64,000 bases of DNA from Halorientalis sp. IM1011 (lineage in GTDB: Archaea; Halobacteriota; Halobacteria; Halobacteriales; Haloarculaceae), in contig NZ_CP019067.1 of the NCBI RefSeq assembly GCF_001989615.1, forward strand, positions 62,001 to 126,000, in the 5' to 3' direction. The notes under the pieces were generated by a model. It was not told where the DNA came from. It searched no databases and was given only the letters and a program-made list of their open reading frames with translations. Shown piece by piece: positions 1 to 64,000 of this stretch. The position numbers were made by a program, and so were the translations under genes. Positions within the stretch are counted from its first letter, which is position 1, and every line of letters begins with the position of its first letter.

Positions 1-583
1 CGGTCTCGGTCTCCTCGCGGAAGGTCGTCTGGATCGTGCCGGCACGCGTACAGCCGATGGCCTTCGCGTACGCGAGTCCTTCCTCTTTGGCCTCGCCCGT
101 CGCGTCCTGATAGATGGCCAGCAGGCCGGGGGTCCCCTCGCCTTTCTCGTAGTTGCGGCGGACGAGGTGGCCCGGCGACTTGGGCGCGACCATCGTCACG
201 TCCACGTCTTCCGGGGGCTCGATCTGGCCGTAGTGGATGTTGAACCCGTGGGCGAACTGGAGCGTGTCGCCGGCCTCCAGTTCGTCACGAATCTGCTCGT
301 AGACCGCGGGCTGCACAGTATCAGGAACGAGCATCTTCACGATGTCGCCCCGGGCGGCGGCCTCGACCGGTGTCGTGACTTCCAGCCCCTCGTCTTCGGC
401 GGCGTCGCGGGAGGACGAGCCCTTCCGGAGGCCGACGACCACGTCGACGCCGCTGTCCTGAAGGTTCAGCGCGTGGGCGTGGCCCTGGCTGCCGTAGCCC
501 AGCACGGCGACGGTCTTGTCTTCGATGTGCGATACGTCCGCGTCCTCGTCGTAGTAGATCTCGTTGGTAAATTCGTCAGTCAT
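1..583 (-). CDS. ilvC: Ketol-acid reductoisomerase, 3' part outside window
   Basis: NADPH-dependent isomeroreductase of valine and isoleucine synthesis; it converts acetolactate or acetohydroxybutyrate to the dihydroxy acid. The visible 194 residues hold the Rossmann motif [10 protein letters not shown] (about 29-38), the following nucleotide-binding stretch [10 protein letters not shown], and the HGFNIHYG and [10 protein letters not shown] segments typical of IlvC. The ATG at 583 lies 8 bases inside the end of ilvN, so the two are probably translationally coupled. It is the last visible gene of the leuA-ilvB-ilvN-ilvC run. The C-terminal catalytic knotted domain falls outside the window. Confidence 0.97.
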
Positions 584-1223
584 CGTCTGCTGGTGTTTGT
601 GAGTCCGCAGTCAGTTTCACTTCGGGTTCGACTTCCGCAGTCTGCTGTTCGCCTCTGGCCAGCGCCGCGTAGCCGGTCCGGACGATCTCGCGGATGCCGA
701 ACTGCTTGTACGCGTCGATGGCGTCGTCGATCTTCTGCTCGTTCCCGGTGATCTCGACGGTGATCGTCCGCGGCCCGGCGTCGAGGGTTTCACCGCCGTA
801 CATCTCCGTGATGGCGTGGACCTTGTCCGGTTCCTCGCCGTTTACCTTCACGATCACCAGTTCCCGCTGGATCGAATCGTGGTCCAGCTCCCGCACCGAG
901 ACCACGGGGATCAGCTTCCGCAGCTGCTTTTTGGCCTGCTGGATCCCCGGCCGGGTCTCCTCGATGACGATAGTCATCCGCGCCCGGCTCTCGTCGACGG
1001 TCGTTCCGACCGTGAGACTCTCGATGTTGAACTGCCGGCGGCTGAACAGGCCGGAGACCTCCGCCAGCACGCCGGGCTCGTGTTCGACCAGCGCCGACAG
1101 CACCGCGCGACGCGGTTCGTGTTTCGCCTCCGCTTCGGGGTCGATGCGAATACCGTCCTCGTTGCGCCGGCCCTCGGGACGCATCCGCTCGCCCGGGCCC
1201 GGCCCTGGAAGTTTCCCTGTCAT
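576..1223 (-). CDS. ilvN: Acetolactate synthase small (regulatory) subunit
   Basis: Regulatory subunit of acetohydroxyacid synthase, which binds branched-chain amino acids and activates IlvB. The protein has 215 residues. An ACT domain runs from about 39 to 110 ([16 protein letters not shown], then FNIESLTVG) and is followed by the ALS small-subunit C-terminal domain, ending in an acidic tail. The first ~35 residues are a polar extension; Met14 is an alternative start. The gene starts 2 bases after ilvB stops and overlaps ilvC by 8 bases, so it is part of one operon. Confidence 0.96.
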
Positions 1224-1225
1224 CG

Positions 1226-3019
1226 TCAGATCTCGTCCAGATGGTCTTCCGACAGCGCGAACAGGCTGTTGTCACCGCCGCTCGGCACCATCGGGTAGAC
1301 GTTCTCCTCGGGGTCGATGATCGCGTCGACGACCGCCGGCCCGTCGTACTCCAGTGCGGCCTCGATGGTCTCCTCGACCTCGTCGTAGTCCTCCAGCCGG
1401 AAGCCGCGAGCACCGTAGGCCTCCGCGAGCTTGTCGAACTCGGGGACCCACGGGTACTCCGAGGCCATCCGGCGACCCTCGTAGAAACCGTCCTGCCACT
1501 GGCGGACCATCCCGACCGCCTCGTTGTTCAGGACGACGATGGTGATGTCGAGGTTCTCCCGCACCGCAACTGAGAGCTCCTGACTCGTCATCAGGAACGA
1601 GCCGTCGCCCTCGAAGGCGATGACCTCCTTGTCCGGCTTGGCCAGTTTCGCGCCGATGGCCGCGGGGAAGCCGTATCCCATCGTCCCGAGGCCGTGGGAG
1701 GTGACCCACGTCCGGGGTTCGGTCCAGGTCCAGTACTGCCAGGCCCACATCTGGTGTTGCCCGACACCGGCCGTGACGATGGTGTCGTCGGGCATCGCCT
1801 CGTCGAACTGCTCGACGATGTACTGGGGCTTGAGCGGCCGGTCCTCCGGCATCTCGTAGTCCAGCGGGTACTCGTCTTTCCACGTCTGGCACTGCTCGCG
1901 CCAGGCGTCGGCGTCGGGCGCGTCAGTCATCGCATCACTCAACTGATCGAGCACCGCTTTGGCGTCGCCCAGCAGCGGATAGTCGGCCTCGATGTTCTTG
2001 CTGATCTCGGCCGGGTCGATGTCCACGTGGACGATGTCGGCGTCCGGCGCGAACGTCTTCACGTCGCCGGTCAGTCGGTCGTCGAAGCGCGTCCCGATGG
2101 CGAGCATGCAGTCGGTCAGCGTGATCGCCATGTTGGCGTAGCCGGTGCCGTGCATGCCGGCGATGCCCATCGAGAGTTCGTGCGTCTGGTCGAACGCACC
2201 AGTCCCGGGCATCGTCGTCATGACCGGAATGTCGTACTCCGTGGCGAACGCGCGCAGTTCGTCGCTGGCGTTGGCCTTGATGACGCCGCCGCCCGCGAGG
2301 ATGATCGGTTTCTCGGCGTCGGAGATCACGTCGGCCGCCTCGCTGACGGCTTCGGCGTCGGCCTTCTCCGGTGGGTTGTACGTGTCCGGCGTCTCCGGTT
2401 TGCCCGGTTCCACGTCGGTCTCGGGCTGGGTCACGTCCTTGGGCAGGTCGACCAGCGTCGGCCCCTGCCGGCCCTCGTCGGCCAGCGCGAAGGCCGTGCT
2501 CACGTCGTCGCCGACCTCGTCCGGGGAGGTGGCGAAGCGGTTGTACTTCGTGATCGGCTGGGTGACGCCGATGGTGTCGGTCTCCTGGAAGGCGTCGTTG
2601 CCCACCAGATCCGTCGGGACCTGGCCCGTGAGCGCGATCAGCGGGTCCGAGTCCATGCTGGCGTCGGCGATGCCCGTGACGAGGTTCGTCGCGCCCGGGC
2701 CCGACGTGGCCATACAGACGCCGGGGTCGCCCGTGACGATCCCGTAGGCGTCGGCGGCGTGAACCGCGCCCTGCTCGTGGGCCATCGTAACGTGGGTCAT
2801 GTCCGACTCGCTGTACAGCGCGTCGTAGACGGGCATGATCGCCCCGCCCTGCACGCCGAACAGGTGGTCGACGCCGGCGTTTTTCAGCGCCGAGACGACC
2901 GCATCAGCGCCGGTCTCGATGGGTTCGACGTGGCTCTCGTCGTCGGGTTCGTCCGGTCGTTCGTCGGCCGCTTCCCGCTCGACTTCGTCCGCGTGTGGTG
3001 TCTGTGCGCTATCGCTCAT
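1226..3019 (-). CDS. ilvB: Acetolactate synthase large (catalytic) subunit
   Basis: Thiamine-diphosphate enzyme that condenses pyruvate with pyruvate or 2-ketobutyrate, the first common step to Val, Leu and Ile. The protein has 597 residues with three TPP-enzyme domains. Visible are the catalytic Glu82 in HEQGAVHAADAYG, the VATSGPGATNLVTGIADA-type core, and the TPP/Mg motif beginning GDGSFLM and ending in NN. A highly acidic ~35-residue N-terminal extension is typical of halophiles. The start ATG is supported by a GGAGG Shine-Dalgarno sequence at 3027-3031, 7 bases away. It is followed at once by ilvN. Confidence 0.97.
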   Translation of the reverse strand: MSDSAQTPHADEVEREAADERPDEPDDESHVEPIETGADAVVSALKNAGVDHLFGVQGGAIMPVYDALYSESDMTHVTMAHEQGAVHAADAYGIVTGDPGVCMATSGPGATNLVTGIADASMDSDPLIALTGQVPTDLVGNDAFQETDTIGVTQPITKYNRFATSPDEVGDDVSTAFALADEGRQGPTLVDLPKDVTQPETDVEPGKPETPDTYNPPEKADAEAVSEAADVISDAEKPIILAGGGVIKANASDELRAFATEYDIPVMTTMPGTGAFDQTHELSMGIAGMHGTGYANMAITLTDCMLAIGTRFDDRLTGDVKTFAPDADIVHVDIDPAEISKNIEADYPLLGDAKAVLDQLSDAMTDAPDADAWREQCQTWKDEYPLDYEMPEDRPLKPQYIVEQFDEAMPDDTIVTAGVGQHQMWAWQYWTWTEPRTWVTSHGLGTMGYGFPAAIGAKLAKPDKEVIAFEGDGSFLMTSQELSVAVRENLDITIVVLNNEAVGMVRQWQDGFYEGRRMASEYPWVPEFDKLAEAYGARGFRLEDYDEVEETIEAALEYDGPAVVDAIIDPEENVYPMVPSGGDNSLFALSEDHLDEI

Positions 3020-3301
3020 GTCGATTCCTCCGTCGTGTGTCGATCTGTCGTGTACATGTGCATTGGTCCGGTTTCTACCGACTGTGCTGCAGAATTCGGG
3101 GTGAAGACGTGTGGCGGGGCTATAGCGCCCCTACGATACCCGCGAGAAGTACGAGTGCGCGGCTGTTCGCCGGGCCACTCCCGCGTCCAGCACGCGCAGT
3201 CATCGTGTGCCGAGTAGGCCCGGCCAGTGACATAATTCTTCCGAGTCGAGCCGCCCTTCACCAGCCGCTGGCGAGCGCGAACACCGCGAGGGGAGGCCAT
3301 C
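3020..3301. other. 282-base intergenic region before ilvBNC
   Basis: The spacer between the LeuA-family gene and ilvB, both on the minus strand. An open frame fills most of it (minus 3016-3300), but its composition does not look coding and no branched-chain codon run suggests an attenuator peptide. An AT-rich AATTAT patch at about 3228-3238 could be a promoter with a long leader. No recognised RNA or riboswitch. Confidence 0.4.
3027..3031 (-). promoter_or_regulatory. Shine-Dalgarno site of ilvB
   Basis: GGAGG on the minus strand, 7 bases before the ilvB ATG. A clear Shine-Dalgarno site is uncommon in this window and shows that ilvB has a leadered mRNA. It supports ATG 3019 as the start. Confidence 0.7.
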
Positions 3302-4546
3302 TCAGACCCGGACCTCCTCCTCGGTGACGCCGACTTCGCGGGCGAATTTCTCCAGCACGTCCATCGTAACCCGCTTTTTCTCGGCCCCGTAGTCCTTGAC
3401 GCGACGGGTGACCTCCCGGACCTCTTCCTCGGTGGGGTCGAACCCGGCGTCGACCAGTCGCTCCCTGACGGAGTGCTGGCCGGTGTGTTTCCCGAGGACG
3501 AGCTCGCGCTCGGCCCCGACCATCTCCGGCGTCATCACGCCCGGCTCGAACGTGTCCGAGTTCTCGATGACGCCCGCGGCGTGGATACCGCTCTCGTGTG
3601 AGAAGGCGTTCTCGCCGACCACCGGTTTGTTTGCCGGAGTCGGAATCGACGAGCGGTCCTCCACGAGTCGCGACAGCTCGGTGATTCGGGTCGTGTCGAT
3701 CCGAGAGTCCACGTCGTACAGACTCTCTAAGGCCATCACGACCTCCTCGTAGGCCGCGTTGCCCGCCCGCTCACCGATGCCGTTGACCGACACCTGCGAC
3801 TGGCTCGCGCCAGCTTCGAAGCCGGACAGGGCGTTCGCCGCTGCCAGCCCGAAGTCGTCGTGTGTGTGAACGTCCACGCGCGCGTCGATCGCGTCGACGA
3901 CGTTCCCGACCATGTCGTAGAACCGCCGCGGGGTGGCGACGCCGCAGGTGTCCGGAATGTTCACCCAGTCGGCGCCGGCCTCGTCGGCGGCCTGTACGAC
4001 CTCGATCAGGAAGTCCTCGTCCGTCCGCGTGGCGTCCATCGGCGAGAACATGCACTCGACGCCGGCCTCCGTGACACGCTCGACGGACTCGACGGCGGCC
4101 TCCTTGGCCTCCTGTCGAGTGGCGTGCATAGAGTCCTGCAACTGGACGTCGCTGGTGGACACGAACACGTGTACCAGGTCGACGCCGCTGTCGAGTGCAG
4201 CCTCGACGTCCTCTTCGACCACGCGCGCCAGTCCACAGACCTCGCTGTTCTGTGCGGACTCGGCGATGTCGCGAACGGCCTCGAACTCCGCGTCCGAGTT
4301 GACCGGGAACCCCGCCTCGATGACGTGGGTGCCCATGTCGTCCAGCACGGCCGCTATCTCGCGTTTGTCGTCGTACGAGAACGACGTGCGTGGCGACTGC
4401 TCACCGTCGCGCAGCGTGGTGTCGAAAATGCGTGCTTCTGTTATCTCAGAAGTGGAATCCAGTGTGCCCTGGAAGAACTCGATCCGCCGGGGATCCCGAC
4501 GTGCCCTCTGTATCGTTGGACATTGTAGCACTTGTTGCAAAGCCAC
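3302..4546 (-). CDS. leuA: LeuA-family synthase (2-isopropylmalate or citramalate synthase)
   Basis: HMGL-like TIM-barrel synthase that condenses an acetyl group from acetyl-CoA with a 2-keto acid. Visible are the signature DTTLRDGEQSPRTSF, the metal motif HTHDDFG, and the segment VNGIGERAGNAAYEEV. The longest reading is 414 residues and it stops after the catalytic and linker region; the C-terminal LeuA allosteric domain of ~510-residue enzymes is absent. Sequence alone cannot separate isopropylmalate synthase from (R)-citramalate synthase. The neighbours ilvBNC fit either (Leu or Ile). The GTG at 4546 is only 7 bases from the TATA box, so a GTG at 4531, on a leaderless mRNA, is a better start. 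Confidence 0.9.
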   Translation of the reverse strand: MALQQVLQCPTIQRARRDPRRIEFFQGTLDSTSEITEARIFDTTLRDGEQSPRTSFSYDDKREIAAVLDDMGTHVIEAGFPVNSDAEFEAVRDIAESAQNSEVCGLARVVEEDVEAALDSGVDLVHVFVSTSDVQLQDSMHATRQEAKEAAVESVERVTEAGVECMFSPMDATRTDEDFLIEVVQAADEAGADWVNIPDTCGVATPRRFYDMVGNVVDAIDARVDVHTHDDFGLAAANALSGFEAGASQSQVSVNGIGERAGNAAYEEVVMALESLYDVDSRIDTTRITELSRLVEDRSSIPTPANKPVVGENAFSHESGIHAAGVIENSDTFEPGVMTPEMVGAERELVLGKHTGQHSVRERLVDAGFDPTEEEVREVTRRVKDYGAEKKRVTMDVLEKFAREVGVTEEEVRV

Positions 4547-4552
4547 CTATCG

Positions 4553-4560
4553 TATATAAA
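4553..4560 (-). promoter_or_regulatory. TATA box of the leuA-ilv operon
   Basis: TTTATATA on the minus strand. A start site 25-28 bases downstream would fall near 4530, on the GTG at 4531. This suggests a leaderless transcript and a protein 5 residues shorter than the longest frame. Confidence 0.65.
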
Positions 4561-4672
4561 GCTGTCCGTGCACCGCGTGCATGAGTTTGGTTGACATGCC
4601 CAAGGGCTTGCGTCAGCAGGCGGCTACCGTACCTGCGTCAAGATTTTTGTTTCGCCGGTCGGATTCCCGAAT

Positions 4673-5335
4673 ATGTCCCTGCAATCGCGACCCATCGCCC
4701 TCCTCCGGCGGTACTCGCTCGTGATCGAACTGGTCGGGACGGCGACCGGAATACTCGCCGTCTGGTACTTCCTCGATCTCGCGCCGGCACCGCTCGGCGG
4801 CGCGGCGGTCGGGATCACGGCGGCGACGATCTGGCCCCACGTCCGGCGGCGCTACGGATTCAACCGCGGGTGGGGGAAGCTCTTCCCCGGCGTCGGACTG
4901 GTCGCACTCGGCGCGTACGCGTTCGCGGGCACCGGCGGGAACGACCTCGTCAAAGCGGCGTTCCTGATTGTCGGCGCGTGGCTGACGCTGGACGCCGTCT
5001 ACGACCTGCAGTCGGGCGCTGGTCGGACCGAACCCGGCGCGCCCGACCAGATGGACCGGTTCGGCGACGCCGCCATCGTGGGGCAGGCGCTCGAAGGGAG
5101 TCCCCGGTCCGTCGCGGAACTGGACGACGCGCTCGATCTCCCCCGCGAGCGGATCGAGGACGGGATCGAGACCCTCCGGACCCTCGACGTGATCGAGCGG
5201 CAGGGCGAGCGCTACGTGGCGCGACTCGACGACCGGAGCCTCACCGACGCACTCCGAAACGAGTCGGGGCGGGCGCGCGAGCGGCTCGGTGGCCTCCCCG
5301 AACGCGTCGCGCGGCCGTTCCGCCTGTTCACGTGA
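4673..5335 (+). CDS. Membrane protein with C-terminal winged-helix domain
   Basis: 220 residues, not assigned to a named family. Four hydrophobic segments (about 17-40, 43-60, 75-90, 100-118) are followed by a soluble part with a winged-helix look (SVAELDDALDLPRERIEDGI, then LRTLDVIER). The architecture suggests a membrane-anchored DNA-binding or sensing protein, which is an inference. A T-rich box at 4641-4650 lies about 27 bases from the ATG, so the mRNA is probably leaderless. Divergent from leuA. Confidence 0.75.
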   Translation: MSLQSRPIALLRRYSLVIELVGTATGILAVWYFLDLAPAPLGGAAVGITAATIWPHVRRRYGFNRGWGKLFPGVGLVALGAYAFAGTGGNDLVKAAFLIVGAWLTLDAVYDLQSGAGRTEPGAPDQMDRFGDAAIVGQALEGSPRSVAELDDALDLPRERIEDGIETLRTLDVIERQGERYVARLDDRSLTDALRNESGRARERLGGLPERVARPFRLFT

Positions 5336-5385
5336 TCGTCTGACGTTGCGAGGGGTTTTTGCCGGCCGGGTGCGAGGGAGCCGAT

Positions 5386-5676
5386 ATGAGCGATTTCGAC
5401 CTCGACCTGCAGGCGGTCGAGGACCAGATGGACGACGACGAGCGCGAGGGGAGCCGGATCGTGCTCGGTGTCCTCGACGGCTCGACGCCCGACGGGGAGT
5501 GGATAGCGGAGGTCGACGGCGGTGCCGTGCTCGTGCTAGACGTTGAAGGCGACGTGAACGAACTCGCCGCCGGATTCGCACGCGACGTGACGGAGATGGG
5601 CGGCGAGTTGATGCGATTCCGGGACTTCCTGCTCGTGACGCCGCCGGGCGTGGTCATCGACACCGAACGGCTGTAG
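5386..5676 (+). CDS. Small acidic haloarchaeal protein (DUF5779-like)
   Basis: 96-residue soluble, very acidic protein of unknown function. It starts MSDFDLDLQAVEDQMD and has a beta-rich core (GSRIVLGVLDG, then EWIAEVDGGAVLVLDVEG). It looks like the haloarchaeal family I know as DUF5779, but the name is from memory. The ATG at 5386 is chosen over an in-frame ATG at 5359 because the conserved-looking N-terminus begins there. No catalytic motif is visible. Confidence 0.75.
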   Translation: MSDFDLDLQAVEDQMDDDEREGSRIVLGVLDGSTPDGEWIAEVDGGAVLVLDVEGDVNELAAGFARDVTEMGGELMRFRDFLLVTPPGVVIDTERL

Positions 5677-5724
5677 CGACCCTGCCCACGGTCTCAACTC
5701 GGGTGCAGGTGAAACACGCGAAGT

Positions 5725-5940
5725 ATGGCCAACGAATTCGTACGGCGATCGGGACTCCTCCTCGCCGCAGTTCTGTGTCTGATCGCACTCGGTGAACTCG
5801 TCCAGCCGCCGGTCCGGTTGGACACGCTCCTCGGAATGTTGCTGTTGTACGCGGTGATCGGAAGCGTAGTAATCTCGTTCGGCGCGGTCGGCTACCGCGC
5901 AGTGGCCGAGATTTTCGGCGGTCGGGACGGACGGGAGTGA
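5725..5940 (+). CDS. Small two-helix membrane protein
   Basis: 71 residues with two hydrophobic helices (about 9-25 and 33-58) and short charged ends; it ends GGRDGRE. Function unknown. Codon use is like its neighbours, and it sits in the same direction between the acidic small protein and the DedA gene with short spacers. Confidence 0.65.
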   Translation: MANEFVRRSGLLLAAVLCLIALGELVQPPVRLDTLLGMLLLYAVIGSVVISFGAVGYRAVAEIFGGRDGRE

Positions 5941-5997
5941 CACGGTTTTCGACCCCACCGGCCGAGGTGTATTACGTCGGGGCGGTCTAGCCCGCCC

Positions 5998-6624
5998 ATG
6001 GTGGACCTGACCACCACCGCCATGCGATTGCTGGGCCTGTACGGTCCGCTCGCCCTGTTGCTGTTTACCTTTCTGGAAACGTCGATGCTCTTCCCGTTCC
6101 TCCCGAGCGAGGCAGTCGTGCCGGCGGCCGCCGCCTTGCTCGTCACGGACCTCCCGTCGTTTCTGGTGTTCGTCGGGGCTGCCACCGTCGGCGGCACCGT
6201 CGGCGCGTTCGTCCCGTTCTACGTGTTCCACGACACGCGGGTCGGAGACAACGGCTGGCTCCAGCGACACATCCACGTCTCGGACGAGCGCATCGAACGC
6301 GGTGAGGTATGGTTCCGACGGTGGGGCAGATCGTCGGTGCTCTGGGGCCGATTGCTTCCGGTCCTCCGGTCCGTAGTCTCGATCCCGGCCGGATTCGTCG
6401 ACATGCGACCCCTGCGATTCGGCGCATACACGGCGGTCGGGACCGTGCTGTTCTACGCGGCCACCGCCGGTGTGGTCTACTACGCTCGCGAACGGTCGCT
6501 GTTCGCCACGGCGATAGCGGTCGCCACCGAGAGACCGCTCGCCGCCGCCGTCGTGGCGGTCGCAGTCGTCGGCGTGACCGTCCTGCTCTGGCGCTGGTCA
6601 CCCCGGCGAGCCCTGTCAGGATAA
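5998..6624 (+). CDS. DedA/SNARE-associated (VTT) family membrane protein
   Basis: 208-residue polytopic membrane protein of the DedA superfamily, members of which act in lipid carrier transport and membrane homeostasis in bacteria. Family marks: FLETSMLFPFLPSEAVVP near residue 20-37, the amphipathic segment WGRLLPVLRSVVSIPAGF followed by VDM (about 118-138), and a C-terminal helix. The conserved Arg and Pro of the R-x3-P-x2-R pattern are present. The exact substrate is unknown. A polyprenyl-lipid role would be of interest given the glycosylation genes downstream, but that is speculation. Confidence 0.85.
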   Translation: MVDLTTTAMRLLGLYGPLALLLFTFLETSMLFPFLPSEAVVPAAAALLVTDLPSFLVFVGAATVGGTVGAFVPFYVFHDTRVGDNGWLQRHIHVSDERIERGEVWFRRWGRSSVLWGRLLPVLRSVVSIPAGFVDMRPLRFGAYTAVGTVLFYAATAGVVYYARERSLFATAIAVATERPLAAAVVAVAVVGVTVLLWRWSPRRALSG

Positions 6625-6632
6625 CCGCGCCG

Positions 6633-7361
6633 TCACAGCAACGTCAACTGGTGGCCGTCGGGATCCTCGATCCGAACACCCTCGTCCAGTTCGGTCACCG
6701 AACGGGCTCGGTCTTCGACGGCCCCGACGACCGCTGCCGGGTCCTCGATGCCCAGGCCCACGTCCACGTGGACCCCGCCGCGTCCGTCCGCGAGGCCCAG
6801 CTGGGGTTCCCAGAGTTCGAAGTCGAACGGCCCCGCGGTCAGGCGAACCCGCTTGCGGTCGTCGCCCCGACCCATCAGCTCCATCCCGAGATCGCGGTAG
6901 AACGACTCGGCCCGCTCCAGGTCGGCCACCTCGAAGACGACCTCGAAGACGCCCGTGATGCCGTCGCCTGGGTCGCACTCGTCGGCGGTTGCACCGCCGC
7001 CGTCTTGCGACTCTTTCGCGGTCGTGCGCTGCCCGATCTCCACACAGTTGCCCTCCACGTCGTAGAAGTACAGCGATCTGGCGTCGCCGAACTGGTGTTC
7101 GACGAGGTCGAAGGACTCCGAGAGGCGGTCCCACCAGCCCTCGTACGCGTCGGGCGGCGTCGAGAACGCGTAGTGGGTGTGGACACCACCACGCGGGACG
7201 GCGGTCGGACGGCGCAGGATCAGGTCGGTGTCGCCGGCCGCCAGCGCGATTTCCCCCTCGCGCTCCCGGCGCACGTCCAGATCGAGAAACGACTCGTAGA
7301 ACGACTGCGCGCGGTCGAGGTATTTGGCTTCCAGCGCGAGCCAGCGCAGGTCCGTGAGCAT
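6633..7361 (-). CDS. VOC-family protein with two glyoxalase-like domains
   Basis: 242 residues made of two vicinal-oxygen-chelate modules (about 1-112 and 134-242). The first has AQSFYESFLDLDVRRE and SLYFYDVEGNCVEIGQR; the second has AESFYRDLGMELMGR and VRIEDPDGHQLTLL. Each ends in the typical DP/DVEG-N/H-x-x-E/T strand. Such proteins can be metal-dependent dioxygenases, isomerases or resistance proteins; the substrate cannot be told. The linker at 113-134 is Gly- and acid-rich. Convergent with the DedA gene. Confidence 0.85.
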   Translation of the reverse strand: MLTDLRWLALEAKYLDRAQSFYESFLDLDVRREREGEIALAAGDTDLILRRPTAVPRGGVHTHYAFSTPPDAYEGWWDRLSESFDLVEHQFGDARSLYFYDVEGNCVEIGQRTTAKESQDGGGATADECDPGDGITGVFEVVFEVADLERAESFYRDLGMELMGRGDDRKRVRLTAGPFDFELWEPQLGLADGRGGVHVDVGLGIEDPAAVVGAVEDRARSVTELDEGVRIEDPDGHQLTLL

Positions 7362-7425
7362 ACGCCACCTTGGTCCCGTCCGGTCTTAACGATGGGCGAC
7401 GGCCCCGGATCTCTGAGACTCGAAT

Positions 7426-7448
7426 TACCAGTGAGGGTACCACTGGTA
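7426..7448. promoter_or_regulatory. Perfect inverted repeat, candidate operator
   Basis: TACCAGTG, 7-base spacer, CACTGGTA. It lies 65 bases inside the divergent spacer, between the VOC gene (start 7361) and the gene starting at 7517. The size and symmetry fit a dimeric regulator. Which regulator binds is unknown. Confidence 0.5.
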
Positions 7449-7516
7449 GCCAACGGTGTGGGTTTCGTTGCCAGTTTACGGTTCTTTTTCCATTTGGAAC
7501 CCCTAGAACGTGGCAT

Positions 7517-8197
7517 ATGCCGATGAAAGGTTCGGGGACGGCGACGGAGTACCGCGAGATCGACCGTCGCGAACACGGGGTCGGCTGGATGGCCTACCCC
7601 GACGAGCGGATGCAGCGGGCCAGCCACGCCTTCGAGGTCGACGGGGACGTGTACGTGACAGACCCGGTCGACGTGGAGGGGCTCGACGACCTGCTCGCGG
7701 AGTTCGGGGAGGTCGCCGGCGTCCTGATCCTGCTGGACCGGCACAAGCGTGACTCGGCAGCGGTCGCCAACCGCCACGACGTGCCCGTCTATCTGCCCGA
7801 GTGGATGGACGGGGTCGCCGAGGAACTCGACGCGCCAGTCGAGCGCGTCCGCGTCGAACTCGAAGACACCGGCGTCGGCGTCCACCAGCTTATCGACAAC
7901 CGATTCTGGCAGGAGGCGGCCGTCTCCATCGAGGATCACGGCGAGTTGATCGTCCCCGAGTCCGTCGGGACTGCGAGTTACTTCCTGTCGGCGTCGGAAC
8001 GGCTGGGGGTCCACCCGGCCCTCCGGCTCAAGCCCCCGACCAAACTGGGGCGGTTCTCACCCGATAGCGTGCTGGTCGGGCACGGTACGGGTGTCCACGA
8101 GGACGCGGCCGAGGCGCTCCACGACGCTCTGTCGCGGTCGCGGTCCCGCACGCCGGCACTCTACGCGAAGATCGGCAAGGAGTTCGTCTTCGGCTGA
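7517..8197 (+). CDS. Degenerate MBL-fold-like haloarchaeal protein
   Basis: 226-residue soluble acidic protein. Its layout (DGDVYVTDPVDVEGLDDLL, VAGVLILLDRHKRDSAAVA, then VPVYLPEWMDGV and later VLVGHGTGVHEDA) resembles a metallo-beta-lactamase-fold protein, but the HxHxDH metal motif is replaced by LDRHKRD. It is therefore probably not a zinc hydrolase of the usual type. The assignment rests on pattern alone. The ATG at 7517 follows the operator-like repeat. It ends one base before the PadR gene on the other strand. Confidence 0.65.
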   Translation: MPMKGSGTATEYREIDRREHGVGWMAYPDERMQRASHAFEVDGDVYVTDPVDVEGLDDLLAEFGEVAGVLILLDRHKRDSAAVANRHDVPVYLPEWMDGVAEELDAPVERVRVELEDTGVGVHQLIDNRFWQEAAVSIEDHGELIVPESVGTASYFLSASERLGVHPALRLKPPTKLGRFSPDSVLVGHGTGVHEDAAEALHDALSRSRSRTPALYAKIGKEFVFG

Positions 8198-8198
8198 G

Positions 8199-8495
8199 CT
8201 ACGCCGTCGCGACTTCCACGTCGTCGAGGTAGGAGTCCTCCCACTGCCGGCGGGCCGAGAGCGCGTCCGTCCCGGCCTCTGTCAGTTCGTAGGAGTTCGT
8301 CCGGCGGTCGATCTGCCCCTTCTCGACGAAGCCACGCTCGACGAGGTCGTCGAGGTTCGGATACAGCCGTCCGTGGTTGACCTCACCCTCGTAGTAGTCC
8401 TCCAGTTCCGCCTTGATGGCCAGCCCGTACGCCTCGTCGAGCCCTGCCAGGACGTACAACACGTCACGCTGGAACGCGGTCAGGTCGTGCATCAT
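8199..8495 (-). CDS. PadR-family transcriptional regulator
   Basis: 98 residues. A winged-helix PadR domain covers nearly the whole protein: LTAFQRDVLYVLAGLDEAYG, LAIKAELEDYYEGEVNHGR, LYPNLDDLVERGFVEKG, then SYELTEAG. The LYPNL segment and the 'GRLYP' turn are hallmarks. The short C-terminal helix would be the dimerisation element. Members usually repress nearby genes, but the target is unknown. A short inverted repeat lies directly in front of the gene, suggesting autoregulation. The start could be Met1 or Met2. Confidence 0.9.
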   Translation of the reverse strand: MMHDLTAFQRDVLYVLAGLDEAYGLAIKAELEDYYEGEVNHGRLYPNLDDLVERGFVEKGQIDRRTNSYELTEAGTDALSARRQWEDSYLDDVEVATA

Positions 8496-8496
8496 T

Positions 8497-8508
8497 GTAA
8501 TTTGTTAC
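8497..8508. promoter_or_regulatory. Short inverted repeat before padR gene
   Basis: GTAA, TTTG, TTAC: a 4+4+4 symmetry directly upstream of the ATG at 8495, in the region where RNA polymerase would start. A plausible operator for PadR autoregulation, but short enough to arise by chance. Confidence 0.35.
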
Positions 8509-8637
8509 GCTTTGACAGGGAAAAACGTGTTGGCAGGGAGACACCACCTTCCAGTCGATTGGTAGCGTGTTCCGTGTCGCCGACGCGTCGCCCTCGCCCG
8601 ATTCGTCGACACGGATCGGCGATGCAATTAAGCGGTC

Positions 8638-9066
8638 GTGTCACGAACGGTCACTGTGGTCTACATCACGCAGGGGCTGGCCGAGACGTTGCTCAGACTG
8701 GGTGAAGAACGCGACCCGGACCCGGTCACGATCCGGCTCTCGGTGATGCCCGCGAGTGAACTCGACGACGCCGATCTGTCGCCGGAGGCGCCGGTGTTCA
8801 CACACTTCTACATGCCCGAAGCCGGCGGGTCCGTCGGCGCGGTGTTCGGCATCGACCTCGGGACGCCCGCGGGACAGACACAGGGGCTGTTCGTCTCACA
8901 CCCCGCGGGTGAACTGTCGATTTCCGAGCGGGACGACCTCGCGGAAGTCGTCTTCGTCGGGGTGCCGCCGTGGGACGAGGCGTCGCTGGCGGCGTTCGAC
9001 CGGAGCGGTCGCCGGAAAGATCTGGAAGTCGTCGACGCCGAACCGCCGGAGGAGACGGTCACCTAG
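8638..9066 (+). CDS. Conserved haloarchaeal protein of unknown function
   Basis: 142 residues starting at GTG 8638 (an AATTAAG box precedes it). The middle reads FTHFYMPEAGGSVGAVFGID, then a Gly/Thr-rich loop and the conserved-looking FVGVPPWDEASLAAFDRSGR. It slightly recalls a JAB/MPN-type fold, but the metal-binding HxH and Asp are not there. No function is claimed. Its TAG stop and the stop of the facing gene share one CTAG tetramer (9063-9066). Confidence 0.65.
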   Translation: MSRTVTVVYITQGLAETLLRLGEERDPDPVTIRLSVMPASELDDADLSPEAPVFTHFYMPEAGGSVGAVFGIDLGTPAGQTQGLFVSHPAGELSISERDDLAEVVFVGVPPWDEASLAAFDRSGRRKDLEVVDAEPPEETVT

Positions 9067-9272
9067 TCGAGATAGCCCAGATCCTGCAGCTGTTCGGTGA
9101 TCTCCTGAAATTCGGATTCGGTGAGTTCACCGCGTTTCTCGTGCTGGATGACGATACTGCGCAGCAGGAACCGCACCAGGTCGCTCGTACTCGAAAAACT
9201 GGTCCCCTCGATGGTCTCTTCGACGCTGTCGGCCAGGTCTTGCGGAATGGAGACAGTGGTGTAGTCAGTCAT
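9063..9272 (-). CDS. Ribbon-helix-helix (CopG-type) protein
   Basis: 69 residues. The N-terminal strand TTVSIPQDLADSVEE and helices SSTSDLVRFLLRSIVIQHEK form an RHH DNA-binding domain, followed by a short acidic tail. The last residues QLQDLGYLD repeat the L-x-x-LGY ending found on four phosphatase-superfamily proteins further right in the window. The start is ATG 9272; the longer upstream frame is non-coding. It may be an autorepressor or an antitoxin-like protein, but no toxin is adjacent. Confidence 0.8.
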   Translation of the reverse strand: MTDYTTVSIPQDLADSVEETIEGTSFSSTSDLVRFLLRSIVIQHEKRGELTESEFQEITEQLQDLGYLD

Positions 9273-9384
9273 GTGAGCGTCCAGGTCCACCGGCCGGATA
9301 TGGGTTGTGTTGTCCCCTGCCGACCTGTCAGGCGTCGTGGCGGTCCGTCCCGGAGGGATAGGGTTTTCGGGGCTGGAATCGAAA

Positions 9385-9390
9385 GGAGGT
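9385..9390 (+). promoter_or_regulatory. Shine-Dalgarno site
   Basis: GGAGGT 4 bases before the ATG at 9395. It decides the start of the small protein that follows. Confidence 0.65.
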
Positions 9391-9394
9391 AGCA

Positions 9395-9721
9395 ATGGGA
9401 GTTCGGCCACCACAACAGGACGGCGACGAACCGGATGCCATCGAGTTCGGCATCGCGGCGCTGGACGCCCGGCTCTCGGAGGCAGCGGTGGCGTTCCCGG
9501 CGGACAGGGACACCCTGGTCGAGGCGCTCGGCAACCGCAAGATCCCCTACAACGCGACCGGCAACGAGATCGCCATCGCAGAGGCCATCGACCGGTCGGG
9601 CAAGGAGTACTTCGAGTCCGAACAGGAACTCCTGAACGCGCTCCATCCGGTCTTCGAGGAACTGCGCGAATCGGCGTCTTCGAGCGTCCTGATGCAGTTG
9701 AAAGCGCTCGTCCCCTTCTAG
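9395..9721 (+). CDS. Small haloarchaeal protein (DUF5789-like)
   Basis: 108 residues with no known function. The core IEFGIAALDARLSEAAVAFP, followed by a two-strand/helix segment KIPYNATGNEIAIAEAI and an acidic helix, matches what I recall of haloarchaeal DUF5789 proteins. The start is supported by GGAGGT. Its TAG stop shares the CTAG at 9718-9721 with aglJ on the opposite strand. Confidence 0.75.
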   Translation: MGVRPPQQDGDEPDAIEFGIAALDARLSEAAVAFPADRDTLVEALGNRKIPYNATGNEIAIAEAIDRSGKEYFESEQELLNALHPVFEELRESASSSVLMQLKALVPF

Positions 9722-10761
9722 TCGCGGTCGCCGGCGGACGCGAGTTCGTCGGCCTCCGAGTCACCGTCCGCGCTCGTCGAACCGTTTTCCGGCGTCCGAC
9801 CGGCAGGGTCCTCGGACACCGCGTCGGATCGCTCGCGACCCAGTTGCTCGGTCAGTTCTTCGAGCCGGCGGGTCTGCTCGCGGTTCAGCGCGACGATCAT
9901 GTCCGAGAGGACGCCGAAGATCAACAGCTGAACTCCCACCAGAATCGAGAAGACACTGACGATGGCGATGACCTCGTGTGACGTGCGGGGCGGGACGAAC
10001 CAGTCGTAGGCCACGTAGCCGCCCAGAGCGAACCCGACGAGCGAACTGAGCGCGCCGACGCTCCCGAAGTAAAAGAGCGGGTTGTTCGTCTTGGCCATCT
10101 GATAGAGCGTCAGGATGATCGTCGCGCCGTCCCGGAAGGGGTGGAGGTTCGTCTCCGACTCGTCCGGGCGGGCCTCGTACCGAATCGGGACGACCTCCGT
10201 CCGGACACCGTGTTTGACGCACTCGACGGCCATCTCGGTCTCGATCCCGAAGCCGGCTTCCGTGAGCGTGAGTCGCTCGGCTGATTCACGGGTGAACGCG
10301 CGGTAACCGCTCAGGATGTCTTGCAGGTCTCGGCCGTGGATCCAGCTGAACGCCCGGTTGATGATGCGGTTTCCCGTCCTGTTGAGCCGTGACATCGCGC
10401 CCGACTCCATGTCGGCGAACCGATCGCCGATGACGTGTTCGGCCTGTCCCGAAAACAGCGGTTCGAGCATCGCGTCGGCGTCCTCGACGCGGTACGTGGC
10501 GTCACCGTCGAGCATCAGGATGTAGGGGGCCTCGATGTGCCGCAGCGCCTCGCGGACCGCCTGTCCCTTTCCGCTCCCCGACTGGACCATCACCCGGGCA
10601 CCGTGGTCCCGGGCGATCTGCTTCGTGCCGTCGGTCGAGTCGCCGTCGACCACGAGGACGTTCTCGAAGCCGTGCTCGGAGAACGATTCGATGACGGTGC
10701 CGATGGTCGCGGCCTCGTTGAGCGTCGGCACCAGCACACAGACCTCCGAGCGGTCGGGCAT
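9718..10761 (-). CDS. aglJ: S-layer N-glycan initiating glycosyltransferase AglJ
   Basis: Family 2 glycosyltransferase that, in Haloferax, adds the first hexose to dolichol phosphate on the cytoplasmic face. 347 residues. Visible are VCVLVPTLNEAATIGTVIES, VVDGDSTDGT, the donor/metal motif MLDGDATY (about 94-101), and GSGKGQAV. Two membrane helices follow (about 245-272 and 280-305), then a charged coil and an acidic low-complexity C-tail. The ATG at 10761 is preceded by a T-rich box (about 10785-10790) at leaderless distance. It lies at the edge of the glycosylation region that includes aglB. Confidence 0.9.
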   Translation of the reverse strand: MPDRSEVCVLVPTLNEAATIGTVIESFSEHGFENVLVVDGDSTDGTKQIARDHGARVMVQSGSGKGQAVREALRHIEAPYILMLDGDATYRVEDADAMLEPLFSGQAEHVIGDRFADMESGAMSRLNRTGNRIINRAFSWIHGRDLQDILSGYRAFTRESAERLTLTEAGFGIETEMAVECVKHGVRTEVVPIRYEARPDESETNLHPFRDGATIILTLYQMAKTNNPLFYFGSVGALSSLVGFALGGYVAYDWFVPPRTSHEVIAIVSVFSILVGVQLLIFGVLSDMIVALNREQTRRLEELTEQLGRERSDAVSEDPAGRTPENGSTSADGDSEADELASAGDRD

Positions 10762-10839
10762 CGTCGCCCTATCGTCACGGGGAGCGCAAAAAGGTACGGT
10801 TCCCGACCCGTGCAACCGACCCAGAACGGCGGCCCGCCG

Positions 10840-10953
10840 TCACTCCTCGTCCCGGTGCTCGCTCATGTGTTCCCACATCTCGGTACACCCACACCCGTCG
10901 GCCACGTCCTCCAGATGCTCGTCCGCCTCCCGTTGTCCCGTATCGTCTGGCAT
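10840..10953 (-). CDS. 37-residue CGC small protein
   Basis: A very short gene: MPDDTGQREADEHLEDVADG, then CGC (Cys21, Cys23), TEMWEHMSEHRDEE. The acidic composition, the compact CxC and the clean promoter argue that it is real, and I recall similar haloarchaeal mini-proteins ending in a WEH segment. It could bind metal or act as a redox or adaptor peptide; no function is known. The ATG is immediately preceded by a perfect 9-base inverted repeat that would overlap its transcription start. Divergent from the TrmB-type regulator. Confidence 0.75.
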   Translation of the reverse strand: MPDDTGQREADEHLEDVADGCGCTEMWEHMSEHRDEE

Positions 10954-10976
10954 AGTTACTCAGTCTGTGAGTAACT
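10954..10976. promoter_or_regulatory. Perfect palindrome, TrmB-type operator
   Basis: AGTTACTCA, 5-base spacer, TGAGTAACT. It contains TACT-N8-GAGTA, matching the TACT(N7-8)GAGTA element reported for Halobacterium TrmB. It sits between the ATG of the 37-residue gene and its TATA (10993-10998, minus), exactly over the predicted start site, and upstream of a TrmB-family gene at 11043. Confidence 0.75.
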
Positions 10977-10992
10977 GGTTTGTCGACCAACG

Positions 10993-10998
10993 ATAAAT
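10993..10998 (-). promoter_or_regulatory. TATA box of the 37-residue gene
   Basis: ATTTAT on the minus strand, followed by the palindrome at 10954-10976. The predicted start near 10969 lies inside the palindrome, the arrangement expected for repression. The same AT patch could also serve the plus-strand regulator gene. Confidence 0.5.
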
Positions 10999-11042
10999 AC
11001 CTTTCGGCGAATTTACAAGGCCGGCCGGTGACTGGCCGTGAT

Positions 11043-11897
11043 ATGACCGACGACGCGGCGAGTCTGCTGGATCGGCTCGGACTGACCGAGTACGAGTCGA
11101 CGGCGTTGCGGGAGTTGCTGACACTGGGACGGACGACTGCTCCGAATCTGGCGCAGGCGACGGGCATCCCCAAGGCTCGCATCTACGGCGTGCTGGACTC
11201 GCTATCCGACCGGGGCTTCATCAAGATCATCCCCGGCCGACCCAAGGAGTACCAGCCCAAATCGCCCGCGGAGATTCTGGACCGGGCGGAGGAGAACCGC
11301 CGCCAGGAGTTCGAGGGCTTCGTGCAGGAACTCGACGACGTGCGCGAGGAGTTCCTCGCGGAGTTCCGGCCCCGCTTCGAGCGCGCCAGCGAGGACATCA
11401 CGCCCACCGAGGAACTGTTCCACGTCGTCGACGTGGGCGAACCGAGTGAGCGCGAGACGCGCCAGCTCTACCACCAGGCCGACGAGCAGGTCCGGATCAT
11501 CACCAAGAGTTTCGAGTACTTCGATTCGGTCCGGCCGGCCTTCGAGGAGGCCATCGACCGCGGCATCGACGTGGACGCCATCTTTCTTCACCCCGATTTA
11601 CTGGAAGCTGAGAACCGCCCGATCCAGGCCGACATCGTCGAGCGAATTCGGACGGAGTATCCCGCCGTGGACCTCCGCTTCAGCGAGGAACCGCTCCCCT
11701 GGCGCGGCACCGTCGCCGACCCGAGCATGGACTACGAGACCGGGCGCGCGATCATCCTCGTCGAGGAGAAAGACGTGCCCCTCCACATGCGGCAGGCCGC
11801 CCTGACCGACAACGGCTCGTTCGTCGCCGGCCTCCAGCGGTACTTCGATCTCGTCTGGGAACACGAGAGCCAGCCGCCGTCGGCGCTGGACGAGTGA
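11043..11897 (+). CDS. TrmB-family sugar-responsive regulator
   Basis: 284 residues. The N-terminal winged helix (about 5-75) reads LLDRLGLTEYESTALREL, TAPNLAQATGIPKARIYGVL, SDRGFIKIIPGRPKEYQP. A helical linker (80-110) and a C-terminal effector domain follow (RIITKSFEYFDSVRPAFEEA and VDAIFLHPDLLE), as in TrmB proteins that bind sugars. TrmB in Halobacterium controls central carbon metabolism. The start at ATG 11043 is preferred to the in-frame ATG 10980. A TrmB-type palindrome lies 67 bases upstream, so control of itself or of the facing CGC gene is likely. Confidence 0.85.
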   Translation: MTDDAASLLDRLGLTEYESTALRELLTLGRTTAPNLAQATGIPKARIYGVLDSLSDRGFIKIIPGRPKEYQPKSPAEILDRAEENRRQEFEGFVQELDDVREEFLAEFRPRFERASEDITPTEELFHVVDVGEPSERETRQLYHQADEQVRIITKSFEYFDSVRPAFEEAIDRGIDVDAIFLHPDLLEAENRPIQADIVERIRTEYPAVDLRFSEEPLPWRGTVADPSMDYETGRAIILVEEKDVPLHMRQAALTDNGSFVAGLQRYFDLVWEHESQPPSALDE

Positions 11898-11907
11898 TCC
11901 CAGGCGA

Positions 11908-13275
11908 CTACTCCTGGTAGCCGAGGTTCCGGAGTCGCTCTTTGATTTCGTCGTCCATCTCGACCGACTCGACTTCCGTGTCGGTCGCTTCGATATCCTC
12001 CTCGAGGTCGTCGACGACCCTGCGCATCTCGTCGAGAACGTCGGGTTCGGGGTCGTCGTCGAGCAGGTTCGACTGCTCGTCCGGATCGGCCTGCAGATCG
12101 TACAGTTCCTCATTGTCGTGGACGTAGTCGCGAATGTACTTCCAGTCGGTCGTGCGGTAGGCGAACCGTTCGGTCCCCGTCGGTACATCGTACCAGCTCC
12201 CGAGGACGCCCTCCCGCTCCCAGTCTTCCGATCGCCCGTCGAGGAGGGGGTCCAGCGGATAGCCGTAGAAGTTCTCCGGGAGCGTCTCGACGCCGGCCAG
12301 CGTCGCCGCCGTCGGCGCGACGTCCATGAGGCCGACCATCTCGTCGTGGGTGCCCGACGAGTCCCCGTCGTAGACGATCAGCGGGACGTGCATCACCTCG
12401 TCGTAGAAGCGGTTCTGGTGAAAGAACTCGCCGTGATCGCGGAACTCCTCGCCGTGGTCGGCGGTGACGATTGCCGTCCAGTCGTCCCACTCGTCCTCCA
12501 GGGTCGAGAGGAGGCGGCCGATCTGTGCGTCCGTGTAGCGGATCTCGCCGTCGTACAGGTCGATCAGCGTCTGGAGTTCCTCTTCGGTGATGTCCTCGTC
12601 GTTCTCCATCATCTTCGGCCGGAGGCGGACACCTTCCCGCCGGCTGATATCGGAGAACATCTGGTGTTCCTCGGGCGGCGAGTAGGGGTGGTGGGGATCC
12701 ATGTAGTGGACCCACAGGAAGGTCGGCCGGTCGCCCTGTGCGTCGACCCACTCCAGCGCGCGGTCGGTGATGTCCTCGGCTGAGACGTAGTACGATCCCA
12801 CGTCGACACCCGCGGCACGCTCGGTTCCCTGATAGAGTTTTTCGAGGATGCGGTAAACCAGACCGTCCGAGTCGAGGTTGTCCTTGACGGCCTGTCGAAG
12901 TCGTGTCATCGGCGAGGGGTCGGCCCGGGAGTCGTACAGCGTGTCGAAGCCGCGATCGTAGCCGAATTCGGCGCTCAGGTAGAGATTGGAGTGGAATCCA
13001 CCGGTCGCGTACCCCTGTCGAGAGAGGACTTCCGAAACGAGCGTCCGCTCCTCGGAGAGCCGCTCGAAACCCCCGTACATGAGTGGGTGCGAGGAGGTCA
13101 TGATCGCGGGGAAGGACGGCCGGGTGGCACAGGCGTGGGTGAACGCGGCGCTGAACCGATGCCCGTCCTCGGCGATCGCGTCCAGTTCCGGCGTCGTGTC
13201 GCGGTCGTACCCGTAACACCCCACGTGATCCGCCCGGAGCGAGTCGACCGTCACCAGGACGACGTTCTGAGCCAT
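11908..13275 (-). CDS. Alkaline-phosphatase-superfamily 'sulfatase-like' enzyme 1
   Basis: 455 residues with the sulfatase/AlkP fold. N-terminal metal Asp11 (VVLVTVDSLRADHVG), the nucleophile region CATRPSFPAIMTS, and the metal motif TADHGEEFRDHGEFFH are visible. At the place of the formylglycine Cys of true sulfatases (C-x-P-S-R) there is Thr51 (T-R-P-S-F); Cys49 is two residues off. It is therefore unlikely to be a classical sulfatase. The typical 'YDLQADPDEQSNL' stretch of arylsulfatase-like proteins is present. It ends in RLRNLGYQE. There is no signal peptide. A TATA-like CTAAAT at about 13299-13305 gives a leaderless start. Last gene of the minus-strand glycan group. Confidence 0.85.
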   Translation of the reverse strand: MAQNVVLVTVDSLRADHVGCYGYDRDTTPELDAIAEDGHRFSAAFTHACATRPSFPAIMTSSHPLMYGGFERLSEERTLVSEVLSRQGYATGGFHSNLYLSAEFGYDRGFDTLYDSRADPSPMTRLRQAVKDNLDSDGLVYRILEKLYQGTERAAGVDVGSYYVSAEDITDRALEWVDAQGDRPTFLWVHYMDPHHPYSPPEEHQMFSDISRREGVRLRPKMMENDEDITEEELQTLIDLYDGEIRYTDAQIGRLLSTLEDEWDDWTAIVTADHGEEFRDHGEFFHQNRFYDEVMHVPLIVYDGDSSGTHDEMVGLMDVAPTAATLAGVETLPENFYGYPLDPLLDGRSEDWEREGVLGSWYDVPTGTERFAYRTTDWKYIRDYVHDNEELYDLQADPDEQSNLLDDDPEPDVLDEMRRVVDDLEEDIEATDTEVESVEMDDEIKERLRNLGYQE

Positions 13276-13342
13276 GAGGCAGTGTTGCTAACGTCCCGAT
13301 TTAGAACCTTCTGTTCGGCGTGGAGACCCACGACGGCCCAGT

Positions 13343-14794
13343 TCAGGGAACGACCTTCCCGAGCATCCCATTCGAGACGTTCCGGAGCGTCGCACGGTGG
13401 TGTTCGCTGATCGCTAGCAGCACGGCTCCATACACCGCCGCGCCGACGGCGACCAGGGCGAACACGTACACCCACGACCGAACCGGGACCACCCGCCGCA
13501 GCGCCCAGACCACGGCGGCCATGACGCCGCCGCTCACGAACTGGTGGACGAGCGGACTCGGAACGATCGTTACCGATGGGACTTCGACCCTGACGGCGTA
13601 CACCGACAGCGCGTACGTGACGGATTGTGCGATGGTCGAGCCTACGACGACGCCGATCGGCCCCATCACGAAGAACAGGCCGACGCTACCCACGACGTTC
13701 GTGACGAACTTCACCAGCGAGATGCGGAAGCTGGTGTAGGGCATGTCGAGCCCGTTGATCGCGGAGGCGAACACCTGTTCCTGTGTGATGAGCATGCGGT
13801 AGAGTGCGATCAACACGAGGAACACGCCTGCGCCGGCGTATTTCGGTTCGTAAGCGGTGACGAGGATCTCCTGTCCGAGGATGAGCGCGCCGAAAAACAG
13901 CGGAATTGCGAGGACGCTGCTGTAGGAAGCAGAATGGCGCAGTCGTTCGGCGACCGCTTCACCTCGGCTGTGCAGATCGCTGATGTCGCCGTAGGTGCCG
14001 TTCGAGATCAACTGTGTGACGAAGATGGCCGGCGCGGAGATTCGCAACGCGACGTTGTAGTAGCCGACGAACACGCTCGTGGCGAGGACGCCGATCAAGA
14101 TGGTGTCGATCCGCCCCATCATCGTATTGAGCATGCTCTGGGGGAACTTCGGCTTCGCGAACGTCCAGATCCGCCGGACGGTCGCCCGCGTCGGCAGTCG
14201 CGGGCGGACGCCGATGAGACGGAACGGAAGGGGCGCAACCACGATGAGTCCCAGCGCCGTCCCGGCAACGAGGCCACCGGCCTGATAGCCGAGAACGACC
14301 AGCCCGATCTGTCCAATGTACTTCAAGACGGTCTTCAGGAGGTCGATCCAGCTGTGATAACCGAAATTCGGTCGGACGCTGAGGATCATCCCCGTCTGCT
14401 GAGTGAGGTTCAGGCCGACGAACAGCAAGGCGAGCACCGGCCAGTGCCGGCCGAGGCCGTCGACGGGGATGTACCCCGCCGCGAACTCACCGGCGATGGC
14501 GATTACCGCGACGCCGACGACGGTGAACAGCCCGAGCCCGAGGGCGTATGCGCCCATAATCTCCCCTTCCCGGGCGTCCGACTCCGTGATCCGCTTGCGA
14601 CAGCCCTCGACCCAGCCACCGAAGGGGTTGTTGAGCGTGTCGGCCACGCCGTAGATGAAGAAATACAGCCCGTAGACGTCCGGAGTCGTCATTCGCGCGA
14701 CCACGACGGTCCCGACCAGTCCCAGAACAGCGGTCAGGAGCCGACCGACGAACCCGAACCCGACCTGCTCGCCGAAGTCCGTGCGATCACTCAT
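13343..14794 (-). CDS. Polysaccharide/lipid-linked glycan flippase (MATE-like, Wzx/AglR type)
   Basis: 483 residues, almost all hydrophobic, with about 12-14 predicted helices. The N-terminal segment VGFGFVGRLLTAVLGLVGTV, then VVARMTTPDVYGLYFF is typical of oligosaccharide flippases (RfbX/PST family). Its place among glycosyltransferases and near aglJ/aglB suggests it moves a dolichol-linked glycan to the outer leaflet, an inference from context. It starts 25 bases after the preceding gene ends. Confidence 0.88.
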   Translation of the reverse strand: MSDRTDFGEQVGFGFVGRLLTAVLGLVGTVVVARMTTPDVYGLYFFIYGVADTLNNPFGGWVEGCRKRITESDAREGEIMGAYALGLGLFTVVGVAVIAIAGEFAAGYIPVDGLGRHWPVLALLFVGLNLTQQTGMILSVRPNFGYHSWIDLLKTVLKYIGQIGLVVLGYQAGGLVAGTALGLIVVAPLPFRLIGVRPRLPTRATVRRIWTFAKPKFPQSMLNTMMGRIDTILIGVLATSVFVGYYNVALRISAPAIFVTQLISNGTYGDISDLHSRGEAVAERLRHSASYSSVLAIPLFFGALILGQEILVTAYEPKYAGAGVFLVLIALYRMLITQEQVFASAINGLDMPYTSFRISLVKFVTNVVGSVGLFFVMGPIGVVVGSTIAQSVTYALSVYAVRVEVPSVTIVPSPLVHQFVSGGVMAAVVWALRRVVPVRSWVYVFALVAVGAAVYGAVLLAISEHHRATLRNVSNGMLGKVVP

Positions 14795-14819
14795 CGTACT
14801 ATGGACACACTCAACACGG

Positions 14820-15719
14820 TTAGTCGATGTAGCCGAGTTCGCGGAGCTGGTCCTCGGGGATATCCGCTCGGGTGCGTTCGGGGTCGATCTCCTGAACGTG
14901 GTCCTCGACCCACTCCTTGACGTCGAGGGCGTGTTCGGGCGGTGACCCGACGGTCGACGCGGCGATGGCTCGCCAGGAGTGGGTGCCGGGGTCGTCGTCG
15001 TCGAGCCACGTCGCCTCCATCCCGTGGTCGCTCAGGATCAGGAGTTCGTCGTCCTCTCCCAACGCCGCCCGGACCTCGCCGACCTGCTCGTTCACGTCCT
15101 CGTACACCTGCCGGTAGGCCTCCTCGTCGTCGGAGTAGATGTGGCCCAGCACGTCGATCACGTGGATGTGGGTCGCGGCGATCTCGATGTCGTGAGTGAT
15201 CGCCTCGTGGACCCAGCCGAACTTGCTGGCGGCCTCGGTGTACGTTTCCCTGATCAGCGTCTCCTCGGACATCCGGTCTTCCTTGACCTCCTCGAACAGC
15301 CCCCAGAGGTAGTGGAGCGCCTCGTTGCGGTAGACACCGGGCCAGTTGTGGACGGCGCGGTACTCTCCGTCGAGGAAAGTCGGTTCCTCGACGATCTGCA
15401 AACTCCAGTCCTGACCCGTGTTCTGCTTGATCGCGTCCCCGATCTTCCCTCGGATGTTCCCGCTGACGTTCAGCGTGTGTGCGATCCGAGAGAGCATGGT
15501 CAACACCTGACTGTCCCACTCCCCGTGGCCCGTCATGCCGTGTTCGGTCGGGTGGAGTCCGGTGGCGATGGAGGGCCAGGCCTCGCCCGTGTGGGGATGT
15601 TCGAGCCTGTGAGCGACCGACTGCATCTTCGTGTGTTCGTCCAGCAGTAAGTTCTCACAGCCGAAATCCTCCGCGTGACGGACGTCGACGGCGTCCAACG
15701 CCAACACGACGAGTACCAT
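14820..15719 (-). CDS. AlkP-superfamily phosphodiesterase-like enzyme 2
   Basis: 299 residues, shorter than the other three. It reads like a type I phosphodiesterase/nucleotide pyrophosphatase: VVLALDAVD with a metal Asp, then TGEAWPSIATG in which Thr44 falls where NPP enzymes carry the nucleophile, GLHPTEHGM, DVLGHIY, and the metal motif LSDHGMEA with a later THSW. No Cys is at the nucleophile. It ends in QLRELGYID. The start ATG 15719 lies about 28 bases from a clear TATA (15744-15749), so the mRNA is leaderless. An apparent longer frame up to 16301 is just the reverse reading through the neighbouring gene. Confidence 0.8.
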   Translation of the reverse strand: MVLVVLALDAVDVRHAEDFGCENLLLDEHTKMQSVAHRLEHPHTGEAWPSIATGLHPTEHGMTGHGEWDSQVLTMLSRIAHTLNVSGNIRGKIGDAIKQNTGQDWSLQIVEEPTFLDGEYRAVHNWPGVYRNEALHYLWGLFEEVKEDRMSEETLIRETYTEAASKFGWVHEAITHDIEIAATHIHVIDVLGHIYSDDEEAYRQVYEDVNEQVGEVRAALGEDDELLILSDHGMEATWLDDDDPGTHSWRAIAASTVGSPPEHALDVKEWVEDHVQEIDPERTRADIPEDQLRELGYID

Positions 15720-15743
15720 ATTTGACCAGTACACTGTCGACCG

Positions 15744-15749
15744 TATAAA
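15744..15749 (-). promoter_or_regulatory. TATA box of AlkP-like gene 2
   Basis: TTTATA on the minus strand about 28 bases before ATG 15719, giving a leaderless transcript. It shows that this part of the glycan group is not one single transcript. Confidence 0.65.
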
Positions 15750-15808
15750 GTCGCTTCCGTCGGCCGCGACGACCTCGCCGACAGACCGATACCGCGGCGT
15801 AGACCCGT

Positions 15809-17140
15809 CTACGTGTACCCGAGGTCGTCGAGTTGGTCCAGTACCGCCTCGGAGAGGTCGTCGTCGCTGGTCTGGGCGGGCGCACCGGCGAGTTCGTCTT
15901 TCAGTTCGTCGAGTCGTTCCCGTGGTTCGTCGACGGTCGCGGTGCCCGTCTCGACGAACCCGTCGCGAGTCTCGTAGCCGTAGTAGGTCTCCGGGGCGGC
16001 GAGGCCGTACACCGGGGCCTCGAAACTGTCCAGCGTCCGCTGGTCCACGTCCTCCGAGGCGAGCCGCTCGTACTGACGCGGCGTCAGCCCCTGACACTCC
16101 GTGAGATACACGCCGCCGGCGGGTTCTTTCACGAGACTGCGGCCGCGGGACTCGCCGTCGACGCCTGCCAGGTCCAGCACCGTCCGGTGGACATCGAGCA
16201 GGCTCACGACCGTCTCGTCGCGGACCACCTCGTCCTCGTCGCTCGTCACGACCACCGGGACGTGGGTCAACTCCGGGAAGACGCCGTAGCAGTGGTTCCA
16301 CGCGCCGTGTTCGCCGAACAGTTCCCCGTGGTCGGAGATCGTGATCACGTAGTCGAAGTTCTCGCGCAACTCCTCGAAGATGTCCTGATAGACATCGGAG
16401 AGGTACCGGACGCTGTCCTCGTAGCTCCGGCGCAGTCGCGAGGAGTCCACGTTGGACTTCCCGGAGACGGTCGCTCGCACTCCGTCGAACTCCGGATCGT
16501 CGGTCGTGTGGTACTCCGAGGGCGGGTTGTACGGCGCGTGGGCCTCCATCAGGTTCGCGAAGAAGAACTCGTCGTCGCCGAACGACGTGTTACGGACCGT
16601 CTTCAGCGCAGTCTTCGCGCCGTCGTCCATCTCGAAGGGACCGAACCCGCTGTCGTAGAACTTCAGTCTCGCGCCGTGGCGGAGCGACCGGACCGTATCG
16701 CAGTCGCCGGTGACGCAGTTCCAGCCAGCCCGGAGATACCGACTGAGCCCCTCGCCGTGGGAGTTGGAGATGAACACGCCCCAGTCGAACACGTCGGGGT
16801 CGCCGGCGTCCAGCCGCCAGCCGCGCTCGAAGTGCTCGAACCCCCGGTCGTACTGGAACTCGCTGGAGACGTAGGGATTGGCGCTGAACGCCCGCGTCGT
16901 GTAGCCGGCGTCGCGTAACTGCTCGGCCAGCACCGCCCCGTCGTAGGTGAGCCGCTCGTTCTCGCTCCCGATCCCCATCTCCCCGGCGTACTTGCCGGTG
17001 AACAGCGAGGCGTGAGCGGGGACCGTCCGGTGGCTCGTGGAGTAGGCTCGCTCGAACCGCCGGCCGGGAACCCAGTCGAAAAAGTCGTCGAAGGAGTCCT
17101 TCCGGAGGGTATCGAGCACCACCAGAGCGATGCTTGTCAT
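15809..17140 (-). CDS. AlkP-superfamily 'sulfatase-like' enzyme 3
   Basis: 443 residues. Metal Asp10 in ALVVLDTLRKDSF, nucleophile region HRTVPAHASLFTG with Thr39 replacing the sulfatase Cys, and a second metal motif TISDHGELFGEHGAWNH. Mid-protein has ANLMEAHAPYNPPSEY, typical of the family. It ends in QLDDLGYT. No signal peptide or membrane helix, so it probably works in the cytoplasm on activated or lipid-linked glycans. The substrate is unknown. Spacing is 67 bases from the gene before and 89 to the gene after. Confidence 0.84.
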   Translation of the reverse strand: MTSIALVVLDTLRKDSFDDFFDWVPGRRFERAYSTSHRTVPAHASLFTGKYAGEMGIGSENERLTYDGAVLAEQLRDAGYTTRAFSANPYVSSEFQYDRGFEHFERGWRLDAGDPDVFDWGVFISNSHGEGLSRYLRAGWNCVTGDCDTVRSLRHGARLKFYDSGFGPFEMDDGAKTALKTVRNTSFGDDEFFFANLMEAHAPYNPPSEYHTTDDPEFDGVRATVSGKSNVDSSRLRRSYEDSVRYLSDVYQDIFEELRENFDYVITISDHGELFGEHGAWNHCYGVFPELTHVPVVVTSDEDEVVRDETVVSLLDVHRTVLDLAGVDGESRGRSLVKEPAGGVYLTECQGLTPRQYERLASEDVDQRTLDSFEAPVYGLAAPETYYGYETRDGFVETGTATVDEPRERLDELKDELAGAPAQTSDDDLSEAVLDQLDDLGYT

Positions 17141-17207
17141 TGGAGGAGTGGAGGAACGGGCCGGCCAAAGTATGTTCCGGTACTGCGACTGACCCGACTA
17201 TCGACCG

Positions 17208-18644
17208 CTACATGTAGCCGAGGTCTTCGAGGCGCTGTTCGGTCGCGCCCGACACGTCCACTTCGCCCGCGGACTCCCTGACACTGGCGTCGGTTAGTTC
17301 GGCGAAGGCTTCGCGTACCTTCGGGGCAGATTCGCCGCGCATGACGCGACTCACCTGTGCGTCGTACACGTCGACGACGGATTCGTAGTCGTCGCGCCAG
17401 GTAATCTGCTTCTCGACGCGGTCGCCACGGTCGGCGTACAGCGCCCGATAGTCGCCGTTGTAGAGCCAGAGGTCGTCGACGAACTTGCTGGCGCGTTCCT
17501 CCATGGGTTCTTCGAGGCCGTGGGAGGAGGCCAATACGGGGCCCTCGGTGACGTACTCGTCGGTCTCCCAGTCGCCGTCGAGGGCGGCGCGCACGACGTG
17601 TGGCGTGTCCGTCAGCGACACCGGTTCGTCGTGGGTCGCTCCCGACTCCTGTCCGGGGAACTTCACGAGCAACGGAACGTGCAACTGGAGTTCGTGGATG
17701 CCAGCCCCGTGGCCCGTAATGATCGCGTCTGGGCGGATTTCCGAGTGTTCACCGAATCCTTCGCCGTGGTCGGCGGTCACGATCAACAGCGTGTCGTCCC
17801 ACTCGCCGCGGGACTTGAGCGCGTCGACGAGGCGACCGATCTCGTGGTCGATCTGCGCGATGGCGCCGTCGTACAGGGCCTCGAAGCCACGCATCTGCCA
17901 GACTGGCTTCTCGCCGGCGTTGAACGACCAGACCTGGTCGCCACAGTCGTCTTGCAGTTTCCGGGCGGTCCCGTCGTCCCATTCGTCGAACTGGGCCTCG
18001 GGTTCGTACGGCAGGTGGGCGTCCATGTAGTTGATACAGGCGGCCCACCCGTCGGTTCGGTCGTCGACCCAGTCGGTGAACAGGTCGGTGTAGACCTCCG
18101 CTGGCGTTCCCGTGGTGTGACCATCTGGCAACAGCTGTGGGAAGTCCCACGCCGCTTTGATGTACAGTCCGTTCATGGCGGACTTGATCGGGTAGTCGTG
18201 AGAGAGACACCGCTTGAGATACTTTACGTACTCACCCTGCCCCTCCGAGAGTGCGAAGTTACCTGGGTCGAGTCCCTCCTGAAAGAGGACGTTCTGCTGG
18301 CCGTGGATGTCGTCGAACGGGTCCTCCAGCCCGACACCCATGTCCGTAATCCACATGTTCTCCGAGAACACGCCGGTACGATGGGGAATCTCGTCCCAGA
18401 ACGTCTGCCCCGTGAACCGGTGGTGGGCCCTGCGGATGCCGTGTTCCTCGACGTGGAGGCCGGTGAAGATCGAGGTGTGGCTGGGTAAGCTCCAGGTCCC
18501 CGGCGACCGGGCCTGCGTGTAGACCGTCGCCTCGTCGGCGAGGGCGTCCATGTTCGGGGTCGTCTCGTTGTGGTGGCCCAGCAGGCTACAATTGCGCGCA
18601 CGGACACTGTCCATCACTACCAGAAGTACGTTCGTATCAGTCAT
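17208..18644 (-). CDS. AlkP-superfamily 'sulfatase-like' enzyme 4
   Basis: 478 residues. Metal Asp12 (VLLVVMDSVRARNCSLLG), nucleophile region TWSLPSHTSIFTG with Ser52 at the Cys/formylglycine position, INYMDAHLPYEP, and the metal motif VTADHGEGFGEHSE. Ser at this position is used by some bacterial sulfatases that need a maturase, but also by phospho-transferases, so the reaction is open. It ends in RLEDLGYM. The ATG at 18644 is chosen over TTG 18653. Only 10 bases separate it from the short GT2 gene, so they share a transcript. Confidence 0.85.
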   Translation of the reverse strand: MTDTNVLLVVMDSVRARNCSLLGHHNETTPNMDALADEATVYTQARSPGTWSLPSHTSIFTGLHVEEHGIRRAHHRFTGQTFWDEIPHRTGVFSENMWITDMGVGLEDPFDDIHGQQNVLFQEGLDPGNFALSEGQGEYVKYLKRCLSHDYPIKSAMNGLYIKAAWDFPQLLPDGHTTGTPAEVYTDLFTDWVDDRTDGWAACINYMDAHLPYEPEAQFDEWDDGTARKLQDDCGDQVWSFNAGEKPVWQMRGFEALYDGAIAQIDHEIGRLVDALKSRGEWDDTLLIVTADHGEGFGEHSEIRPDAIITGHGAGIHELQLHVPLLVKFPGQESGATHDEPVSLTDTPHVVRAALDGDWETDEYVTEGPVLASSHGLEEPMEERASKFVDDLWLYNGDYRALYADRGDRVEKQITWRDDYESVVDVYDAQVSRVMRGESAPKVREAFAELTDASVRESAGEVDVSGATEQRLEDLGYM

Positions 18645-18654
18645 ACTCACCAAC

Positions 18655-19185
18655 TCAGGTAACCGTTCGTGTCAGGATCTTCGGGGCCGACCGTGGGTAC
18701 TTCGCGGCGATGTAGGCGGTCCGCCAGATGCGATCCCAGGTGGTGACCGACCGCTCGTGTGGGGCGTGTTCGACCTCGTCCGGGTCGATATGGTCGACGC
18801 CGTCTCCCCGGTGGACGAACTTCAGGGCGAACTCCGTGTCCCCCATGTGGGATTTCAGAAACTCGTCGAACCCACCGAACCGCTCCCAGTCCGCCCGGTG
18901 AAACGCCATCACCCGCCCGGCCACGAGCCCGTAGTCCCAGTCTGGATGGCCGACCAGCGTGCCGCGCTCGATCCGGTCGGCTAAATCCCAGAAGAACGAC
19001 TCGGTGAACGAGATGTCGTCGTCCAGTATGAGGATCCGATCGTGTTCGGCACGCCCGACGCCGAGGTTACGCGCCTCGTTGAGCGTCCCCTCCCGAACGA
19101 CCTGCGTGTCCACCCCCTCCGGCACGCTCTCCAGCGTGAGAACGTCCTCCTTGATGCTCGGGATGACTACCGAGACGTCGGTCAT
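18655..19185 (-). CDS. Short family 2 glycosyltransferase
   Basis: 176 residues with a GT-A core only: VSVVIPSIKEDVLTLESV, GTLNEARNLGVGRAEHDRIL, the DxD-type ILDDDISF (about 53-60), then FGGFDEFLKSHMGDTEFALK near the acceptor side. Most GT2 enzymes are 250-350 residues. It lacks membrane helices, so it may be a minimal transferase or need a partner. It has its own TATA at 19211-19217 and is followed 10 bases later by AlkP-like gene 4. It probably adds one sugar of the N-glycan; the sugar is unknown. Confidence 0.82.
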   Translation of the reverse strand: MTDVSVVIPSIKEDVLTLESVPEGVDTQVVREGTLNEARNLGVGRAEHDRILILDDDISFTESFFWDLADRIERGTLVGHPDWDYGLVAGRVMAFHRADWERFGGFDEFLKSHMGDTEFALKFVHRGDGVDHIDPDEVEHAPHERSVTTWDRIWRTAYIAAKYPRSAPKILTRTVT

Positions 19186-19210
19186 TCACCCGAGGTTCGT
19201 CCGGGACGGG

Positions 19211-19217
19211 TTATAAA
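19211..19217 (-). promoter_or_regulatory. TATA box of the short GT2 gene
   Basis: TTTATAA on the minus strand, 26-32 bases before ATG 19185. It predicts an mRNA with a very short or no leader and a new transcript for the GT2 and AlkP-like 4 pair. Confidence 0.65.
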
Positions 19218-19238
19218 TGTGACTGTACCACACCCGTC

Positions 19239-20426
19239 TCAGTCCCGACCGACGAACGCGCCGGTGTGGCTGAACTCGTCGTAGTACCGTTCGATCCCCT
19301 CCCGTAATCGCGTTCGGAAGGCTGACACGTCGAACTGGGCGGCACGCTCCCGTGGATCCGCGGTGATTCCGTCGCGTTCGAATAGTCCTATCGCCTCTTC
19401 GATCCCCTCGGCCGACCCATCGTGCCTGTAGCCGTTCTCCCCCTCATCCACGAACAGGGCGGGGAACCCCTCGTCCCGGGTCAGCACCGCCTTCCCGCTG
19501 GCGTTGGCCTCGATGGGAACGATCCCGAAGTCCTCGTCACGGCCGTTGAACACCAGCGCGCGACAGGTCGCGAGCAGATCGTACTTCTCGTCCTCGTCGA
19601 CGAACCCGCGATAATCGATGGTATCGGCGCGGCGAATCCGGTCCATCACGTCCTCGCTCACGTCGCCGCGGCCGCCGGCCAGCACGAGTCGATGGTCGCT
19701 CCCCGCGAAGGCCTCGACGACCGCGGGGACCCCTTTCTCCTCGTCGAGGCGGCCGAGATGCAAATAAAAGCCTTCGTCGCCGTGATTTTCGTACGCCGAG
19801 AGGTCGACCGGCGGATACAGCACCTCGGCGTCCCGGTCGTAGAACTTCCGGATGCGGCGGGCGACGATCGGACTGTTGGCGAAGTAGCCGTCGACGCGGA
19901 GGTCGACGGTGGCGTCGCGCATCCGCAGGTATCGCACCAGCGGGCGGGCGAGTTGCCCGACGAGTGAGTCCTTTCGGTCGTGATAGAGGTCGTAGAACCA
20001 CCGCGGCGGCGAGTGACAGTAGTTCAGGTGGAGGGTATCGTCGGGCGTGATGACTGCCCGCGTCGTCGCGCCGGAAGTCACGAGGACGTCCGGGTCGCCG
20101 TACTCCCGCCAGTCCACGTCCTCCCAGAGAGCGTACTCGAAGACGCGGCCGGCCTGCGACTGGAGGCGGCGGAGCGGGGCCGGCGAGAGGTCCCGCGTCA
20201 CGTCCACGAACTGCACGTCGCCGTAGGGGTTCGGGTCGTCGGGGTCGGGCTCGCCGAGCGTGTAGACCCGATCACAGTCGAGCGCCTGAGCGAGGTGAGT
20301 GACGAGATACTCGGCACCGCCCCAGGCGTTGATCCCCCAGTGTGCGACCGCCACGTCGAGGTCCGCGAGGCTCGTGGCCGCTCCCTCACTCGCCCCGGTG
20401 TCACCGTCCGTCGCCCCGTCGGTCAT
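19239..20426 (-). CDS. Family 4 glycosyltransferase
   Basis: 395 residues with the GT-B fold. N-terminal acceptor domain has VAVAHWGINAWGGAEYLVTH (GGAE motif). The C-terminal donor domain has FYLHLGRLDEEKGVPAVVEA and the E-x7-E motif EDFGIVPIEANASGKAVL. A low-complexity acidic leader of ~20 residues precedes it. It transfers a sugar from a nucleotide donor, probably to the dolichol-linked glycan given its neighbours; the specific sugar is unknown. A TATA-like GCTTAAGC at about 20450-20457 lies at leaderless distance. Confidence 0.9.
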   Translation of the reverse strand: MTDGATDGDTGASEGAATSLADLDVAVAHWGINAWGGAEYLVTHLAQALDCDRVYTLGEPDPDDPNPYGDVQFVDVTRDLSPAPLRRLQSQAGRVFEYALWEDVDWREYGDPDVLVTSGATTRAVITPDDTLHLNYCHSPPRWFYDLYHDRKDSLVGQLARPLVRYLRMRDATVDLRVDGYFANSPIVARRIRKFYDRDAEVLYPPVDLSAYENHGDEGFYLHLGRLDEEKGVPAVVEAFAGSDHRLVLAGGRGDVSEDVMDRIRRADTIDYRGFVDEDEKYDLLATCRALVFNGRDEDFGIVPIEANASGKAVLTRDEGFPALFVDEGENGYRHDGSAEGIEEAIGLFERDGITADPRERAAQFDVSAFRTRLREGIERYYDEFSHTGAFVGRD

Positions 20427-20501
20427 TGTCGGACCGAGCGACGGCGCGCGCTTAAGCGTACCGACGGCGGTTCGAGTTCGTATCGGGGGCTGACCGAAGA
20501 C

Positions 20502-21422
20502 TCACCGCCACTTCGTCGCGCCGTAGAGGTAGCCCAGTCCGACCGCTGCGGTGAACACGAACAGCATCACGAACTGCAGGGCCCTCTCGCGGGAGGGATC
20601 GGTGAGGAGCCCCTTCGCCCGGTCGGGGACGAACTCGCCGAGCAGTTGCCCGAGGAAGTCGTACTCCTCGCCCGTGGATTCGGGAACCAGCACTTCCATC
20701 CCGCGTTTGGAGTAGCCCTGCCAGAACGCGCGATCGAGCAACCATTTCGGATCGGTCCGGTACTCGAATACTTTGTGCGCGACGCGTGCGTCAGGATTGT
20801 AGTAGACGCCGGCATCGTGAGTCTCACGGAGGCGGGCACAGAGTTCGGTCTCCCCGCCCTGGAGGTTCTCGTCGCCCTTTCGGCCGCCGATGTCGGTGTC
20901 GAACCCGTCGAGGTCGAGGAACACGTCGCGGCGAAAGGAGATGTTCGAGCCGAAGGTGTTGCGGACCTCGCCGGGGCCGTCGGCGAACCCGCGCTGGGTG
21001 ACGCCGACGAGGAAGTAGAACTCCGCGGGGAGGAAGGCGGGGCGACCGGCGACCCACTCTGGGGTCATCTTGCCGCCGGCCGCGAGGGCATCTCTGTACT
21101 CGTAGGCCTCGACGAGCTGTGAAACCCAGTCCTCGTCGGCGACGGCGTCGTCGTCGATGAACGCGACCACGTCGCCGGTGGCGACCTCGGCTCCGTTGTT
21201 TCGGCTCTCCAGCAGACCGACGTTCTCGTCGTTGCAGTGGGTTCGCACGTCCTCGCGGTCGCCGAAGTCGGCCTGGAACTGTTCGTAGACGGTCTCGGAG
21301 CCGTCGCTGACCAGTACCAGTTCCGTGTCGTCGTGTGTCTGGTCGAGGACGCTGTGGGCGGCCTCGGTGAAGGCATCGTACCGATCGAGCGTGTGGGTGC
21401 AGAGGACGACCGAGACCCGCAT
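20502..21422 (-). CDS. aglG: AglG-like family 2 glycosyltransferase
   Basis: 306 residues. VSVVLCTHTLDRYDAFTEAA, VLVSDGSETVYEQF, FIDDDAVADEDWVSQ (DDD donor/metal motif), EVRNTFGSNISFRRD, then GGETELCARLRE. One C-terminal membrane helix (about 283-301) anchors it. The order and the start are those of the Haloferax AglG group (glucuronosyltransferase on dolichyl-glucose). The exact sugar is inferred from that resemblance. It leads the minus-strand glycan group and faces away from the pilin-like gene spacer. Confidence 0.8.
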   Translation of the reverse strand: MRVSVVLCTHTLDRYDAFTEAAHSVLDQTHDDTELVLVSDGSETVYEQFQADFGDREDVRTHCNDENVGLLESRNNGAEVATGDVVAFIDDDAVADEDWVSQLVEAYEYRDALAAGGKMTPEWVAGRPAFLPAEFYFLVGVTQRGFADGPGEVRNTFGSNISFRRDVFLDLDGFDTDIGGRKGDENLQGGETELCARLRETHDAGVYYNPDARVAHKVFEYRTDPKWLLDRAFWQGYSKRGMEVLVPESTGEEYDFLGQLLGEFVPDRAKGLLTDPSRERALQFVMLFVFTAAVGLGYLYGATKWR

Positions 21423-21457
21423 ACCGACGGCTCCTCACCCGTTCGGCAAAGGGGTTT

Positions 21458-21925
21458 CTATCCGGATCCGGATTCGGCCGGCCAGCGATCCAGCACCTTG
21501 GTCCCGTTCCCGCCGGTGTAGACGATCTGGACCTGTGTCCCGGTCGTGATCGGCTTGCCGAACCGTCCGCTCCCCGTCAACTGGACCGTCGACCCCTCCG
21601 AGACTCCCTCCGACTCACTAACGTTTGCCAGCATCGCCCAGGTGCGGTTGGTCTCCCCGCTGACGACCGCCAGTTCTCCGGCCGGGATCGAACTGCCCTT
21701 CGAGAACGTCACGATCAGTACCGAGTCGTCGGAGAAGTGCTGGAACGTGAAGTTCGCACGCGTGCCGTTGGCCGCGTCGTCCGCGGGGGCATAGAGGACA
21801 CCCAGTCCGAGTCCGGCCGCGAGCACCACGGCCATGGCGATCAGCGATCCGGCGGCGACGCTGTCCGTCACCGTGATGGCGCGTTCGTCGTCCCGGACCG
21901 TCCGGCGTGAGTTCTCGCGGGGCAT
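21458..21925 (-). CDS. Type IV pilin-like secreted protein
   Basis: 155 residues. A charged N-terminus (RRTVRDDERAITVTDS) is followed by one hydrophobic helix (about 25-46) and a beta-rich soluble domain with several N-x-S/T sequons (NGT, NFT, NRT, NVS, NGT). This is the layout of archaeal pilin/archaellin-like proteins cleaved before a hydrophobic stretch, but the cleavage motif is weak, so the class is tentative. It is a good candidate substrate for AglB, whose gene begins 223 bases away on the other strand. Confidence 0.55.
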   Translation of the reverse strand: MPRENSRRTVRDDERAITVTDSVAAGSLIAMAVVLAAGLGLGVLYAPADDAANGTRANFTFQHFSDDSVLIVTFSKGSSIPAGELAVVSGETNRTWAMLANVSESEGVSEGSTVQLTGSGRFGKPITTGTQVQIVYTGGNGTKVLDRWPAESGSG

Positions 21926-22148
21926 CGTCGTCAGTCAGGCGCGCCGGGCGTGACACGCCAGGAGTTCCGGATGCTTCGGCGTGGCCACACCTGAGTGTTG
22001 TGTCGGTGTCGGCGTTCGATACGAACACCGTAAGTCCGGTAAGACGGCTACAGCAGGTCCCTGGGCGCGGTATCCGAACCGAGGGACAGCGGGCGAGAAG
22101 AAGACGATTTGACAAAGCTTATCCCCGCGTTCGTTTTTACCCCGGGCA

Positions 22149-25100
22149 ATGAGTCAACGCCGGGGGTATTTCGAGGACTACGAGTTCGGCAACGTCCTCG
22201 GAGACATCCAGGAGTGGTATCACATCCCGACTCTGGTCGCGTTGCTCGGGTTCATGCTGTGGACCCGGGTGCAAAACTGGAGCAACTTCGTCAGGGACGG
22301 AGACGTGTTCTTCTCCGGGAACGACGCGTGGTATCACTACCGACAGACCCAGTACGTCGTCGACCAGTGGCCACAGACCATGCCGTTCGACCCGTGGACC
22401 TACTTCCCGTACGGGACCGCCTCGGGACAGTTCGGGACGCTGTTCGACCAGGTGGTCGCGACGATAGCACTGATCGTCGGCCTCGGGAACCCGAGCGATC
22501 AGACGGTCGCGATGACACTGCTGGTCGCGCCAGCCGTGTTCGGGATGCTCGTGGCCATTCCGGTCTACTTCGCCGGCAAGCGACTCGGCGGCCGCTTCGG
22601 CGGTATCGTCGGCGTGTTGGTGCTGGCGCTCTCCTCCGGGAGTTTCCTCAGCCGCAGTCTCGTCGGCTTTTCGGACCACCACGTGGCCGAGGTCCTGCTC
22701 CAGATGACTGCCGTGCTGGCGATCATGGTCGCGGTCTCGGTCGCCGAGGAGGAGATGCCCGTCTGGGAACTCGTGGTCAACCGCGAGTGGGACGCGCTTC
22801 GACGGCCCGCTGGCTGGGCGACGCTGGCCGGCGTCGCCACCGCGCTCTATATCTGGGTGTGGCCGCCCGCAGTCCTGCTGGTCGGCATCTTCGGTATCTT
22901 CCTCGTCGTCCAGCTGAACGTCGACTATCTCCGCGGCCGCAGTCCGGAACACGTCGCGTTCGTCGGTGCAATCGCGCTCGTCGTCACGGGAGTGCTCTCG
23001 TTCGTCCCGCTGAGTACGCTCGAAGTGACGGCCGTCGACTTCTCGTTCATCCAGCCGTTGCTCGCCTTCGCCGTGGCCGCCGGGGCCGTGTTCATGGCCT
23101 GGCTGGCACGGAAGATCGACGACGCCGACGTCACCAAGTGGGCCTACCCGGCGACCGTGTTCGGTACCATCGCGGCAGTGACAGTGCTGGCGGCTGTGGT
23201 CGTGCCCGACGTGTTCGGCTACGTCGTCAAGAACACCGACCGGTTCATCGGGCTGGGCGGTGGAGCCCAGGCGGGGACCATCGGCGAGGCACAGCAACTT
23301 CCGCTCGGGGACCTGCTCCCGCGGCTGTTCGGGAGCTACGGTCTCGCCTGGTTCGGCGCCTTCGCAGGCCTGGTCGCAATTCTGGTCGGCCAGGTTCGCG
23401 GCACGGAGCGGAGAGCCGAGACGGTCTTCGTGACCATCTGGACGGTGATGATGTTGCTGGCGACGTTGACCCAGGTCCGCTTTGGCTACTACCTCACGCT
23501 GCCCATCGCGGTGCTGAACGCCTACATCATCGCGTTGATCGCCAAGTACGTCTCACCGAGTGAGTCCCTGGAGGAGATCGAGACGTTCCAGGTGCTGACG
23601 ATTCTGGCTGTGCTGATCCTCGTGGTCGCACCGATGGCCGTCCCGCTGTCCAGCGGGTCGAGCACTGCCGTCGAGGCCGGAAGTCGGGCCGCCCCGAGTC
23701 CCGGTGTGGTCGGCTGGACGGACAGTCTCGACTGGATGGAGAACAACACGCCTGTCCCGGGGACCTACGGTGGCGCGAACAACTCGATGGAGTTCACGGA
23801 GACCACACCCAGACAGGACGACTACGACTATCCCGACGGGGCGTACGGTGTGCTGTCCTGGTGGGACTACGGGCACTGGATCACACAGCGTGGCGAGCGC
23901 ATCCCGACCGCCAACCCGTTCCAGCAGGGCGCGACGGAAGCGGCGGACTTCCTGCTCGCACCCAACGAGGAGCAGGCCGGTGACGTGCTGGCGAACGTCA
24001 GCGAGGACGACGCCGAAACGCGGTACGTCATGGTCGACTGGAAGATGGTCAACACGTACTCGCGGCTCTCGCGCGGGAAGTTCTTCGCGCCGACCATCTT
24101 CAACGAGAGTACGTCGACCAGCGATTACTACAGCCCAGTGTACGATCTCAGCGGCGGGCAGGCCCGGATGGGGTACAACCTCAAGAGCCAGCGCTACTAC
24201 GAGAGCATGGTCAACCGCCTGTGGCACTTCCACGGCAGCGGCCAGCAGCCCCAGCCGGTCGTCATGAACTACGACACGAGACAGGCACAGGGTGGAGAGG
24301 TGAAGGTCCTGCCGGGCGGCGATCAGCGGGTCTACCGGATGTTCAGATCGATGCAGGAGGCACGTGACTTCGCCGAGGAGGACGGCACCGCCCAGGTCGG
24401 AGGCGTCGGCCCGAACCCGCCGGAAGCCGTCGAGGCGCTGAGCCACTACCGGCTGGTTCACTCCTCGAACACGTCGGCGCTCCAGCGCGGTAGTCCGTAC
24501 GTCCGTGGGTTCCAGCGCCAGAGTCAGGTCCTGCGCGGCGGACAGAACTCGACGGCATCCCTCGGGCAGCTACAGCGTGTCCTGTTCGGGTCGAGTCCGT
24601 CGATCCCGCCGTGGACGAAGGTGTTCGAGCGGGTCGAGGGTGCGACCATCGAAGGGACCGGCCCGGAGAACCGGACGGTGATGGCGTCGGTGCCGATGCG
24701 TCAGGAAGCCACGAACACGACGTTCCGGTACACCCAGCGCGTCGAGACCGGACCGGACGGTGAGTTCGAGATGACCGTGCCGTACTCGACCACCGGCTAC
24801 GACAACTGGGGGACCGAGGAGGGCTACACCGACGTGGCCGTCGAGGCCGCCGGCCCCTACGAGATCAGCACGAACATCTACCAGAACCTGAGTAGCGGCG
24901 AAGGCTATCTGTACAACACCACGGCACACGTGAGCGAGGGGAAGGTCATCGGTGAGGACGACTCGCCCGTGCAGGTCGAACTGACCCGAACCGAGATCGC
25001 ACCACCCCAGCAACCCGAGGGCAACGAATCGACTGGGAACGAGACGACAGACGACGGGTCGAGTGACGGGTCGACCGACGACAGCACGAACAGCACCGAC

Positions 25101-25181
25101 TCGAACACGTCGGCCGACGGAACGAGCGACCAGCCGTTCCTCGCCGAACCCGCAGGCGGCGCTGGCGTCGTCGCGCCCTGA
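22149..25181 (+). CDS. aglB: Oligosaccharyltransferase AglB
   Basis: Archaeal STT3 that transfers the dolichol-linked glycan to Asn in N-x-S/T on the outer face of the membrane. 1010 residues. An N-terminal multi-helix domain (about 25-505) has FSGNDAWYHYRQTQYVV with the catalytic Asp, and FSDHHVAEVL. The catalytic motif WWDYG is at 571-575 with GHWITQRGERIPTANPFQQG after it. The C-terminal extracellular part ends in a Ser/Thr/Asp-rich tail with four sequons (Asn959, 964, 981, 986), then a Gly/Ala tail. Single gene, promoter probably near GCTTATC at 22116. The neighbouring GTs and aglJ complete the pathway. Confidence 0.96.
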   Translation: MSQRRGYFEDYEFGNVLGDIQEWYHIPTLVALLGFMLWTRVQNWSNFVRDGDVFFSGNDAWYHYRQTQYVVDQWPQTMPFDPWTYFPYGTASGQFGTLFDQVVATIALIVGLGNPSDQTVAMTLLVAPAVFGMLVAIPVYFAGKRLGGRFGGIVGVLVLALSSGSFLSRSLVGFSDHHVAEVLLQMTAVLAIMVAVSVAEEEMPVWELVVNREWDALRRPAGWATLAGVATALYIWVWPPAVLLVGIFGIFLVVQLNVDYLRGRSPEHVAFVGAIALVVTGVLSFVPLSTLEVTAVDFSFIQPLLAFAVAAGAVFMAWLARKIDDADVTKWAYPATVFGTIAAVTVLAAVVVPDVFGYVVKNTDRFIGLGGGAQAGTIGEAQQLPLGDLLPRLFGSYGLAWFGAFAGLVAILVGQVRGTERRAETVFVTIWTVMMLLATLTQVRFGYYLTLPIAVLNAYIIALIAKYVSPSESLEEIETFQVLTILAVLILVVAPMAVPLSSGSSTAVEAGSRAAPSPGVVGWTDSLDWMENNTPVPGTYGGANNSMEFTETTPRQDDYDYPDGAYGVLSWWDYGHWITQRGERIPTANPFQQGATEAADFLLAPNEEQAGDVLANVSEDDAETRYVMVDWKMVNTYSRLSRGKFFAPTIFNESTSTSDYYSPVYDLSGGQARMGYNLKSQRYYESMVNRLWHFHGSGQQPQPVVMNYDTRQAQGGEVKVLPGGDQRVYRMFRSMQEARDFAEEDGTAQVGGVGPNPPEAVEALSHYRLVHSSNTSALQRGSPYVRGFQRQSQVLRGGQNSTASLGQLQRVLFGSSPSIPPWTKVFERVEGATIEGTGPENRTVMASVPMRQEATNTTFRYTQRVETGPDGEFEMTVPYSTTGYDNWGTEEGYTDVAVEAAGPYEISTNIYQNLSSGEGYLYNTTAHVSEGKVIGEDDSPVQVELTRTEIAPPQQPEGNESTGNETTDDGSSDGSTDDSTNSTDSNTSADGTSDQPFLAEPAGGAGVVAP

Positions 25182-25236
25182 GAACTACGGGTTTCCTTTT
25201 CGGTTCGGCAGTGTCCGACCGTCGACTTCTCGTCCC

Positions 25237-25479
25237 TTACTCCCAGTGTTCGCGATCGGTAGGCTCATCGCTCCCGAGTCCCGTGTCGACCCAGGCGGCC
25301 GCCACGAGCGCCACGAGGACGACGACGCCGACGTGGTGAATCGGGACGCCGCCAGTGAGCGCCGAGACCTGCGCGACCATTGGGCCGAACTCGAGCGTCG
25401 GAAAGGCCATGATCGGCATCATACCGGCCACTGCGAGTCCGACGACGAAGACCGCGATGTCGCGTCCGTTCGCTGGCAT
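25237..25479 (-). CDS. Small two-helix membrane protein
   Basis: 80 residues. MPANGRDIAVFVVGLAVAGM starts helix 1, a second helix is HHVGVVVLVALVAAAWVD, and the tail ends DREHWE. Unknown function. A TTTATT box at 25504-25509 lies 25-30 bases upstream, so ATG 25479 is a leaderless start. Convergent with aglB. Confidence 0.7.
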   Translation of the reverse strand: MPANGRDIAVFVVGLAVAGMMPIMAFPTLEFGPMVAQVSALTGGVPIHHVGVVVLVALVAAAWVDTGLGSDEPTDREHWE

Positions 25480-25503
25480 ACCATCTACTCTCCGATACTC
25501 ACG

Positions 25504-25509
25504 AATAAA
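25504..25509 (-). promoter_or_regulatory. TATA box of the 80-residue membrane gene
   Basis: TTTATT on the minus strand, 25-30 bases from ATG 25479. It settles the start and rejects the longer in-frame extension. Confidence 0.6.
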
Positions 25510-25645
25510 TCCACGCCACCAGTTACGAAATTTGAAAACCAGGTAGGCCAGCGGCGAAATCCGGCGACGCGGGAACGGCCGGGGAGGCTCTGGGAGGGGG
25601 CCCAAGCCGGGTCGTTTTTGTCACTGGGGCCGGACGGCACGCACG

Positions 25646-26176
25646 ATGATCAGAGCTTTCGACGGGATCGAACCGACGATCGCCGACTCGGCGTACGTGG
25701 ATCCGGCTGCGACGGTGATCGGTGACGTGACGCTGGAAGCGGAGGCGAGCGTCTGGCCGGGGACGGTCCTGCGTGGCGATCACGGCGAGATCGTCCTCCG
25801 GGAGGGTGCGAACGTCCAGGACAACGCGACGCTACACGAGGGCGTCGAGATCGGACCGTACGCGACGGTCGGACACAACGCCATCGTCCACGCCGCGACC
25901 GTCGAGGAGCGCGCGATGGTCGGCATGGGTGCGATCGTGCTCGACCGGTCGACCATCGGTACGGAGAGTCTGGTCGGTGCGAACAGCGTCGTCACCGAGG
26001 ACACCGAGGTACCCGAATCGGTGCTGGTCGCGGGCCAGCCGGCGGAAGTGATCAAGGAGGTCGAGGACTCGATCTGGCAGTACGCGGGCGATCAGTACGT
26101 CGAGATCGCCAGGGAACACGCCGAAACCGACGAACCAATCGCCGAAGCGCACGTCCCCGACGATGACTCGAACTGA
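25646..26176 (+). CDS. Gamma-class carbonic anhydrase family protein
   Basis: 176-residue left-handed beta-helix (hexapeptide repeat) protein. Three zinc-ligand His are seen: His64 (ATLH), His77 (VGHNAIV) and His82 (IVHA), with the 5-residue spacing of the second pair typical of Cam. It lacks the long acidic loop of Cam, so it belongs to the short CamH-like group, some of which have no CO2 hydration activity. The C-terminal helix is acidic. Convergent with cutA, 4 bases apart. Confidence 0.9.
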   Translation: MIRAFDGIEPTIADSAYVDPAATVIGDVTLEAEASVWPGTVLRGDHGEIVLREGANVQDNATLHEGVEIGPYATVGHNAIVHAATVEERAMVGMGAIVLDRSTIGTESLVGANSVVTEDTEVPESVLVAGQPAEVIKEVEDSIWQYAGDQYVEIAREHAETDEPIAEAHVPDDDSN

Positions 26177-26180
26177 TCGA

Positions 26181-26492
26181 TCACTCCGTCGGGCCGACGG
26201 ACTCGCCGAGCCAGTCGGCGAATTCGGCGGAGACGGCGGAGCTGTCGAACCGCTCGATCGCGGGTACGTCGTATGGGTGTAACTCTTCGATCCGTTCTTT
26301 CGCGGCCTCGCAGCCGCCCTCGGTCGTCTTCACCAGCAGGATCTCCTCGTCCTCGTCGTGAACCTCGCCCTCCCAGCGGTAGGTCGACCGGCAGGGAAAG
26401 CGGTTCACGCAGGCCGCGAGCCGTTCCTCGACGAGTCGCTCGGCGATATCGGCCGCCGAGTCCGGCGGGGCCGTCACGTACACTGTCGGCAT
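26181..26492 (-). CDS. cutA: Divalent-ion tolerance protein CutA
   Basis: 103-residue ferredoxin-like trimer protein. MPTVYVTAPPDSAADIAERL, AACVNRFPCRSTYRWEGEV (the family signature), ILLVKTTEGG, HPYDVPAI. CutA is linked to copper tolerance in E. coli but its role is unclear in archaea. The start ATG 26492 matches the family's N-terminal strand; the ATG at 26513 would add 7 atypical residues. Confidence 0.95.
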   Translation of the reverse strand: MPTVYVTAPPDSAADIAERLVEERLAACVNRFPCRSTYRWEGEVHDEDEEILLVKTTEGGCEAAKERIEELHPYDVPAIERFDSSAVSAEFADWLGESVGPTE

Positions 26493-26531
26493 AGCTCGGC
26501 GAACGAGCGGCATGCGGAAAACGGTTGGCCG

Positions 26532-26693
26532 TCAGAGCTCGACGGCGCCGATCCAGCCGTCCTCGCCGCCATCGGGACACCACTCCCGGTGGTTCTCACA
26601 GCAGTTGTGGTCGAGCCACCACCCACAGCCACAGTTGGCGTCGTGTCCGGTGTCGGGAAGCTGTCGCCGGCAGAGTTTGCAACCGATGGCCAT
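26532..26693 (-). CDS. 53-residue Cys/His-rich zinc-finger-like protein
   Basis: A short gene with Cys5-x2-Cys8, His17, Cys21-x-Cys23, His29, Cys31, Cys32, His35 and Cys39. It starts MAIGCKLCRRQLPDTGHDAN. The dense pattern suggests one or two structural zinc sites. It ends WIGAVEL. I do not know a function. It lies 39 bases behind cutA's start on the same strand. Confidence 0.72.
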   Translation of the reverse strand: MAIGCKLCRRQLPDTGHDANCGCGWWLDHNCCENHREWCPDGGEDGWIGAVEL

Positions 26694-26777
26694 GTTAATC
26701 AGTACCGCACACGAGTGTGAAAACCTGCCGGTCGGCGTGTGTAGCTGGTGAGAAAGTGATCCGCTCTCGGGTAGCAG

Positions 26778-26957
26778 TCACTCCTCGAAGGGGTTGTAAT
26801 CGCCGTTGATGTCCCACTCGTGGAGGCAGTGGGGGTTGCCGACCGCCTTCCCGTCGTCCTCGGTCGCGATGGCCCACGTATCGCTGTCCTCGTCCCAGCG
26901 GTCGTGACGGCCACAGCGCTCGCAGATCCGTTCCGTCGGTGGGATGACCTCTGCCAT
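26778..26957 (-). CDS. HEWD family small zinc-finger protein
   Basis: 59 residues. Cys12-x2-Cys15 (ERICERCGRHDRW), and a second pair His43-Cys44 within NPHCLHEWDINGDYNPFEE, which gives the family its name. Function unknown; it is a widespread haloarchaeal mini-protein, perhaps a nucleic-acid or protein-binding zinc finger. The start is ATG 26957. Confidence 0.88.
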   Translation of the reverse strand: MAEVIPPTERICERCGRHDRWDEDSDTWAIATEDDGKAVGNPHCLHEWDINGDYNPFEE

Positions 26958-27046
26958 GTCTAACAGGAGGGGGGTCACCCGTTAAGAAGGTCCCGACTGC
27001 CACCGATATCGCCGGATCGGAGTTTGAGGTCGACCCCAGTGGGATC

Positions 27047-27502
27047 CTAGAAATCGGGGAGATCCTCCGGGGGTTCGTAGTCGGTCTCCCAGTCGATGTA
27101 GTCGTCTTTCAGCACGTCACAGACGATCTGGCCGAGTTCGGTGAGTTCGGCGTTGATAGAGGAGACCGTTCCCCACGAGGCCAGGTCCGGGTGGACGTCG
27201 CGCTCCTTCCAGTCCTCGGGGAGACCCGGCGCGTGATACCCGACGCGGTCGGCGTGTGAGTCCCAGAAGAAGTCGAATCGCTCGATCAGTCCGAGATCGG
27301 TCACGATGTCGTACTCCTCGGGGTCGAGGTCGGTGTTGGCACGCCACTCCTCGAAGGCCCGGTCCCACGCGCCGTCCCGGAGGAACCCCTCGATCTCGTC
27401 GCGACGGAAGTCCGTGTCGCCGACGACTTCGGCGTCCTCGTACTCGTTGGGGTCGAACTCCTCCAGTTCCGGCGGGTCGGGGATGTCCACGTCCAGTCCC
27501 AT
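27047..27502 (-). CDS. Conserved acidic haloarchaeal protein, unknown
   Basis: 151 residues, soluble, with many Asp/Glu/Trp. Key stretches: MGLDVDIPDPPELEEFDPNE, DIVTDLGLIERFDFFWDSHA, then VSSINAELTELGQIVCDVLK and a Pro-rich end PPEDLPDF. There is a hint of a winged-helix at the C-terminal half, but no motif is secure. The start ATG 27502 is favoured over 27529 because the composition changes there. Confidence 0.7.
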   Translation of the reverse strand: MGLDVDIPDPPELEEFDPNEYEDAEVVGDTDFRRDEIEGFLRDGAWDRAFEEWRANTDLDPEEYDIVTDLGLIERFDFFWDSHADRVGYHAPGLPEDWKERDVHPDLASWGTVSSINAELTELGQIVCDVLKDDYIDWETDYEPPEDLPDF

Positions 27503-27565
27503 GGATCGGTGTAGGACGCCGGTGGTCAAAAGGACGGCCTTCGACCGACGGGGACCGGTGCGAGG

Positions 27566-28021
27566 TCACTCGCCGTGGTCGTTGTTCTCGTCGTTCTCCA
27601 GCGCGACCCGTCGCAGTTCCTCGCCGCGCTCGCTCGACACGGTGAGTTCCGGGACGCTTCGGGGCTCGAACTCCTCGTCGATGGCGACGTAGACGAGGTG
27701 GGACTCGGTGGTCAGTTCCGTCTCGGCGGTCCGGAGGTCCTCGCGGAAGGTCCGGACCCGGACGCGCATGCTCGTGTCCCCGGTCTCGTAGACGTAGCTC
27801 TCGATGAGGGCGTTCTCGCCGACTGGGATGGGGCCGCGGAAGTTGGTCTGTTCCATGCGGGCGGTGAGCACGTCGCTACCGGCGAACCGGATCGCGGACA
27901 TCGCCCCCACCTCGTCCATCCACTTCAGGACGTTCCCGCCGTGAGTGGTGTCGAGGTTGTTGGCGTGGTTGGGCTGGATCATCTTGCGGTTCTCGATGTA
28001 GGTGTCCATCAGATCCGGCAT
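27566..28021 (-). CDS. Acyl-CoA thioesterase (hotdog fold)
   Basis: 151 residues with the acyl-CoA hydrolase pattern: NHANNLDTTHGGNVLKWMDE, RFAGSDVLTARMEQTNFRGP, VGENALIESYVYETGDTSMR. The THGG and MDE elements carry the active-site Asp/Asn of YciA/BACH-type enzymes. It hydrolyses acyl-CoA to free acid and CoA. The start is ATG 28021. Divergent from the traB gene. Confidence 0.93.
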   Translation of the reverse strand: MPDLMDTYIENRKMIQPNHANNLDTTHGGNVLKWMDEVGAMSAIRFAGSDVLTARMEQTNFRGPIPVGENALIESYVYETGDTSMRVRVRTFREDLRTAETELTTESHLVYVAIDEEFEPRSVPELTVSSERGEELRRVALENDENNDHGE

Positions 28022-28123
28022 TCGCCGGGGGTTTCCGTCGGCGGGAAAAGAGTCTTCCGAGCCGTCGCCCGTGGCGGTGTCGTCCCGACAATCGTAAGAC
28101 GGGGGGTCCTCTATCACGGGCCA

Positions 28124-29656
28124 ATGAGCGAACGGTCGGCACCGACGCCGTCGGATCCGTCGGCCCCGTCAGGGGAGGGGAACGTGACGGTGGTTGGGAC
28201 CGCCCACGTCTCCGAGGACAGCGTCCGCGAGGTCGAAGAGACCATCGCCGAGCGACAGCCGGACGTGGTCGCCGTCGAACTCGACGATGGACGATATCGC
28301 CAGCTCAAAGGCGAGACGCCCGACGATCTGGATCCGAGCGACCTGCTCGGGGGGAACACGGTCTTCCAGTTTCTGGCCTACTGGATGCTCTCCTACGTGC
28401 AGGCCCGACTGGGCGACCAGTTCGACGTGGATCCCGGCGCGGACATGATGGCAGCGGTGGAGACCGCGGAGGACCACGGGCTTGGGATCGCGCTGGTCGA
28501 CCGCGACATCCAGATGACCATCCAGCGATTCTGGGCCCGCCTCACCGGACTGGAGAAACTCAAGTTACTGGGCGGATTGCTGGCTGGCGTCGCCGATCCG
28601 ATCGTCGCCGGCATGACCGTCGGGTTCACGCTGGGCGTCTTCCTCGCGATCCCGCTAGAGTTGCTCGTCGGGCCATTACTACTGGGTGGCGTCGGGTTCG
28701 TCCCGATCCTACTCGTCGGTATTCTCGACGGACTGGCGCTCGCAGTGACCATCGGCCTCGCCGTCGGGATGCCGCTGGCACTCTTGCTCACAGGGTCGGG
28801 CGAGGAAGAAGACATCGAGGAACTCGACATGTCCGAGATGACGGACACGGACGTGGTGTCGGCGATGATGGAGGAGTTCCGCCGCTTCTCGCCCGGCGGA
28901 GCCGAGGCACTGATCGACGAACGGGACGCCTACATCGCCCACAATCTCGTCCAGTTGCGGGAGGCCGGCTACTCGGTGGTCGCTGTCGTCGGCGCGGGTC
29001 ACCGCGCGGGGATCGAGGAGTACCTCGATCATCCCGAGACCCTCCCGCCGATGGAATCGCTGGTCGGTACCGAGTCGGGCGGTCGGTTCTCGCTGTTCAA
29101 GCTCTTTGGCTACCTGTTCACGCTCGGCTTTCTGGCCATCTTCGCCCTGCTGGTGCTGGCGGTCGCGACCGGCGTCGAGGGCATCTCGACCGGCCTGTTG
29201 ATCCAGATCTTCGGCTCGTGGTTCCTCGTCAACGGGATCATCGCGTTCCTGCTGGCGAAACTCGCCGGCGCACACTGGCAGAGCGCCACGGTCGGCGGGG
29301 CGGTCGCCTGGCTGACAAGCCTCAACCCGCTGCTTGCCCCGGGCTGGTTCGCCGGCTACGTCGAACTCCGGTACACCTCGGTCAACGTCGGCGACATCAA
29401 CACGCTCAACCAGATCCTTGACGACGAGCAGGCACCGGTCAGGGACCTGTTCGCCCGGATGCACGGGGTCCCCCTCTTCAGACTGATCCTGATCGTCGCG
29501 ATGACCAACGTCGGGAGCATGATCGCCAGCGCGCTGTTCGGCGTGGTCTTGCTGCCGTACTTCTTCGCCGAGATCGGATCGACCGGCGAGGTCGTCCGGC
29601 TGATGGCCCAGGGTGCCGAGAACAGCGCTCGCCTGCTGTGGGGGCTGGTCGCGTGA
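28124..29656 (+). CDS. TraB-domain membrane protein
   Basis: 510 residues. The N-terminal TraB/PrgY domain has GTAHVS (25-30), VELDDGRYRQLK, and a later GAGHRAGIEEYL; the Glu and two GxxH motifs recall the Tiki/TraB metalloprotease superfamily. At least eight hydrophobic helices follow or interrupt it (about 165-245 and 330-470). PrgY-like TraB proteins inactivate peptide pheromones in enterococci. The role in archaea is not known. It ends with a GTGA overlap with a site-2-type protease gene, hinting at a joint proteolytic role. Confidence 0.9.
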   Translation: MSERSAPTPSDPSAPSGEGNVTVVGTAHVSEDSVREVEETIAERQPDVVAVELDDGRYRQLKGETPDDLDPSDLLGGNTVFQFLAYWMLSYVQARLGDQFDVDPGADMMAAVETAEDHGLGIALVDRDIQMTIQRFWARLTGLEKLKLLGGLLAGVADPIVAGMTVGFTLGVFLAIPLELLVGPLLLGGVGFVPILLVGILDGLALAVTIGLAVGMPLALLLTGSGEEEDIEELDMSEMTDTDVVSAMMEEFRRFSPGGAEALIDERDAYIAHNLVQLREAGYSVVAVVGAGHRAGIEEYLDHPETLPPMESLVGTESGGRFSLFKLFGYLFTLGFLAIFALLVLAVATGVEGISTGLLIQIFGSWFLVNGIIAFLLAKLAGAHWQSATVGGAVAWLTSLNPLLAPGWFAGYVELRYTSVNVGDINTLNQILDDEQAPVRDLFARMHGVPLFRLILIVAMTNVGSMIASALFGVVLLPYFFAEIGSTGEVVRLMAQGAENSARLLWGLVA

Positions 29657-30255
29657 ACATCCGGTTTTCCACCCGCGAGCTGCTGGATCTCGGGGTCGCG
29701 TGGATCGCGCTGAGCGTCGCGTTCATGATCATCCTCCTGCGCCCGTTCTACGCGTTCCCCATCCCCGTCATCGTCGAACAGCTCGCGCTGAGTTTCGTCA
29801 CGGTGGGCGTGGCCTTCCTCCTGCACGAACTGGCGCACAAGGTCGTCGCGATCCGGTTCGGACAGATCGCGGAGTTCCGGGCGGACTACGGCATGCTGTT
29901 CGTCGCGATCATGGGCGCGCTGATCGGCTTCCTCTTCGCCGCACCCGGCGCGGTCTACCACCAGGGGCGGTCGACGCTCCGCGAGAACGGCCTGATAGCG
30001 CTCGCCGGCCCGATAACGAATCTCGTTCTGGCGGCACTCTTCGCACCCCTCGCCTTCTTCGCGTCGGGATTCGCCGCTTCCATCGGGAACCTCGGGCTGA
30101 CGATCAACCTCTTTCTCGCCGCGTTCAACATGGTGCCGTTCGGCCCGCTGGACGGGAACACCGTGAAGGACTGGAGCCTGCCGGTGTTCGTGGCCGTCTT
30201 CGTCCCCTCGGCCGCGCTCGCGCTCTGGGCGCTGTTCGGACTCGGGCTGTTCTGA
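29653..30255 (+). CDS. Site-2-protease-type M50 metalloprotease
   Basis: 200 residues. Zinc motif HELAH (58-62) lies in a membrane helix, and the second motif is FNMVPFGPLDGNTVKDW near the C-terminus, where the Asp is the third ligand. Five to six helices. M50 proteases cut membrane-embedded substrates; this one is short, with no PDZ. It starts with GTG at 29653, overlapping the traB stop by 4 bases, which marks translational coupling. Confidence 0.88.
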   Translation: MNIRFSTRELLDLGVAWIALSVAFMIILLRPFYAFPIPVIVEQLALSFVTVGVAFLLHELAHKVVAIRFGQIAEFRADYGMLFVAIMGALIGFLFAAPGAVYHQGRSTLRENGLIALAGPITNLVLAALFAPLAFFASGFAASIGNLGLTINLFLAAFNMVPFGPLDGNTVKDWSLPVFVAVFVPSAALALWALFGLGLF

Positions 30256-30286
30256 TCGCGACTCGGCGTACGGAACTGATCCGGGA

Positions 30287-30292
30287 TTTATA
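30287..30292 (+). promoter_or_regulatory. TATA box of the lipoprotein gene
   Basis: TTTATA 24-29 bases before ATG 30316, so a leaderless mRNA is predicted. Confidence 0.7.
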
Positions 30293-30315
30293 CGACCGGT
30301 ATCTGAACCGCCAGT

Positions 30316-31179
30316 ATGGACAGGGCATCACGGCGTGGCTACCTCGCCGGTCTCGTCGGTGTCGCGGCACTGAGCGGGTGTCAGGACGTTCTCGACCGAA
30401 CCGAAACCAGTGGCGGGTCCGACCAGACGGACGATGACGACGACGAGATAGCGGAGGAACCGGAGCAAGTGCACGCAGTCGAGACGTTCTACGCCGCACT
30501 CGACGCGGGCCGTTTCGACGTGGCTAACAGACTGTTACACAACGAGAGCACGCAACCACGGGTGACGGAAGAGCAGTACGGGCATCTCGACGCGGGGTCC
30601 GTCTCGACCGCGTCGACGGAACTGATCGACGAGAACGAGGACAGTGCCGTGGTGCGGACGAACGTCCGCGCGTCGGCGACGGATCCGAACCGCGAAGTCG
30701 ACACCACGGTCGACATCGAACTCCGGATCGAAAACGGCGAGTGGAAGCTCTACTCGGTGCGACCGGCCGACACCTCGACCGAGACGCCGGTTACCGGGGA
30801 AGAGGAAGTGGTGGAACCGACGCCGGACCAGGAGCCGACGCCCGACTCCGGCCCCGCACCGACGGGCGACCCGGCGCTCGTGGTCCGGGAGTTCTACGCC
30901 GCGCTCGACGACGGGAACCGGACCGCTGCGAACGATCTGATCCACAGCGAGGCACGGAACATCGAGGTGACCCGGGAGACGGCCGAGGCGATGGTCGACG
31001 CGTCACTGGCCGCCGAGAACGTGAGCGTGGTCGAGGCGGGAGCCGACTCCGCGACGGTCGAAGCCACGGTGATCTTCTCGCAGGCAGGCACCGAGGAGGA
31101 ACAGTCGAACCGGGTCCGGATCGAACTCCGGGCGGAAGACGGGCGCTGGAAGATCTACGCGTCGGGGCGGGCGAGCTGA
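30316..31179 (+). CDS. Tat-exported lipoprotein with two NTF2-like repeats
   Basis: 287 residues. The N-terminus has a twin-Arg (SRRGYLAG) and a lipobox ending in Cys (ALSGC, Cys22), so it is probably a Tat-exported lipoprotein. Two similar domains follow: AVETFYAALDAGRFDVANRL (about 54-150) and VVREFYAALDDGNRTAANDL (about 193-287), each ending in RIENGEWKLYS/RAEDGRWKIYA. They are separated by a Pro/Thr/Asp linker (about 155-188). The pair looks like an internal duplication of an NTF2/SnoaL-type fold. Substrate unknown. Confidence 0.85.
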   Translation: MDRASRRGYLAGLVGVAALSGCQDVLDRTETSGGSDQTDDDDDEIAEEPEQVHAVETFYAALDAGRFDVANRLLHNESTQPRVTEEQYGHLDAGSVSTASTELIDENEDSAVVRTNVRASATDPNREVDTTVDIELRIENGEWKLYSVRPADTSTETPVTGEEEVVEPTPDQEPTPDSGPAPTGDPALVVREFYAALDDGNRTAANDLIHSEARNIEVTRETAEAMVDASLAAENVSVVEAGADSATVEATVIFSQAGTEEEQSNRVRIELRAEDGRWKIYASGRAS

Positions 31180-31228
31180 GGGGCGCGGGACCGACGGGCT
31201 TTTGCGAACGCCGCGCGCCCTCACGAGT

Positions 31229-32206
31229 ATGACCGAGGACGCTGACGACGGGATGACCTACGCCGAGGCCGGGGTGGACATCGATCAGAGCGAGGCAGCG
31301 ACGGCTGCCCTGATCGGCGCGACCGAGGGGTTCGAGGGTGACTTCGCCGGCCTGCTCGACATCGGCGACCGCTACCTGGCGCTGGCCGCCGACGGCGTCG
31401 GGACGAAACTCCTCGTGGCCGAGGCCATCGACGACTACTCGACCATCGGCATCGACTGCATCGCGATGAACGTCAACGATCTCGTGGCGGCGGGGGTGCG
31501 CCCCGTCGCCTTCGTCGACTACCTCGCCGTCGCCGAACCCGACGACGAGACCAGCGAACAGATCGGCGAGGGACTGGCGGAGGGTGCCGACCGCGCGAGC
31601 GTCGAACTCGTCGGCGGAGAGACGGCGGTGATGCCCGAAGTCGTGAAGGGGCTGGACATCGCCGGGACCTGCGCCGGACTGGCCGAGAAGGGTGCGCTGT
31701 TCCCGGGCGAGGCCGAGGCCGGCGACGCCCTCGTGGGCTTTCCCTCCAGCGGCATCCACTCGAACGGCCTGACCCTCGCTCGCAAGGCAGTCACGAAAAA
31801 TCACGAGTACACCGATCCGTTCCCGCCGAATCCGGATCGCTCCATCGCCGAGGAACTGCTGGAACCGACCCGGCTCTACACCGACCTGCTCGATCCGCTC
31901 CGGGAGCACGATACCCACGCCGCGGCACACGTCACCGGCGGTGGATGGGGGAACCTCACCCGGATGGGCGAGTTCCGCTACGAGATTACGGACCCGTTCG
32001 AGGCCCAGCCGGTCTTCGAGTTCGTCCAGCAGGAAGGGAACGTCACCGACGAGGAGATGCACCGGACATTCAACATGGGTACCGGGTTCGTGGCGGCGCT
32101 GGATCCTGCGGACGCCGAAGCGGTGACAGCGGAGACGGACGGCCGCATTATCGGGGAAGTGCAGGACGGTGAGGAAGCGGTCGCGATTCGCGGGCTGGAG
32201 CTCTAA
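31229..32206 (+). CDS. purM: Phosphoribosylformylglycinamidine cyclo-ligase
   Basis: AIR synthetase of purine synthesis, ATP-dependent ring closure of FGAM. 325 residues. Visible: MTYAEAGVDIDQ, ADGVGTKLL, MNVNDLVAAGVRP, VGGETAVMP, GIHSNGLTLARK, HVTGGGWGNLTRM and FNMGTGFV. The length and motifs are normal for the family. The start ATG 31229 sits 50 bases after the lipoprotein stop. Confidence 0.97.
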   Translation: MTEDADDGMTYAEAGVDIDQSEAATAALIGATEGFEGDFAGLLDIGDRYLALAADGVGTKLLVAEAIDDYSTIGIDCIAMNVNDLVAAGVRPVAFVDYLAVAEPDDETSEQIGEGLAEGADRASVELVGGETAVMPEVVKGLDIAGTCAGLAEKGALFPGEAEAGDALVGFPSSGIHSNGLTLARKAVTKNHEYTDPFPPNPDRSIAEELLEPTRLYTDLLDPLREHDTHAAAHVTGGGWGNLTRMGEFRYEITDPFEAQPVFEFVQQEGNVTDEEMHRTFNMGTGFVAALDPADAEAVTAETDGRIIGEVQDGEEAVAIRGLEL

Positions 32207-32329
32207 CGGTATCTAAATTGACGGAAGTTTCGTGAGAAAGCAGAGGTGAACGGAAAGTAAGTTCGGCGTAGGTGGATCCGAAGGGCCTATGAGAACCCTC
32301 CCCCCTTGCTCGACAGAGACCGATCGACT

Positions 32330-32590
32330 ATGACTGACGACTTCTCCGACGACACGGCCGCGTTCCTCTCGATGGCACGCGAGTTTCCGATCCGAACCTG
32401 CCTCTTTACGGTCGGCTTACCGGCGTTCGCACTGTTGCAGATTATCAACGGCCTGTTCAACGACGGGATGGTCCCGTACGTCGCCCTCCTGGCCGTGCTC
32501 GCCGTGGCGCTGTCGGTGATTCTGACCCGGTATCACGTGGCGATGTACAGGCGGCAGGCGGTGACCGACTCGCTCTCCTGGGACGATTGA
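32330..32590 (+). CDS. Small membrane protein, unknown
   Basis: 86 residues with two hydrophobic helices (about 23-40 and 48-66), ends VTDSLSWDD. Unknown function. Convergent with the CBS-HTH regulator gene (39 bases apart). The start ATG 32330 is preferred to an in-frame ATG 32306 because the acidic MTDDFSDDT leader is typical. Confidence 0.65.
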   Translation: MTDDFSDDTAAFLSMAREFPIRTCLFTVGLPAFALLQIINGLFNDGMVPYVALLAVLAVALSVILTRYHVAMYRRQAVTDSLSWDD

Positions 32591-32629
32591 CCGGTTAGCG
32601 GCGGGCAGCAGTCCGATTGTAGAGCTGCC

Positions 32630-33172
32630 TCAGCTGATGTGGGCGGCCACGTCGGCGTCGGTGATGATGCCGACCATCTCGGCGTTTTCGATCACGATGA
32701 CGGCCTCGTGGTGGTCGAGGTGGGTCTCGACCTCGTCGACCGTGGCATCTCTGGTCACGGTGGTGATCGACTCCCGCATCACGTCGGCCACGGGGAGTTC
32801 ACCGGGGTCGTCCTCGTCGGAGTTGCGGATGTCGCTGTGAGCGACGATGCCGACTGGGTAGTCGTCCCGGACGACCGGAAGCTGGGAGTACCCTTCCTGG
32901 TTCATCACTTCGATGGCGGTCATGACGCTGTCGTCGGGTTCGACGCCGTAGACCGGGCTGTGCATCAGGTCACCCGCACGGAGGATGCCGCCCTCGGCCT
33001 CCTCCAGTGCATTGACGATCCGGCGCAGCGTCGAGAGCCGCGGGTCCACGTCCCCACCCTCGATCCGGGCGATCAGCGGCTGGGACACGTCCGCACGCTC
33101 GGCCAGTTCGCTCTGTGTCAGCCCCAGATCGTTCCGGCGCTCCCGGAGATCCTCGGGGGTCGGTAGCTCCAT
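32630..33172 (-). CDS. HTH (XRE-type) regulator with two CBS domains
   Basis: 180 residues. Residues 5-60 are a Cro/CI-type helix-turn-helix (LRERRNDLGLTQSELAERAD, VSQPLIARIEGG). Residues 66-180 are a tandem CBS (Bateman) pair: VYGVEPDDSVMTAIEVMNQE, SQLPVVRDDYPVGIVAHSDI and ITTVTRDATVDEVETHL, VIVIENAEMVGIITDADVAA. CBS pairs bind adenine nucleotides, so this may be an energy-state sensor. The predicted transcript begins after the AT-rich patch near 33187-33205. Confidence 0.92.
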   Translation of the reverse strand: MELPTPEDLRERRNDLGLTQSELAERADVSQPLIARIEGGDVDPRLSTLRRIVNALEEAEGGILRAGDLMHSPVYGVEPDDSVMTAIEVMNQEGYSQLPVVRDDYPVGIVAHSDIRNSDEDDPGELPVADVMRESITTVTRDATVDEVETHLDHHEAVIVIENAEMVGIITDADVAAHIS

Positions 33173-33213
33173 ACTGGCCGATTACCAGAGGTAATACAAA
33201 AAAGTTCCCGTCG

Positions 33214-33588
33214 TCAGGCGCCGGCGGAGGCGTCGGCTTCCTCGTCTTCCTCGAACTCGATGGTCTCGACGACCGAGAGCGGCACGTCGCGCAGGGCACC
33301 GCCGACTTCGCTCTTCCCGATGCGCTGGGCGTGTTCGGTGTTCTCGGCGTTGAACACCTTCATCTCCAGCACCAGGCCGACGAGGGCGGTGTCAGCCGCG
33401 ATGAAGGCGGAGTCGAACGGTTCGCCACAGGCAGGACAGCCCGTCGCTCCCACGTCGACCTCGACGTAGTCCATGTCCTGATCGTTGAGGCGTTTGCCTG
33501 CTTCGCTGACTGCGACACCGATGGCGTCGTCGATGTCCTCTACGTCCCGGACCAACCAGGCGGCTTCCATCACTACGAGGTAGTTCAT
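33214..33588 (-). CDS. UPF0212 (DUF555) family protein
   Basis: 124 residues, starting [25 protein letters not shown] (Cys51, Cys54) gives a half zinc motif. Two Val-rich strands follow. Widespread in Euryarchaeota, function unknown. The start is ATG 33588 rather than 33594 because the family begins MNYLVV. The acidic C-tail ends DASAGA. Confidence 0.92.
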
Positions 33589-33872
33589 ACCCACCCGTCA
33601 GGTCCCCACCCCCACGTGTCTTATGATTCGCTCGCGTGACACGCCAGTCGCGCACGTCACCCCGATAATGGTCATAACTTATGGCTCCGACTCGCGTCGA
33701 TTATCTCCCCGTTACCGACAACGGCGATTCCAACCCACTCCCGGTTGTCGTTTCCCCAACCGAACTCGAACCGCACGACTGCAGCCCGATCAACCCTCGA
33801 TAAAGACCATTATGAAACATATATTTCAGGAAATTTTATATACTCCGATCGGCCCAGGCACAGTCGAGGATA
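33589..33872. other. 284-base divergent spacer, AT-rich at its right end
   Basis: Between the UPF0212 gene and a small membrane gene. It has no recognised gene. The right end (33786-33845) is far more AT-rich than the rest of the window and ends in a strong TATA. A CAT-rich stretch at 33665-33682 has weak symmetry. Possibly a regulatory or origin-like patch, but nothing definite is seen. Confidence 0.4.
33835..33842 (+). promoter_or_regulatory. Strong TATA box
   Basis: TTTATATA within an AT-rich patch, 31-38 bases before the ATG at 33873. It supports transcription of the small gene downstream. Confidence 0.65.
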
Positions 33873-34049
33873 ATGGAAACCCGCTTGCACAGTGGTCTGC
33901 TGTTCGCGCTGTACCAGATGAGCCTGGCACTCGGTATCGCACTCATGCCCGTGGCGTTCGTCACCAGTCGGTTCGGCTTCACACTGCCCATCCACCGGAT
34001 GGTCGACCGCCTCGGTGCGGCTTACGAACGGACCAGCTCCGAAGAGTAG
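33873..34049 (+). CDS. 58-residue small membrane protein
   Basis: Short gene: METRLHSGLLFALYQMSLAL, then one hydrophobic span (about 8-32) with an amphipathic C-terminal half ending RTSSEE. It has a strong TATA and haloarchaeal codon use, so it is probably real. Function unknown; a single-helix regulator of a membrane complex would fit but is speculation. Confidence 0.65.
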   Translation: METRLHSGLLFALYQMSLALGIALMPVAFVTSRFGFTLPIHRMVDRLGAAYERTSSEE

Positions 34050-34157
34050 ATCGCGTTTCCCACCGTTCCGCTCGCCCACGGTCGGTATTCGATTCTGCTG
34101 TCCGGAGGGCGACCGACTCCACACGTTTTAACACCGATTCGCGGGTACTCAGTGTCG

Positions 34158-35813
34158 ATGGAGTTCGCCGCCTTCGCCGAGCGCGCCGACGAGATCGAGG
34201 CGACCTCGGCCGATCTGGAAATCGTCTCGCTCGTCCGAGACCTCTTTTCCGTCGCCGACGACGACCTCGACACCGTCGCCCGGTTCGTTCAGGGCCGGGT
34301 GTTCCCGGCCCACGAGTCGACGACGCTCGACATCGGTCCGAACCTCTGCTACGAGGCCATCGCCCGCGCGGCGGGCCACAACGTCTCCGCGGACGACGTG
34401 GAGTCCCGGGTCGCGGCCGTCGGCGACGTGGGCGACGTGGCAGCGGAGTACGACTTCGGCGGCCAGCAGGGACTGAGTGCGTTCGGCGGCACCGACGACT
34501 CGGCCGGTCTGACCGTCGGCGAGGTCGAATCGGAGTTGCAGGACCTCGCGGCGGCGACCGGGTCGGGCAGCCAGGACCGCAAGCTCGACCGTCTGTTCGG
34601 ACTGTTCAACCGCTGTGATCCCGACGAGGCGCGCTATCTCGCTCGAATCGTCCTCTCGGAGATGCGTATCGGCGTCGGCGAGGGGACGGTCAGGGATGCT
34701 ACCACGGAGGCCTTCGACGTCCCCGTCGAGGCGGTCGAGCGCGCGCTGCAGGTGACCAACGATTACGGACTGGTCGCCACTGTCGCACGCGAGGACGGGC
34801 CATCGGGCCTCGACGATCTGCATCTGGAAATCGGTCGGCCGGTACAGGCCATGCTCGCGCAGGCCGGTACCGTCACCGACGCCGTCGAGTCCTGGGGGTC
34901 CGTCGCCGTCGAGACCAAGTACGACGGGGCGCGCGTTCAGGTCCACTACGACGGGGACTCGGTGTCGCTTTTCTCCCGGAACATGGAGGACGTGACCGAC
35001 CCGCTGCCGGAGGTCGTCGATTTCGTCGAGGACTCGCTCACCGCCCCGGCGATTCTGGACGGCGAGGTCGTCGCCGTGGACGACGACGGCGACCCGCTCC
35101 CGTTTCAGGAGATCCTGCGACGGTTCCGCCGGAAACACGACGTGGCGAAGGCCCAGGAGGAGGTAGAGGTCGAACTGTGGGCGTTCGACTGCCTCCACGC
35201 CGACGGCGAGGACCTGCTGGACGCCCCACTCGCCGACCGACACGCCCGCCTCGATACCCTCCTCGATTCGCGCGTCTCGACGCTCGCCGTTACCGACGAT
35301 CCCGACGAGATCGCCGACATCGAGGCCGATGCCCTCGACGCGGGCCACGAGGGGATCATGCTGAAAGATCCCGACTCGCCGTACTCGCCGGGCCGGCGAG
35401 GAAAGGAGTGGCTCAAGCGCAAACCCGACGTGGAGACCCTCGACCTCGTGGTGACCGGAGCCGAGTGGGGCGAGGGCCGCCGGGCGGAATTTCTGGGGAC
35501 CTTCGAACTCTCCGTTCGGGCCGGCCCCGACGAGTTCGAGACCATCGGCAAGGTGGCGACGGGCATCACCGACGAGGAACTGGCCGAGTTGACCGACCTG
35601 CTGGAACCGAAGGTTCGCGCCGAGGACGGCAAGACCGTCGAGATCGATCCCTCGGTGGTCTTCGAGGTGGGCTACGAGGAGATCCAGACCTCGCCGACCT
35701 ATTCGTCGGGATATGCGCTCCGGTTCCCCCGCTATCTCGGCGTCCGCGAAGACAAGAACCCGGAGAACGCGGACACACTGAAGCGGGTCGAACGGCTGGC
35801 CGACGGCGAGTAA
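34158..35813 (+). CDS. ligA: ATP-dependent DNA ligase
   Basis: 551-residue replicative DNA ligase. An N-terminal helical domain (1-200) contains LDRLFGLFNRCDPDEARYLA. The nucleotidyltransferase motif I is KYDGARVQVH with catalytic Lys254, motif III is LFSRNMEDVT, motif IV ILDGEVVAVD, motif V EGIMLKDPDSPYSPGRR with EWLKRKPD. The C-terminal OB domain follows. It seals nicks in DNA using ATP. ATG 34158 is used; GTG 34152 would add two residues. The TTTTAACAC stretch at 34125 may be the TATA. Confidence 0.97.
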   Translation: MEFAAFAERADEIEATSADLEIVSLVRDLFSVADDDLDTVARFVQGRVFPAHESTTLDIGPNLCYEAIARAAGHNVSADDVESRVAAVGDVGDVAAEYDFGGQQGLSAFGGTDDSAGLTVGEVESELQDLAAATGSGSQDRKLDRLFGLFNRCDPDEARYLARIVLSEMRIGVGEGTVRDATTEAFDVPVEAVERALQVTNDYGLVATVAREDGPSGLDDLHLEIGRPVQAMLAQAGTVTDAVESWGSVAVETKYDGARVQVHYDGDSVSLFSRNMEDVTDPLPEVVDFVEDSLTAPAILDGEVVAVDDDGDPLPFQEILRRFRRKHDVAKAQEEVEVELWAFDCLHADGEDLLDAPLADRHARLDTLLDSRVSTLAVTDDPDEIADIEADALDAGHEGIMLKDPDSPYSPGRRGKEWLKRKPDVETLDLVVTGAEWGEGRRAEFLGTFELSVRAGPDEFETIGKVATGITDEELAELTDLLEPKVRAEDGKTVEIDPSVVFEVGYEEIQTSPTYSSGYALRFPRYLGVREDKNPENADTLKRVERLADGE

Positions 35814-35851
35814 CCGACACGGGTTTTCGGTGTCGCGCGCAACGGGCATCC

Positions 35852-36565
35852 ATGACCGTCCACTTCGAAGACTGTCGCCTCGACTGGCTGGGCTACGCGA
35901 CCGTCCGGATCGAAGGCCCCCACGGAACCGTCGTCTACCTCGACCCCGGCCGGTACGGCGTGCTGGACGACTACGCAGAGACCGACGGGGACCTCGTCTG
36001 CGTCAGTCACATCCACCACTACGACACCGACGGAATCGGGCGCGTGGCCCGCGATGACGCGACCGTCCTCGTCCACGAGGCGGTCCACCACAGCGAGACC
36101 GACCGCGACGTGACGCCGGTCCGGGACCTGCCCTACGACACCCGCCGGGTCGACGACGAACTCGACGACCTGATCGACGACGTGATCGTCCGGACGACCG
36201 CGGCGTACAACCACCCCGACGGCCCCCACACTCGACCGGACGGCACGCCGATCCACCCCGAGGGGACCGGTTGTGGCTTCCTGCTAGATTTCGACGGCAC
36301 CACCGTCTTCTGGACCGGCGACACCGACGTACTGGAGGGCCACGCCGAACTCGACGTGGACCTCTTGCTCGCGCCCATCGGCGGTACCTTCACGATGGAC
36401 CGGGAGGCGGCCGCCGACCTCGCCGAGGCGATGGACCCCGGACTAGTCGTCCCCATCCACTACGACACCTTCCCCGAAATCGAGGCCGACGCCGAGGCGT
36501 TCGCGGACGACCTGGACACTCGTGGCGTGCCGGTTTCGCTGGACGCAGATGTGGGGAAACGGTAA
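35852..36565 (+). CDS. MBL-fold metal-dependent hydrolase (UlaG-like)
   Basis: 237 residues. N-terminal strand WLGYATVRIEG, metal motif SHIHHYDTDGI (a variant of HxHxDH in which Asp follows after one extra residue), later GDTDVLEG and PIHYDTFPEIEADAEAF. The fold is that of the L-ascorbate-6-phosphate lactonase/beta-lactamase group, but the substrate is unknown. It begins 38 bases after ligA and could be cotranscribed. Confidence 0.85.
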   Translation: MTVHFEDCRLDWLGYATVRIEGPHGTVVYLDPGRYGVLDDYAETDGDLVCVSHIHHYDTDGIGRVARDDATVLVHEAVHHSETDRDVTPVRDLPYDTRRVDDELDDLIDDVIVRTTAAYNHPDGPHTRPDGTPIHPEGTGCGFLLDFDGTTVFWTGDTDVLEGHAELDVDLLLAPIGGTFTMDREAAADLAEAMDPGLVVPIHYDTFPEIEADAEAFADDLDTRGVPVSLDADVGKR

Positions 36566-36594
36566 GGTCACCGGCACTTGAACCCCCATCGTCG

Positions 36595-37251
36595 ATGCCC
36601 TCCAGCGATACCGGTGGAGTCCCACCAGCGACACGGCGGATCGTCGAACGGTACGGTCGCATCGAGCGGATGGTTTCGGGTCTGGTCGCGGTACTCACAG
36701 GCGTATTGGTCGCCGCCGCGATCCTATCACTCCCGCTCCTCCCGGGACTGGCTGCGGCGTTTCTCGTCGTCACCGCCGTTCGGGTCCCCGCGTTCGGGAC
36801 CGACGGCCGCCTCGAACTGTCGACCGACCACGCCCCCGACGCGGTCCTGGCCGACTTCGAGGGCCCTCGACCGCCCGTCCTCGCCTTCCAGTGGGGCCGC
36901 GCCGACCGCGTTCGAGAAACCGACGACGGTACGGCCTTGGAGTTCTCGTATCTCGCCGGCCGCAGATCGGTCACGATGTCGCTCGAATCCCAGCGCCGGT
37001 CGGATGGCACGCTCGAACTGACCATCCTGGAAAACGAGCGACCGTGGGGTCGCTACCTCGTAAGGATCCGGGACAACCGGGGTGAGACGGTTGTCGATGT
37101 CGACTACGGGTCCGAACGACGGTTCGGACTCCGGCGACTCCCACAGCTGCTGGTGGCGCGACGCTACCGCGAGGCCGTCCTCCGAACTCAGGGCTACGAG
37201 GTCCGTACCAGTGGTGTCGGGCTTACCGTGCTCGGCTGGGACCTGCCCTGA
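36595..37251 (+). CDS. Membrane-anchored protein, unknown
   Basis: 218 residues. One double hydrophobic stretch (about 28-62) near the N-terminus, then a beta-rich soluble domain (PPVLAFQWGRADRVRETDDG, FGLRRLPQLLVARRYREAVL, VRTSGVGLTVLGWDLP). No recognised domain. The start is ATG 36595. It looks like a haloarchaeal-specific membrane protein. Confidence 0.68.
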   Translation: MPSSDTGGVPPATRRIVERYGRIERMVSGLVAVLTGVLVAAAILSLPLLPGLAAAFLVVTAVRVPAFGTDGRLELSTDHAPDAVLADFEGPRPPVLAFQWGRADRVRETDDGTALEFSYLAGRRSVTMSLESQRRSDGTLELTILENERPWGRYLVRIRDNRGETVVDVDYGSERRFGLRRLPQLLVARRYREAVLRTQGYEVRTSGVGLTVLGWDLP

Positions 37252-37300
37252 GGCACCCCTCGGCCCCGCTGGTTCGGCCAGTCTCGCCGGACGGCCGGTG

Positions 37301-37900
37301 TTACACCCCGAGCCACTCGTCGTTCCGGATCTCGTACCCCTCGGCCCGGCAGAACTTCGCTGCTTCGCGCCGGACGGCCCGGGAGCCGGGGAGTTTCTCC
37401 TTCTCGTCGATCCGGTCGAGGATCCACTCCTCGATGACGCGGACGCCCTCGTCGTCATCGTCGGCGTCGATTGCGGCGAGTTCCCGCAGCGTCTTCTGGT
37501 AGGCGTCCCACTGGGAGCCGCTCAGTTCTTCCCGTGGCAGCGACTCGCTCGCCTCGACGATCCGTTTCATCGTCGCGGCCACGTTCGGCCGCTCGACCCG
37601 TTCACGAACTTCCGCCGAGGATTCGAACGTCTCCACGTCGGTCGCTGGAAGCAGTTCCTCGACCGCGTAAGTCCCGTCGCTGGCCTCGATCTCGCTGTCG
37701 CCAACCGTCGCCACCACATCGTCGGCCGTCGCCGGGAACTCGACGCGGTCGAGTTCCGTCTCGAAGTACGCGAGCTCCGACGGATCGACGGGTGGTTCCG
37801 GTTCGTCCCGTCGCTCCAGTTCCTCCTTTATCGCGCGGACGCGCTGCCGTCGGTCGGCGTTCTGGGCCTGGTCTTCCCGGCCAGTTTTGTCGTCTGCCAT
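37301..37900 (-). CDS. Acidic soluble protein (DUF5789/DUF2795-like region), unknown
   Basis: 199 residues, strongly charged. The segment VEFPATADDVVATVGDSEIE recalls the small haloarchaeal DUF5789/DUF2795-type fold, and the rest is helical (TMKRIVEASESLPREELSGS, RVIEEWILDRIDEKEKLPGS). Unknown function. ATG 37900 is chosen; the extra upstream frame to 37948 has a non-halophilic look. Convergent with the membrane-anchored gene. Confidence 0.65.
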   Translation of the reverse strand: MADDKTGREDQAQNADRRQRVRAIKEELERRDEPEPPVDPSELAYFETELDRVEFPATADDVVATVGDSEIEASDGTYAVEELLPATDVETFESSAEVRERVERPNVAATMKRIVEASESLPREELSGSQWDAYQKTLRELAAIDADDDDEGVRVIEEWILDRIDEKEKLPGSRAVRREAAKFCRAEGYEIRNDEWLGV

Positions 37901-37983
37901 CCACGAACGTACGCCGTCGGCGCGGTTAACGTTGTGGTGGGCGGGCAAGGACCCGGAACGAAACGGGAAATCAGAAGAATCCG

Positions 37984-39093
37984 TCAGATGACGGTCATCT
38001 CGTCGAGTCGCTCGGGCAGGTACGTCTCCGTCACGAAGTCCAGACCACGCGAGGCCAGACTCTGCTGTTCTGCCTTCTTGTCGATGTCCAGTTGCAGTTC
38101 GATCTGTTCGCGCCAGTAGTCGGTCTGGAAACGCGGGTCCTCCAGTTCCGATTCGAGGGCGTTCACGTCCGAGTCCGAGAGGGGGTCGGTCGGGAGGTCG
38201 TACTCGACGATGTCCGCGGGCTGGATGCCGATGAACTGCGCGTCTGGGGTCGCCAGGTACTCCGAGAGGTGCGCGGACTTGATCGACCCGTACGCGACCG
38301 AGCCGTAGATGCGGTACGACCAGGGGTCACCGTCAGTGAAGACCGTCACCGGGAGACCGAGTTCGTCGCGGAGGCGCTTGGTCAGCCGCCGGGTCGCCCG
38401 CGCCGGCTGGCCCTTCAGGTGGACGACGATGCAGTTGTACTCCTCGTCGAACCCGTTCTCGACGAGTCGGTCACGCATACCACCGGTCTCCACACAGAGG
38501 ACGAAGTCCGCGTCGTTCTCCAGGAATTCGATCGTGTCGGGGTTGTTCGGAATCTGGTACCCCCCTTCGCCCACGTCCTCCTGGCAGTGGATCTCGCGCT
38601 CGCCGCGGCGGGTCTGCTCGCGGATCAGGAGCGGGCCCATCACGGTCGCGCCGGACTCCTCGGGGCGCATGTGGAACTCCTCGCGGCGCACGTCCGAGAC
38701 GATCTCCAGATCTTCGATCAGCTGGTTCGATTCGTCCTGACTGTTGAACTGGGCCTCCTCGTGGTCGAAGGACTCGCTGAGGTAGTAGAGTTCACGCAGG
38801 GTGGACGAACGGTCCTGTTCGAGTTGCTGGGCCAGGAAGTCGATGACGTAGGTGGCCTTCAGCAGCTTCTGTGCGCCGCTTACGGTCTTCGCGCTGCGGG
38901 TGCTCTGTCGGTCGCCGTACACCCAGACGTCCTTGTCCTCGTCGTACTCGATGTTGGACTTCGTCCGGGTGGGAATCGCCATGGTCGGGACCTCGCCCTC
39001 GGCGAACTGGTCGTAGAACTCCGCTGCCAGATCGATCAGGCGCTCGCGTGCGTCGGCCTCGTTCGGGCCGTCGGTGTCTGTGTCGGTACTCAT
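37984..39093 (-). CDS. top6A: DNA topoisomerase VI subunit A
   Basis: Catalytic subunit of type IIB topoisomerase, related to Spo11. 369 residues. The CAP-like domain has [13 protein letters not shown] with catalytic Tyr at 103/104. The Toprim domain has [14 protein letters not shown] (Glu) and [14 protein letters not shown] (DxD). Together with subunit B it makes and reseals double-strand breaks to relax and decatenate DNA. It follows top6B by 2 bases, so the two are cotranscribed. Confidence 0.97.
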
Positions 39094-39095
39094 TG

Positions 39096-41483
39096 TCAGG
39101 CGTTGATCGTCAGTTTCTCGTCTTCGATGCCCTCGACCTGCACGTCGAAGGTCGCGTCGCCGTCGACGCTGTACTCGATGCTCGCTTTCGTCCCGGCCGT
39201 GACCTCGGGGGCCCACTTGACGAAGTACTCGCCGTCCATCTCGACGACGTCGGCGTCCTCGACCTCGCCGGGGTCCTCGCTCACGATGTCGGTTATCTCC
39301 AGGCTGGCGTTGGTATCGTCGTTGTTCTCGACGATCAGTCGAACGGTCCCGTCCTCGTGCTCGCGGTCGACGAGGACGTTGTTCATGATCCGGGCCAGCG
39401 AGTCGTCGATGTTCAGCTCGCCCTCGCCGGTGACCTCGGCCAGTTTCTCGGCCATCTCGGGGAGGATCGTCGCCAGTTTGTCCTGCTTGCGCCGACGCTT
39501 CTCCATGGACCGGCGCTTCTTGAGGTAGGACTTCAGGTCGCGGGCCGCCTCGCGGATCGCTCGCTCGACCTCGTCTTCCATCTCCGGGACGTTCGCCACC
39601 GCGTCCTTGGACTCGCTGGTGAAGGGCACGTTCGTCGAGGCGACGTGGACCATGATCACCGCCGGACCGTTCGGGATGCCGCTCCCGCCGGGCTGGTCGA
39701 GTTTGTAGTTGCGCCAGTTGATCTTCTTGACCACGTCCGTGATCGAACAGGCACCGCGCTGGTAGACCAGCGGCACGCGGTTGGCGAAGCGCATCACCTG
39801 TGCGCTGGACCCTTCGTCGAGTTCGCCCCCGTAGGCGATGCCCGCCTCGACGATGAACGGGTCGCCCCCGTGAACGGAGGCGTCACGCGTCGACGCCGCG
39901 AAGAAGTCCGCGTCGAACTCCTTTTTGAGCCCCTCCAGCACGAGTTCGTCCGTGATCGGCGCGAGACAGTCCGTCGGCGGCGCGATGATGTCCGTCTCGC
40001 GCATCGCCTCGTGGAGTTCGCTCGCGATGTCCCGGTCGTCGTCGATTGCCGCGACCTTCGGCGGTTCGTCCGGGACGGTCAGCATGCGGTTCCAGATCGC
40101 GTCGACGATCTTCTCGCGGGCGGTCTCACCGAAGGTGGCCTCGTCGTACTCCTCGGTGGCGTCTGCCGACCGATCCACGTAGTCAGCGACCTGCTCGCGC
40201 GTCAGCCTGTCGCGGGGGTTCTCCTCGTCGTCGAACTTCGCTGCGATCCGTTCCGCGAGACCCTGGACGTGCGCGTCGTCCTTCCGGTCCGTCGTCGCCC
40301 GGTTCACCAGCGCGTAGATGTCCGGCGTGCGCTCGTCGGTGACGGCGTCCCAGGCGGCCGCGACGGCCTTTTCCCGGACCGTGTCGCCGAAGGTGACGCC
40401 GTACTCGTCTTCGGCGTTGTCGGCGAAGCTGTCGACGACCTCGATCAGCCGGTGATGTGCCACGCGCTCGCGCTCTTCGAGCGCGTCTGCGACCGATTCG
40501 GCGAACTCCGCGGTCGCCTCCTTGCCCTTGTTCGCGACGGCCTCGGTCACCGCCGCGGCCACGTCCGCGTCTTCGTGATCCCTCGGTGGACTCCAGGTCA
40601 TCTCGCGGCCGAAGTGCCGGTCCCGGAAGTTGTCGATCACCTTGTCGGCGGTCTTCCCGCCGACGCGGGTGAACTCCTCCTGCAGGAAGCCCGACACGGA
40701 GTACGAATCGGTGGCGTCGAGCATCTTCTGCAGGGTCCCGAGTTCGACGCCGTGTGGGTGTGGACGGATCTCCTCGGTCTCGTCGGGGAGCTGGTCGGTC
40801 GCGCGTTCGAACTTGAAGTGTTCCTGTGGCTCCCGGAGTTCCAGTCGGGCGTGGGGGTTGACGACCGCGGTGTGTTTGATGTAGTCGTGGAGCTGGTTTC
40901 GGGCGCGCATGTTCGCCTCCATCTCCAGTTCGATCCGGGTGCCGTGCGGGCGGTCCCACGAGGTCGTGTCCTCGGCCTCGATTTCGGGCTCGTTGGTGTC
41001 GGTGTCGATGGTCAGCTCGAAGTACTTGGCGTCGGCGCTGCCTTTCGCCCGGCTGGTGATCTTGGCCGGTTTGCCGCTCGTGAGCTGTGAGTAGAGGACG
41101 GCTGCGGAGATCCCGATCCCCTGCTGCCCGCGGGACTGCTCGCGGGCGTGAAACCGGGAGCCATAGAGCAGCTTCCCGAAGATCTTGGGGATCTGCTCTT
41201 TGGTGATCCCGGGGCCGTTGTCCTCGACGATGAGCCGGTAGTAGTCGTCGTTTTCCTGAATCTCGACGTAGATGTCCGGGAGGATACCCGATTCCTCGGT
41301 GGCGTCGAGGGCGTTGTCCACTGCCTCCTTGACGGCTGTCACCAGCGCCCGGGCACCCGAGTCGAACCCGAGCATCTGGCGGTTCTTCTCGAAGAACTCG
41401 GCGATGGAGATGGATCGCTGGGCCTCCGCCAGTTCCTCTGCGATCCCCTCCCCCTCGGCGAGTGTCGACTGGTACGAGGTCAT
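39096..41483 (-). CDS. top6B: DNA topoisomerase VI subunit B
   Basis: GHKL-type ATPase subunit, 795 residues against about 530 in Sulfolobus. ATP motifs: [17 protein letters not shown] (Asn57), VEDNGPGIT, and [16 protein letters not shown]. An insertion of about 165 residues (about 300-468) is acidic and helical and holds a repeated unit ([14 protein letters not shown] at 365-378 and [14 protein letters not shown] at 451-464). The transducer domain follows, and the C-terminus is a beta-sandwich tail. The ATG is 29 bases from an ATTTAA box (41512-41517), giving a near-leaderless mRNA. Divergent from gyrB. Confidence 0.96.
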
Positions 41484-43652
<2,169 letters not shown>

Positions 43653-43653
43653 C

Positions 43654-46137
43654 ATGAGTTCGGAACTGCCAGACGGTCCCGACGACGCGACGGCGGCCCC
43701 CGCGGCCAACGTCGAGCGCGTCCGGGTCGAAGACGAGATGGAGCAAAGCTACATCGACTACGCGATGAGCGTCATCGCCGGGCGCGCCCTGCCGGACGTC
43801 CGCGACGGGCTCAAGCCCGTTCACCGGCGCATCCTCTACGCGATGCACTCCATGGGTGTCACCAGCGGCTCCAGTCACCGCAAGTCCTCGTCGGTGGTCG
43901 GGGAGACGATGGGTGACTACCACCCACATGGCGACCAGGCCATCTACGATACACTCGTCAACATGGCCCAGACGTTCACGATGCGGGAACCCCTGATCGA
44001 CGGGCAGGGGAACTTCGGCTCGATGGACGGCGACCCCGCCGCGGCCATGCGGTACACCGAGGCGCGGATGAGCCCCATCTCCGAGGAGTTGCTGGAAGAC
44101 ATCGAGAAGGACACCGTCGACTTCCAGTCCAACTACGACGACCGCCTCGAAGAGCCGGAGGTCCTCCCGTCGGCGTTCCCGAACCTGCTGGTCAACGGCT
44201 CGACCGGCATCGCGGTCGGGATGAGCACGAAGATCCCGCCGCACAACCTCGAAGAGGTGATCGACGCGACGATCCACCTGATCGACAACCCCGACTGCGA
44301 CGTGGAGGACCTGATCCACCTCGAAGAGAGTCCGGGGCCGATCAAGGGGCCGGACTTCCCGACCGGCGCGAACATCGTCGGCCGCAACGACATCCACAAG
44401 GCGTACAAGACCGGTCGGGGCCGACTCACCGTCCGCGCCGAGTACGAGGTCGACCACGAGGAGGGTCGCATCGTCATCACCGAACTCCCCTACCAGGAGA
44501 ACAAGGCCCGCATCGTCGAGCGGATCGCGGAGAACGTAAACGAGGGGAAAATCGAGGGGATCAGCGACCTGCGCGACGAGTCCGACCGGGACGGCGTCCG
44601 GGTCGTGGTCGAACTCAAGCGCGGGGCCAACGCCGACGTGGTGGAAAACCAGTTGCTGGAACACCACCTCGAATCCACCTTCGGCGTCATCAACCTCGCA
44701 CTGGTCGACGGCCAGCCCCGCGTGCTGACGCTCAAGGAGACGCTCGCGGAGTACGTCGACCACCGGAAGGAGGTCGTCCGCCGCCGGAGCCAGTTCGAAC
44801 TCGACGAAGCCGAGGACCGCGCACACATCCTCGAAGGGCGGCTCACGGCGGTCCAGAACGCCGACGACGTGATCGACCTCGTCCGGGACGCCGACACCCG
44901 CGACGACGCCAAGGAGGCGCTTCGCGAGGAGTACGACTTCTCCGAGGAGCAGGCCGACCACATCGTTCGGATCCAGATCGGGAGCCTGACATCCGAGGAG
45001 GTCGGCGAGATCGAGACGGAGTACGAGGAAGTCCAGAATCGAATCGAGCGCCTCGAAGAGATCCTCGGCGACCAGCAGGAACTGCTGGACGTGATCAAGG
45101 ACGAACTCGCGGAGATCCGCGACGAGTACAGTGACGAGCGGCGAACGCGGATCGTCGAGGACGACGGCGAGGTCACCCACGAGGACCTCATCCCCGAGCA
45201 GGACTGCGTCGTCGTCATCACCGAGGACGACTACATCAAGCGGATGCCAGTCGAGAAATTCGAGACGCAGGGCCGTGGCGGCAAGGGCATCATCGGCGCG
45301 GACCCCAAGGAGGGCGACCGCGTCAACGAGGTGTTCCGCGCCAACAGCCACGACTACCTGCTCTGTTTCACCAATCAGGGCAAGGTCTACCGCCTCAAGA
45401 CCTACCAGGTCCCGGAGATGAGCCGGACGGCCCGCGGGAACCACATCCGGAACGTCATCCAGGGGATCGACGAGGGCGAGAAGATCACGGCGGTCGTCGA
45501 CACGGACGAGTTCTCAGACGACAGGTGTCTCACGATGGTTACCCGGAACGGGTACGTCAAGCGGACCTGTACGACGGACTTCGAGAACATCCGTTCGACG
45601 GGGATCATCGCCGCCTCGCTGGAGGAGGGCGACGAACTCGTCGACGTGGCGGTGACCGACGGCGAACAGGACATCGTTCTCGCCACCGAACAGGGCATGA
45701 CGATCCGGTTCGCCGAGACGGAAGCCCGTGAAATGGGCCGCAACGCACGCGGCGTCGGCGCGATCAAATTGCAGGACGGGGACAGCGTGGCCGGACTGGT
45801 CGCGACCGGCGGTGACGACCAGCGGGCGCTGTTGACCGTCACGGAGAACGGCTACGGGAAGCGGACCCCCCTCGAGGAGTACCGCCAGCAGTCACGCTAC
45901 GGCAAGGGCCTCATCGACATCAAGACCGAGGGCCGCAACGGCCCCGTGACGGGCGTGAAAGCGGTCGAGGACGACGATCACCTCATCATCATGAGCGAGA
46001 GCGGGCAGATCATGCGCATCCGCGCGGCCGACATCTCGACGGTCGGGCGCAACACGAAAGGCGTCACGATCATGGAACTCGACGGCAACGACCGCGTCGC
46101 CAGCGTGACCGTCGTCCCCGACCTCGACGACGAGTAA
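43654..46137 (+). CDS. gyrA: DNA gyrase subunit A
   Basis: DNA-breaking subunit, 827 residues. [35 protein letters not shown], and the catalytic Tyr134 in RYTEARMS are seen. A coiled-coil (about 430-480) and six beta-pinwheel blades ([12 protein letters not shown] and related repeats) form the C-terminal DNA-wrapping domain. The residue equivalent to E. coli Ser83 is Gln95. The gene is one base after gyrB and surely cotranscribed. Confidence 0.97.
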
Positions 46138-46175
46138 GTCCCGGATTCTCCCCTTCGTATCGTACCCTTTCCCCG

Positions 46176-48002
46176 TCAGTCGTCCGCAGGAGCGGCCTCG
46201 GCCAGCTTATCGGGCGAGAGCGAGCCGTGCCGGACTATTTCCTCGAAGTGCTCGTCTGGCAGTTTCTCGCCGTTCGTGATACCCCGGGCGTCGTCCTCGC
46301 GGAAGCGAGTCTCGACGAACCACTCGGCGACCAGCGCCTTCCGGGCGTCGTCGCGCTCGTCGATGGCGTCCTGTGCGCGCTCGATCAGCAGGGCGGCGGT
46401 CACCACGTCGAAGACGTAGTCGGCGAGCTGTTTGGCCTCGTGCTGGGCGTACTCCTCGTCCTCGGTCGCCAGCGCGATCATCGCCTCCTGCAGGGCCTGA
46501 GACTCCGACTCCACGGTCGACGCGAGGTCCTCGAGGTGGGGATGGTCGGCAGTGTCGAGGGCGTTCGAGACCAGCGGGAACAGTTCCTCGTGGGCGGCTT
46601 CGCGGTTCAGCACGCGCAACACGTCCAGCGAGAGGACGTTCGAGGTGCCCTCCCAGATGGGGAGGACCTGCGAGTCGCGGAGCATCCGCTCGGTGGTGAA
46701 GCCGTTGACGTAGCCGTTGCCGCCGAGAATCTCACAGGCGTAGGAGGCAGTGTCGACGGCCATCCGCGCGGTCTTGTACTTGGCGACGGGGACGAGCAGA
46801 CGCATCAGCTTGAACGCTCGCGCCTCCGCGTCGGTGCGCTCGTCGGGCGCGTCGGCGTCGAGGCGCTGCTCGTTGTCCATGTAGTCGGCGTAGTGACGGG
46901 TGGCCTCGAAGGTGAACGCAAGCGCAGCCTCGTAGTCGGTCTGCATGTTCACGAGGTCGCGGCGCATCAGCGGGTACTCCTGAATTGTCTCGCCGAAGGC
47001 CTCGCGGTTGGCGGCCTGCACCTTCGATTCCAGCAGCGAGCGCCCCATCCCGCCGACCGAGCCCGTGGCGTTGGTCAGCCGCTCGAAGTTCATCATCTCC
47101 GCCATCAGCTTGAACCCGTTCTCGGGTTCGCCGACGAGGTAGGCCTCTGCACCGCGGAACTCGACCTCCCCCGTCGGGACCGCGATGGTCCCGAGTTTGT
47201 CTTTCAGCCGTCGGTAGAGCTGGTCGTTGAGACTGCCATCCCGCTTCGTGTGCGGGACCAGAAACAGCGACAGGCCGGCGGTCCCTTCGGGGGCGTCGGG
47301 GCGGCGGGCCAGCGCGAGCGTCCCTTCGGCGTCGATGTTCGAGCAGAACCACTTCTCGCCGTACAGTTCGTAGACGCCGTCCTCGTCGGTGGGTTCGGCG
47401 GTGGTCTCGTTTGCCCCCACGTCCGAACCGCCCTGCTTCTCGGTGAGGAACATCGCCCCCTCGATGTGGTCGTCGTAGTCGCGGCTGGTGAGTTTCCCGA
47501 AGTACTCCTCCAGCAGATCGGCGTTGGGGTGGTCGTCGTCGACGTACTTCTCCAGGACGATGGCTGCGCCGGTCGTCATCGAGACGGGACAGACGAAGCC
47601 GCCGTCGGCGAACGAGAGGATGGTTTGCTGGGCGAGGACGTGCTGGAAGCCGAGGGGGTCGTCCCGGCCCGGCGGCGCGTGGAAGATGTCGTGAGTCACG
47701 CCGCGGTCGTAGACGAGTTCGTCGTTCTCGTGTTGCAGCGGGTGGTACTGGACGTGATTCTGGACCTCCCCGTGCTTGTCGTAGGTCCGCAACTCGTGGC
47801 CCTCGCGGTCGATTATCTCGGCGTTCTCGGTGATGGCGTGGCCCGTCACCTCGCCCAGGTCGGACAGTTCGGACTCGGCCCACTCGAACTCCGCGCCGGG
47901 ATAGGCGCGCTCGATCTCGGCCCGCAACGCGGGGTCGAGGTCCCAGTAGTTGACGTTGCTCCCCTCCTCGAATCGGCTGTAGTCGATGGGAGTGTCTTCC
48001 AT
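46176..48002 (-). CDS. Acyl-CoA dehydrogenase (AidB-like)
   Basis: 608-residue flavoprotein. LTEKQGGSDVGANETTAEPT and WFCSNIDAEG in the middle domain, ILGGNGYVNGFTTERMLRDS and PIWEGTSNVLSLDVLRVL in the C-terminal helical domain, as in AidB/long acyl-CoA dehydrogenases. The N-terminal extension starts MEDTPIDYSRFEEGSNVNYW. It may oxidise a branched or medium acyl-CoA; AidB itself is alkylation-related, so the substrate is open. Divergent from the enoyl-CoA hydratase gene, with a 160-base spacer, suggesting a common catabolic role. Confidence 0.9.
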   Translation of the reverse strand: MEDTPIDYSRFEEGSNVNYWDLDPALRAEIERAYPGAEFEWAESELSDLGEVTGHAITENAEIIDREGHELRTYDKHGEVQNHVQYHPLQHENDELVYDRGVTHDIFHAPPGRDDPLGFQHVLAQQTILSFADGGFVCPVSMTTGAAIVLEKYVDDDHPNADLLEEYFGKLTSRDYDDHIEGAMFLTEKQGGSDVGANETTAEPTDEDGVYELYGEKWFCSNIDAEGTLALARRPDAPEGTAGLSLFLVPHTKRDGSLNDQLYRRLKDKLGTIAVPTGEVEFRGAEAYLVGEPENGFKLMAEMMNFERLTNATGSVGGMGRSLLESKVQAANREAFGETIQEYPLMRRDLVNMQTDYEAALAFTFEATRHYADYMDNEQRLDADAPDERTDAEARAFKLMRLLVPVAKYKTARMAVDTASYACEILGGNGYVNGFTTERMLRDSQVLPIWEGTSNVLSLDVLRVLNREAAHEELFPLVSNALDTADHPHLEDLASTVESESQALQEAMIALATEDEEYAQHEAKQLADYVFDVVTAALLIERAQDAIDERDDARKALVAEWFVETRFREDDARGITNGEKLPDEHFEEIVRHGSLSPDKLAEAAPADD

Positions 48003-48162
48003 GGCACGACGTATGTGTACGACCCCCATAAAGCCACGACCCACCCGTTGTTCGTTTGTTTCGACCCCGGCGCGACGAGTCCATCGGGGACCGACAACTC
48101 CCGGTGGGTTTCTTCCCGTCCGAAATACTATTCCGGAGGGGTGCGCCACGTTAGGAGACCAC

Positions 48163-48972
48163 ATGGAAGAGAAGACGGAACTCTCGAACGACGCCTTGCG
48201 GGTCGCGGAGAGCGACGACGGGCTGGCGGTACGGGCGACCATCGACCGGCCAGAGGCGCAAAACTCGCTGAACGAACCGGTGATCCGGGGACTGCTGGAC
48301 GCCATCGAGTACGCCGACGAGAGCGACGCGCGAGTGCTGGTCCTGCGGGGCGCGGGCGGCACCTTCTGCTCGGGCGGGGACCTCTCGGAGATGTCCGGTG
48401 TCATCGGCGAGGACTCGACGGCCTACCGCGAGCAGTTCTCCTCGCTCTCGCTCGTCGTGGAGGAGATGGTCGACGCGAGCGTCCTCACCGTCGCGGCGGT
48501 CGAGGGCTACTGTCTCGCCGGCGGGCTCGGACTGGCCTCGGCCTGCGAGTTCGTCGTCGCCCACGAGGAGGCCGAGTTCGGTACGCCCGAGGTGGACGTG
48601 GGCCTGTTCCCGGCCCAGGCGATGGCCCCGATCATGCGCTCGGTCGACCAGAAGGCCGGCCTGAAGCTGCTGTTCACCGGCGAGCACGTCGACGCCGAGG
48701 AGGCCGACGACATGGGACTGGTGACCGAACTGGCCCCCGACGGCGAGTTCGATGAGCGACTGGACGGTCTCGTCGACCAGCTGGTCAACAACAGCCCGGT
48801 CCTCATCGACGTGGGGAAGGAGGCCTACTACACCCAGCGAGACATGGGCTTCCAGGAAGCGCTCTCCTATCTGCGGGAGATCATCACCATCGTCGCGATG
48901 AGCGACGCGACCGAGGAGGGGATCAACTCCTTCCTGATGGACGAGGACCCGGACTGGGAGGTGCGGGAATGA
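48163..48972 (+). CDS. Enoyl-CoA hydratase/isomerase family protein
   Basis: 269-residue crotonase-fold protein. RPEAQNSLNEPVIRGLLDAI, RGAGGTFCSGGDLSEM (oxyanion-hole Gly), VEGYCLAGGLGLASACEFVV. It hydrates or isomerises an enoyl-CoA. It overlaps the downstream BKACE gene by 4 bases (ATGA), so the two products probably serve one pathway. The ATG follows a AGGAGA-like box (48153-48158). Confidence 0.93.
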   Translation: MEEKTELSNDALRVAESDDGLAVRATIDRPEAQNSLNEPVIRGLLDAIEYADESDARVLVLRGAGGTFCSGGDLSEMSGVIGEDSTAYREQFSSLSLVVEEMVDASVLTVAAVEGYCLAGGLGLASACEFVVAHEEAEFGTPEVDVGLFPAQAMAPIMRSVDQKAGLKLLFTGEHVDAEEADDMGLVTELAPDGEFDERLDGLVDQLVNNSPVLIDVGKEAYYTQRDMGFQEALSYLREIITIVAMSDATEEGINSFLMDEDPDWEVRE

Positions 48973-49853
48973 CCGACGCGAACCGCGAGTCGGTGAAGGG
49001 CAACGACCCCGACAAAGTCGTCATCTCGGCCGCGTTGACGGGTGCACTGACCACGCGCGACCAGTGCGAGGCGATCCCCTACACCGCCGAGGAGATAGCC
49101 GAGGAGGCCGCTGCCGCACGCGAGGCGGGCGCAGCCGTCGCACACATCCACGCCCGGACGGACAACGGCTCGCCGACCTACTCCACCGAACGCTACCAGG
49201 AGATCAAAGACGAGGTGCAGGCTCGCACCGACATCGTCGTCAACTTCTCGACGGGGGCGGTCCACGAACCCGTCGAGAGCCGCGCGGAGTACGTCCGCGA
49301 GACCGAGCCCGAGATGGCCGCGCTGAATATGGGCTCGATGAACTACGCGAAGTACTCGGAGAGCCGTGAGGACTACGTGTTCGACATGGTGTTCGAGAAC
49401 TCCTTCTCGGAGATCCGGGAGATGGTGACCGCGATGAACGAGGCCGGCGTCAAACCCGAGCTGGAGTGTTTCGACACCGGGCACGTCGGCAACACCCGGC
49501 CGCTGCTCGCGGAGGGCAAACTCGACCATCCCCTCCACTTCAGCCTCATCATGGGCGTTCTGGGTGGGATTCCGGCGACCGCCGAGAACCTCGCTCACCA
49601 GGTCCGCCAGCTCCCCGACGACGCCACGTGGCAGGTCATCGGGATCAGCGAGGACCAGTGGCGACTCGTCGCCGCGGCGCTGTCGATGGGCGGCAACGTC
49701 CGGGTCGGCCTCGAAGACAACTTCTACGTCAGCGAGGGCGAGATGGCCGAGAGCAACGCCGACCTCGTCGAGAAGGCCGCCCGGATGGCCCGGGACGTGG
49801 GCCGTGAGCCAGCGACGCCCGACGAGGCCCGCGAGATACTGAGTATCGAGTAA
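48969..49853 (+). CDS. Beta-keto acid cleavage enzyme (BKACE, DUF849)
   Basis: 294-residue TIM-barrel zinc enzyme of the 3-keto-5-aminohexanoate cleavage (Kce) family. VVISAALTGALTTRDQ, zinc ligands His59 and His61 in AHIHARTDNGSPTY, FSTGAVHEPVESRA, ELECFDTGHVGNTRPL, GLEDNFYVSEG. The reaction class is beta-keto acid + acetyl-CoA to acetoacetate + acyl-CoA; the natural substrate is not predictable. It follows an enoyl-CoA hydratase without a gap. Confidence 0.94.
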   Translation: MTDANRESVKGNDPDKVVISAALTGALTTRDQCEAIPYTAEEIAEEAAAAREAGAAVAHIHARTDNGSPTYSTERYQEIKDEVQARTDIVVNFSTGAVHEPVESRAEYVRETEPEMAALNMGSMNYAKYSESREDYVFDMVFENSFSEIREMVTAMNEAGVKPELECFDTGHVGNTRPLLAEGKLDHPLHFSLIMGVLGGIPATAENLAHQVRQLPDDATWQVIGISEDQWRLVAAALSMGGNVRVGLEDNFYVSEGEMAESNADLVEKAARMARDVGREPATPDEAREILSIE

Positions 49854-49889
49854 CCGCGGCGTCCCCCGACCCGGGTCGGTGCGGCCCCC

Positions 49890-50108
49890 TCACGGCTCCT
49901 CCGCGAGCACGACTTCACACAGCACTCTGTCGAGGGTCCGGCGCAGTGTCACGGACGCCTCCCGGTCCGACATCCCGTTTCTGTCGGCCAGTTCGACGAG
50001 CGATATCTCCCGGGGCGCTCCGAAGTACCCCTCCCGGAGGGCGCTTCTGAGGAGGTCCAGGTCGATCTGTTCCGGATCGTCGGCCGTACCGTCGTTCGCG
50101 GTCGTCAT
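49890..50108 (-). CDS. Free-standing HTH_10 (Bat-type) DNA-binding domain
   Basis: 72 residues, essentially only the C-terminal winged helix of bacterio-opsin-activator-like proteins: LDLLRSALREGYFGAPREIS, LVELADRNGMSDREASVTLR, RTLDRVLCEVVLAEEP. There is no sensing or N-terminal domain. It resembles the C-terminal part of the next gene and may be a trimmed copy or a competitor for its DNA site. Confidence 0.78.
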   Translation of the reverse strand: MTTANDGTADDPEQIDLDLLRSALREGYFGAPREISLVELADRNGMSDREASVTLRRTLDRVLCEVVLAEEP

Positions 50109-50162
50109 GGTCCGACGTATTCCGTCCGGACGGTTGGGGGACCGGCCTGCCGTGGCGGGCTT

Positions 50163-50828
50163 TCAAGTGCTCTCCTCCGGCCCCTCGTCGGTGGTGACGA
50201 TGGTGGCGTCGATCAGGTTCTCGGTTCCTCGTCTGAGGAGTTCCGAGACCGACTGGTGTGAGATGTCGAGTTCGTCCGCCAGCTCTCGGGTCGACACCTC
50301 GCGAGGGATCCGGAAGTACCCGTGGTTCCTCGCCAGAGCCAGGGCGTTCCGCTGGTCCGGGGTCACGTCCCCGAATGTCTGGCGGGGCGCTTCCGGCTTC
50401 CCGAGTTGCTCCAGCTGGAACGGCACGTCGTTGTCGTGGAGGTGCTCGCGGAACCGCTCGAACTGCTCGCGCGAGGTGAACCGTATCCGGACCCGCCAGC
50501 CCGTGGCGTTCGCGCTGGCGTCCAACATGGAGGCCTTCTTGTCGAGGTACGCGTCGATTCGGCCCTCGATGGGCTCTGCCCAGTCCAGCTGGTAGTACTT
50601 CTGGTCGTCGAACTCGTAGGCCTCCACGACGTCCTCGACGGTGGGGTCGTCCGCCAGCGCGTCGTCGACGCTATCGAAGTCGGCGTTGGCGGCCCACAGA
50701 CACGGCATCGTCCACTTGGTGGAGTGCGCGGCGATCCGTTCGGCTTCCACCTCCAGCGCCGGAACTTCCGTGAGCGTGTGTTCCAGGGCGACGGCGGCTG
50801 GCGGGAGCGAGAAGGTGCCGACGAGCAT
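50163..50828 (-). CDS. Bacterio-opsin-activator-type (HTH_10) regulator
   Basis: 221 residues. The N-terminal Bat sensor-like domain (1-150, FSLPPAAVALEHTLTEVPAL, VRIRFTSREQFERFREHLHD) is followed by the C-terminal HTH_10 domain (about 153-210: LTPDQ-like VTPDQRNALALARNHGYFRI, REVSTRELADELDISHQSVS). Such proteins control genes for light, oxygen and metabolic responses. Its targets might be the acyl-CoA genes on either side, which is context-based. Confidence 0.9.
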   Translation of the reverse strand: MLVGTFSLPPAAVALEHTLTEVPALEVEAERIAAHSTKWTMPCLWAANADFDSVDDALADDPTVEDVVEAYEFDDQKYYQLDWAEPIEGRIDAYLDKKASMLDASANATGWRVRIRFTSREQFERFREHLHDNDVPFQLEQLGKPEAPRQTFGDVTPDQRNALALARNHGYFRIPREVSTRELADELDISHQSVSELLRRGTENLIDATIVTTDEGPEEST

Positions 50829-50962
50829 GGCCCCCCTTGCGTGTCCATGCGGATACGTCTCGCGGGTCGGACGGTCGCCGCTGGATCACCATCGCTAACG
50901 GGACCACCCTTTTCGGGCGACCCGTGTTTGGAGTCGTGAGAAGACTACTCGCCGCCGGTCCA

Positions 50963-51157
50963 CTAGCCGGACCAGCCGCCGCGGATGTCGCTGTCGATGT
51001 TCCCGCGCCACTGGTCGAATCCAGATTCACAGGCGGGATTGGACTTCAGGTGGTCGACGAAGCCGGCCCCCGGCGATTCGAGTTGCATCTCACAGAACGG
51101 ACAGACGTCCGGATCGTTCCACGTCGTCGGTACTGGTGTACCAGTCTGGTCCCCCAT
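50963..51157 (-). CDS. 64-residue zinc-finger protein (DUF7501-like)
   Basis: Cys19-Pro-Phe-Cys22, His36, Cys43 form a probable zinc site (DPDVCPFCEMQLESPGAGF, VDHLKSNPACESGFDQW). It ends GNIDSDIRGGWSG. Similar haloarchaeal mini-proteins occur next to acyl-CoA carboxylase genes, as here. The DUF name is from memory and not certain. Confidence 0.78.
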   Translation of the reverse strand: MGDQTGTPVPTTWNDPDVCPFCEMQLESPGAGFVDHLKSNPACESGFDQWRGNIDSDIRGGWSG

Positions 51158-51229
51158 ACGTTCGTTCAGGGAATCCCTGCATATAATTGTTTACGTAGAT
51201 AATCGCCTTACGACCAAGGTCATATTAGG

Positions 51230-52930
51230 TCAAAATAGGATGGTCCCGTGGTGGCGGTCGGGGTCGTCGCGCCGTTTGTTACGGAACGCAGAGAGTCGGG
51301 CCAGAAGTTGCTCGCGGAGGTCGCCCGCGGGCAGCAGTTCGTCCACCTGCATCTTCGCGGCCTGTGCCCGGAGGTCGACGAAGTCGTCGAACTGCTCTTT
51401 GGCGCTCTCGATGAACGCCTCGCGAGTCTCGCCCTCCATGTCTTCCAGCTGCCCGCCGAACAGCGCGTGGACGGCGGCGTCGGGCCCCATCACCGAGATC
51501 TCGGCGCTCGGGAGCGCGAGCGTCGCGTCGGCTCCGAACGCCGGACCACACATCGCGTAGATCCCCGCGCCGTAGGCCTTTCTGGTGATCACGCAGAACT
51601 TCGGTACCTGGGCGTTCGAGGTGGCGTAGATGAACTTCCGGCCGCGCTGGAGGATCCCCTCGCGTTCGACCTTCGAGCCGACCATGAACCCGGGCGTGTC
51701 ACAGAGATACACGAGGGGAATCTCGTAGGCGTCACAGATCCAGACGAATTCGGCGGCCTTCTCCGCCGAATCGGGGAAGATCGCGCCGCTGACGTGCTCG
51801 GGTTGATTGGCGACGATCCCGACCGGGCGACCGCCCATGCGGGCGAAGCCGGTGACTATCTCCGGGGCGAACCGTGGTTTGGTCTCGAACCACGAGTCCC
51901 GATCGACGACGCGGTCTATCACCTCGTGGACGTCGTAGGCCGCGTTGGGCTCCTCGGGAATCACTGCGTCCAGCCCCTTCGGGTTCTTGACCGGCGGTTT
52001 CGGCTCGCGTGTCGGGTTGGGCGCGTCGTATTTCTGGGGGAGATAGGAGAGCAGGGCCTTGACGGCCGCGACGGCGCTCTCCTCGTCGGGCACGACGAGG
52101 TCGGCGCTGCCGGACTGGGTCGCGTGCACGTCGGGGCCACCCAGTTCCTCCATGTCGACTGCCTCGCCGGTCATCGCCTCGACGATGCGGGGCGAAGCGA
52201 TGGCCATGCCGGAGATGTCCTCGACCATGATCAAAAAGTCACAGAAGACGGGCGTGTAGGCCGAGCCGGCGATGTCCGGACCGTAGAGGACGCCGATCTG
52301 GGGGATCTGGCCGGAGTGGAGACACTGGTTGTAGAACATCTTCCCGCCGCGGTACCGATCCATGTGCGTGTCACCCTGCTCGCGTTCGTCGGCGTTCAGC
52401 CGCGCACCCGTCGAGTCGATCAGGCGGACGATGGGTGCGCCGGCCTCGGCGGCCCGTTCGGAGAGGCGGATCTCTTTCTCGACGCCCATCTGCCCGAGCG
52501 AACCGGCTTTCACGCTGTAGTCGTTGGCGGTGAAGAAGACCTCGCGGCCGTCGATCTCTCCGACGCCGGTCAGCAGGCCGTCCGCGGGGAGTTCGTCGTC
52601 GTCGGAAAAGCGGGCGAACGTGCCGTCCTCGTAGGTGATCTCGTCGAACAGCAGATCGAGCCGGTCGCGGACGAACGCTTTTCCCAGATTCTCCAGTTTC
52701 TCGTGGCCGCGCTCCGGACCGCCGGAGACGATCTCCTCGATCTGATCGCGGAGGTTCTGCTCGCGTTCGGTGACGATGTCACCGCCTCCGTTCCACTCCT
52801 CCTCGTCGGCTGCGACCCGGTCGCCGCCGGGATCGACGATCTCGACCGGCTGACCGAGATGTTCGGCGACCGCCGTGGCTATCACCCGTGCAGTGTCCTC
52901 GTCCGTCTCGCCGTCGACTGTGATCTCCAT
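51230..52930 (-). CDS. Acyl-CoA carboxylase carboxyltransferase subunit
   Basis: 566 residues, biotin-dependent carboxyltransferase of the propionyl-/methylcrotonyl-CoA type. VRLIDSTGARLNADE, QIPQIGVLYGPDIAGSAYTP, MVEDISGMAIASPRIVEAMT, GGPDVHATQSGSADLVVPDE, PLVYLCDTPGFMVGSKVERE are family marks. The N-terminal ~65 residues are an extra small domain (MEITVDGETDEDTARVIATA), not seen in typical PccB. No biotin carboxylase or BCCP gene is in the window. Promoter AT-rich patch about 53018-53035. Confidence 0.93.
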   Translation of the reverse strand: MEITVDGETDEDTARVIATAVAEHLGQPVEIVDPGGDRVAADEEEWNGGGDIVTEREQNLRDQIEEIVSGGPERGHEKLENLGKAFVRDRLDLLFDEITYEDGTFARFSDDDELPADGLLTGVGEIDGREVFFTANDYSVKAGSLGQMGVEKEIRLSERAAEAGAPIVRLIDSTGARLNADEREQGDTHMDRYRGGKMFYNQCLHSGQIPQIGVLYGPDIAGSAYTPVFCDFLIMVEDISGMAIASPRIVEAMTGEAVDMEELGGPDVHATQSGSADLVVPDEESAVAAVKALLSYLPQKYDAPNPTREPKPPVKNPKGLDAVIPEEPNAAYDVHEVIDRVVDRDSWFETKPRFAPEIVTGFARMGGRPVGIVANQPEHVSGAIFPDSAEKAAEFVWICDAYEIPLVYLCDTPGFMVGSKVEREGILQRGRKFIYATSNAQVPKFCVITRKAYGAGIYAMCGPAFGADATLALPSAEISVMGPDAAVHALFGGQLEDMEGETREAFIESAKEQFDDFVDLRAQAAKMQVDELLPAGDLREQLLARLSAFRNKRRDDPDRHHGTILF

Positions 52931-53134
52931 GGTCGTCACGCCCCCGGCGTCGCCCCAGTCTGGAAACTCACGCAGTGTTTACAATTGACACACATAGTGA
53001 CAGCACACTCACGCCCGACGGTAAAATATGTATGGGTGTAACACTCACACCAGTTGCGAACGAACCCGCAACAACCGACATCACGGTAGTCGTGAAAGTC
53101 CCCCGCCCATGCAACGGCCCCGGAGGGTCTCACG

Positions 53135-53920
53135 ATGATCGGTGGGTGGGGAACGACTGCGCTCACGGCCGTCGTCATTCTGGTCGCGTCATTTGTACAC
53201 GGTATCGCTGGGTTCGGGTTCGCACAGGTGTCGATGGGTATCTTGCCACTTTTTCGGAGTCCATCGAGTGCCTCAATCGTCTTCACAGCAACCGCCGTCG
53301 TGAGCAACGCACGCGTGTGGTGGAGCGTCCGCGACGCGTTCGACTGGCGGCGCTGGATCGTCCCGGTCGGGGGCCTCGTCGTCGGAATGCCGCTGGGCAT
53401 CTACGTGTTCAGCCGGTTCGACGAGACGCAGATGCGAGTCGCCATCGGTGTCGTGCTGGTCGTGGCGGTCGTCGTCGTGGGTGCGACACAGCAACTGGAC
53501 GCGGTCACCGACTGGATCGAAAAGAAAGACTACCGCCCGGGGAAGATCGTCGGCGCGTCAGCGGGGCTGTTCGCCGGGATCTTCGGCGGTGCCGTGGCAG
53601 TCCCTGGCCCTCCCATGATCGTCTATGGGGCCTTCATGTCGGCGAGTGGGTTCTGGAGCGGCGAGGAGATGAAGGCCGTGTTCACGGCTTTTTTCGGGAC
53701 ACTCATGCTGTATCGCCTGGGGTCACTCACGTACACGGGTGCGGTCACGACACCGCTTCTCGTCGAGGCGCTCGTCGCCATTCCGATGGTGTTTCTCGGC
53801 GCCTGGATCGGAGTGTACATCTTCGACCACATCCCCGAACGCATCTTTCAGTGGCTGGTCCTCCTGCTGTTGACCGTGAACGCCTTCGTCCTCCTGTTCA
53901 CGTCGGTTCCGGAACTGTAA
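53135..53920 (+). CDS. TauE/SafE-family sulfite/organosulfonate exporter
   Basis: 261 residues, about eight helices. GIAGFGFAQVSMGILPLFRS and AGIFGGAVAVPGPPMIVYGA are the two TauE repeats with conserved Gly and Pro. Members export sulfite, sulfoacetate or take up related anions. It is convergent with a rhodanese-MBL gene and close to a SoxB-like gene, which supports a role with sulfur compounds (inference). Confidence 0.93.
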   Translation: MIGGWGTTALTAVVILVASFVHGIAGFGFAQVSMGILPLFRSPSSASIVFTATAVVSNARVWWSVRDAFDWRRWIVPVGGLVVGMPLGIYVFSRFDETQMRVAIGVVLVVAVVVVGATQQLDAVTDWIEKKDYRPGKIVGASAGLFAGIFGGAVAVPGPPMIVYGAFMSASGFWSGEEMKAVFTAFFGTLMLYRLGSLTYTGAVTTPLLVEALVAIPMVFLGAWIGVYIFDHIPERIFQWLVLLLLTVNAFVLLFTSVPEL

Positions 53921-53927
53921 CGGGGGG

Positions 53928-55076
53928 TCAGGCGGCGCAGTTGTTCGGCCCCAGTTCGAGTTCGGTGGCCTCGTTCTCCGTCTCGGCACGATCCGTCCCG
54001 GTGTTGATCGCGATGACGTCCTCGTAGTTCGGTGGTTTCTCCGGAGCGTCGTCCGTCAGGCGCTCGACGAACGCCTCCCGGTCGAGTTCGAGCAGATCCA
54101 GTTCCGCTCCGAGATCACCGAGTCGAGCCGAGATCGCCTGTCCCGGCGAGCCGTTCTCGTAGCGACCGTCACTGGTCACGGTGACGTGTCCGGGAAGGAC
54201 AGTACGGTCGTGGGACAGTTCCAGAATCGTCTCGTGGAGCGTCTCGTAGAGGAGTTCCGCGCCGTGAGTTGCGTCGGACTCACCGAACTGGAGTTCGGTT
54301 CGACCGACCGAGTCGACGAACAGCGTGTCGCCGGTCAACAGCAGTTCGTCACCGACACGGAAGTTGACCATCTCCGAGGTGTGGCCCGGGGCGTGGAGTG
54401 CTTCGACGGGCACGTCACCGACTTCGATCACGTCCCCGTCGGCCAACGGTGTGAACTCGTACTCGACGCCGCGATCCGTGGCGGCTTCGCCGAGGTAATA
54501 CTCGACGCCGATATCGTCGGCGAGTTGCGGACCGCCGGAGATGTGATCGGCGTGGACGTGCGTGTCGAGGACGCCGTCGATCACCAGACCGGCGTCCTGT
54601 GCAGCGAGTTTGAACTGGTCCGTCTGCCGGGTCGCGTCGACCACGACGGCCGTCCCCGCCGACCGCGACCCGACGACGTACCCGAGACACCCCTTCGCCC
54701 GCCGCTGGACCTGTCGCACGACGAGATCGTCGTCGTCGGTCCGGATCGGAACGACCTCGTAGACTTTGCTCCAGGCTTCCATGCCGCCCGAGACGACCGA
54801 GACGTCCTCGAAGCCGTTCTCCGCGAGTTCCAGGCCGAAGGGCGTCGAGGTCAGCCCCTTCCCGCAGATGGCGACGATCGAGTGCCCGTCGGTCATGGAC
54901 GACACCTCGTCCAGTTGGGATCGATCGAGCCCCTCGCTGGGATCGTACGGGACGTTTTCGGCACCCCGCACGTGCCAGGCTTCGTAACTGTCGGTCGGTC
55001 GCGTGTCGACGAGCGTGAACTGTTCGTCGGCGTCGATTCGATCCGCGAGTCGTTCGACGGTGATGGTTTCGACCAT
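53928..55076 (-). CDS. Rhodanese-MBL fusion (persulfide dioxygenase-like)
   Basis: 382 residues. Residues 1-110 are a rhodanese domain with active-site Cys71 in VAICGKGLTST and the usual VDTRPTDSYEAWHVRGAEN. Residues 120-340 are an MBL hydrolase with THVHADHISGG (His173, His175, Asp177, His178), LHAPGHTSEMVNF, LLTGDTLFVDSVGR, VLPGHVTV, as in persulfide dioxygenases. The C-terminal part is acidic with a final CAA. A fusion of the two is common for handling sulfane sulfur: rhodanese transfers it and MBL oxidises it. It lies 61 bases from the SoxB-like gene. Confidence 0.93.
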   Translation of the reverse strand: MVETITVERLADRIDADEQFTLVDTRPTDSYEAWHVRGAENVPYDPSEGLDRSQLDEVSSMTDGHSIVAICGKGLTSTPFGLELAENGFEDVSVVSGGMEAWSKVYEVVPIRTDDDDLVVRQVQRRAKGCLGYVVGSRSAGTAVVVDATRQTDQFKLAAQDAGLVIDGVLDTHVHADHISGGPQLADDIGVEYYLGEAATDRGVEYEFTPLADGDVIEVGDVPVEALHAPGHTSEMVNFRVGDELLLTGDTLFVDSVGRTELQFGESDATHGAELLYETLHETILELSHDRTVLPGHVTVTSDGRYENGSPGQAISARLGDLGAELDLLELDREAFVERLTDDAPEKPPNYEDVIAINTGTDRAETENEATELELGPNNCAA

Positions 55077-55137
55077 TGGTTGCCAAGATATCGGTGTGCA
55101 GTCGTCGGGCCGTACCGCTCGTGCGGGTGTCGGACCG

Positions 55138-56928
55138 CTATCGGTGGTGGTTGTGGCCCTCCTCGGGGAAGCGATTCCCGCGGGGGATCAGTCTCGTCTC
55201 GCAGTAGGCGTCGCCGTCGGCGTAGTCCACACCCGGCTGGACGAACGGGTACGGGCCGTCTGCGGGCGTGTTCTGGGCGTCGCCGCCGTCGTCGGCCGTC
55301 CGGACCCGTCCCGACGCCTCGTAGTCGATAGGCGAGTGTTCGGCCAGGTAAGCCACGACCACGTCGGCCGGGGTCGTCTCGTCGTCGACCTGCACGTCAT
55401 GGAACGGGAAGCCGCAGTTCCCGAGGTCGCGTTCCGGGTCGCCCGGCCTGCGGAACGTCGCCACCGAGTAGGTCGCCTCCGGATCGATCGGGTCGCCGTC
55501 GATCCGCAACTCCACCAGGCGGCGGCCGCGCTTCGCGGTCGGGTCGACGATCACTTCGACGTTCGAGGAGTACGACCGGACCCGGCCGTCTTCCTGGGCG
55601 TACGGGTACGGCGTGAAGTTGTCTTCGAGGAACCGCTCCATGTGACTGGTCAGCTGTTGCCCGTACGCGACACCCTTCGCGACCGGTGCCGTCATCGGGA
55701 ACGCCGTGTACACGTCGCCGAGCGTTATCTCGCCGGGCGGGACCACGGTTCCGTAGCGGAACCCGTGCGCGACGGCCAGATCGGTTCCGAAGTGCGACCG
55801 CACGGCGTCGTTGAACAGCGTGTTCCAGGTGCTCTCCAGAAACGACTGCCGGCACAGGGCTGTCTCCGTCCGACCGACGACCGTATCGAGCGGTCGGTCC
55901 AGCCGTCCGGCCCCACGCTCGAAGTCGGGATCGTCGTCGAAGAACGGTCGCCGCACGGCCTCGATGGTCGCCGCCGCCTCCGGGTCAGGGTTCGGCGTGT
56001 ACGGGCTGTTCTCGGTCAGGCAGTAGAGGCAGTGGCGAAACTGCAGCTGGCCGTCACGGATTCGGAGGTCGACGCGGCCGAGCGCGTCGCCCATCCCGGA
56101 CTCGACGACGACGGTCCCGTCGACGAGCAACGGATCGTACGTGTACTCGTGGGTGTGGGCGCTGAACAGCAGGTCGACCGTCGGACAGTCCTTTGCGGCC
56201 TGCACCATCCAGGGGAGGCCGATCTCGGTCACGCCGACCACGATGTCGGCCCCCTCCTCGCGAGCCTCAGTTGCAGCGGATTCGAGGAGCCTCGGGTGTT
56301 TTCCGAACCGGTACTTTCCCCGGTAGAACGCGGGCGCCATCCGATCCACGTAGACGTTCGTCATGCCGACGACGCCGATGACGACGTCGCCGACATCGAG
56401 CAGTTCGTAGGCATCGTACAGCCGATCGGTCGAGTCCCAGTCGTAGAGGTTGGCGGCCAGCACGGACGCGTCGAGTTCGTCCAGCAGTGCTGTGACGTTC
56501 CCGTCCTCTGGGGCCTCGTTCGAGTAATCCCAGTTCCCGGGGACGTACACGTCGGGACACAGGTGTCGATCGATCGGTTCCAACATTACACGGCCGTTCG
56601 TGTAGGTCGTCTCCGCGGAGCCGTGAAACGTGTCGCCACACATCAGTGTCCGGACGGGGTACTCCTCGCGCAGTTCGTCCAGTTTCGCCGAGAGGACCGG
56701 AACGCCGCCTGCGCGTTCGATCACGCGATCGTCGCCGTCGAATTCGAGTCCGGGATTGGACTGCTGCGTGTCGTAGTAGACCTGATCCCGGGCAGCCAGC
56801 TGGCCGTGGAGGTCGCTCACGTGTGTCAGCACCACGTCCGGGTCGCCGTCGGTAGCGACTCGGCGCCCGTCGCAGTTCCGCCACGAACCCAGGTGGTCTT
56901 CCGATGGGGCCATTCCTGGAGTACCCAT
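55138..56928 (-). CDS. SoxB-like metallophosphoesterase/5'-nucleotidase-fold protein
   Basis: 596 residues. Metal motifs: VVLTHVSDLHGQL (Asp39, His41), LMCGDTFHGSAETTYTNGRV (Asp99), VPGNWDYSNE (Asn132 with Trp133 replacing the His of 5'-nucleotidases, as in SoxB), and LFSAHTHEYTYD (His258, His260). The residue equivalent to a further metal His is Glu235 (VGVTEIG). A C-terminal 5'-nucleotidase domain follows (FRYGTVVPPGEITLGDVYTA). SoxB releases sulfate from a carrier in the Sox system, but here no signal peptide or lipobox is seen, so a cytoplasmic location is likely. Start 56928; Met6 is an alternative. Confidence 0.82.
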   Translation of the reverse strand: MGTPGMAPSEDHLGSWRNCDGRRVATDGDPDVVLTHVSDLHGQLAARDQVYYDTQQSNPGLEFDGDDRVIERAGGVPVLSAKLDELREEYPVRTLMCGDTFHGSAETTYTNGRVMLEPIDRHLCPDVYVPGNWDYSNEAPEDGNVTALLDELDASVLAANLYDWDSTDRLYDAYELLDVGDVVIGVVGMTNVYVDRMAPAFYRGKYRFGKHPRLLESAATEAREEGADIVVGVTEIGLPWMVQAAKDCPTVDLLFSAHTHEYTYDPLLVDGTVVVESGMGDALGRVDLRIRDGQLQFRHCLYCLTENSPYTPNPDPEAAATIEAVRRPFFDDDPDFERGAGRLDRPLDTVVGRTETALCRQSFLESTWNTLFNDAVRSHFGTDLAVAHGFRYGTVVPPGEITLGDVYTAFPMTAPVAKGVAYGQQLTSHMERFLEDNFTPYPYAQEDGRVRSYSSNVEVIVDPTAKRGRRLVELRIDGDPIDPEATYSVATFRRPGDPERDLGNCGFPFHDVQVDDETTPADVVVAYLAEHSPIDYEASGRVRTADDGGDAQNTPADGPYPFVQPGVDYADGDAYCETRLIPRGNRFPEEGHNHHR

Positions 56929-57076
56929 CTCGGTAGCATCGGAATCAAAGGTTGTGGCGGGTTACTCCCGACCCAGAACGAATCGCGTGCTCGTTCCATG
57001 GGCCGGGGGGGTTCCAAATTATAATAAAACACACACTGATATTTTTACATTAGCTTCGAGAACCGTTGGGTAAATC

Positions 57077-57328
57077 ATGGCAGACAGAGACGACCTGCGC
57101 CAGCAGATGATCGATGCCTTCGGGGGGGCCGACTATCCGATCTCCAGTCCGATGGATCTCGTGCCCGCCCTGCCCAACGGGCCGTCGACGACGTTCGAGT
57201 CCGGGGACTTCTCGATGACGGCGATGGAACTGAATACCAAACTCTCTGGCGGTGATTTCCCCTACGACAGTGCCGAGACATTCGTCGACGATATCGTGGA
57301 CGAACTCGAAAATCAGGATCTGATCTGA
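57077..57328 (+). CDS. MTH865-like family protein
   Basis: 83 residues. MADRDDLRQQMIDAFGGADY, ISSPMDLVPALPNGPSTTFE, FPYDSAETFVDDIVDELENQ. It matches the short helical MTH865 family (EF-hand-like fold) found in many euryarchaea. The function is unknown. An AT-rich promoter stretch (57018-57052) lies just upstream. Confidence 0.88.
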   Translation: MADRDDLRQQMIDAFGGADYPISSPMDLVPALPNGPSTTFESGDFSMTAMELNTKLSGGDFPYDSAETFVDDIVDELENQDLI

Positions 57329-57353
57329 GCCGGCTATTCGATCGGTTCTCCGG

Positions 57354-57842
57354 TCACGGTTGCGCGACAGCCAGTAGCGCCGCGACGGTACCTGCGACGC
57401 CGAGCGCGAGCAGACCGTAGTTGGCGAGCGGATTCTTTGCCCGGACGAGATCCAGTGTGATCGCGCGCCCCGAGAGCGGCCACAGCGGCCTGATACCCAT
57501 CGGCGTGAGTACGTCGCCGAGCAGGTGGGCACAGACGCCCAGCGTCCCGAACCCGAATCCCGCCACCGCGAGTTCGGGCGCGACTGGTGTGGTCGGTCGA
57601 CCGCCGAGGACCCACCCGACCGAGCCGAAACCGAAGCCGACGAGCAGGGCGAACCAGATGGTGTGGGTCACGCCGCGGTGGGACACCAGCGGTAGTTCGT
57701 GGTCCACGTCGGGCAGGGACGCGACAGAGAGCACGCAGAGCTCCCCGAGGACGGCCAGATCCGGACGCCCCACCAGCACCAGCGCGACGGCGACCGGGAG
57801 CACGACCAGCAGCGAGACGCCGAGGTGGCCTGCCCTGTACAC
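57354..57842 (-). CDS. Membrane-bound metal-dependent hydrolase (YdjM/DUF457)
   Basis: 162 residues, about four helices. SLPDVDHELPLVSHRGVTHT with DVDH and HRGxTHT metal motifs, and GVCAHLLGDVLTPMGIRPLW, where HLLxDxxTP completes the site. Members are inner-membrane hydrolases; LexA control in E. coli does not carry over here. Substrate unknown. Convergent with the MTH865-like gene. Confidence 0.93.
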   Translation of the reverse strand: MYRAGHLGVSLLVVLPVAVALVLVGRPDLAVLGELCVLSVASLPDVDHELPLVSHRGVTHTIWFALLVGFGFGSVGWVLGGRPTTPVAPELAVAGFGFGTLGVCAHLLGDVLTPMGIRPLWPLSGRAITLDLVRAKNPLANYGLLALGVAGTVAALLAVAQP

Positions 57843-57922
57843 ACATCGAACTCGTTCGCTCCCGGATATGAACCTTCGGTCGCGATGGGGACGCTTAACC
57901 GGCTTCCACAGCCATTTGGCGT

Positions 57923-58084
57923 ATGCTCACGTCGGTCGCCGAGACGGTACTGTGTCGGTTCGGTCCGTTCGTCGTGCCGGTCGCCCTCTTTTTCGGCGGC
58001 GTGGCCGTCTACGCTCTCCTGTGGCTGTTCTACCGCTGGCGCGACGGAGCGGTAGTCGATGGGGATTCGACCTGGGAGGAGTGA
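57923..58084 (+). CDS. 53-residue single-helix membrane protein
   Basis: Short gene: MLTSVAETVLCRFGPFVVPV, one long hydrophobic helix (about 16-40), then WRDGAVVDGDSTWEE. A GCTTAACC box at 57890s gives a start site close to the ATG. Likely real because of its acidic halophilic tail, though no function is known. Divergent from the YdjM gene. Confidence 0.68.
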   Translation: MLTSVAETVLCRFGPFVVPVALFFGGVAVYALLWLFYRWRDGAVVDGDSTWEE

Positions 58085-58127
58085 TCCACGCCGAACACTG
58101 AAGCCACTGGTGACCGATGCAATTGGC

Positions 58128-58700
58128 ATGCCAGAAGATATCGAGGCGATGACGCGGTTCGAGGTACCGGACGTGGCGGACCTGCCAGAGGACCTGCAGG
58201 AACGCATCGAGGAAGAGACCGAGCGCGCCGGATTCACGCCGAACGTTTTCCTCGCGTTGGGGTATCGCCCGAAACAGGCGCGGGCGTTCATCGAGTATCA
58301 CGACGCCTTGCTGGAGGAGACGGCGCTGGAGCGCGAGGAGATCGAGATGCTGATCGTCACGGTCTCTGGCGTCAACGACTGCCTGTACTGCATCGTCGCC
58401 CACGGCGCGCTCTGTCGAATCTACGCCGACGATCCCCATCTGGCCGAGCAACTGGCCGCGAACCACCGAACGGCGAACGTCAACGACGCCCACCGCGCGA
58501 TGCTCGATTTCGCCGTCAAACTCACCGAGGAGCCGGAGCGGATCGCGGACGAGGACCTCCAGCGACTCCGTGATCACGGCTTCAGTCAGGAAGCGATCTG
58601 GGATATCGGGAACGTCGTCTCCTTTTACAACCTCTCGAACCGGATGGCTCACCTGGCCGATATGCGGCCGAACGAGGAGTTCTACACGCTCGGTCGGTGA
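58128..58700 (+). CDS. Peroxidase-related AhpD/CMD-family protein
   Basis: 190 residues. VNDCLYCIVAHGALCRI holds Cys85-x2-Cys88 and His92, the redox-active proton relay of AhpD-like enzymes. Upstream, FTPNVFLALGYRPKQARAFI and FIEYHDALLEETALER are typical of the uncharacterised peroxidase-related enzyme family. It may reduce organic peroxides or act as a thiol-disulfide reductase partner. ATG 58128 is used; the in-frame extension from 58059 is inconsistent with the family. Confidence 0.93.
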   Translation: MPEDIEAMTRFEVPDVADLPEDLQERIEEETERAGFTPNVFLALGYRPKQARAFIEYHDALLEETALEREEIEMLIVTVSGVNDCLYCIVAHGALCRIYADDPHLAEQLAANHRTANVNDAHRAMLDFAVKLTEEPERIADEDLQRLRDHGFSQEAIWDIGNVVSFYNLSNRMAHLADMRPNEEFYTLGR

Positions 58701-58721
58701 GCCACAGTCGACCGCCGGCGG

Positions 58722-59114
58722 TCAGAGCTGCGGTTCGACCTCGTCGTCGAGATACTGGATGCAGTACTCCACGTCTTCCATCGTGGCGTCGCCGTCGCGC
58801 TGGATCGAGATCAGGAAGCCGGCCTTCACGTTCGACGGGTCGCGCCACGTGAGCACCCACGCCTCGTCGAACACGCGGACGAACGATCTCAGCTCCCCGG
58901 TCTTGAACACCGTCTCCTGGTCGGAGAAGCTGAGTTGCTGGACGATGGCGTCGTCGAGGATCTGCTGTCGTTCGTCCAGCTCGTACTGTTCTCTCACGTC
59001 GGGCCGGAACTTCACCGCCGAAGATCTGGCGTCGTACTGGACGACCGTCCGGAGGTCGTCACCGACCCGTTCTCGTAAATCGTCCCAGACGATGTCGACG
59101 AGATTACGTTCCAT
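58722..59114 (-). CDS. Conserved haloarchaeal protein (DUF7522-like), unknown
   Basis: 130 residues. DLRTVVQYDARSSAVKFRPD, REQYELDERQQILDDAIVQQ, SFVRVFDEAWVLTWRDP, GFLISIQRDGDATMEDVEYC. I recall similar haloarchaeal proteins annotated DUF7522, possibly sensor-like. No motif gives a function. It ends in EVEPQL. Divergent from the Lrp-TRASH gene. Confidence 0.7.
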   Translation of the reverse strand: MERNLVDIVWDDLRERVGDDLRTVVQYDARSSAVKFRPDVREQYELDERQQILDDAIVQQLSFSDQETVFKTGELRSFVRVFDEAWVLTWRDPSNVKAGFLISIQRDGDATMEDVEYCIQYLDDEVEPQL

Positions 59115-59270
59115 TTTCCGGACCGTTCGGTCTCTCGGTTCTTAGTTCTTGGTTCGGATACTCGGGACGTGTCCGCTGCAGAATGGGATTGGACGGCGGG
59201 GACGGGTAGACAGCGAAACTGAGTCGGTAGACGGCGAAACTGATTTCCCCGAACCGGGCGCAGTGCCCGC

Positions 59271-59867
59271 ATGCGCGGACTCGACGACACGGACAGGGAG
59301 ATCCTCGACATCCTCCTCTCGGACGGGCGTCGTCCGTACAGCGACATCGCCGATGCGGTCGACCTCTCGCCGCCCGCGGTGTCCGACCGGATCGAACGGT
59401 TACAGGAGATCGGCGTGGTCCGTCGGTTCACGGTCGACCTCGACCGAACTGTTCTCCACGAGGGTGTCCCGGTGCTGGTCGACCTCCAGGTTCGACCCGG
59501 CCGGGCGAGCGCTGTCGCCGACGGGCTGGCGGACGCGGACCCGGTCGAGCACGTCTTCACCACCGCCGACGGACGCGTCGTGGCCACCGCCACGGTCTCC
59601 GACGGCGACGTGGGCGGGATGCTCTCCGAGGCCATCGAGATGGACACGATCGACGGATACGACGTGGACCTGCTCTCCGACACCGCCTGGTCGCCCTCGA
59701 TGGCCGAGGCGGAGTTCGCCCCCGAGTGTGCCGAGTGCGGCAACACGGTCGACACCGAAGGCGAGAGTGTCGAACTCGATGGCACGCTGTATCACTTCTG
59801 CTGTTCGTCCTGTCAGTCCCGGTTCGTCGACCACTACGAGGACCTTCGAGACGGCGCGACCTCCTGA
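59271..59867 (+). CDS. Lrp/AsnC-type regulator with TRASH metal domain
   Basis: 198 residues. N-terminal helix-turn-helix (1-60: LDDTDREILDILLSDGRRPY, DIADAVDLSPPAVSDRIERL), a middle alpha/beta domain, and a C-terminal TRASH zinc/copper-binding domain with Cys153, 156, 177, 178 and 181 (ECAECGNT, LYHFCCSSCQSRF). In Halobacterium a homologous Lrp-TRASH protein senses copper and controls a P-type copper ATPase. It lies 120 bases upstream of copA, in agreement. Confidence 0.93.
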   Translation: MRGLDDTDREILDILLSDGRRPYSDIADAVDLSPPAVSDRIERLQEIGVVRRFTVDLDRTVLHEGVPVLVDLQVRPGRASAVADGLADADPVEHVFTTADGRVVATATVSDGDVGGMLSEAIEMDTIDGYDVDLLSDTAWSPSMAEAEFAPECAECGNTVDTEGESVELDGTLYHFCCSSCQSRFVDHYEDLRDGATS

Positions 59868-59872
59868 CGGAG

Positions 59873-59938
59873 TTAATATACCGGACTGACACCAGGTGCC
59901 GGTTTCGAAACGAAATATCCGGCCGCTTTCTGGGCCGG
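59873..59938 (+). promoter_or_regulatory. copA promoter with palindrome and hairpin
   Basis: TTAATATA at 59873-59880 is the likely TATA. A perfect palindrome GTTTCGAAAC (59902-59911) overlaps the predicted start site. A GC hairpin CCGGCC-8-GGCCGG (59919-59938) lies behind it in the leader. It is a likely site for the Lrp-TRASH regulator. Confidence 0.6.
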
Positions 59939-59987
59939 TAAAACAAGGACAAACCGCTTCAACGTGGGTCCCCTATGTTCGAGTAAG

Positions 59988-62588
59988 ATGACCGAACGGC
60001 GCACGCGGCTGGAGCTGACGGGGATGAGCTGTGCCAACTGCGCGGGCACGATCGACGACTCACTCGCGGATCTCGACGGGGTCGCCGAGTCCGACGTGAA
60101 CTTCGCCACCGACGAGGGGACGGTGACCTACGACCCCGACGAGACCTCGCTGGCCGAGATCTACGCGGCCATCGAGGACGCCGGGTACGGCGTCGTCCGT
60201 GAGTCGGTCACCATCCCGATCACCGATATGTCCTGTGCGAACTGTGCCGAGACCAACGAGCAGGCACTGGAAGACCAGCCCGGGGTGATCGAGGCCGAGG
60301 TCAACTACGCGACCGACGAGGCCAGCGTGACGTACAACCCCGCCGAGACCGGCCAGTCAGCGCTGTACGATGCCATCGAGGACGCGGGCTACACACCGGT
60401 CAGGGACGACGAGCGCGATGACGGCGAGGGGGCGAGTGGGTCCTCGCAGGATCGCCAGGACGCTGCCCGGCAGGCAGAGATCGATCGGCAGAAACGACTC
60501 GTACTGTTCGGTGCCGCGCTCTCCCTGCCGCTGGTGGCGATGGCTGGGGTCCACTTGTTTGCCGAGGGGTTGCTGGCGGGGACGTTCGTCGGCGAGTGGT
60601 CCGGCGTAATCGCCCTCCTGCTCGCGACGCCCATCCAGATCGTGCTGGGCCGTGAGTTCTACGAGAACAGCTACACGGCGCTAGTCAAGAACCGGACGGC
60701 CAACATGGACGTGCTGATCGCGCTCGGCTCGTCGACGGCCTACGTCTACTCGGTGGTCGTCCTGCTCGGCCTGCTCGCCTCCGAAGGGCTGTACTTCGAC
60801 ACCGCGGCGCTCATCCTCGTGTTCATCACGCTGGGGAACTACCTCGAAGCCCGCTCGAAGGGACAGGCCGGCGAGGCGATCCGACAGCTGCTGGAGATGC
60901 AGGCCGACACGGCCACGCTGGTCGACGAGGACGGTGACGAACGGGAGATCCCGGTCGAGGACATCGAGGTCGGCGACCGGATGAAGGTCCGGCCGGGCGA
61001 GAAGATTCCGACGGACGGGACGGTCGTGGACGGCTCCAGCGCGGTCGACGAGTCGATGGTGACCGGTGAATCGGTCCCCGTCGAGAAGAGTGAAGGCGAC
61101 GAAGTGGTCGGGTCGACGGTCAACCAGAACGGCGTGCTCGTGGTGGAGGCGACGAAGGTCGGTTCGGAGACGGCGATCCAGCAGATCGTCTCGATGGTCA
61201 AGGACGCCCAGAGCCGCCAGCCGGAGATCCAGAACGTCGCGGACCGCATCAGCGCGTACTTCGTCCCCGCGGTCATCGTGAACGCGCTGTTCTGGGCGGG
61301 GATCTGGTACGCGTTCCCCGAGGTGCTGGCGGGATTCGTCGACGCCCTCCCGCTCTGGGGACTCGTCGCCGGCGGTCCCGCGGCGGCCGGCGGTGCCATC
61401 TCGGTCTTCGAGTTCTCGGTCATCGTCTTCGCCAGCGCGGTCCTGATCGCCTGTCCCTGCGCGCTGGGACTGGCGACGCCCGCGGCGACGATGGTCGGCA
61501 CCTCCATCGGCGCGCAGAACGGCGTCCTGTTCAAGGGCGGTGACGTGCTGGAGCGAGTCCGGGACACCGATACCGTCGTCTTCGACAAGACGGGGACGCT
61601 GACCGAAGGCGAGATGCAGTTGACCGACGTGGAAGTCCTCGGGCCGACCCCGGACGGCGGTGCCGCGGCCGACGGCGGAACGCTGCAACCCGAGATCGAC
61701 GAATCCTACGTCCTCGACGCCGCAGCCAGTGCCGAACGGGGCAGCGAACACCCGCTCGCGGAAGCCATCGTCGCCGGCGCGCGCGAACGGGACCTCGACC
61801 CCGCCGAACCCGAGGAGTTCGAGAACGTCCCCGGGCAGGGTGTGCAGGCCACGACGAGTCACGGCGAGGTCCTCGTCGGGAACCGCCGACTGCTCGACGA
61901 GCACGACGTGGATCCGGCACCGGCGGCCGAGACGATGGAGCGTCTGGAGAGCGAAGGCAAGACCGCGATGCTCGTCGCTGTCGACGGCGAGCTGGTCGGT
62001 GTCGTCGCGACGGCGGACACGGTCAAAGAGTCCGCGAAAGCGGCCGTGAGCGCGCTCCGCGAACGTGACCTGTCCGTCCACATGATCACCGGCGACAACG
62101 AGCGGACGGCCGAGGCCGTCGCCGAACAGGTCGGGATCGACCCCGGGAACGTCCGCGCGGAGGTTCTGCCGGAGGACAAGGCCGACGCTATCGAGGCGAT
62201 TCAGGACGACGGCGAGCGGGCGATGATGGTCGGTGACGGTGTCAACGACGCGCCCGCGCTGGCGGCGGCGTTCGTCGGCTGTGCCATCGGCAGCGGAACG
62301 GACGTGGCAATCGAGGCCGCAGATGTGACGCTGATGCGGTCGGACCCCCAGGACGTGCTGAAGGCCATCCGCGTCTCCGAGGGGACGCTGGCCAAGATCA
62401 AGCAGAACCTGTTCTGGGCGCTGGGGTACAACACGGCGATGATCCCGCTGGCCTCGCTGGGGCTGTTGCAACCCGTGCTCGCGGCGGGTGCGATGGCGCT
62501 GTCAAGCGTCTCCGTGCTGGCGAACAGCCTCGTGTTCCGCTCGTACACGCCGACGGAGGATTACCGGCTGCTCGGCCGGTTCCGCTGA
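59988..62588 (+). CDS. copA: Copper-exporting P-type ATPase CopA
   Basis: 866 residues, P1B-type. Two N-terminal HMA domains with MSCANC (Cys15/18 and Cys83/86). Membrane helices begin near 175. The actuator loop has [15 protein letters not shown], the transport site is CPC (489-491, [11 protein letters not shown]), the phosphorylation site DKTGTLT (Asp533), the nucleotide-binding HP motif is at His588 ([10 protein letters not shown]), and [12 protein letters not shown] is the hinge. It pumps Cu(I) out of the cell. An acidic linker (150-165) separates the HMA pair from the membrane. The start is ATG 59988. Confidence 0.97.
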
Positions 62589-62678
62589 GTCGGAACTGGA
62601 GGGCACCGACCCGCAACTACCCGAAAACAAAACAGGTCGGGTACGTCGCTCATCCGGGTCCGGCGCGTACGGTCGGGT

Positions 62679-63077
62679 ATGTCGAAACCCGAGATCGAGT
62701 GGTCGACACGACGCCAGTCCGAACCGACCGACAGCGGATTTCCCTCTGTGAGAGACCCGGCGAGTCTCTTCGGTGCGCTCGCGTCGGCCCGTCGTCTGGC
62801 GTTGCTGTGGACGCTCGCCGACGCCGACGGTCAGGTCTCGCTGACCACGGCGTCACGGCGGATCCCAGAGCGTGAGCGGGAACTCGACTCGAACTGCGAG
62901 GCGGTACCGGCAGCGACGGAGGTCCGAACGACGCTCCGGCACGGCCACGTCCCGAAACTCCGGGCCGTCGGTCTGGTGACGTTCGACGAATCCACGGAGA
63001 CGCTCCGCCTCTCGATCGACGAGGAACGGTTGCGCCACCTGCTAGACGGGGCGGTCGATACTCGGATCGACACCTGA
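62679..63077 (+). CDS. Winged-helix protein, DUF7344-like
   Basis: 132 residues. PASLFGALASARRLALLWTL, ADADGQVSLTTASRRIPERE, RTTLRHGHVPKLRAVGLVTF form a winged helix typical of a haloarchaeal DUF7344-type regulator. The N-terminal ~30 residues are polar. It may respond to copper or redox since it sits between copA and a halocyanin gene, but that is context only. Confidence 0.75.
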   Translation: MSKPEIEWSTRRQSEPTDSGFPSVRDPASLFGALASARRLALLWTLADADGQVSLTTASRRIPERERELDSNCEAVPAATEVRTTLRHGHVPKLRAVGLVTFDESTETLRLSIDEERLRHLLDGAVDTRIDT

Positions 63078-63238
63078 CGCCGGCACAGACATGGCCGCTG
63101 ACAATATGGGCTACCCACCGTATCGACCGACCGACCCGACAGGCTTGCTATCGTCGGTCTATCCCGGGCACAGTCGACGTGCGCTCTGTTCAGTCCGGGG
63201 ACTCACATGGTATCGGATCCCGAAGGAAGGTCAAGTGA

Positions 63239-63244
63239 TTTATA
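63239..63244 (+). promoter_or_regulatory. TATA box of the halocyanin-like gene
   Basis: TTTATA 25-30 bases before ATG 63269, so the mRNA is nearly leaderless. Confidence 0.65.
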
Positions 63245-63268
63245 TTTGTGGACACAGAGGTTTGCCGC

Positions 63269-64000
63269 ATGACCTGGCAATCGAAGCGTCGGGCCTTCCT
63301 CCGGACCGCAGTCGTCGCGACAGCAGCGGGTGTCGCCGGCTGTTCGGACGACGGCTCGGCCGACACTCCGGACGAAGACGAGGAACTGACCGAATCGGCA
63401 ACACCGACGGACACACCCGAAGAGACGGATTCGGAGGGTGAGACACCCGACGAGTCGGATGAGCCAGCAGAGCCCGACGAACCAACCGACGTACAGAACC
63501 CGAAGCAGACCGTCGACGACTGGCTCTCGAACACGAAAAACTACGACGGATCGATCAATCCGATGATCGGGCGGACCGACGTGTCGATCGGCGTCGGCGT
63601 CGACGACGGATCGGGGAGTAACTTCGCGTTCGGCAAACCCGCGATCAGAGTCACGACGGGAACGAAGATCCAGTGGATCTGGGAGGATCCGGAGAACGAA
63701 CACAACGTCCGCGAGCGCAACGGCCTGTTCGACAGCGGGCGGCCCGTCGCCTCGTCCGGGAAGACCTACACTGTGACGCTGACCGAACCCGGCGTCTACC
63801 TCTACCGATGTTCGAACTTCGGCGGTGCGATCGGGATGCGCGGTGCGATCATCGTCGAAGAAGAGCAGTCGCTCAGTGGCTACCCGAAAGTCGACGAGTG
63901 GCTCGACGAGTACGGCGAGTACACCGGCCGTCTGACCGACAGGACAGGCGAGTCGTCCGTCTCGGTGACGGTCGGTGCGCGCCACGACGGGCAAAACCGG
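63269..64000 (+). CDS. Tat-exported two-domain halocyanin, truncated by window end
   Basis: 244 residues visible. Twin-Arg signal SKRRAFLRTAVVA and lipobox VAGC (Cys25) give a membrane-anchored lipoprotein. An acidic linker (30-75) precedes a blue-copper domain (80-200): His145 (ENEHNVR), Cys181 (YRCSN) and Met190 (AIGMRGA) are seen, but the usual second His after Cys is Phe184. A second domain begins at 208 (VDEWLDEYGEYTGRL) with the same opening as the first, and runs past the window. Halocyanins carry electrons in respiration. The link to copA next door is copper supply. Confidence 0.9.
   Translation, partial: MTWQSKRRAFLRTAVVATAAGVAGCSDDGSADTPDEDEELTESATPTDTPEETDSEGETPDESDEPAEPDEPTDVQNPKQTVDDWLSNTKNYDGSINPMIGRTDVSIGVGVDDGSGSNFAFGKPAIRVTTGTKIQWIWEDPENEHNVRERNGLFDSGRPVASSGKTYTVTLTEPGVYLYRCSNFGGAIGMRGAIIVEEEQSLSGYPKVDEWLDEYGEYTGRLTDRTGESSVSVTVGARHDGQNR

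Follow-up and report, generated by a model that had tools for sequence, protein, structure and literature searches.

A predicted cytosolic SoxB-like protein with a substituted metal ligand, conserved in haloarchaea beside sulfur and copper genes

SoxB is usually viewed as a periplasmic enzyme that depends on the SoxYZ carrier. The 64,000-nucleotide stretch of Halorientalis sp. IM1011 analyzed here (the window) raises the question of what a relative of SoxB might do inside the cell, lacking a signal peptide and bearing a glutamate in the place of one metal-binding histidine. The original prediction, made from the sequence of the window, had suggested for this protein an internal hydrolysis of sulfane sulfur or thiosulfonate rather than a classical Sox system, also in view of the neighboring rhodanese–MBL fusion. 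The features of the locus, which lies on a 3.38 Mb contig with the genes of gyrase A and topoisomerase VI B in the same window, are compiled in Table 1.

Table 1. Positions within the window of the SoxB-like gene and its neighbors
Feature	Position	Strand	Remarks
TauE/SafE family (sulfite/organosulfur) exporter	53135..53920	+	261 aa; here downstream, convergent
Rhodanese–MBL dioxygenase-like fusion	53928..55076	-	382 aa; rhodanese N-terminal (Cys71); starts 61 nt past the SoxB-like stop
SoxB-like metallophosphoesterase-fold protein	55138..56928	-	596 aa; ATG start; no signal peptide; key residues D39, H41, D99, N132, W133, E235, H258, H260, R391, C505
MTH865-family protein	57077-57328		between SoxB-like gene and copper ATPase
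YdjM-like membrane protein	57354-57842		between SoxB-like gene and copper ATPase
Peroxidase-related CMD protein	58059-58700		between SoxB-like gene and copper ATPase
AsnC/Lrp regulator with HVO_1752-type TRASH domain	59271..59867	+	adjoins the ATPase; ~2.3 kb upstream of SoxB-like gene
Copper-type P-type ATPase	59964..62588	+	two N-terminal MSCANC motifs; ~3 kb upstream of SoxB-like gene

The protein comprises Metallophos and 5_nucleotid_C domains, which are not diagnostic of the UshA type because the nucleotidase models in question are matched by SoxB relatives as well. Its affinity to the SoxB side, as had been predicted, is borne out by three comparisons. The top NCBIfam match is SoxB (TIGR04486) with 191.6 bits, far under the curated cut-off of 550 bits, versus 49.1 bits for UshA (NF007109, cut-off 600 bits); bona fide SoxB proteins of Ruegeria and Allomeiothermus reach 843 and 726 bits, respectively, on the SoxB model. 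A sequence search of the PDB returned Thermus thermophilus SoxB first (E 1.7e-28), with the UshA type at E 1.3e-07, and a fold search with an AlphaFold2 model built from 40 sequences (pLDDT 76, pTM 0.80) likewise ranked SoxB structures first (2wdc, E 1.9e-35, TM 0.73/0.80) and the nucleotidases behind them.

In phylogenetic trees including nucleotidases and four true SoxB sequences, the haloarchaeal proteins stood together with SoxB, a wider set of relatives and a Bacteroidota group, opposite the nucleotidases, which split off with an SH-aLRT support of 99 in one tree and with 100/99 in two others. The haloarchaeal clade is thus placed outside the 5′-nucleotidases and not well inside them. It is itself supported at 100/100 and sits on a long stem (~2 changes per column); it was sister to SoxB in one tree (92/76), outside SoxB plus the wider relatives in another (81/34), and never within SoxB. 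Approximately unbiased (AU) tests of three candidate nearest neighbors of the haloarchaea gave p values of 0.30 (SoxB), 0.30 (the wider relatives) and 0.19 (the Bacteroidota group; p-AU 0.188 for a common clade with the haloarchaea), none being rejected. A second 5_nucleotid_C protein of the Halorientalis sp. IM1011 genome (G000:C1:353074-354261) groups with the nucleotidases in the tree.

Alignment to Escherichia coli UshA, anchored by the invariant G237 and with the UshA residue identities confirmed on the E. coli CDS, pairs Trp133 with the catalytic His117, Asn132 with Asn116, Ser136 with Asp120, and Glu235 with the metal ligand His217. Both residue assignments of the original prediction, the tryptophan of the GNWDY motif (within PGNWDY) and the replacement of a metal histidine by glutamate (within VTEIG), are hereby confirmed. 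Asn132, Trp133 and Glu235 are invariant in all 49 haloarchaeal sequences, and position 235 is histidine in 107/107 other aligned family members (91/91 wider relatives, 4/4 SoxB and 12/12 nucleotidases); Glu235 is therefore a fixed trait of the clade, a sequencing error or a private mutation being ruled out. D39, H41, D99, H258, H260 and R391 are retained, the catalytic His–Asp pair of nucleotidases is replaced by W133 and S136, and SoxB has histidine where the haloarchaeal clade has N132. Metal site 2 should accordingly be composed of D99, N132, E235 and H258, and with one metal histidine gone, it may differ in metal binding or action. Altogether, 172 of the 596 positions are invariant across the 49 sequences, including all metal ligands besides 235. 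Cys505, the sole invariant cysteine of the clade, is part of a motif resembling RPGDPxxDLG[NG]CGFPF that aligns at the UshA loop GGDGYP, and the C-terminal tail around NTPADGPYPxxQPGVDY is also strongly conserved.

Compared with SoxB (T. thermophilus 2wdc; TIGR04486), the haloarchaeal protein has the same two-domain fold, the tryptophan in place of the nucleotidase catalytic histidine, the R-[YW]-G motif and most of the metal ligands. However, it differs in having neither signal peptide nor SoxYZ partners, in scoring below the family cut-off, in the glutamate for one histidine ligand of site 2 and the asparagine, as in UshA, for another, and in possessing the invariant Cys505 and a C-terminal tail of its own, with 23% identity in the fold alignment. 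By the tests made, its sequence is that of a SoxB-like variant, distinct and conserved, that lies outside SoxB proper.

The predicted absence of a signal peptide also held, since the open frame runs just 11 residues 5′ of the ATG (607 versus 596 aa), leaving no room for one, and 48 homologous haloarchaeal loci show only a short hydrophilic stretch ahead of the first β-strand, again with no signal peptide. The haloarchaeal protein is thus predicted to be cytosolic.

The adjoining fusion gene carries the motifs expected of a persulfide dioxygenase–rhodanese fusion, that is, an MBL metal motif and an active-site Cys (THVHADH at 172, APGHT at 229, GDT at 249, and GRTEL, besides Cys71 of the rhodanese), and its PDB matches include 3tp9, BpPRF and ETHE1. 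Its linkage to the SoxB-like gene, on which the original prediction had leaned, is conserved: a homologue is found near 34 of 50 haloarchaeal copies, in almost every case as the next gene downstream in the same orientation and typically ~60 nt away (four gaps near 3000 are an artefact from overlapping extended frames). TauE occurs near 29/50 copies, in most of these relatives divergent and upstream of the SoxB-like gene, the window having it on the opposite side. Either or both of the two accompany 41/50 copies, and neither is in reach of the other nine. Around 11 control loci (nucleotidase paralogues), no TauE and one partial rhodanese–MBL match were found, and a looser search of the same controls gave one matching locus for each. 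The Halorientalis sp. IM1011 genome also encodes a YeeE/YedE-type transporter at another site. SoxY and SoxZ gave no match in this genome or in five relatives, while positive-control records matched; a classical Sox system is therefore rejected for the organism, in agreement with the original prediction. Within the order Halobacteriales, the family is present in 48/392 genomes and 27/95 genera, and more copies reside on haloarchaeal plasmids, where they are mostly labeled 5′-nucleotidase. Two haloarchaeal copies (G693:C13:38910-40745 and G605:C70:44974-45882) are ~58% identical to the query, the match being split inside a frame of 727-728 aa.

SoxB is understood to free sulfate from SoxYZ-bound thiosulfonate (PMC5336275), the genetics of Erythrobacter flavus offers a precedent for SoxB acting with a sulfur dioxygenase and without SoxYZ (PMC7608252, PMC9426585), and the cst operon of Staphylococcus aureus pairs TauE with a persulfide dioxygenase-sulfurtransferase/rhodanese (PMC5480029). 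Putting the three together, we give about an even chance to the haloarchaeal protein being a cytosolic, SoxYZ-free thiosulfonate hydrolase that passes persulfide to the rhodanese-dioxygenase, with sulfite leaving via TauE. In the predicted sequence of steps, an S-sulfonate or thiosulfonate (R-S-SO3- or R-S-S-SO3-) would form when thiosulfate or tetrathionate meets cell thiols, and the di-metal center of the SoxB-like protein would hydrolyze it to sulfate and either a thiol or a persulfide. The rhodanese-dioxygenase encoded by the downstream gene would then accept the persulfide sulfur and oxidize it to sulfite, which TauE would export. We infer the reaction, the substrate, the order of the steps, the effect of Glu235, and the physiological role, which may be sulfur oxidation, detoxification or copper tolerance.

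The two systems invoked are similar to the haloarchaeal locus only in part. The TsdA-SoxB-SDO pathway of E. flavus 21-3 also employs SoxB with a sulfur dioxygenase without SoxYZ, and SoxB-like proteins of the 5′-nucleotidase family are encoded there too, but its SoxB is classical and it includes the c-type cytochrome TsdA. The S. aureus cst operon (tauE, cstA, cstB, sqr) is similar in containing TauE and a persulfide dioxygenase-sulfurtransferase fusion, whereas no SoxB-like protein is among its listed genes, and the domain order differs, the CstB-like PDB matches starting with the MBL domain and the fusion of the window with the rhodanese domain.

Copper genes are almost as frequent in the neighborhood as sulfur genes (34/49 versus 41/49 family loci in the looser search), and the role may therefore be copper tolerance, not sulfur oxidation: removal of sulfonate or sulfane from copper-damaged thiols would protect the thiol pool, and multicopper oxidase, plastocyanin and copper ATPase would act alongside the SoxB-like protein. 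In those 34 family loci, but in 0/11 controls, at least one gene for a multicopper oxidase, plastocyanin, copper ATPase, DUF302 or DUF326 protein lies within ~8.5 kb. The number of controls is small, and their replicon types were not matched to those of the family loci; part of the enrichment may therefore reflect plasmid islands, and sulfur and copper genes may simply share the same mobile islands. In 14 loci, a multicopper oxidase gene directly follows the rhodanese–MBL gene on the same strand; copper ATPase homologues are found near 10/49 family loci, including the window, where the TRASH regulator is also close to the gene. Of the genes lying between, those of the MTH865 and peroxidase proteins each recur in just one other family locus. 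Against such a module, the Natrinema-type loci (L140-L143) have DsrE and rhodanese–MBL but no multicopper oxidase or ATPase, and we regard it as a rather unlikely explanation.

It is also conceivable, with a somewhat lower probability, that the protein is a phosphoesterase acting on a phosphorylated metabolite other than a nucleotide, the sulfur neighbors being coincidental or indirect. The Metallophos and 5_nucleotid_C domains would suit this, as would the retained GFP motif, which resembles the nucleotidase GGDGYP loop, but the catalytic His–Asp pair is gone, the clade lies on the SoxB side of the tree, and the linkage to sulfur genes is conserved. The substitution of the metal histidine throughout the clade could further mean that Glu235 spoils metal site 2 and that the protein is no longer an enzyme but a scaffold or sensor that binds metal or persulfide. 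We find this improbable, because the invariance noted above, which extends to the other metal ligands, suggests a strong constraint on the active site, and because glutamate is itself a good metal ligand. Finally, an ordinary cytosolic 5′-nucleotidase, as annotated in plasmid records, is very unlikely and is rejected here by motif and tree, since the protein shares with UshA the fold, the Asn ligand and a GxxGFP-like loop but has both UshA His117 and Asp120 replaced, falls more than tenfold short of the NF007109 cut-off, and belongs to another clade.

Returning to the proposed cytosolic thiosulfonate hydrolase, its setting may be compared with that of the wider relatives. Genome contigs scanned with a bacterial alignment yielded 80 SoxB-like loci (Pseudomonadota, Bacillota, Chloroflexota, Bacteroidota, methanogens and others). 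Searches with single-sequence seeds detected MBL (27), TauE (13), YeeE (11), DsrE (10) and TusA (8) genes near these loci, and SoxY, SoxZ, SoxA and SoxX near none. Among ten genomes tested behind them, SoxY and SoxZ were not found in nine, the exception (G715) having two of each. These proteins (e.g., L066 and L179, annotated as bifunctional metallophosphatase/5′-nucleotidase) resemble the haloarchaeal clade in the tryptophan at the catalytic His position and in sulfur-gene neighbors without SoxYZAX. Of seven aligned bacterial plasmid examples, all but the one from Runella begin at or very near the first strand and have no signal peptide. In contrast to the haloarchaeal clade, the wider relatives keep His at position 235 (91/91), mostly have HW[ED] instead of NWD, show 24-32% identity, and form a separate clade. 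DsrE genes are near the SoxB-like genes of Methanoculleus and related methanogens (L178, L179, L182, L184, L198 and L202), with L179 reaching 342 bits against the SoxB model. To our knowledge, the methanogens and Clostridia that hold such relatives do not oxidize sulfur with oxygen, which counts against the proposed pathway.

The Bacteroidota group (Runella L065 and L242-L255) is similar to the haloarchaeal clade in its PGNW motif (PGNWE) and in exchanging a metal histidine for a carboxylate, but the exchange is at another position: His is kept at 235, and the first His of GHTH, at 258, is Asp (Gly in L244). An invariant cysteine follows its GDP/GEP motif, although homology to Cys505 is uncertain because the spacing differs by two residues. 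The Runella gene adjoins MBL, DsrE, TauE and YeeE genes, and its product, unlike the haloarchaeal protein, has a Tat-like signal. In Pontibacter aydingkolensis (G720:C2:108993-115516; L211, L254 and L258), a single sulfur cluster encodes two different SoxB-like paralogues separated by ~3.7 kb, a situation reminiscent of the SoxB-like paralogues that were reported for E. flavus. We speculate, at low probability, that Cys505, situated where UshA has its nucleobase-holding loop, might serve as a built-in carrier replacing the SoxY cysteine, with Glu235 (or Asp at 258 in Bacteroidota) retuning metal site 2 for thiosulfonate chemistry and the product passing to the rhodanese-dioxygenase in the cytosol.

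A literature search on SoxB in haloarchaea found no description of the haloarchaeal SoxB-like family among the papers listed. Beyond the original prediction, the analysis adds the family-wide fixation of Glu235, the setting in copper islands, the large SoxB-like family of bacteria and methanogens, the invariant Cys505, and the Bacteroidota group with its exchange of a different metal histidine. If the proposed function is true, a large set of carrier-free relatives of SoxB, many of them apparently cytosolic and linked to dioxygenase, TauE, YeeE, DsrE and TusA genes, has been standing under a nucleotidase label, and genomes would have to be read differently for their sulfur oxidation potential. 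Natural metal-site variants, such as those of the haloarchaeal and Bacteroidota branches, would allow the ligand needs of thiosulfonate chemistry to be tested.
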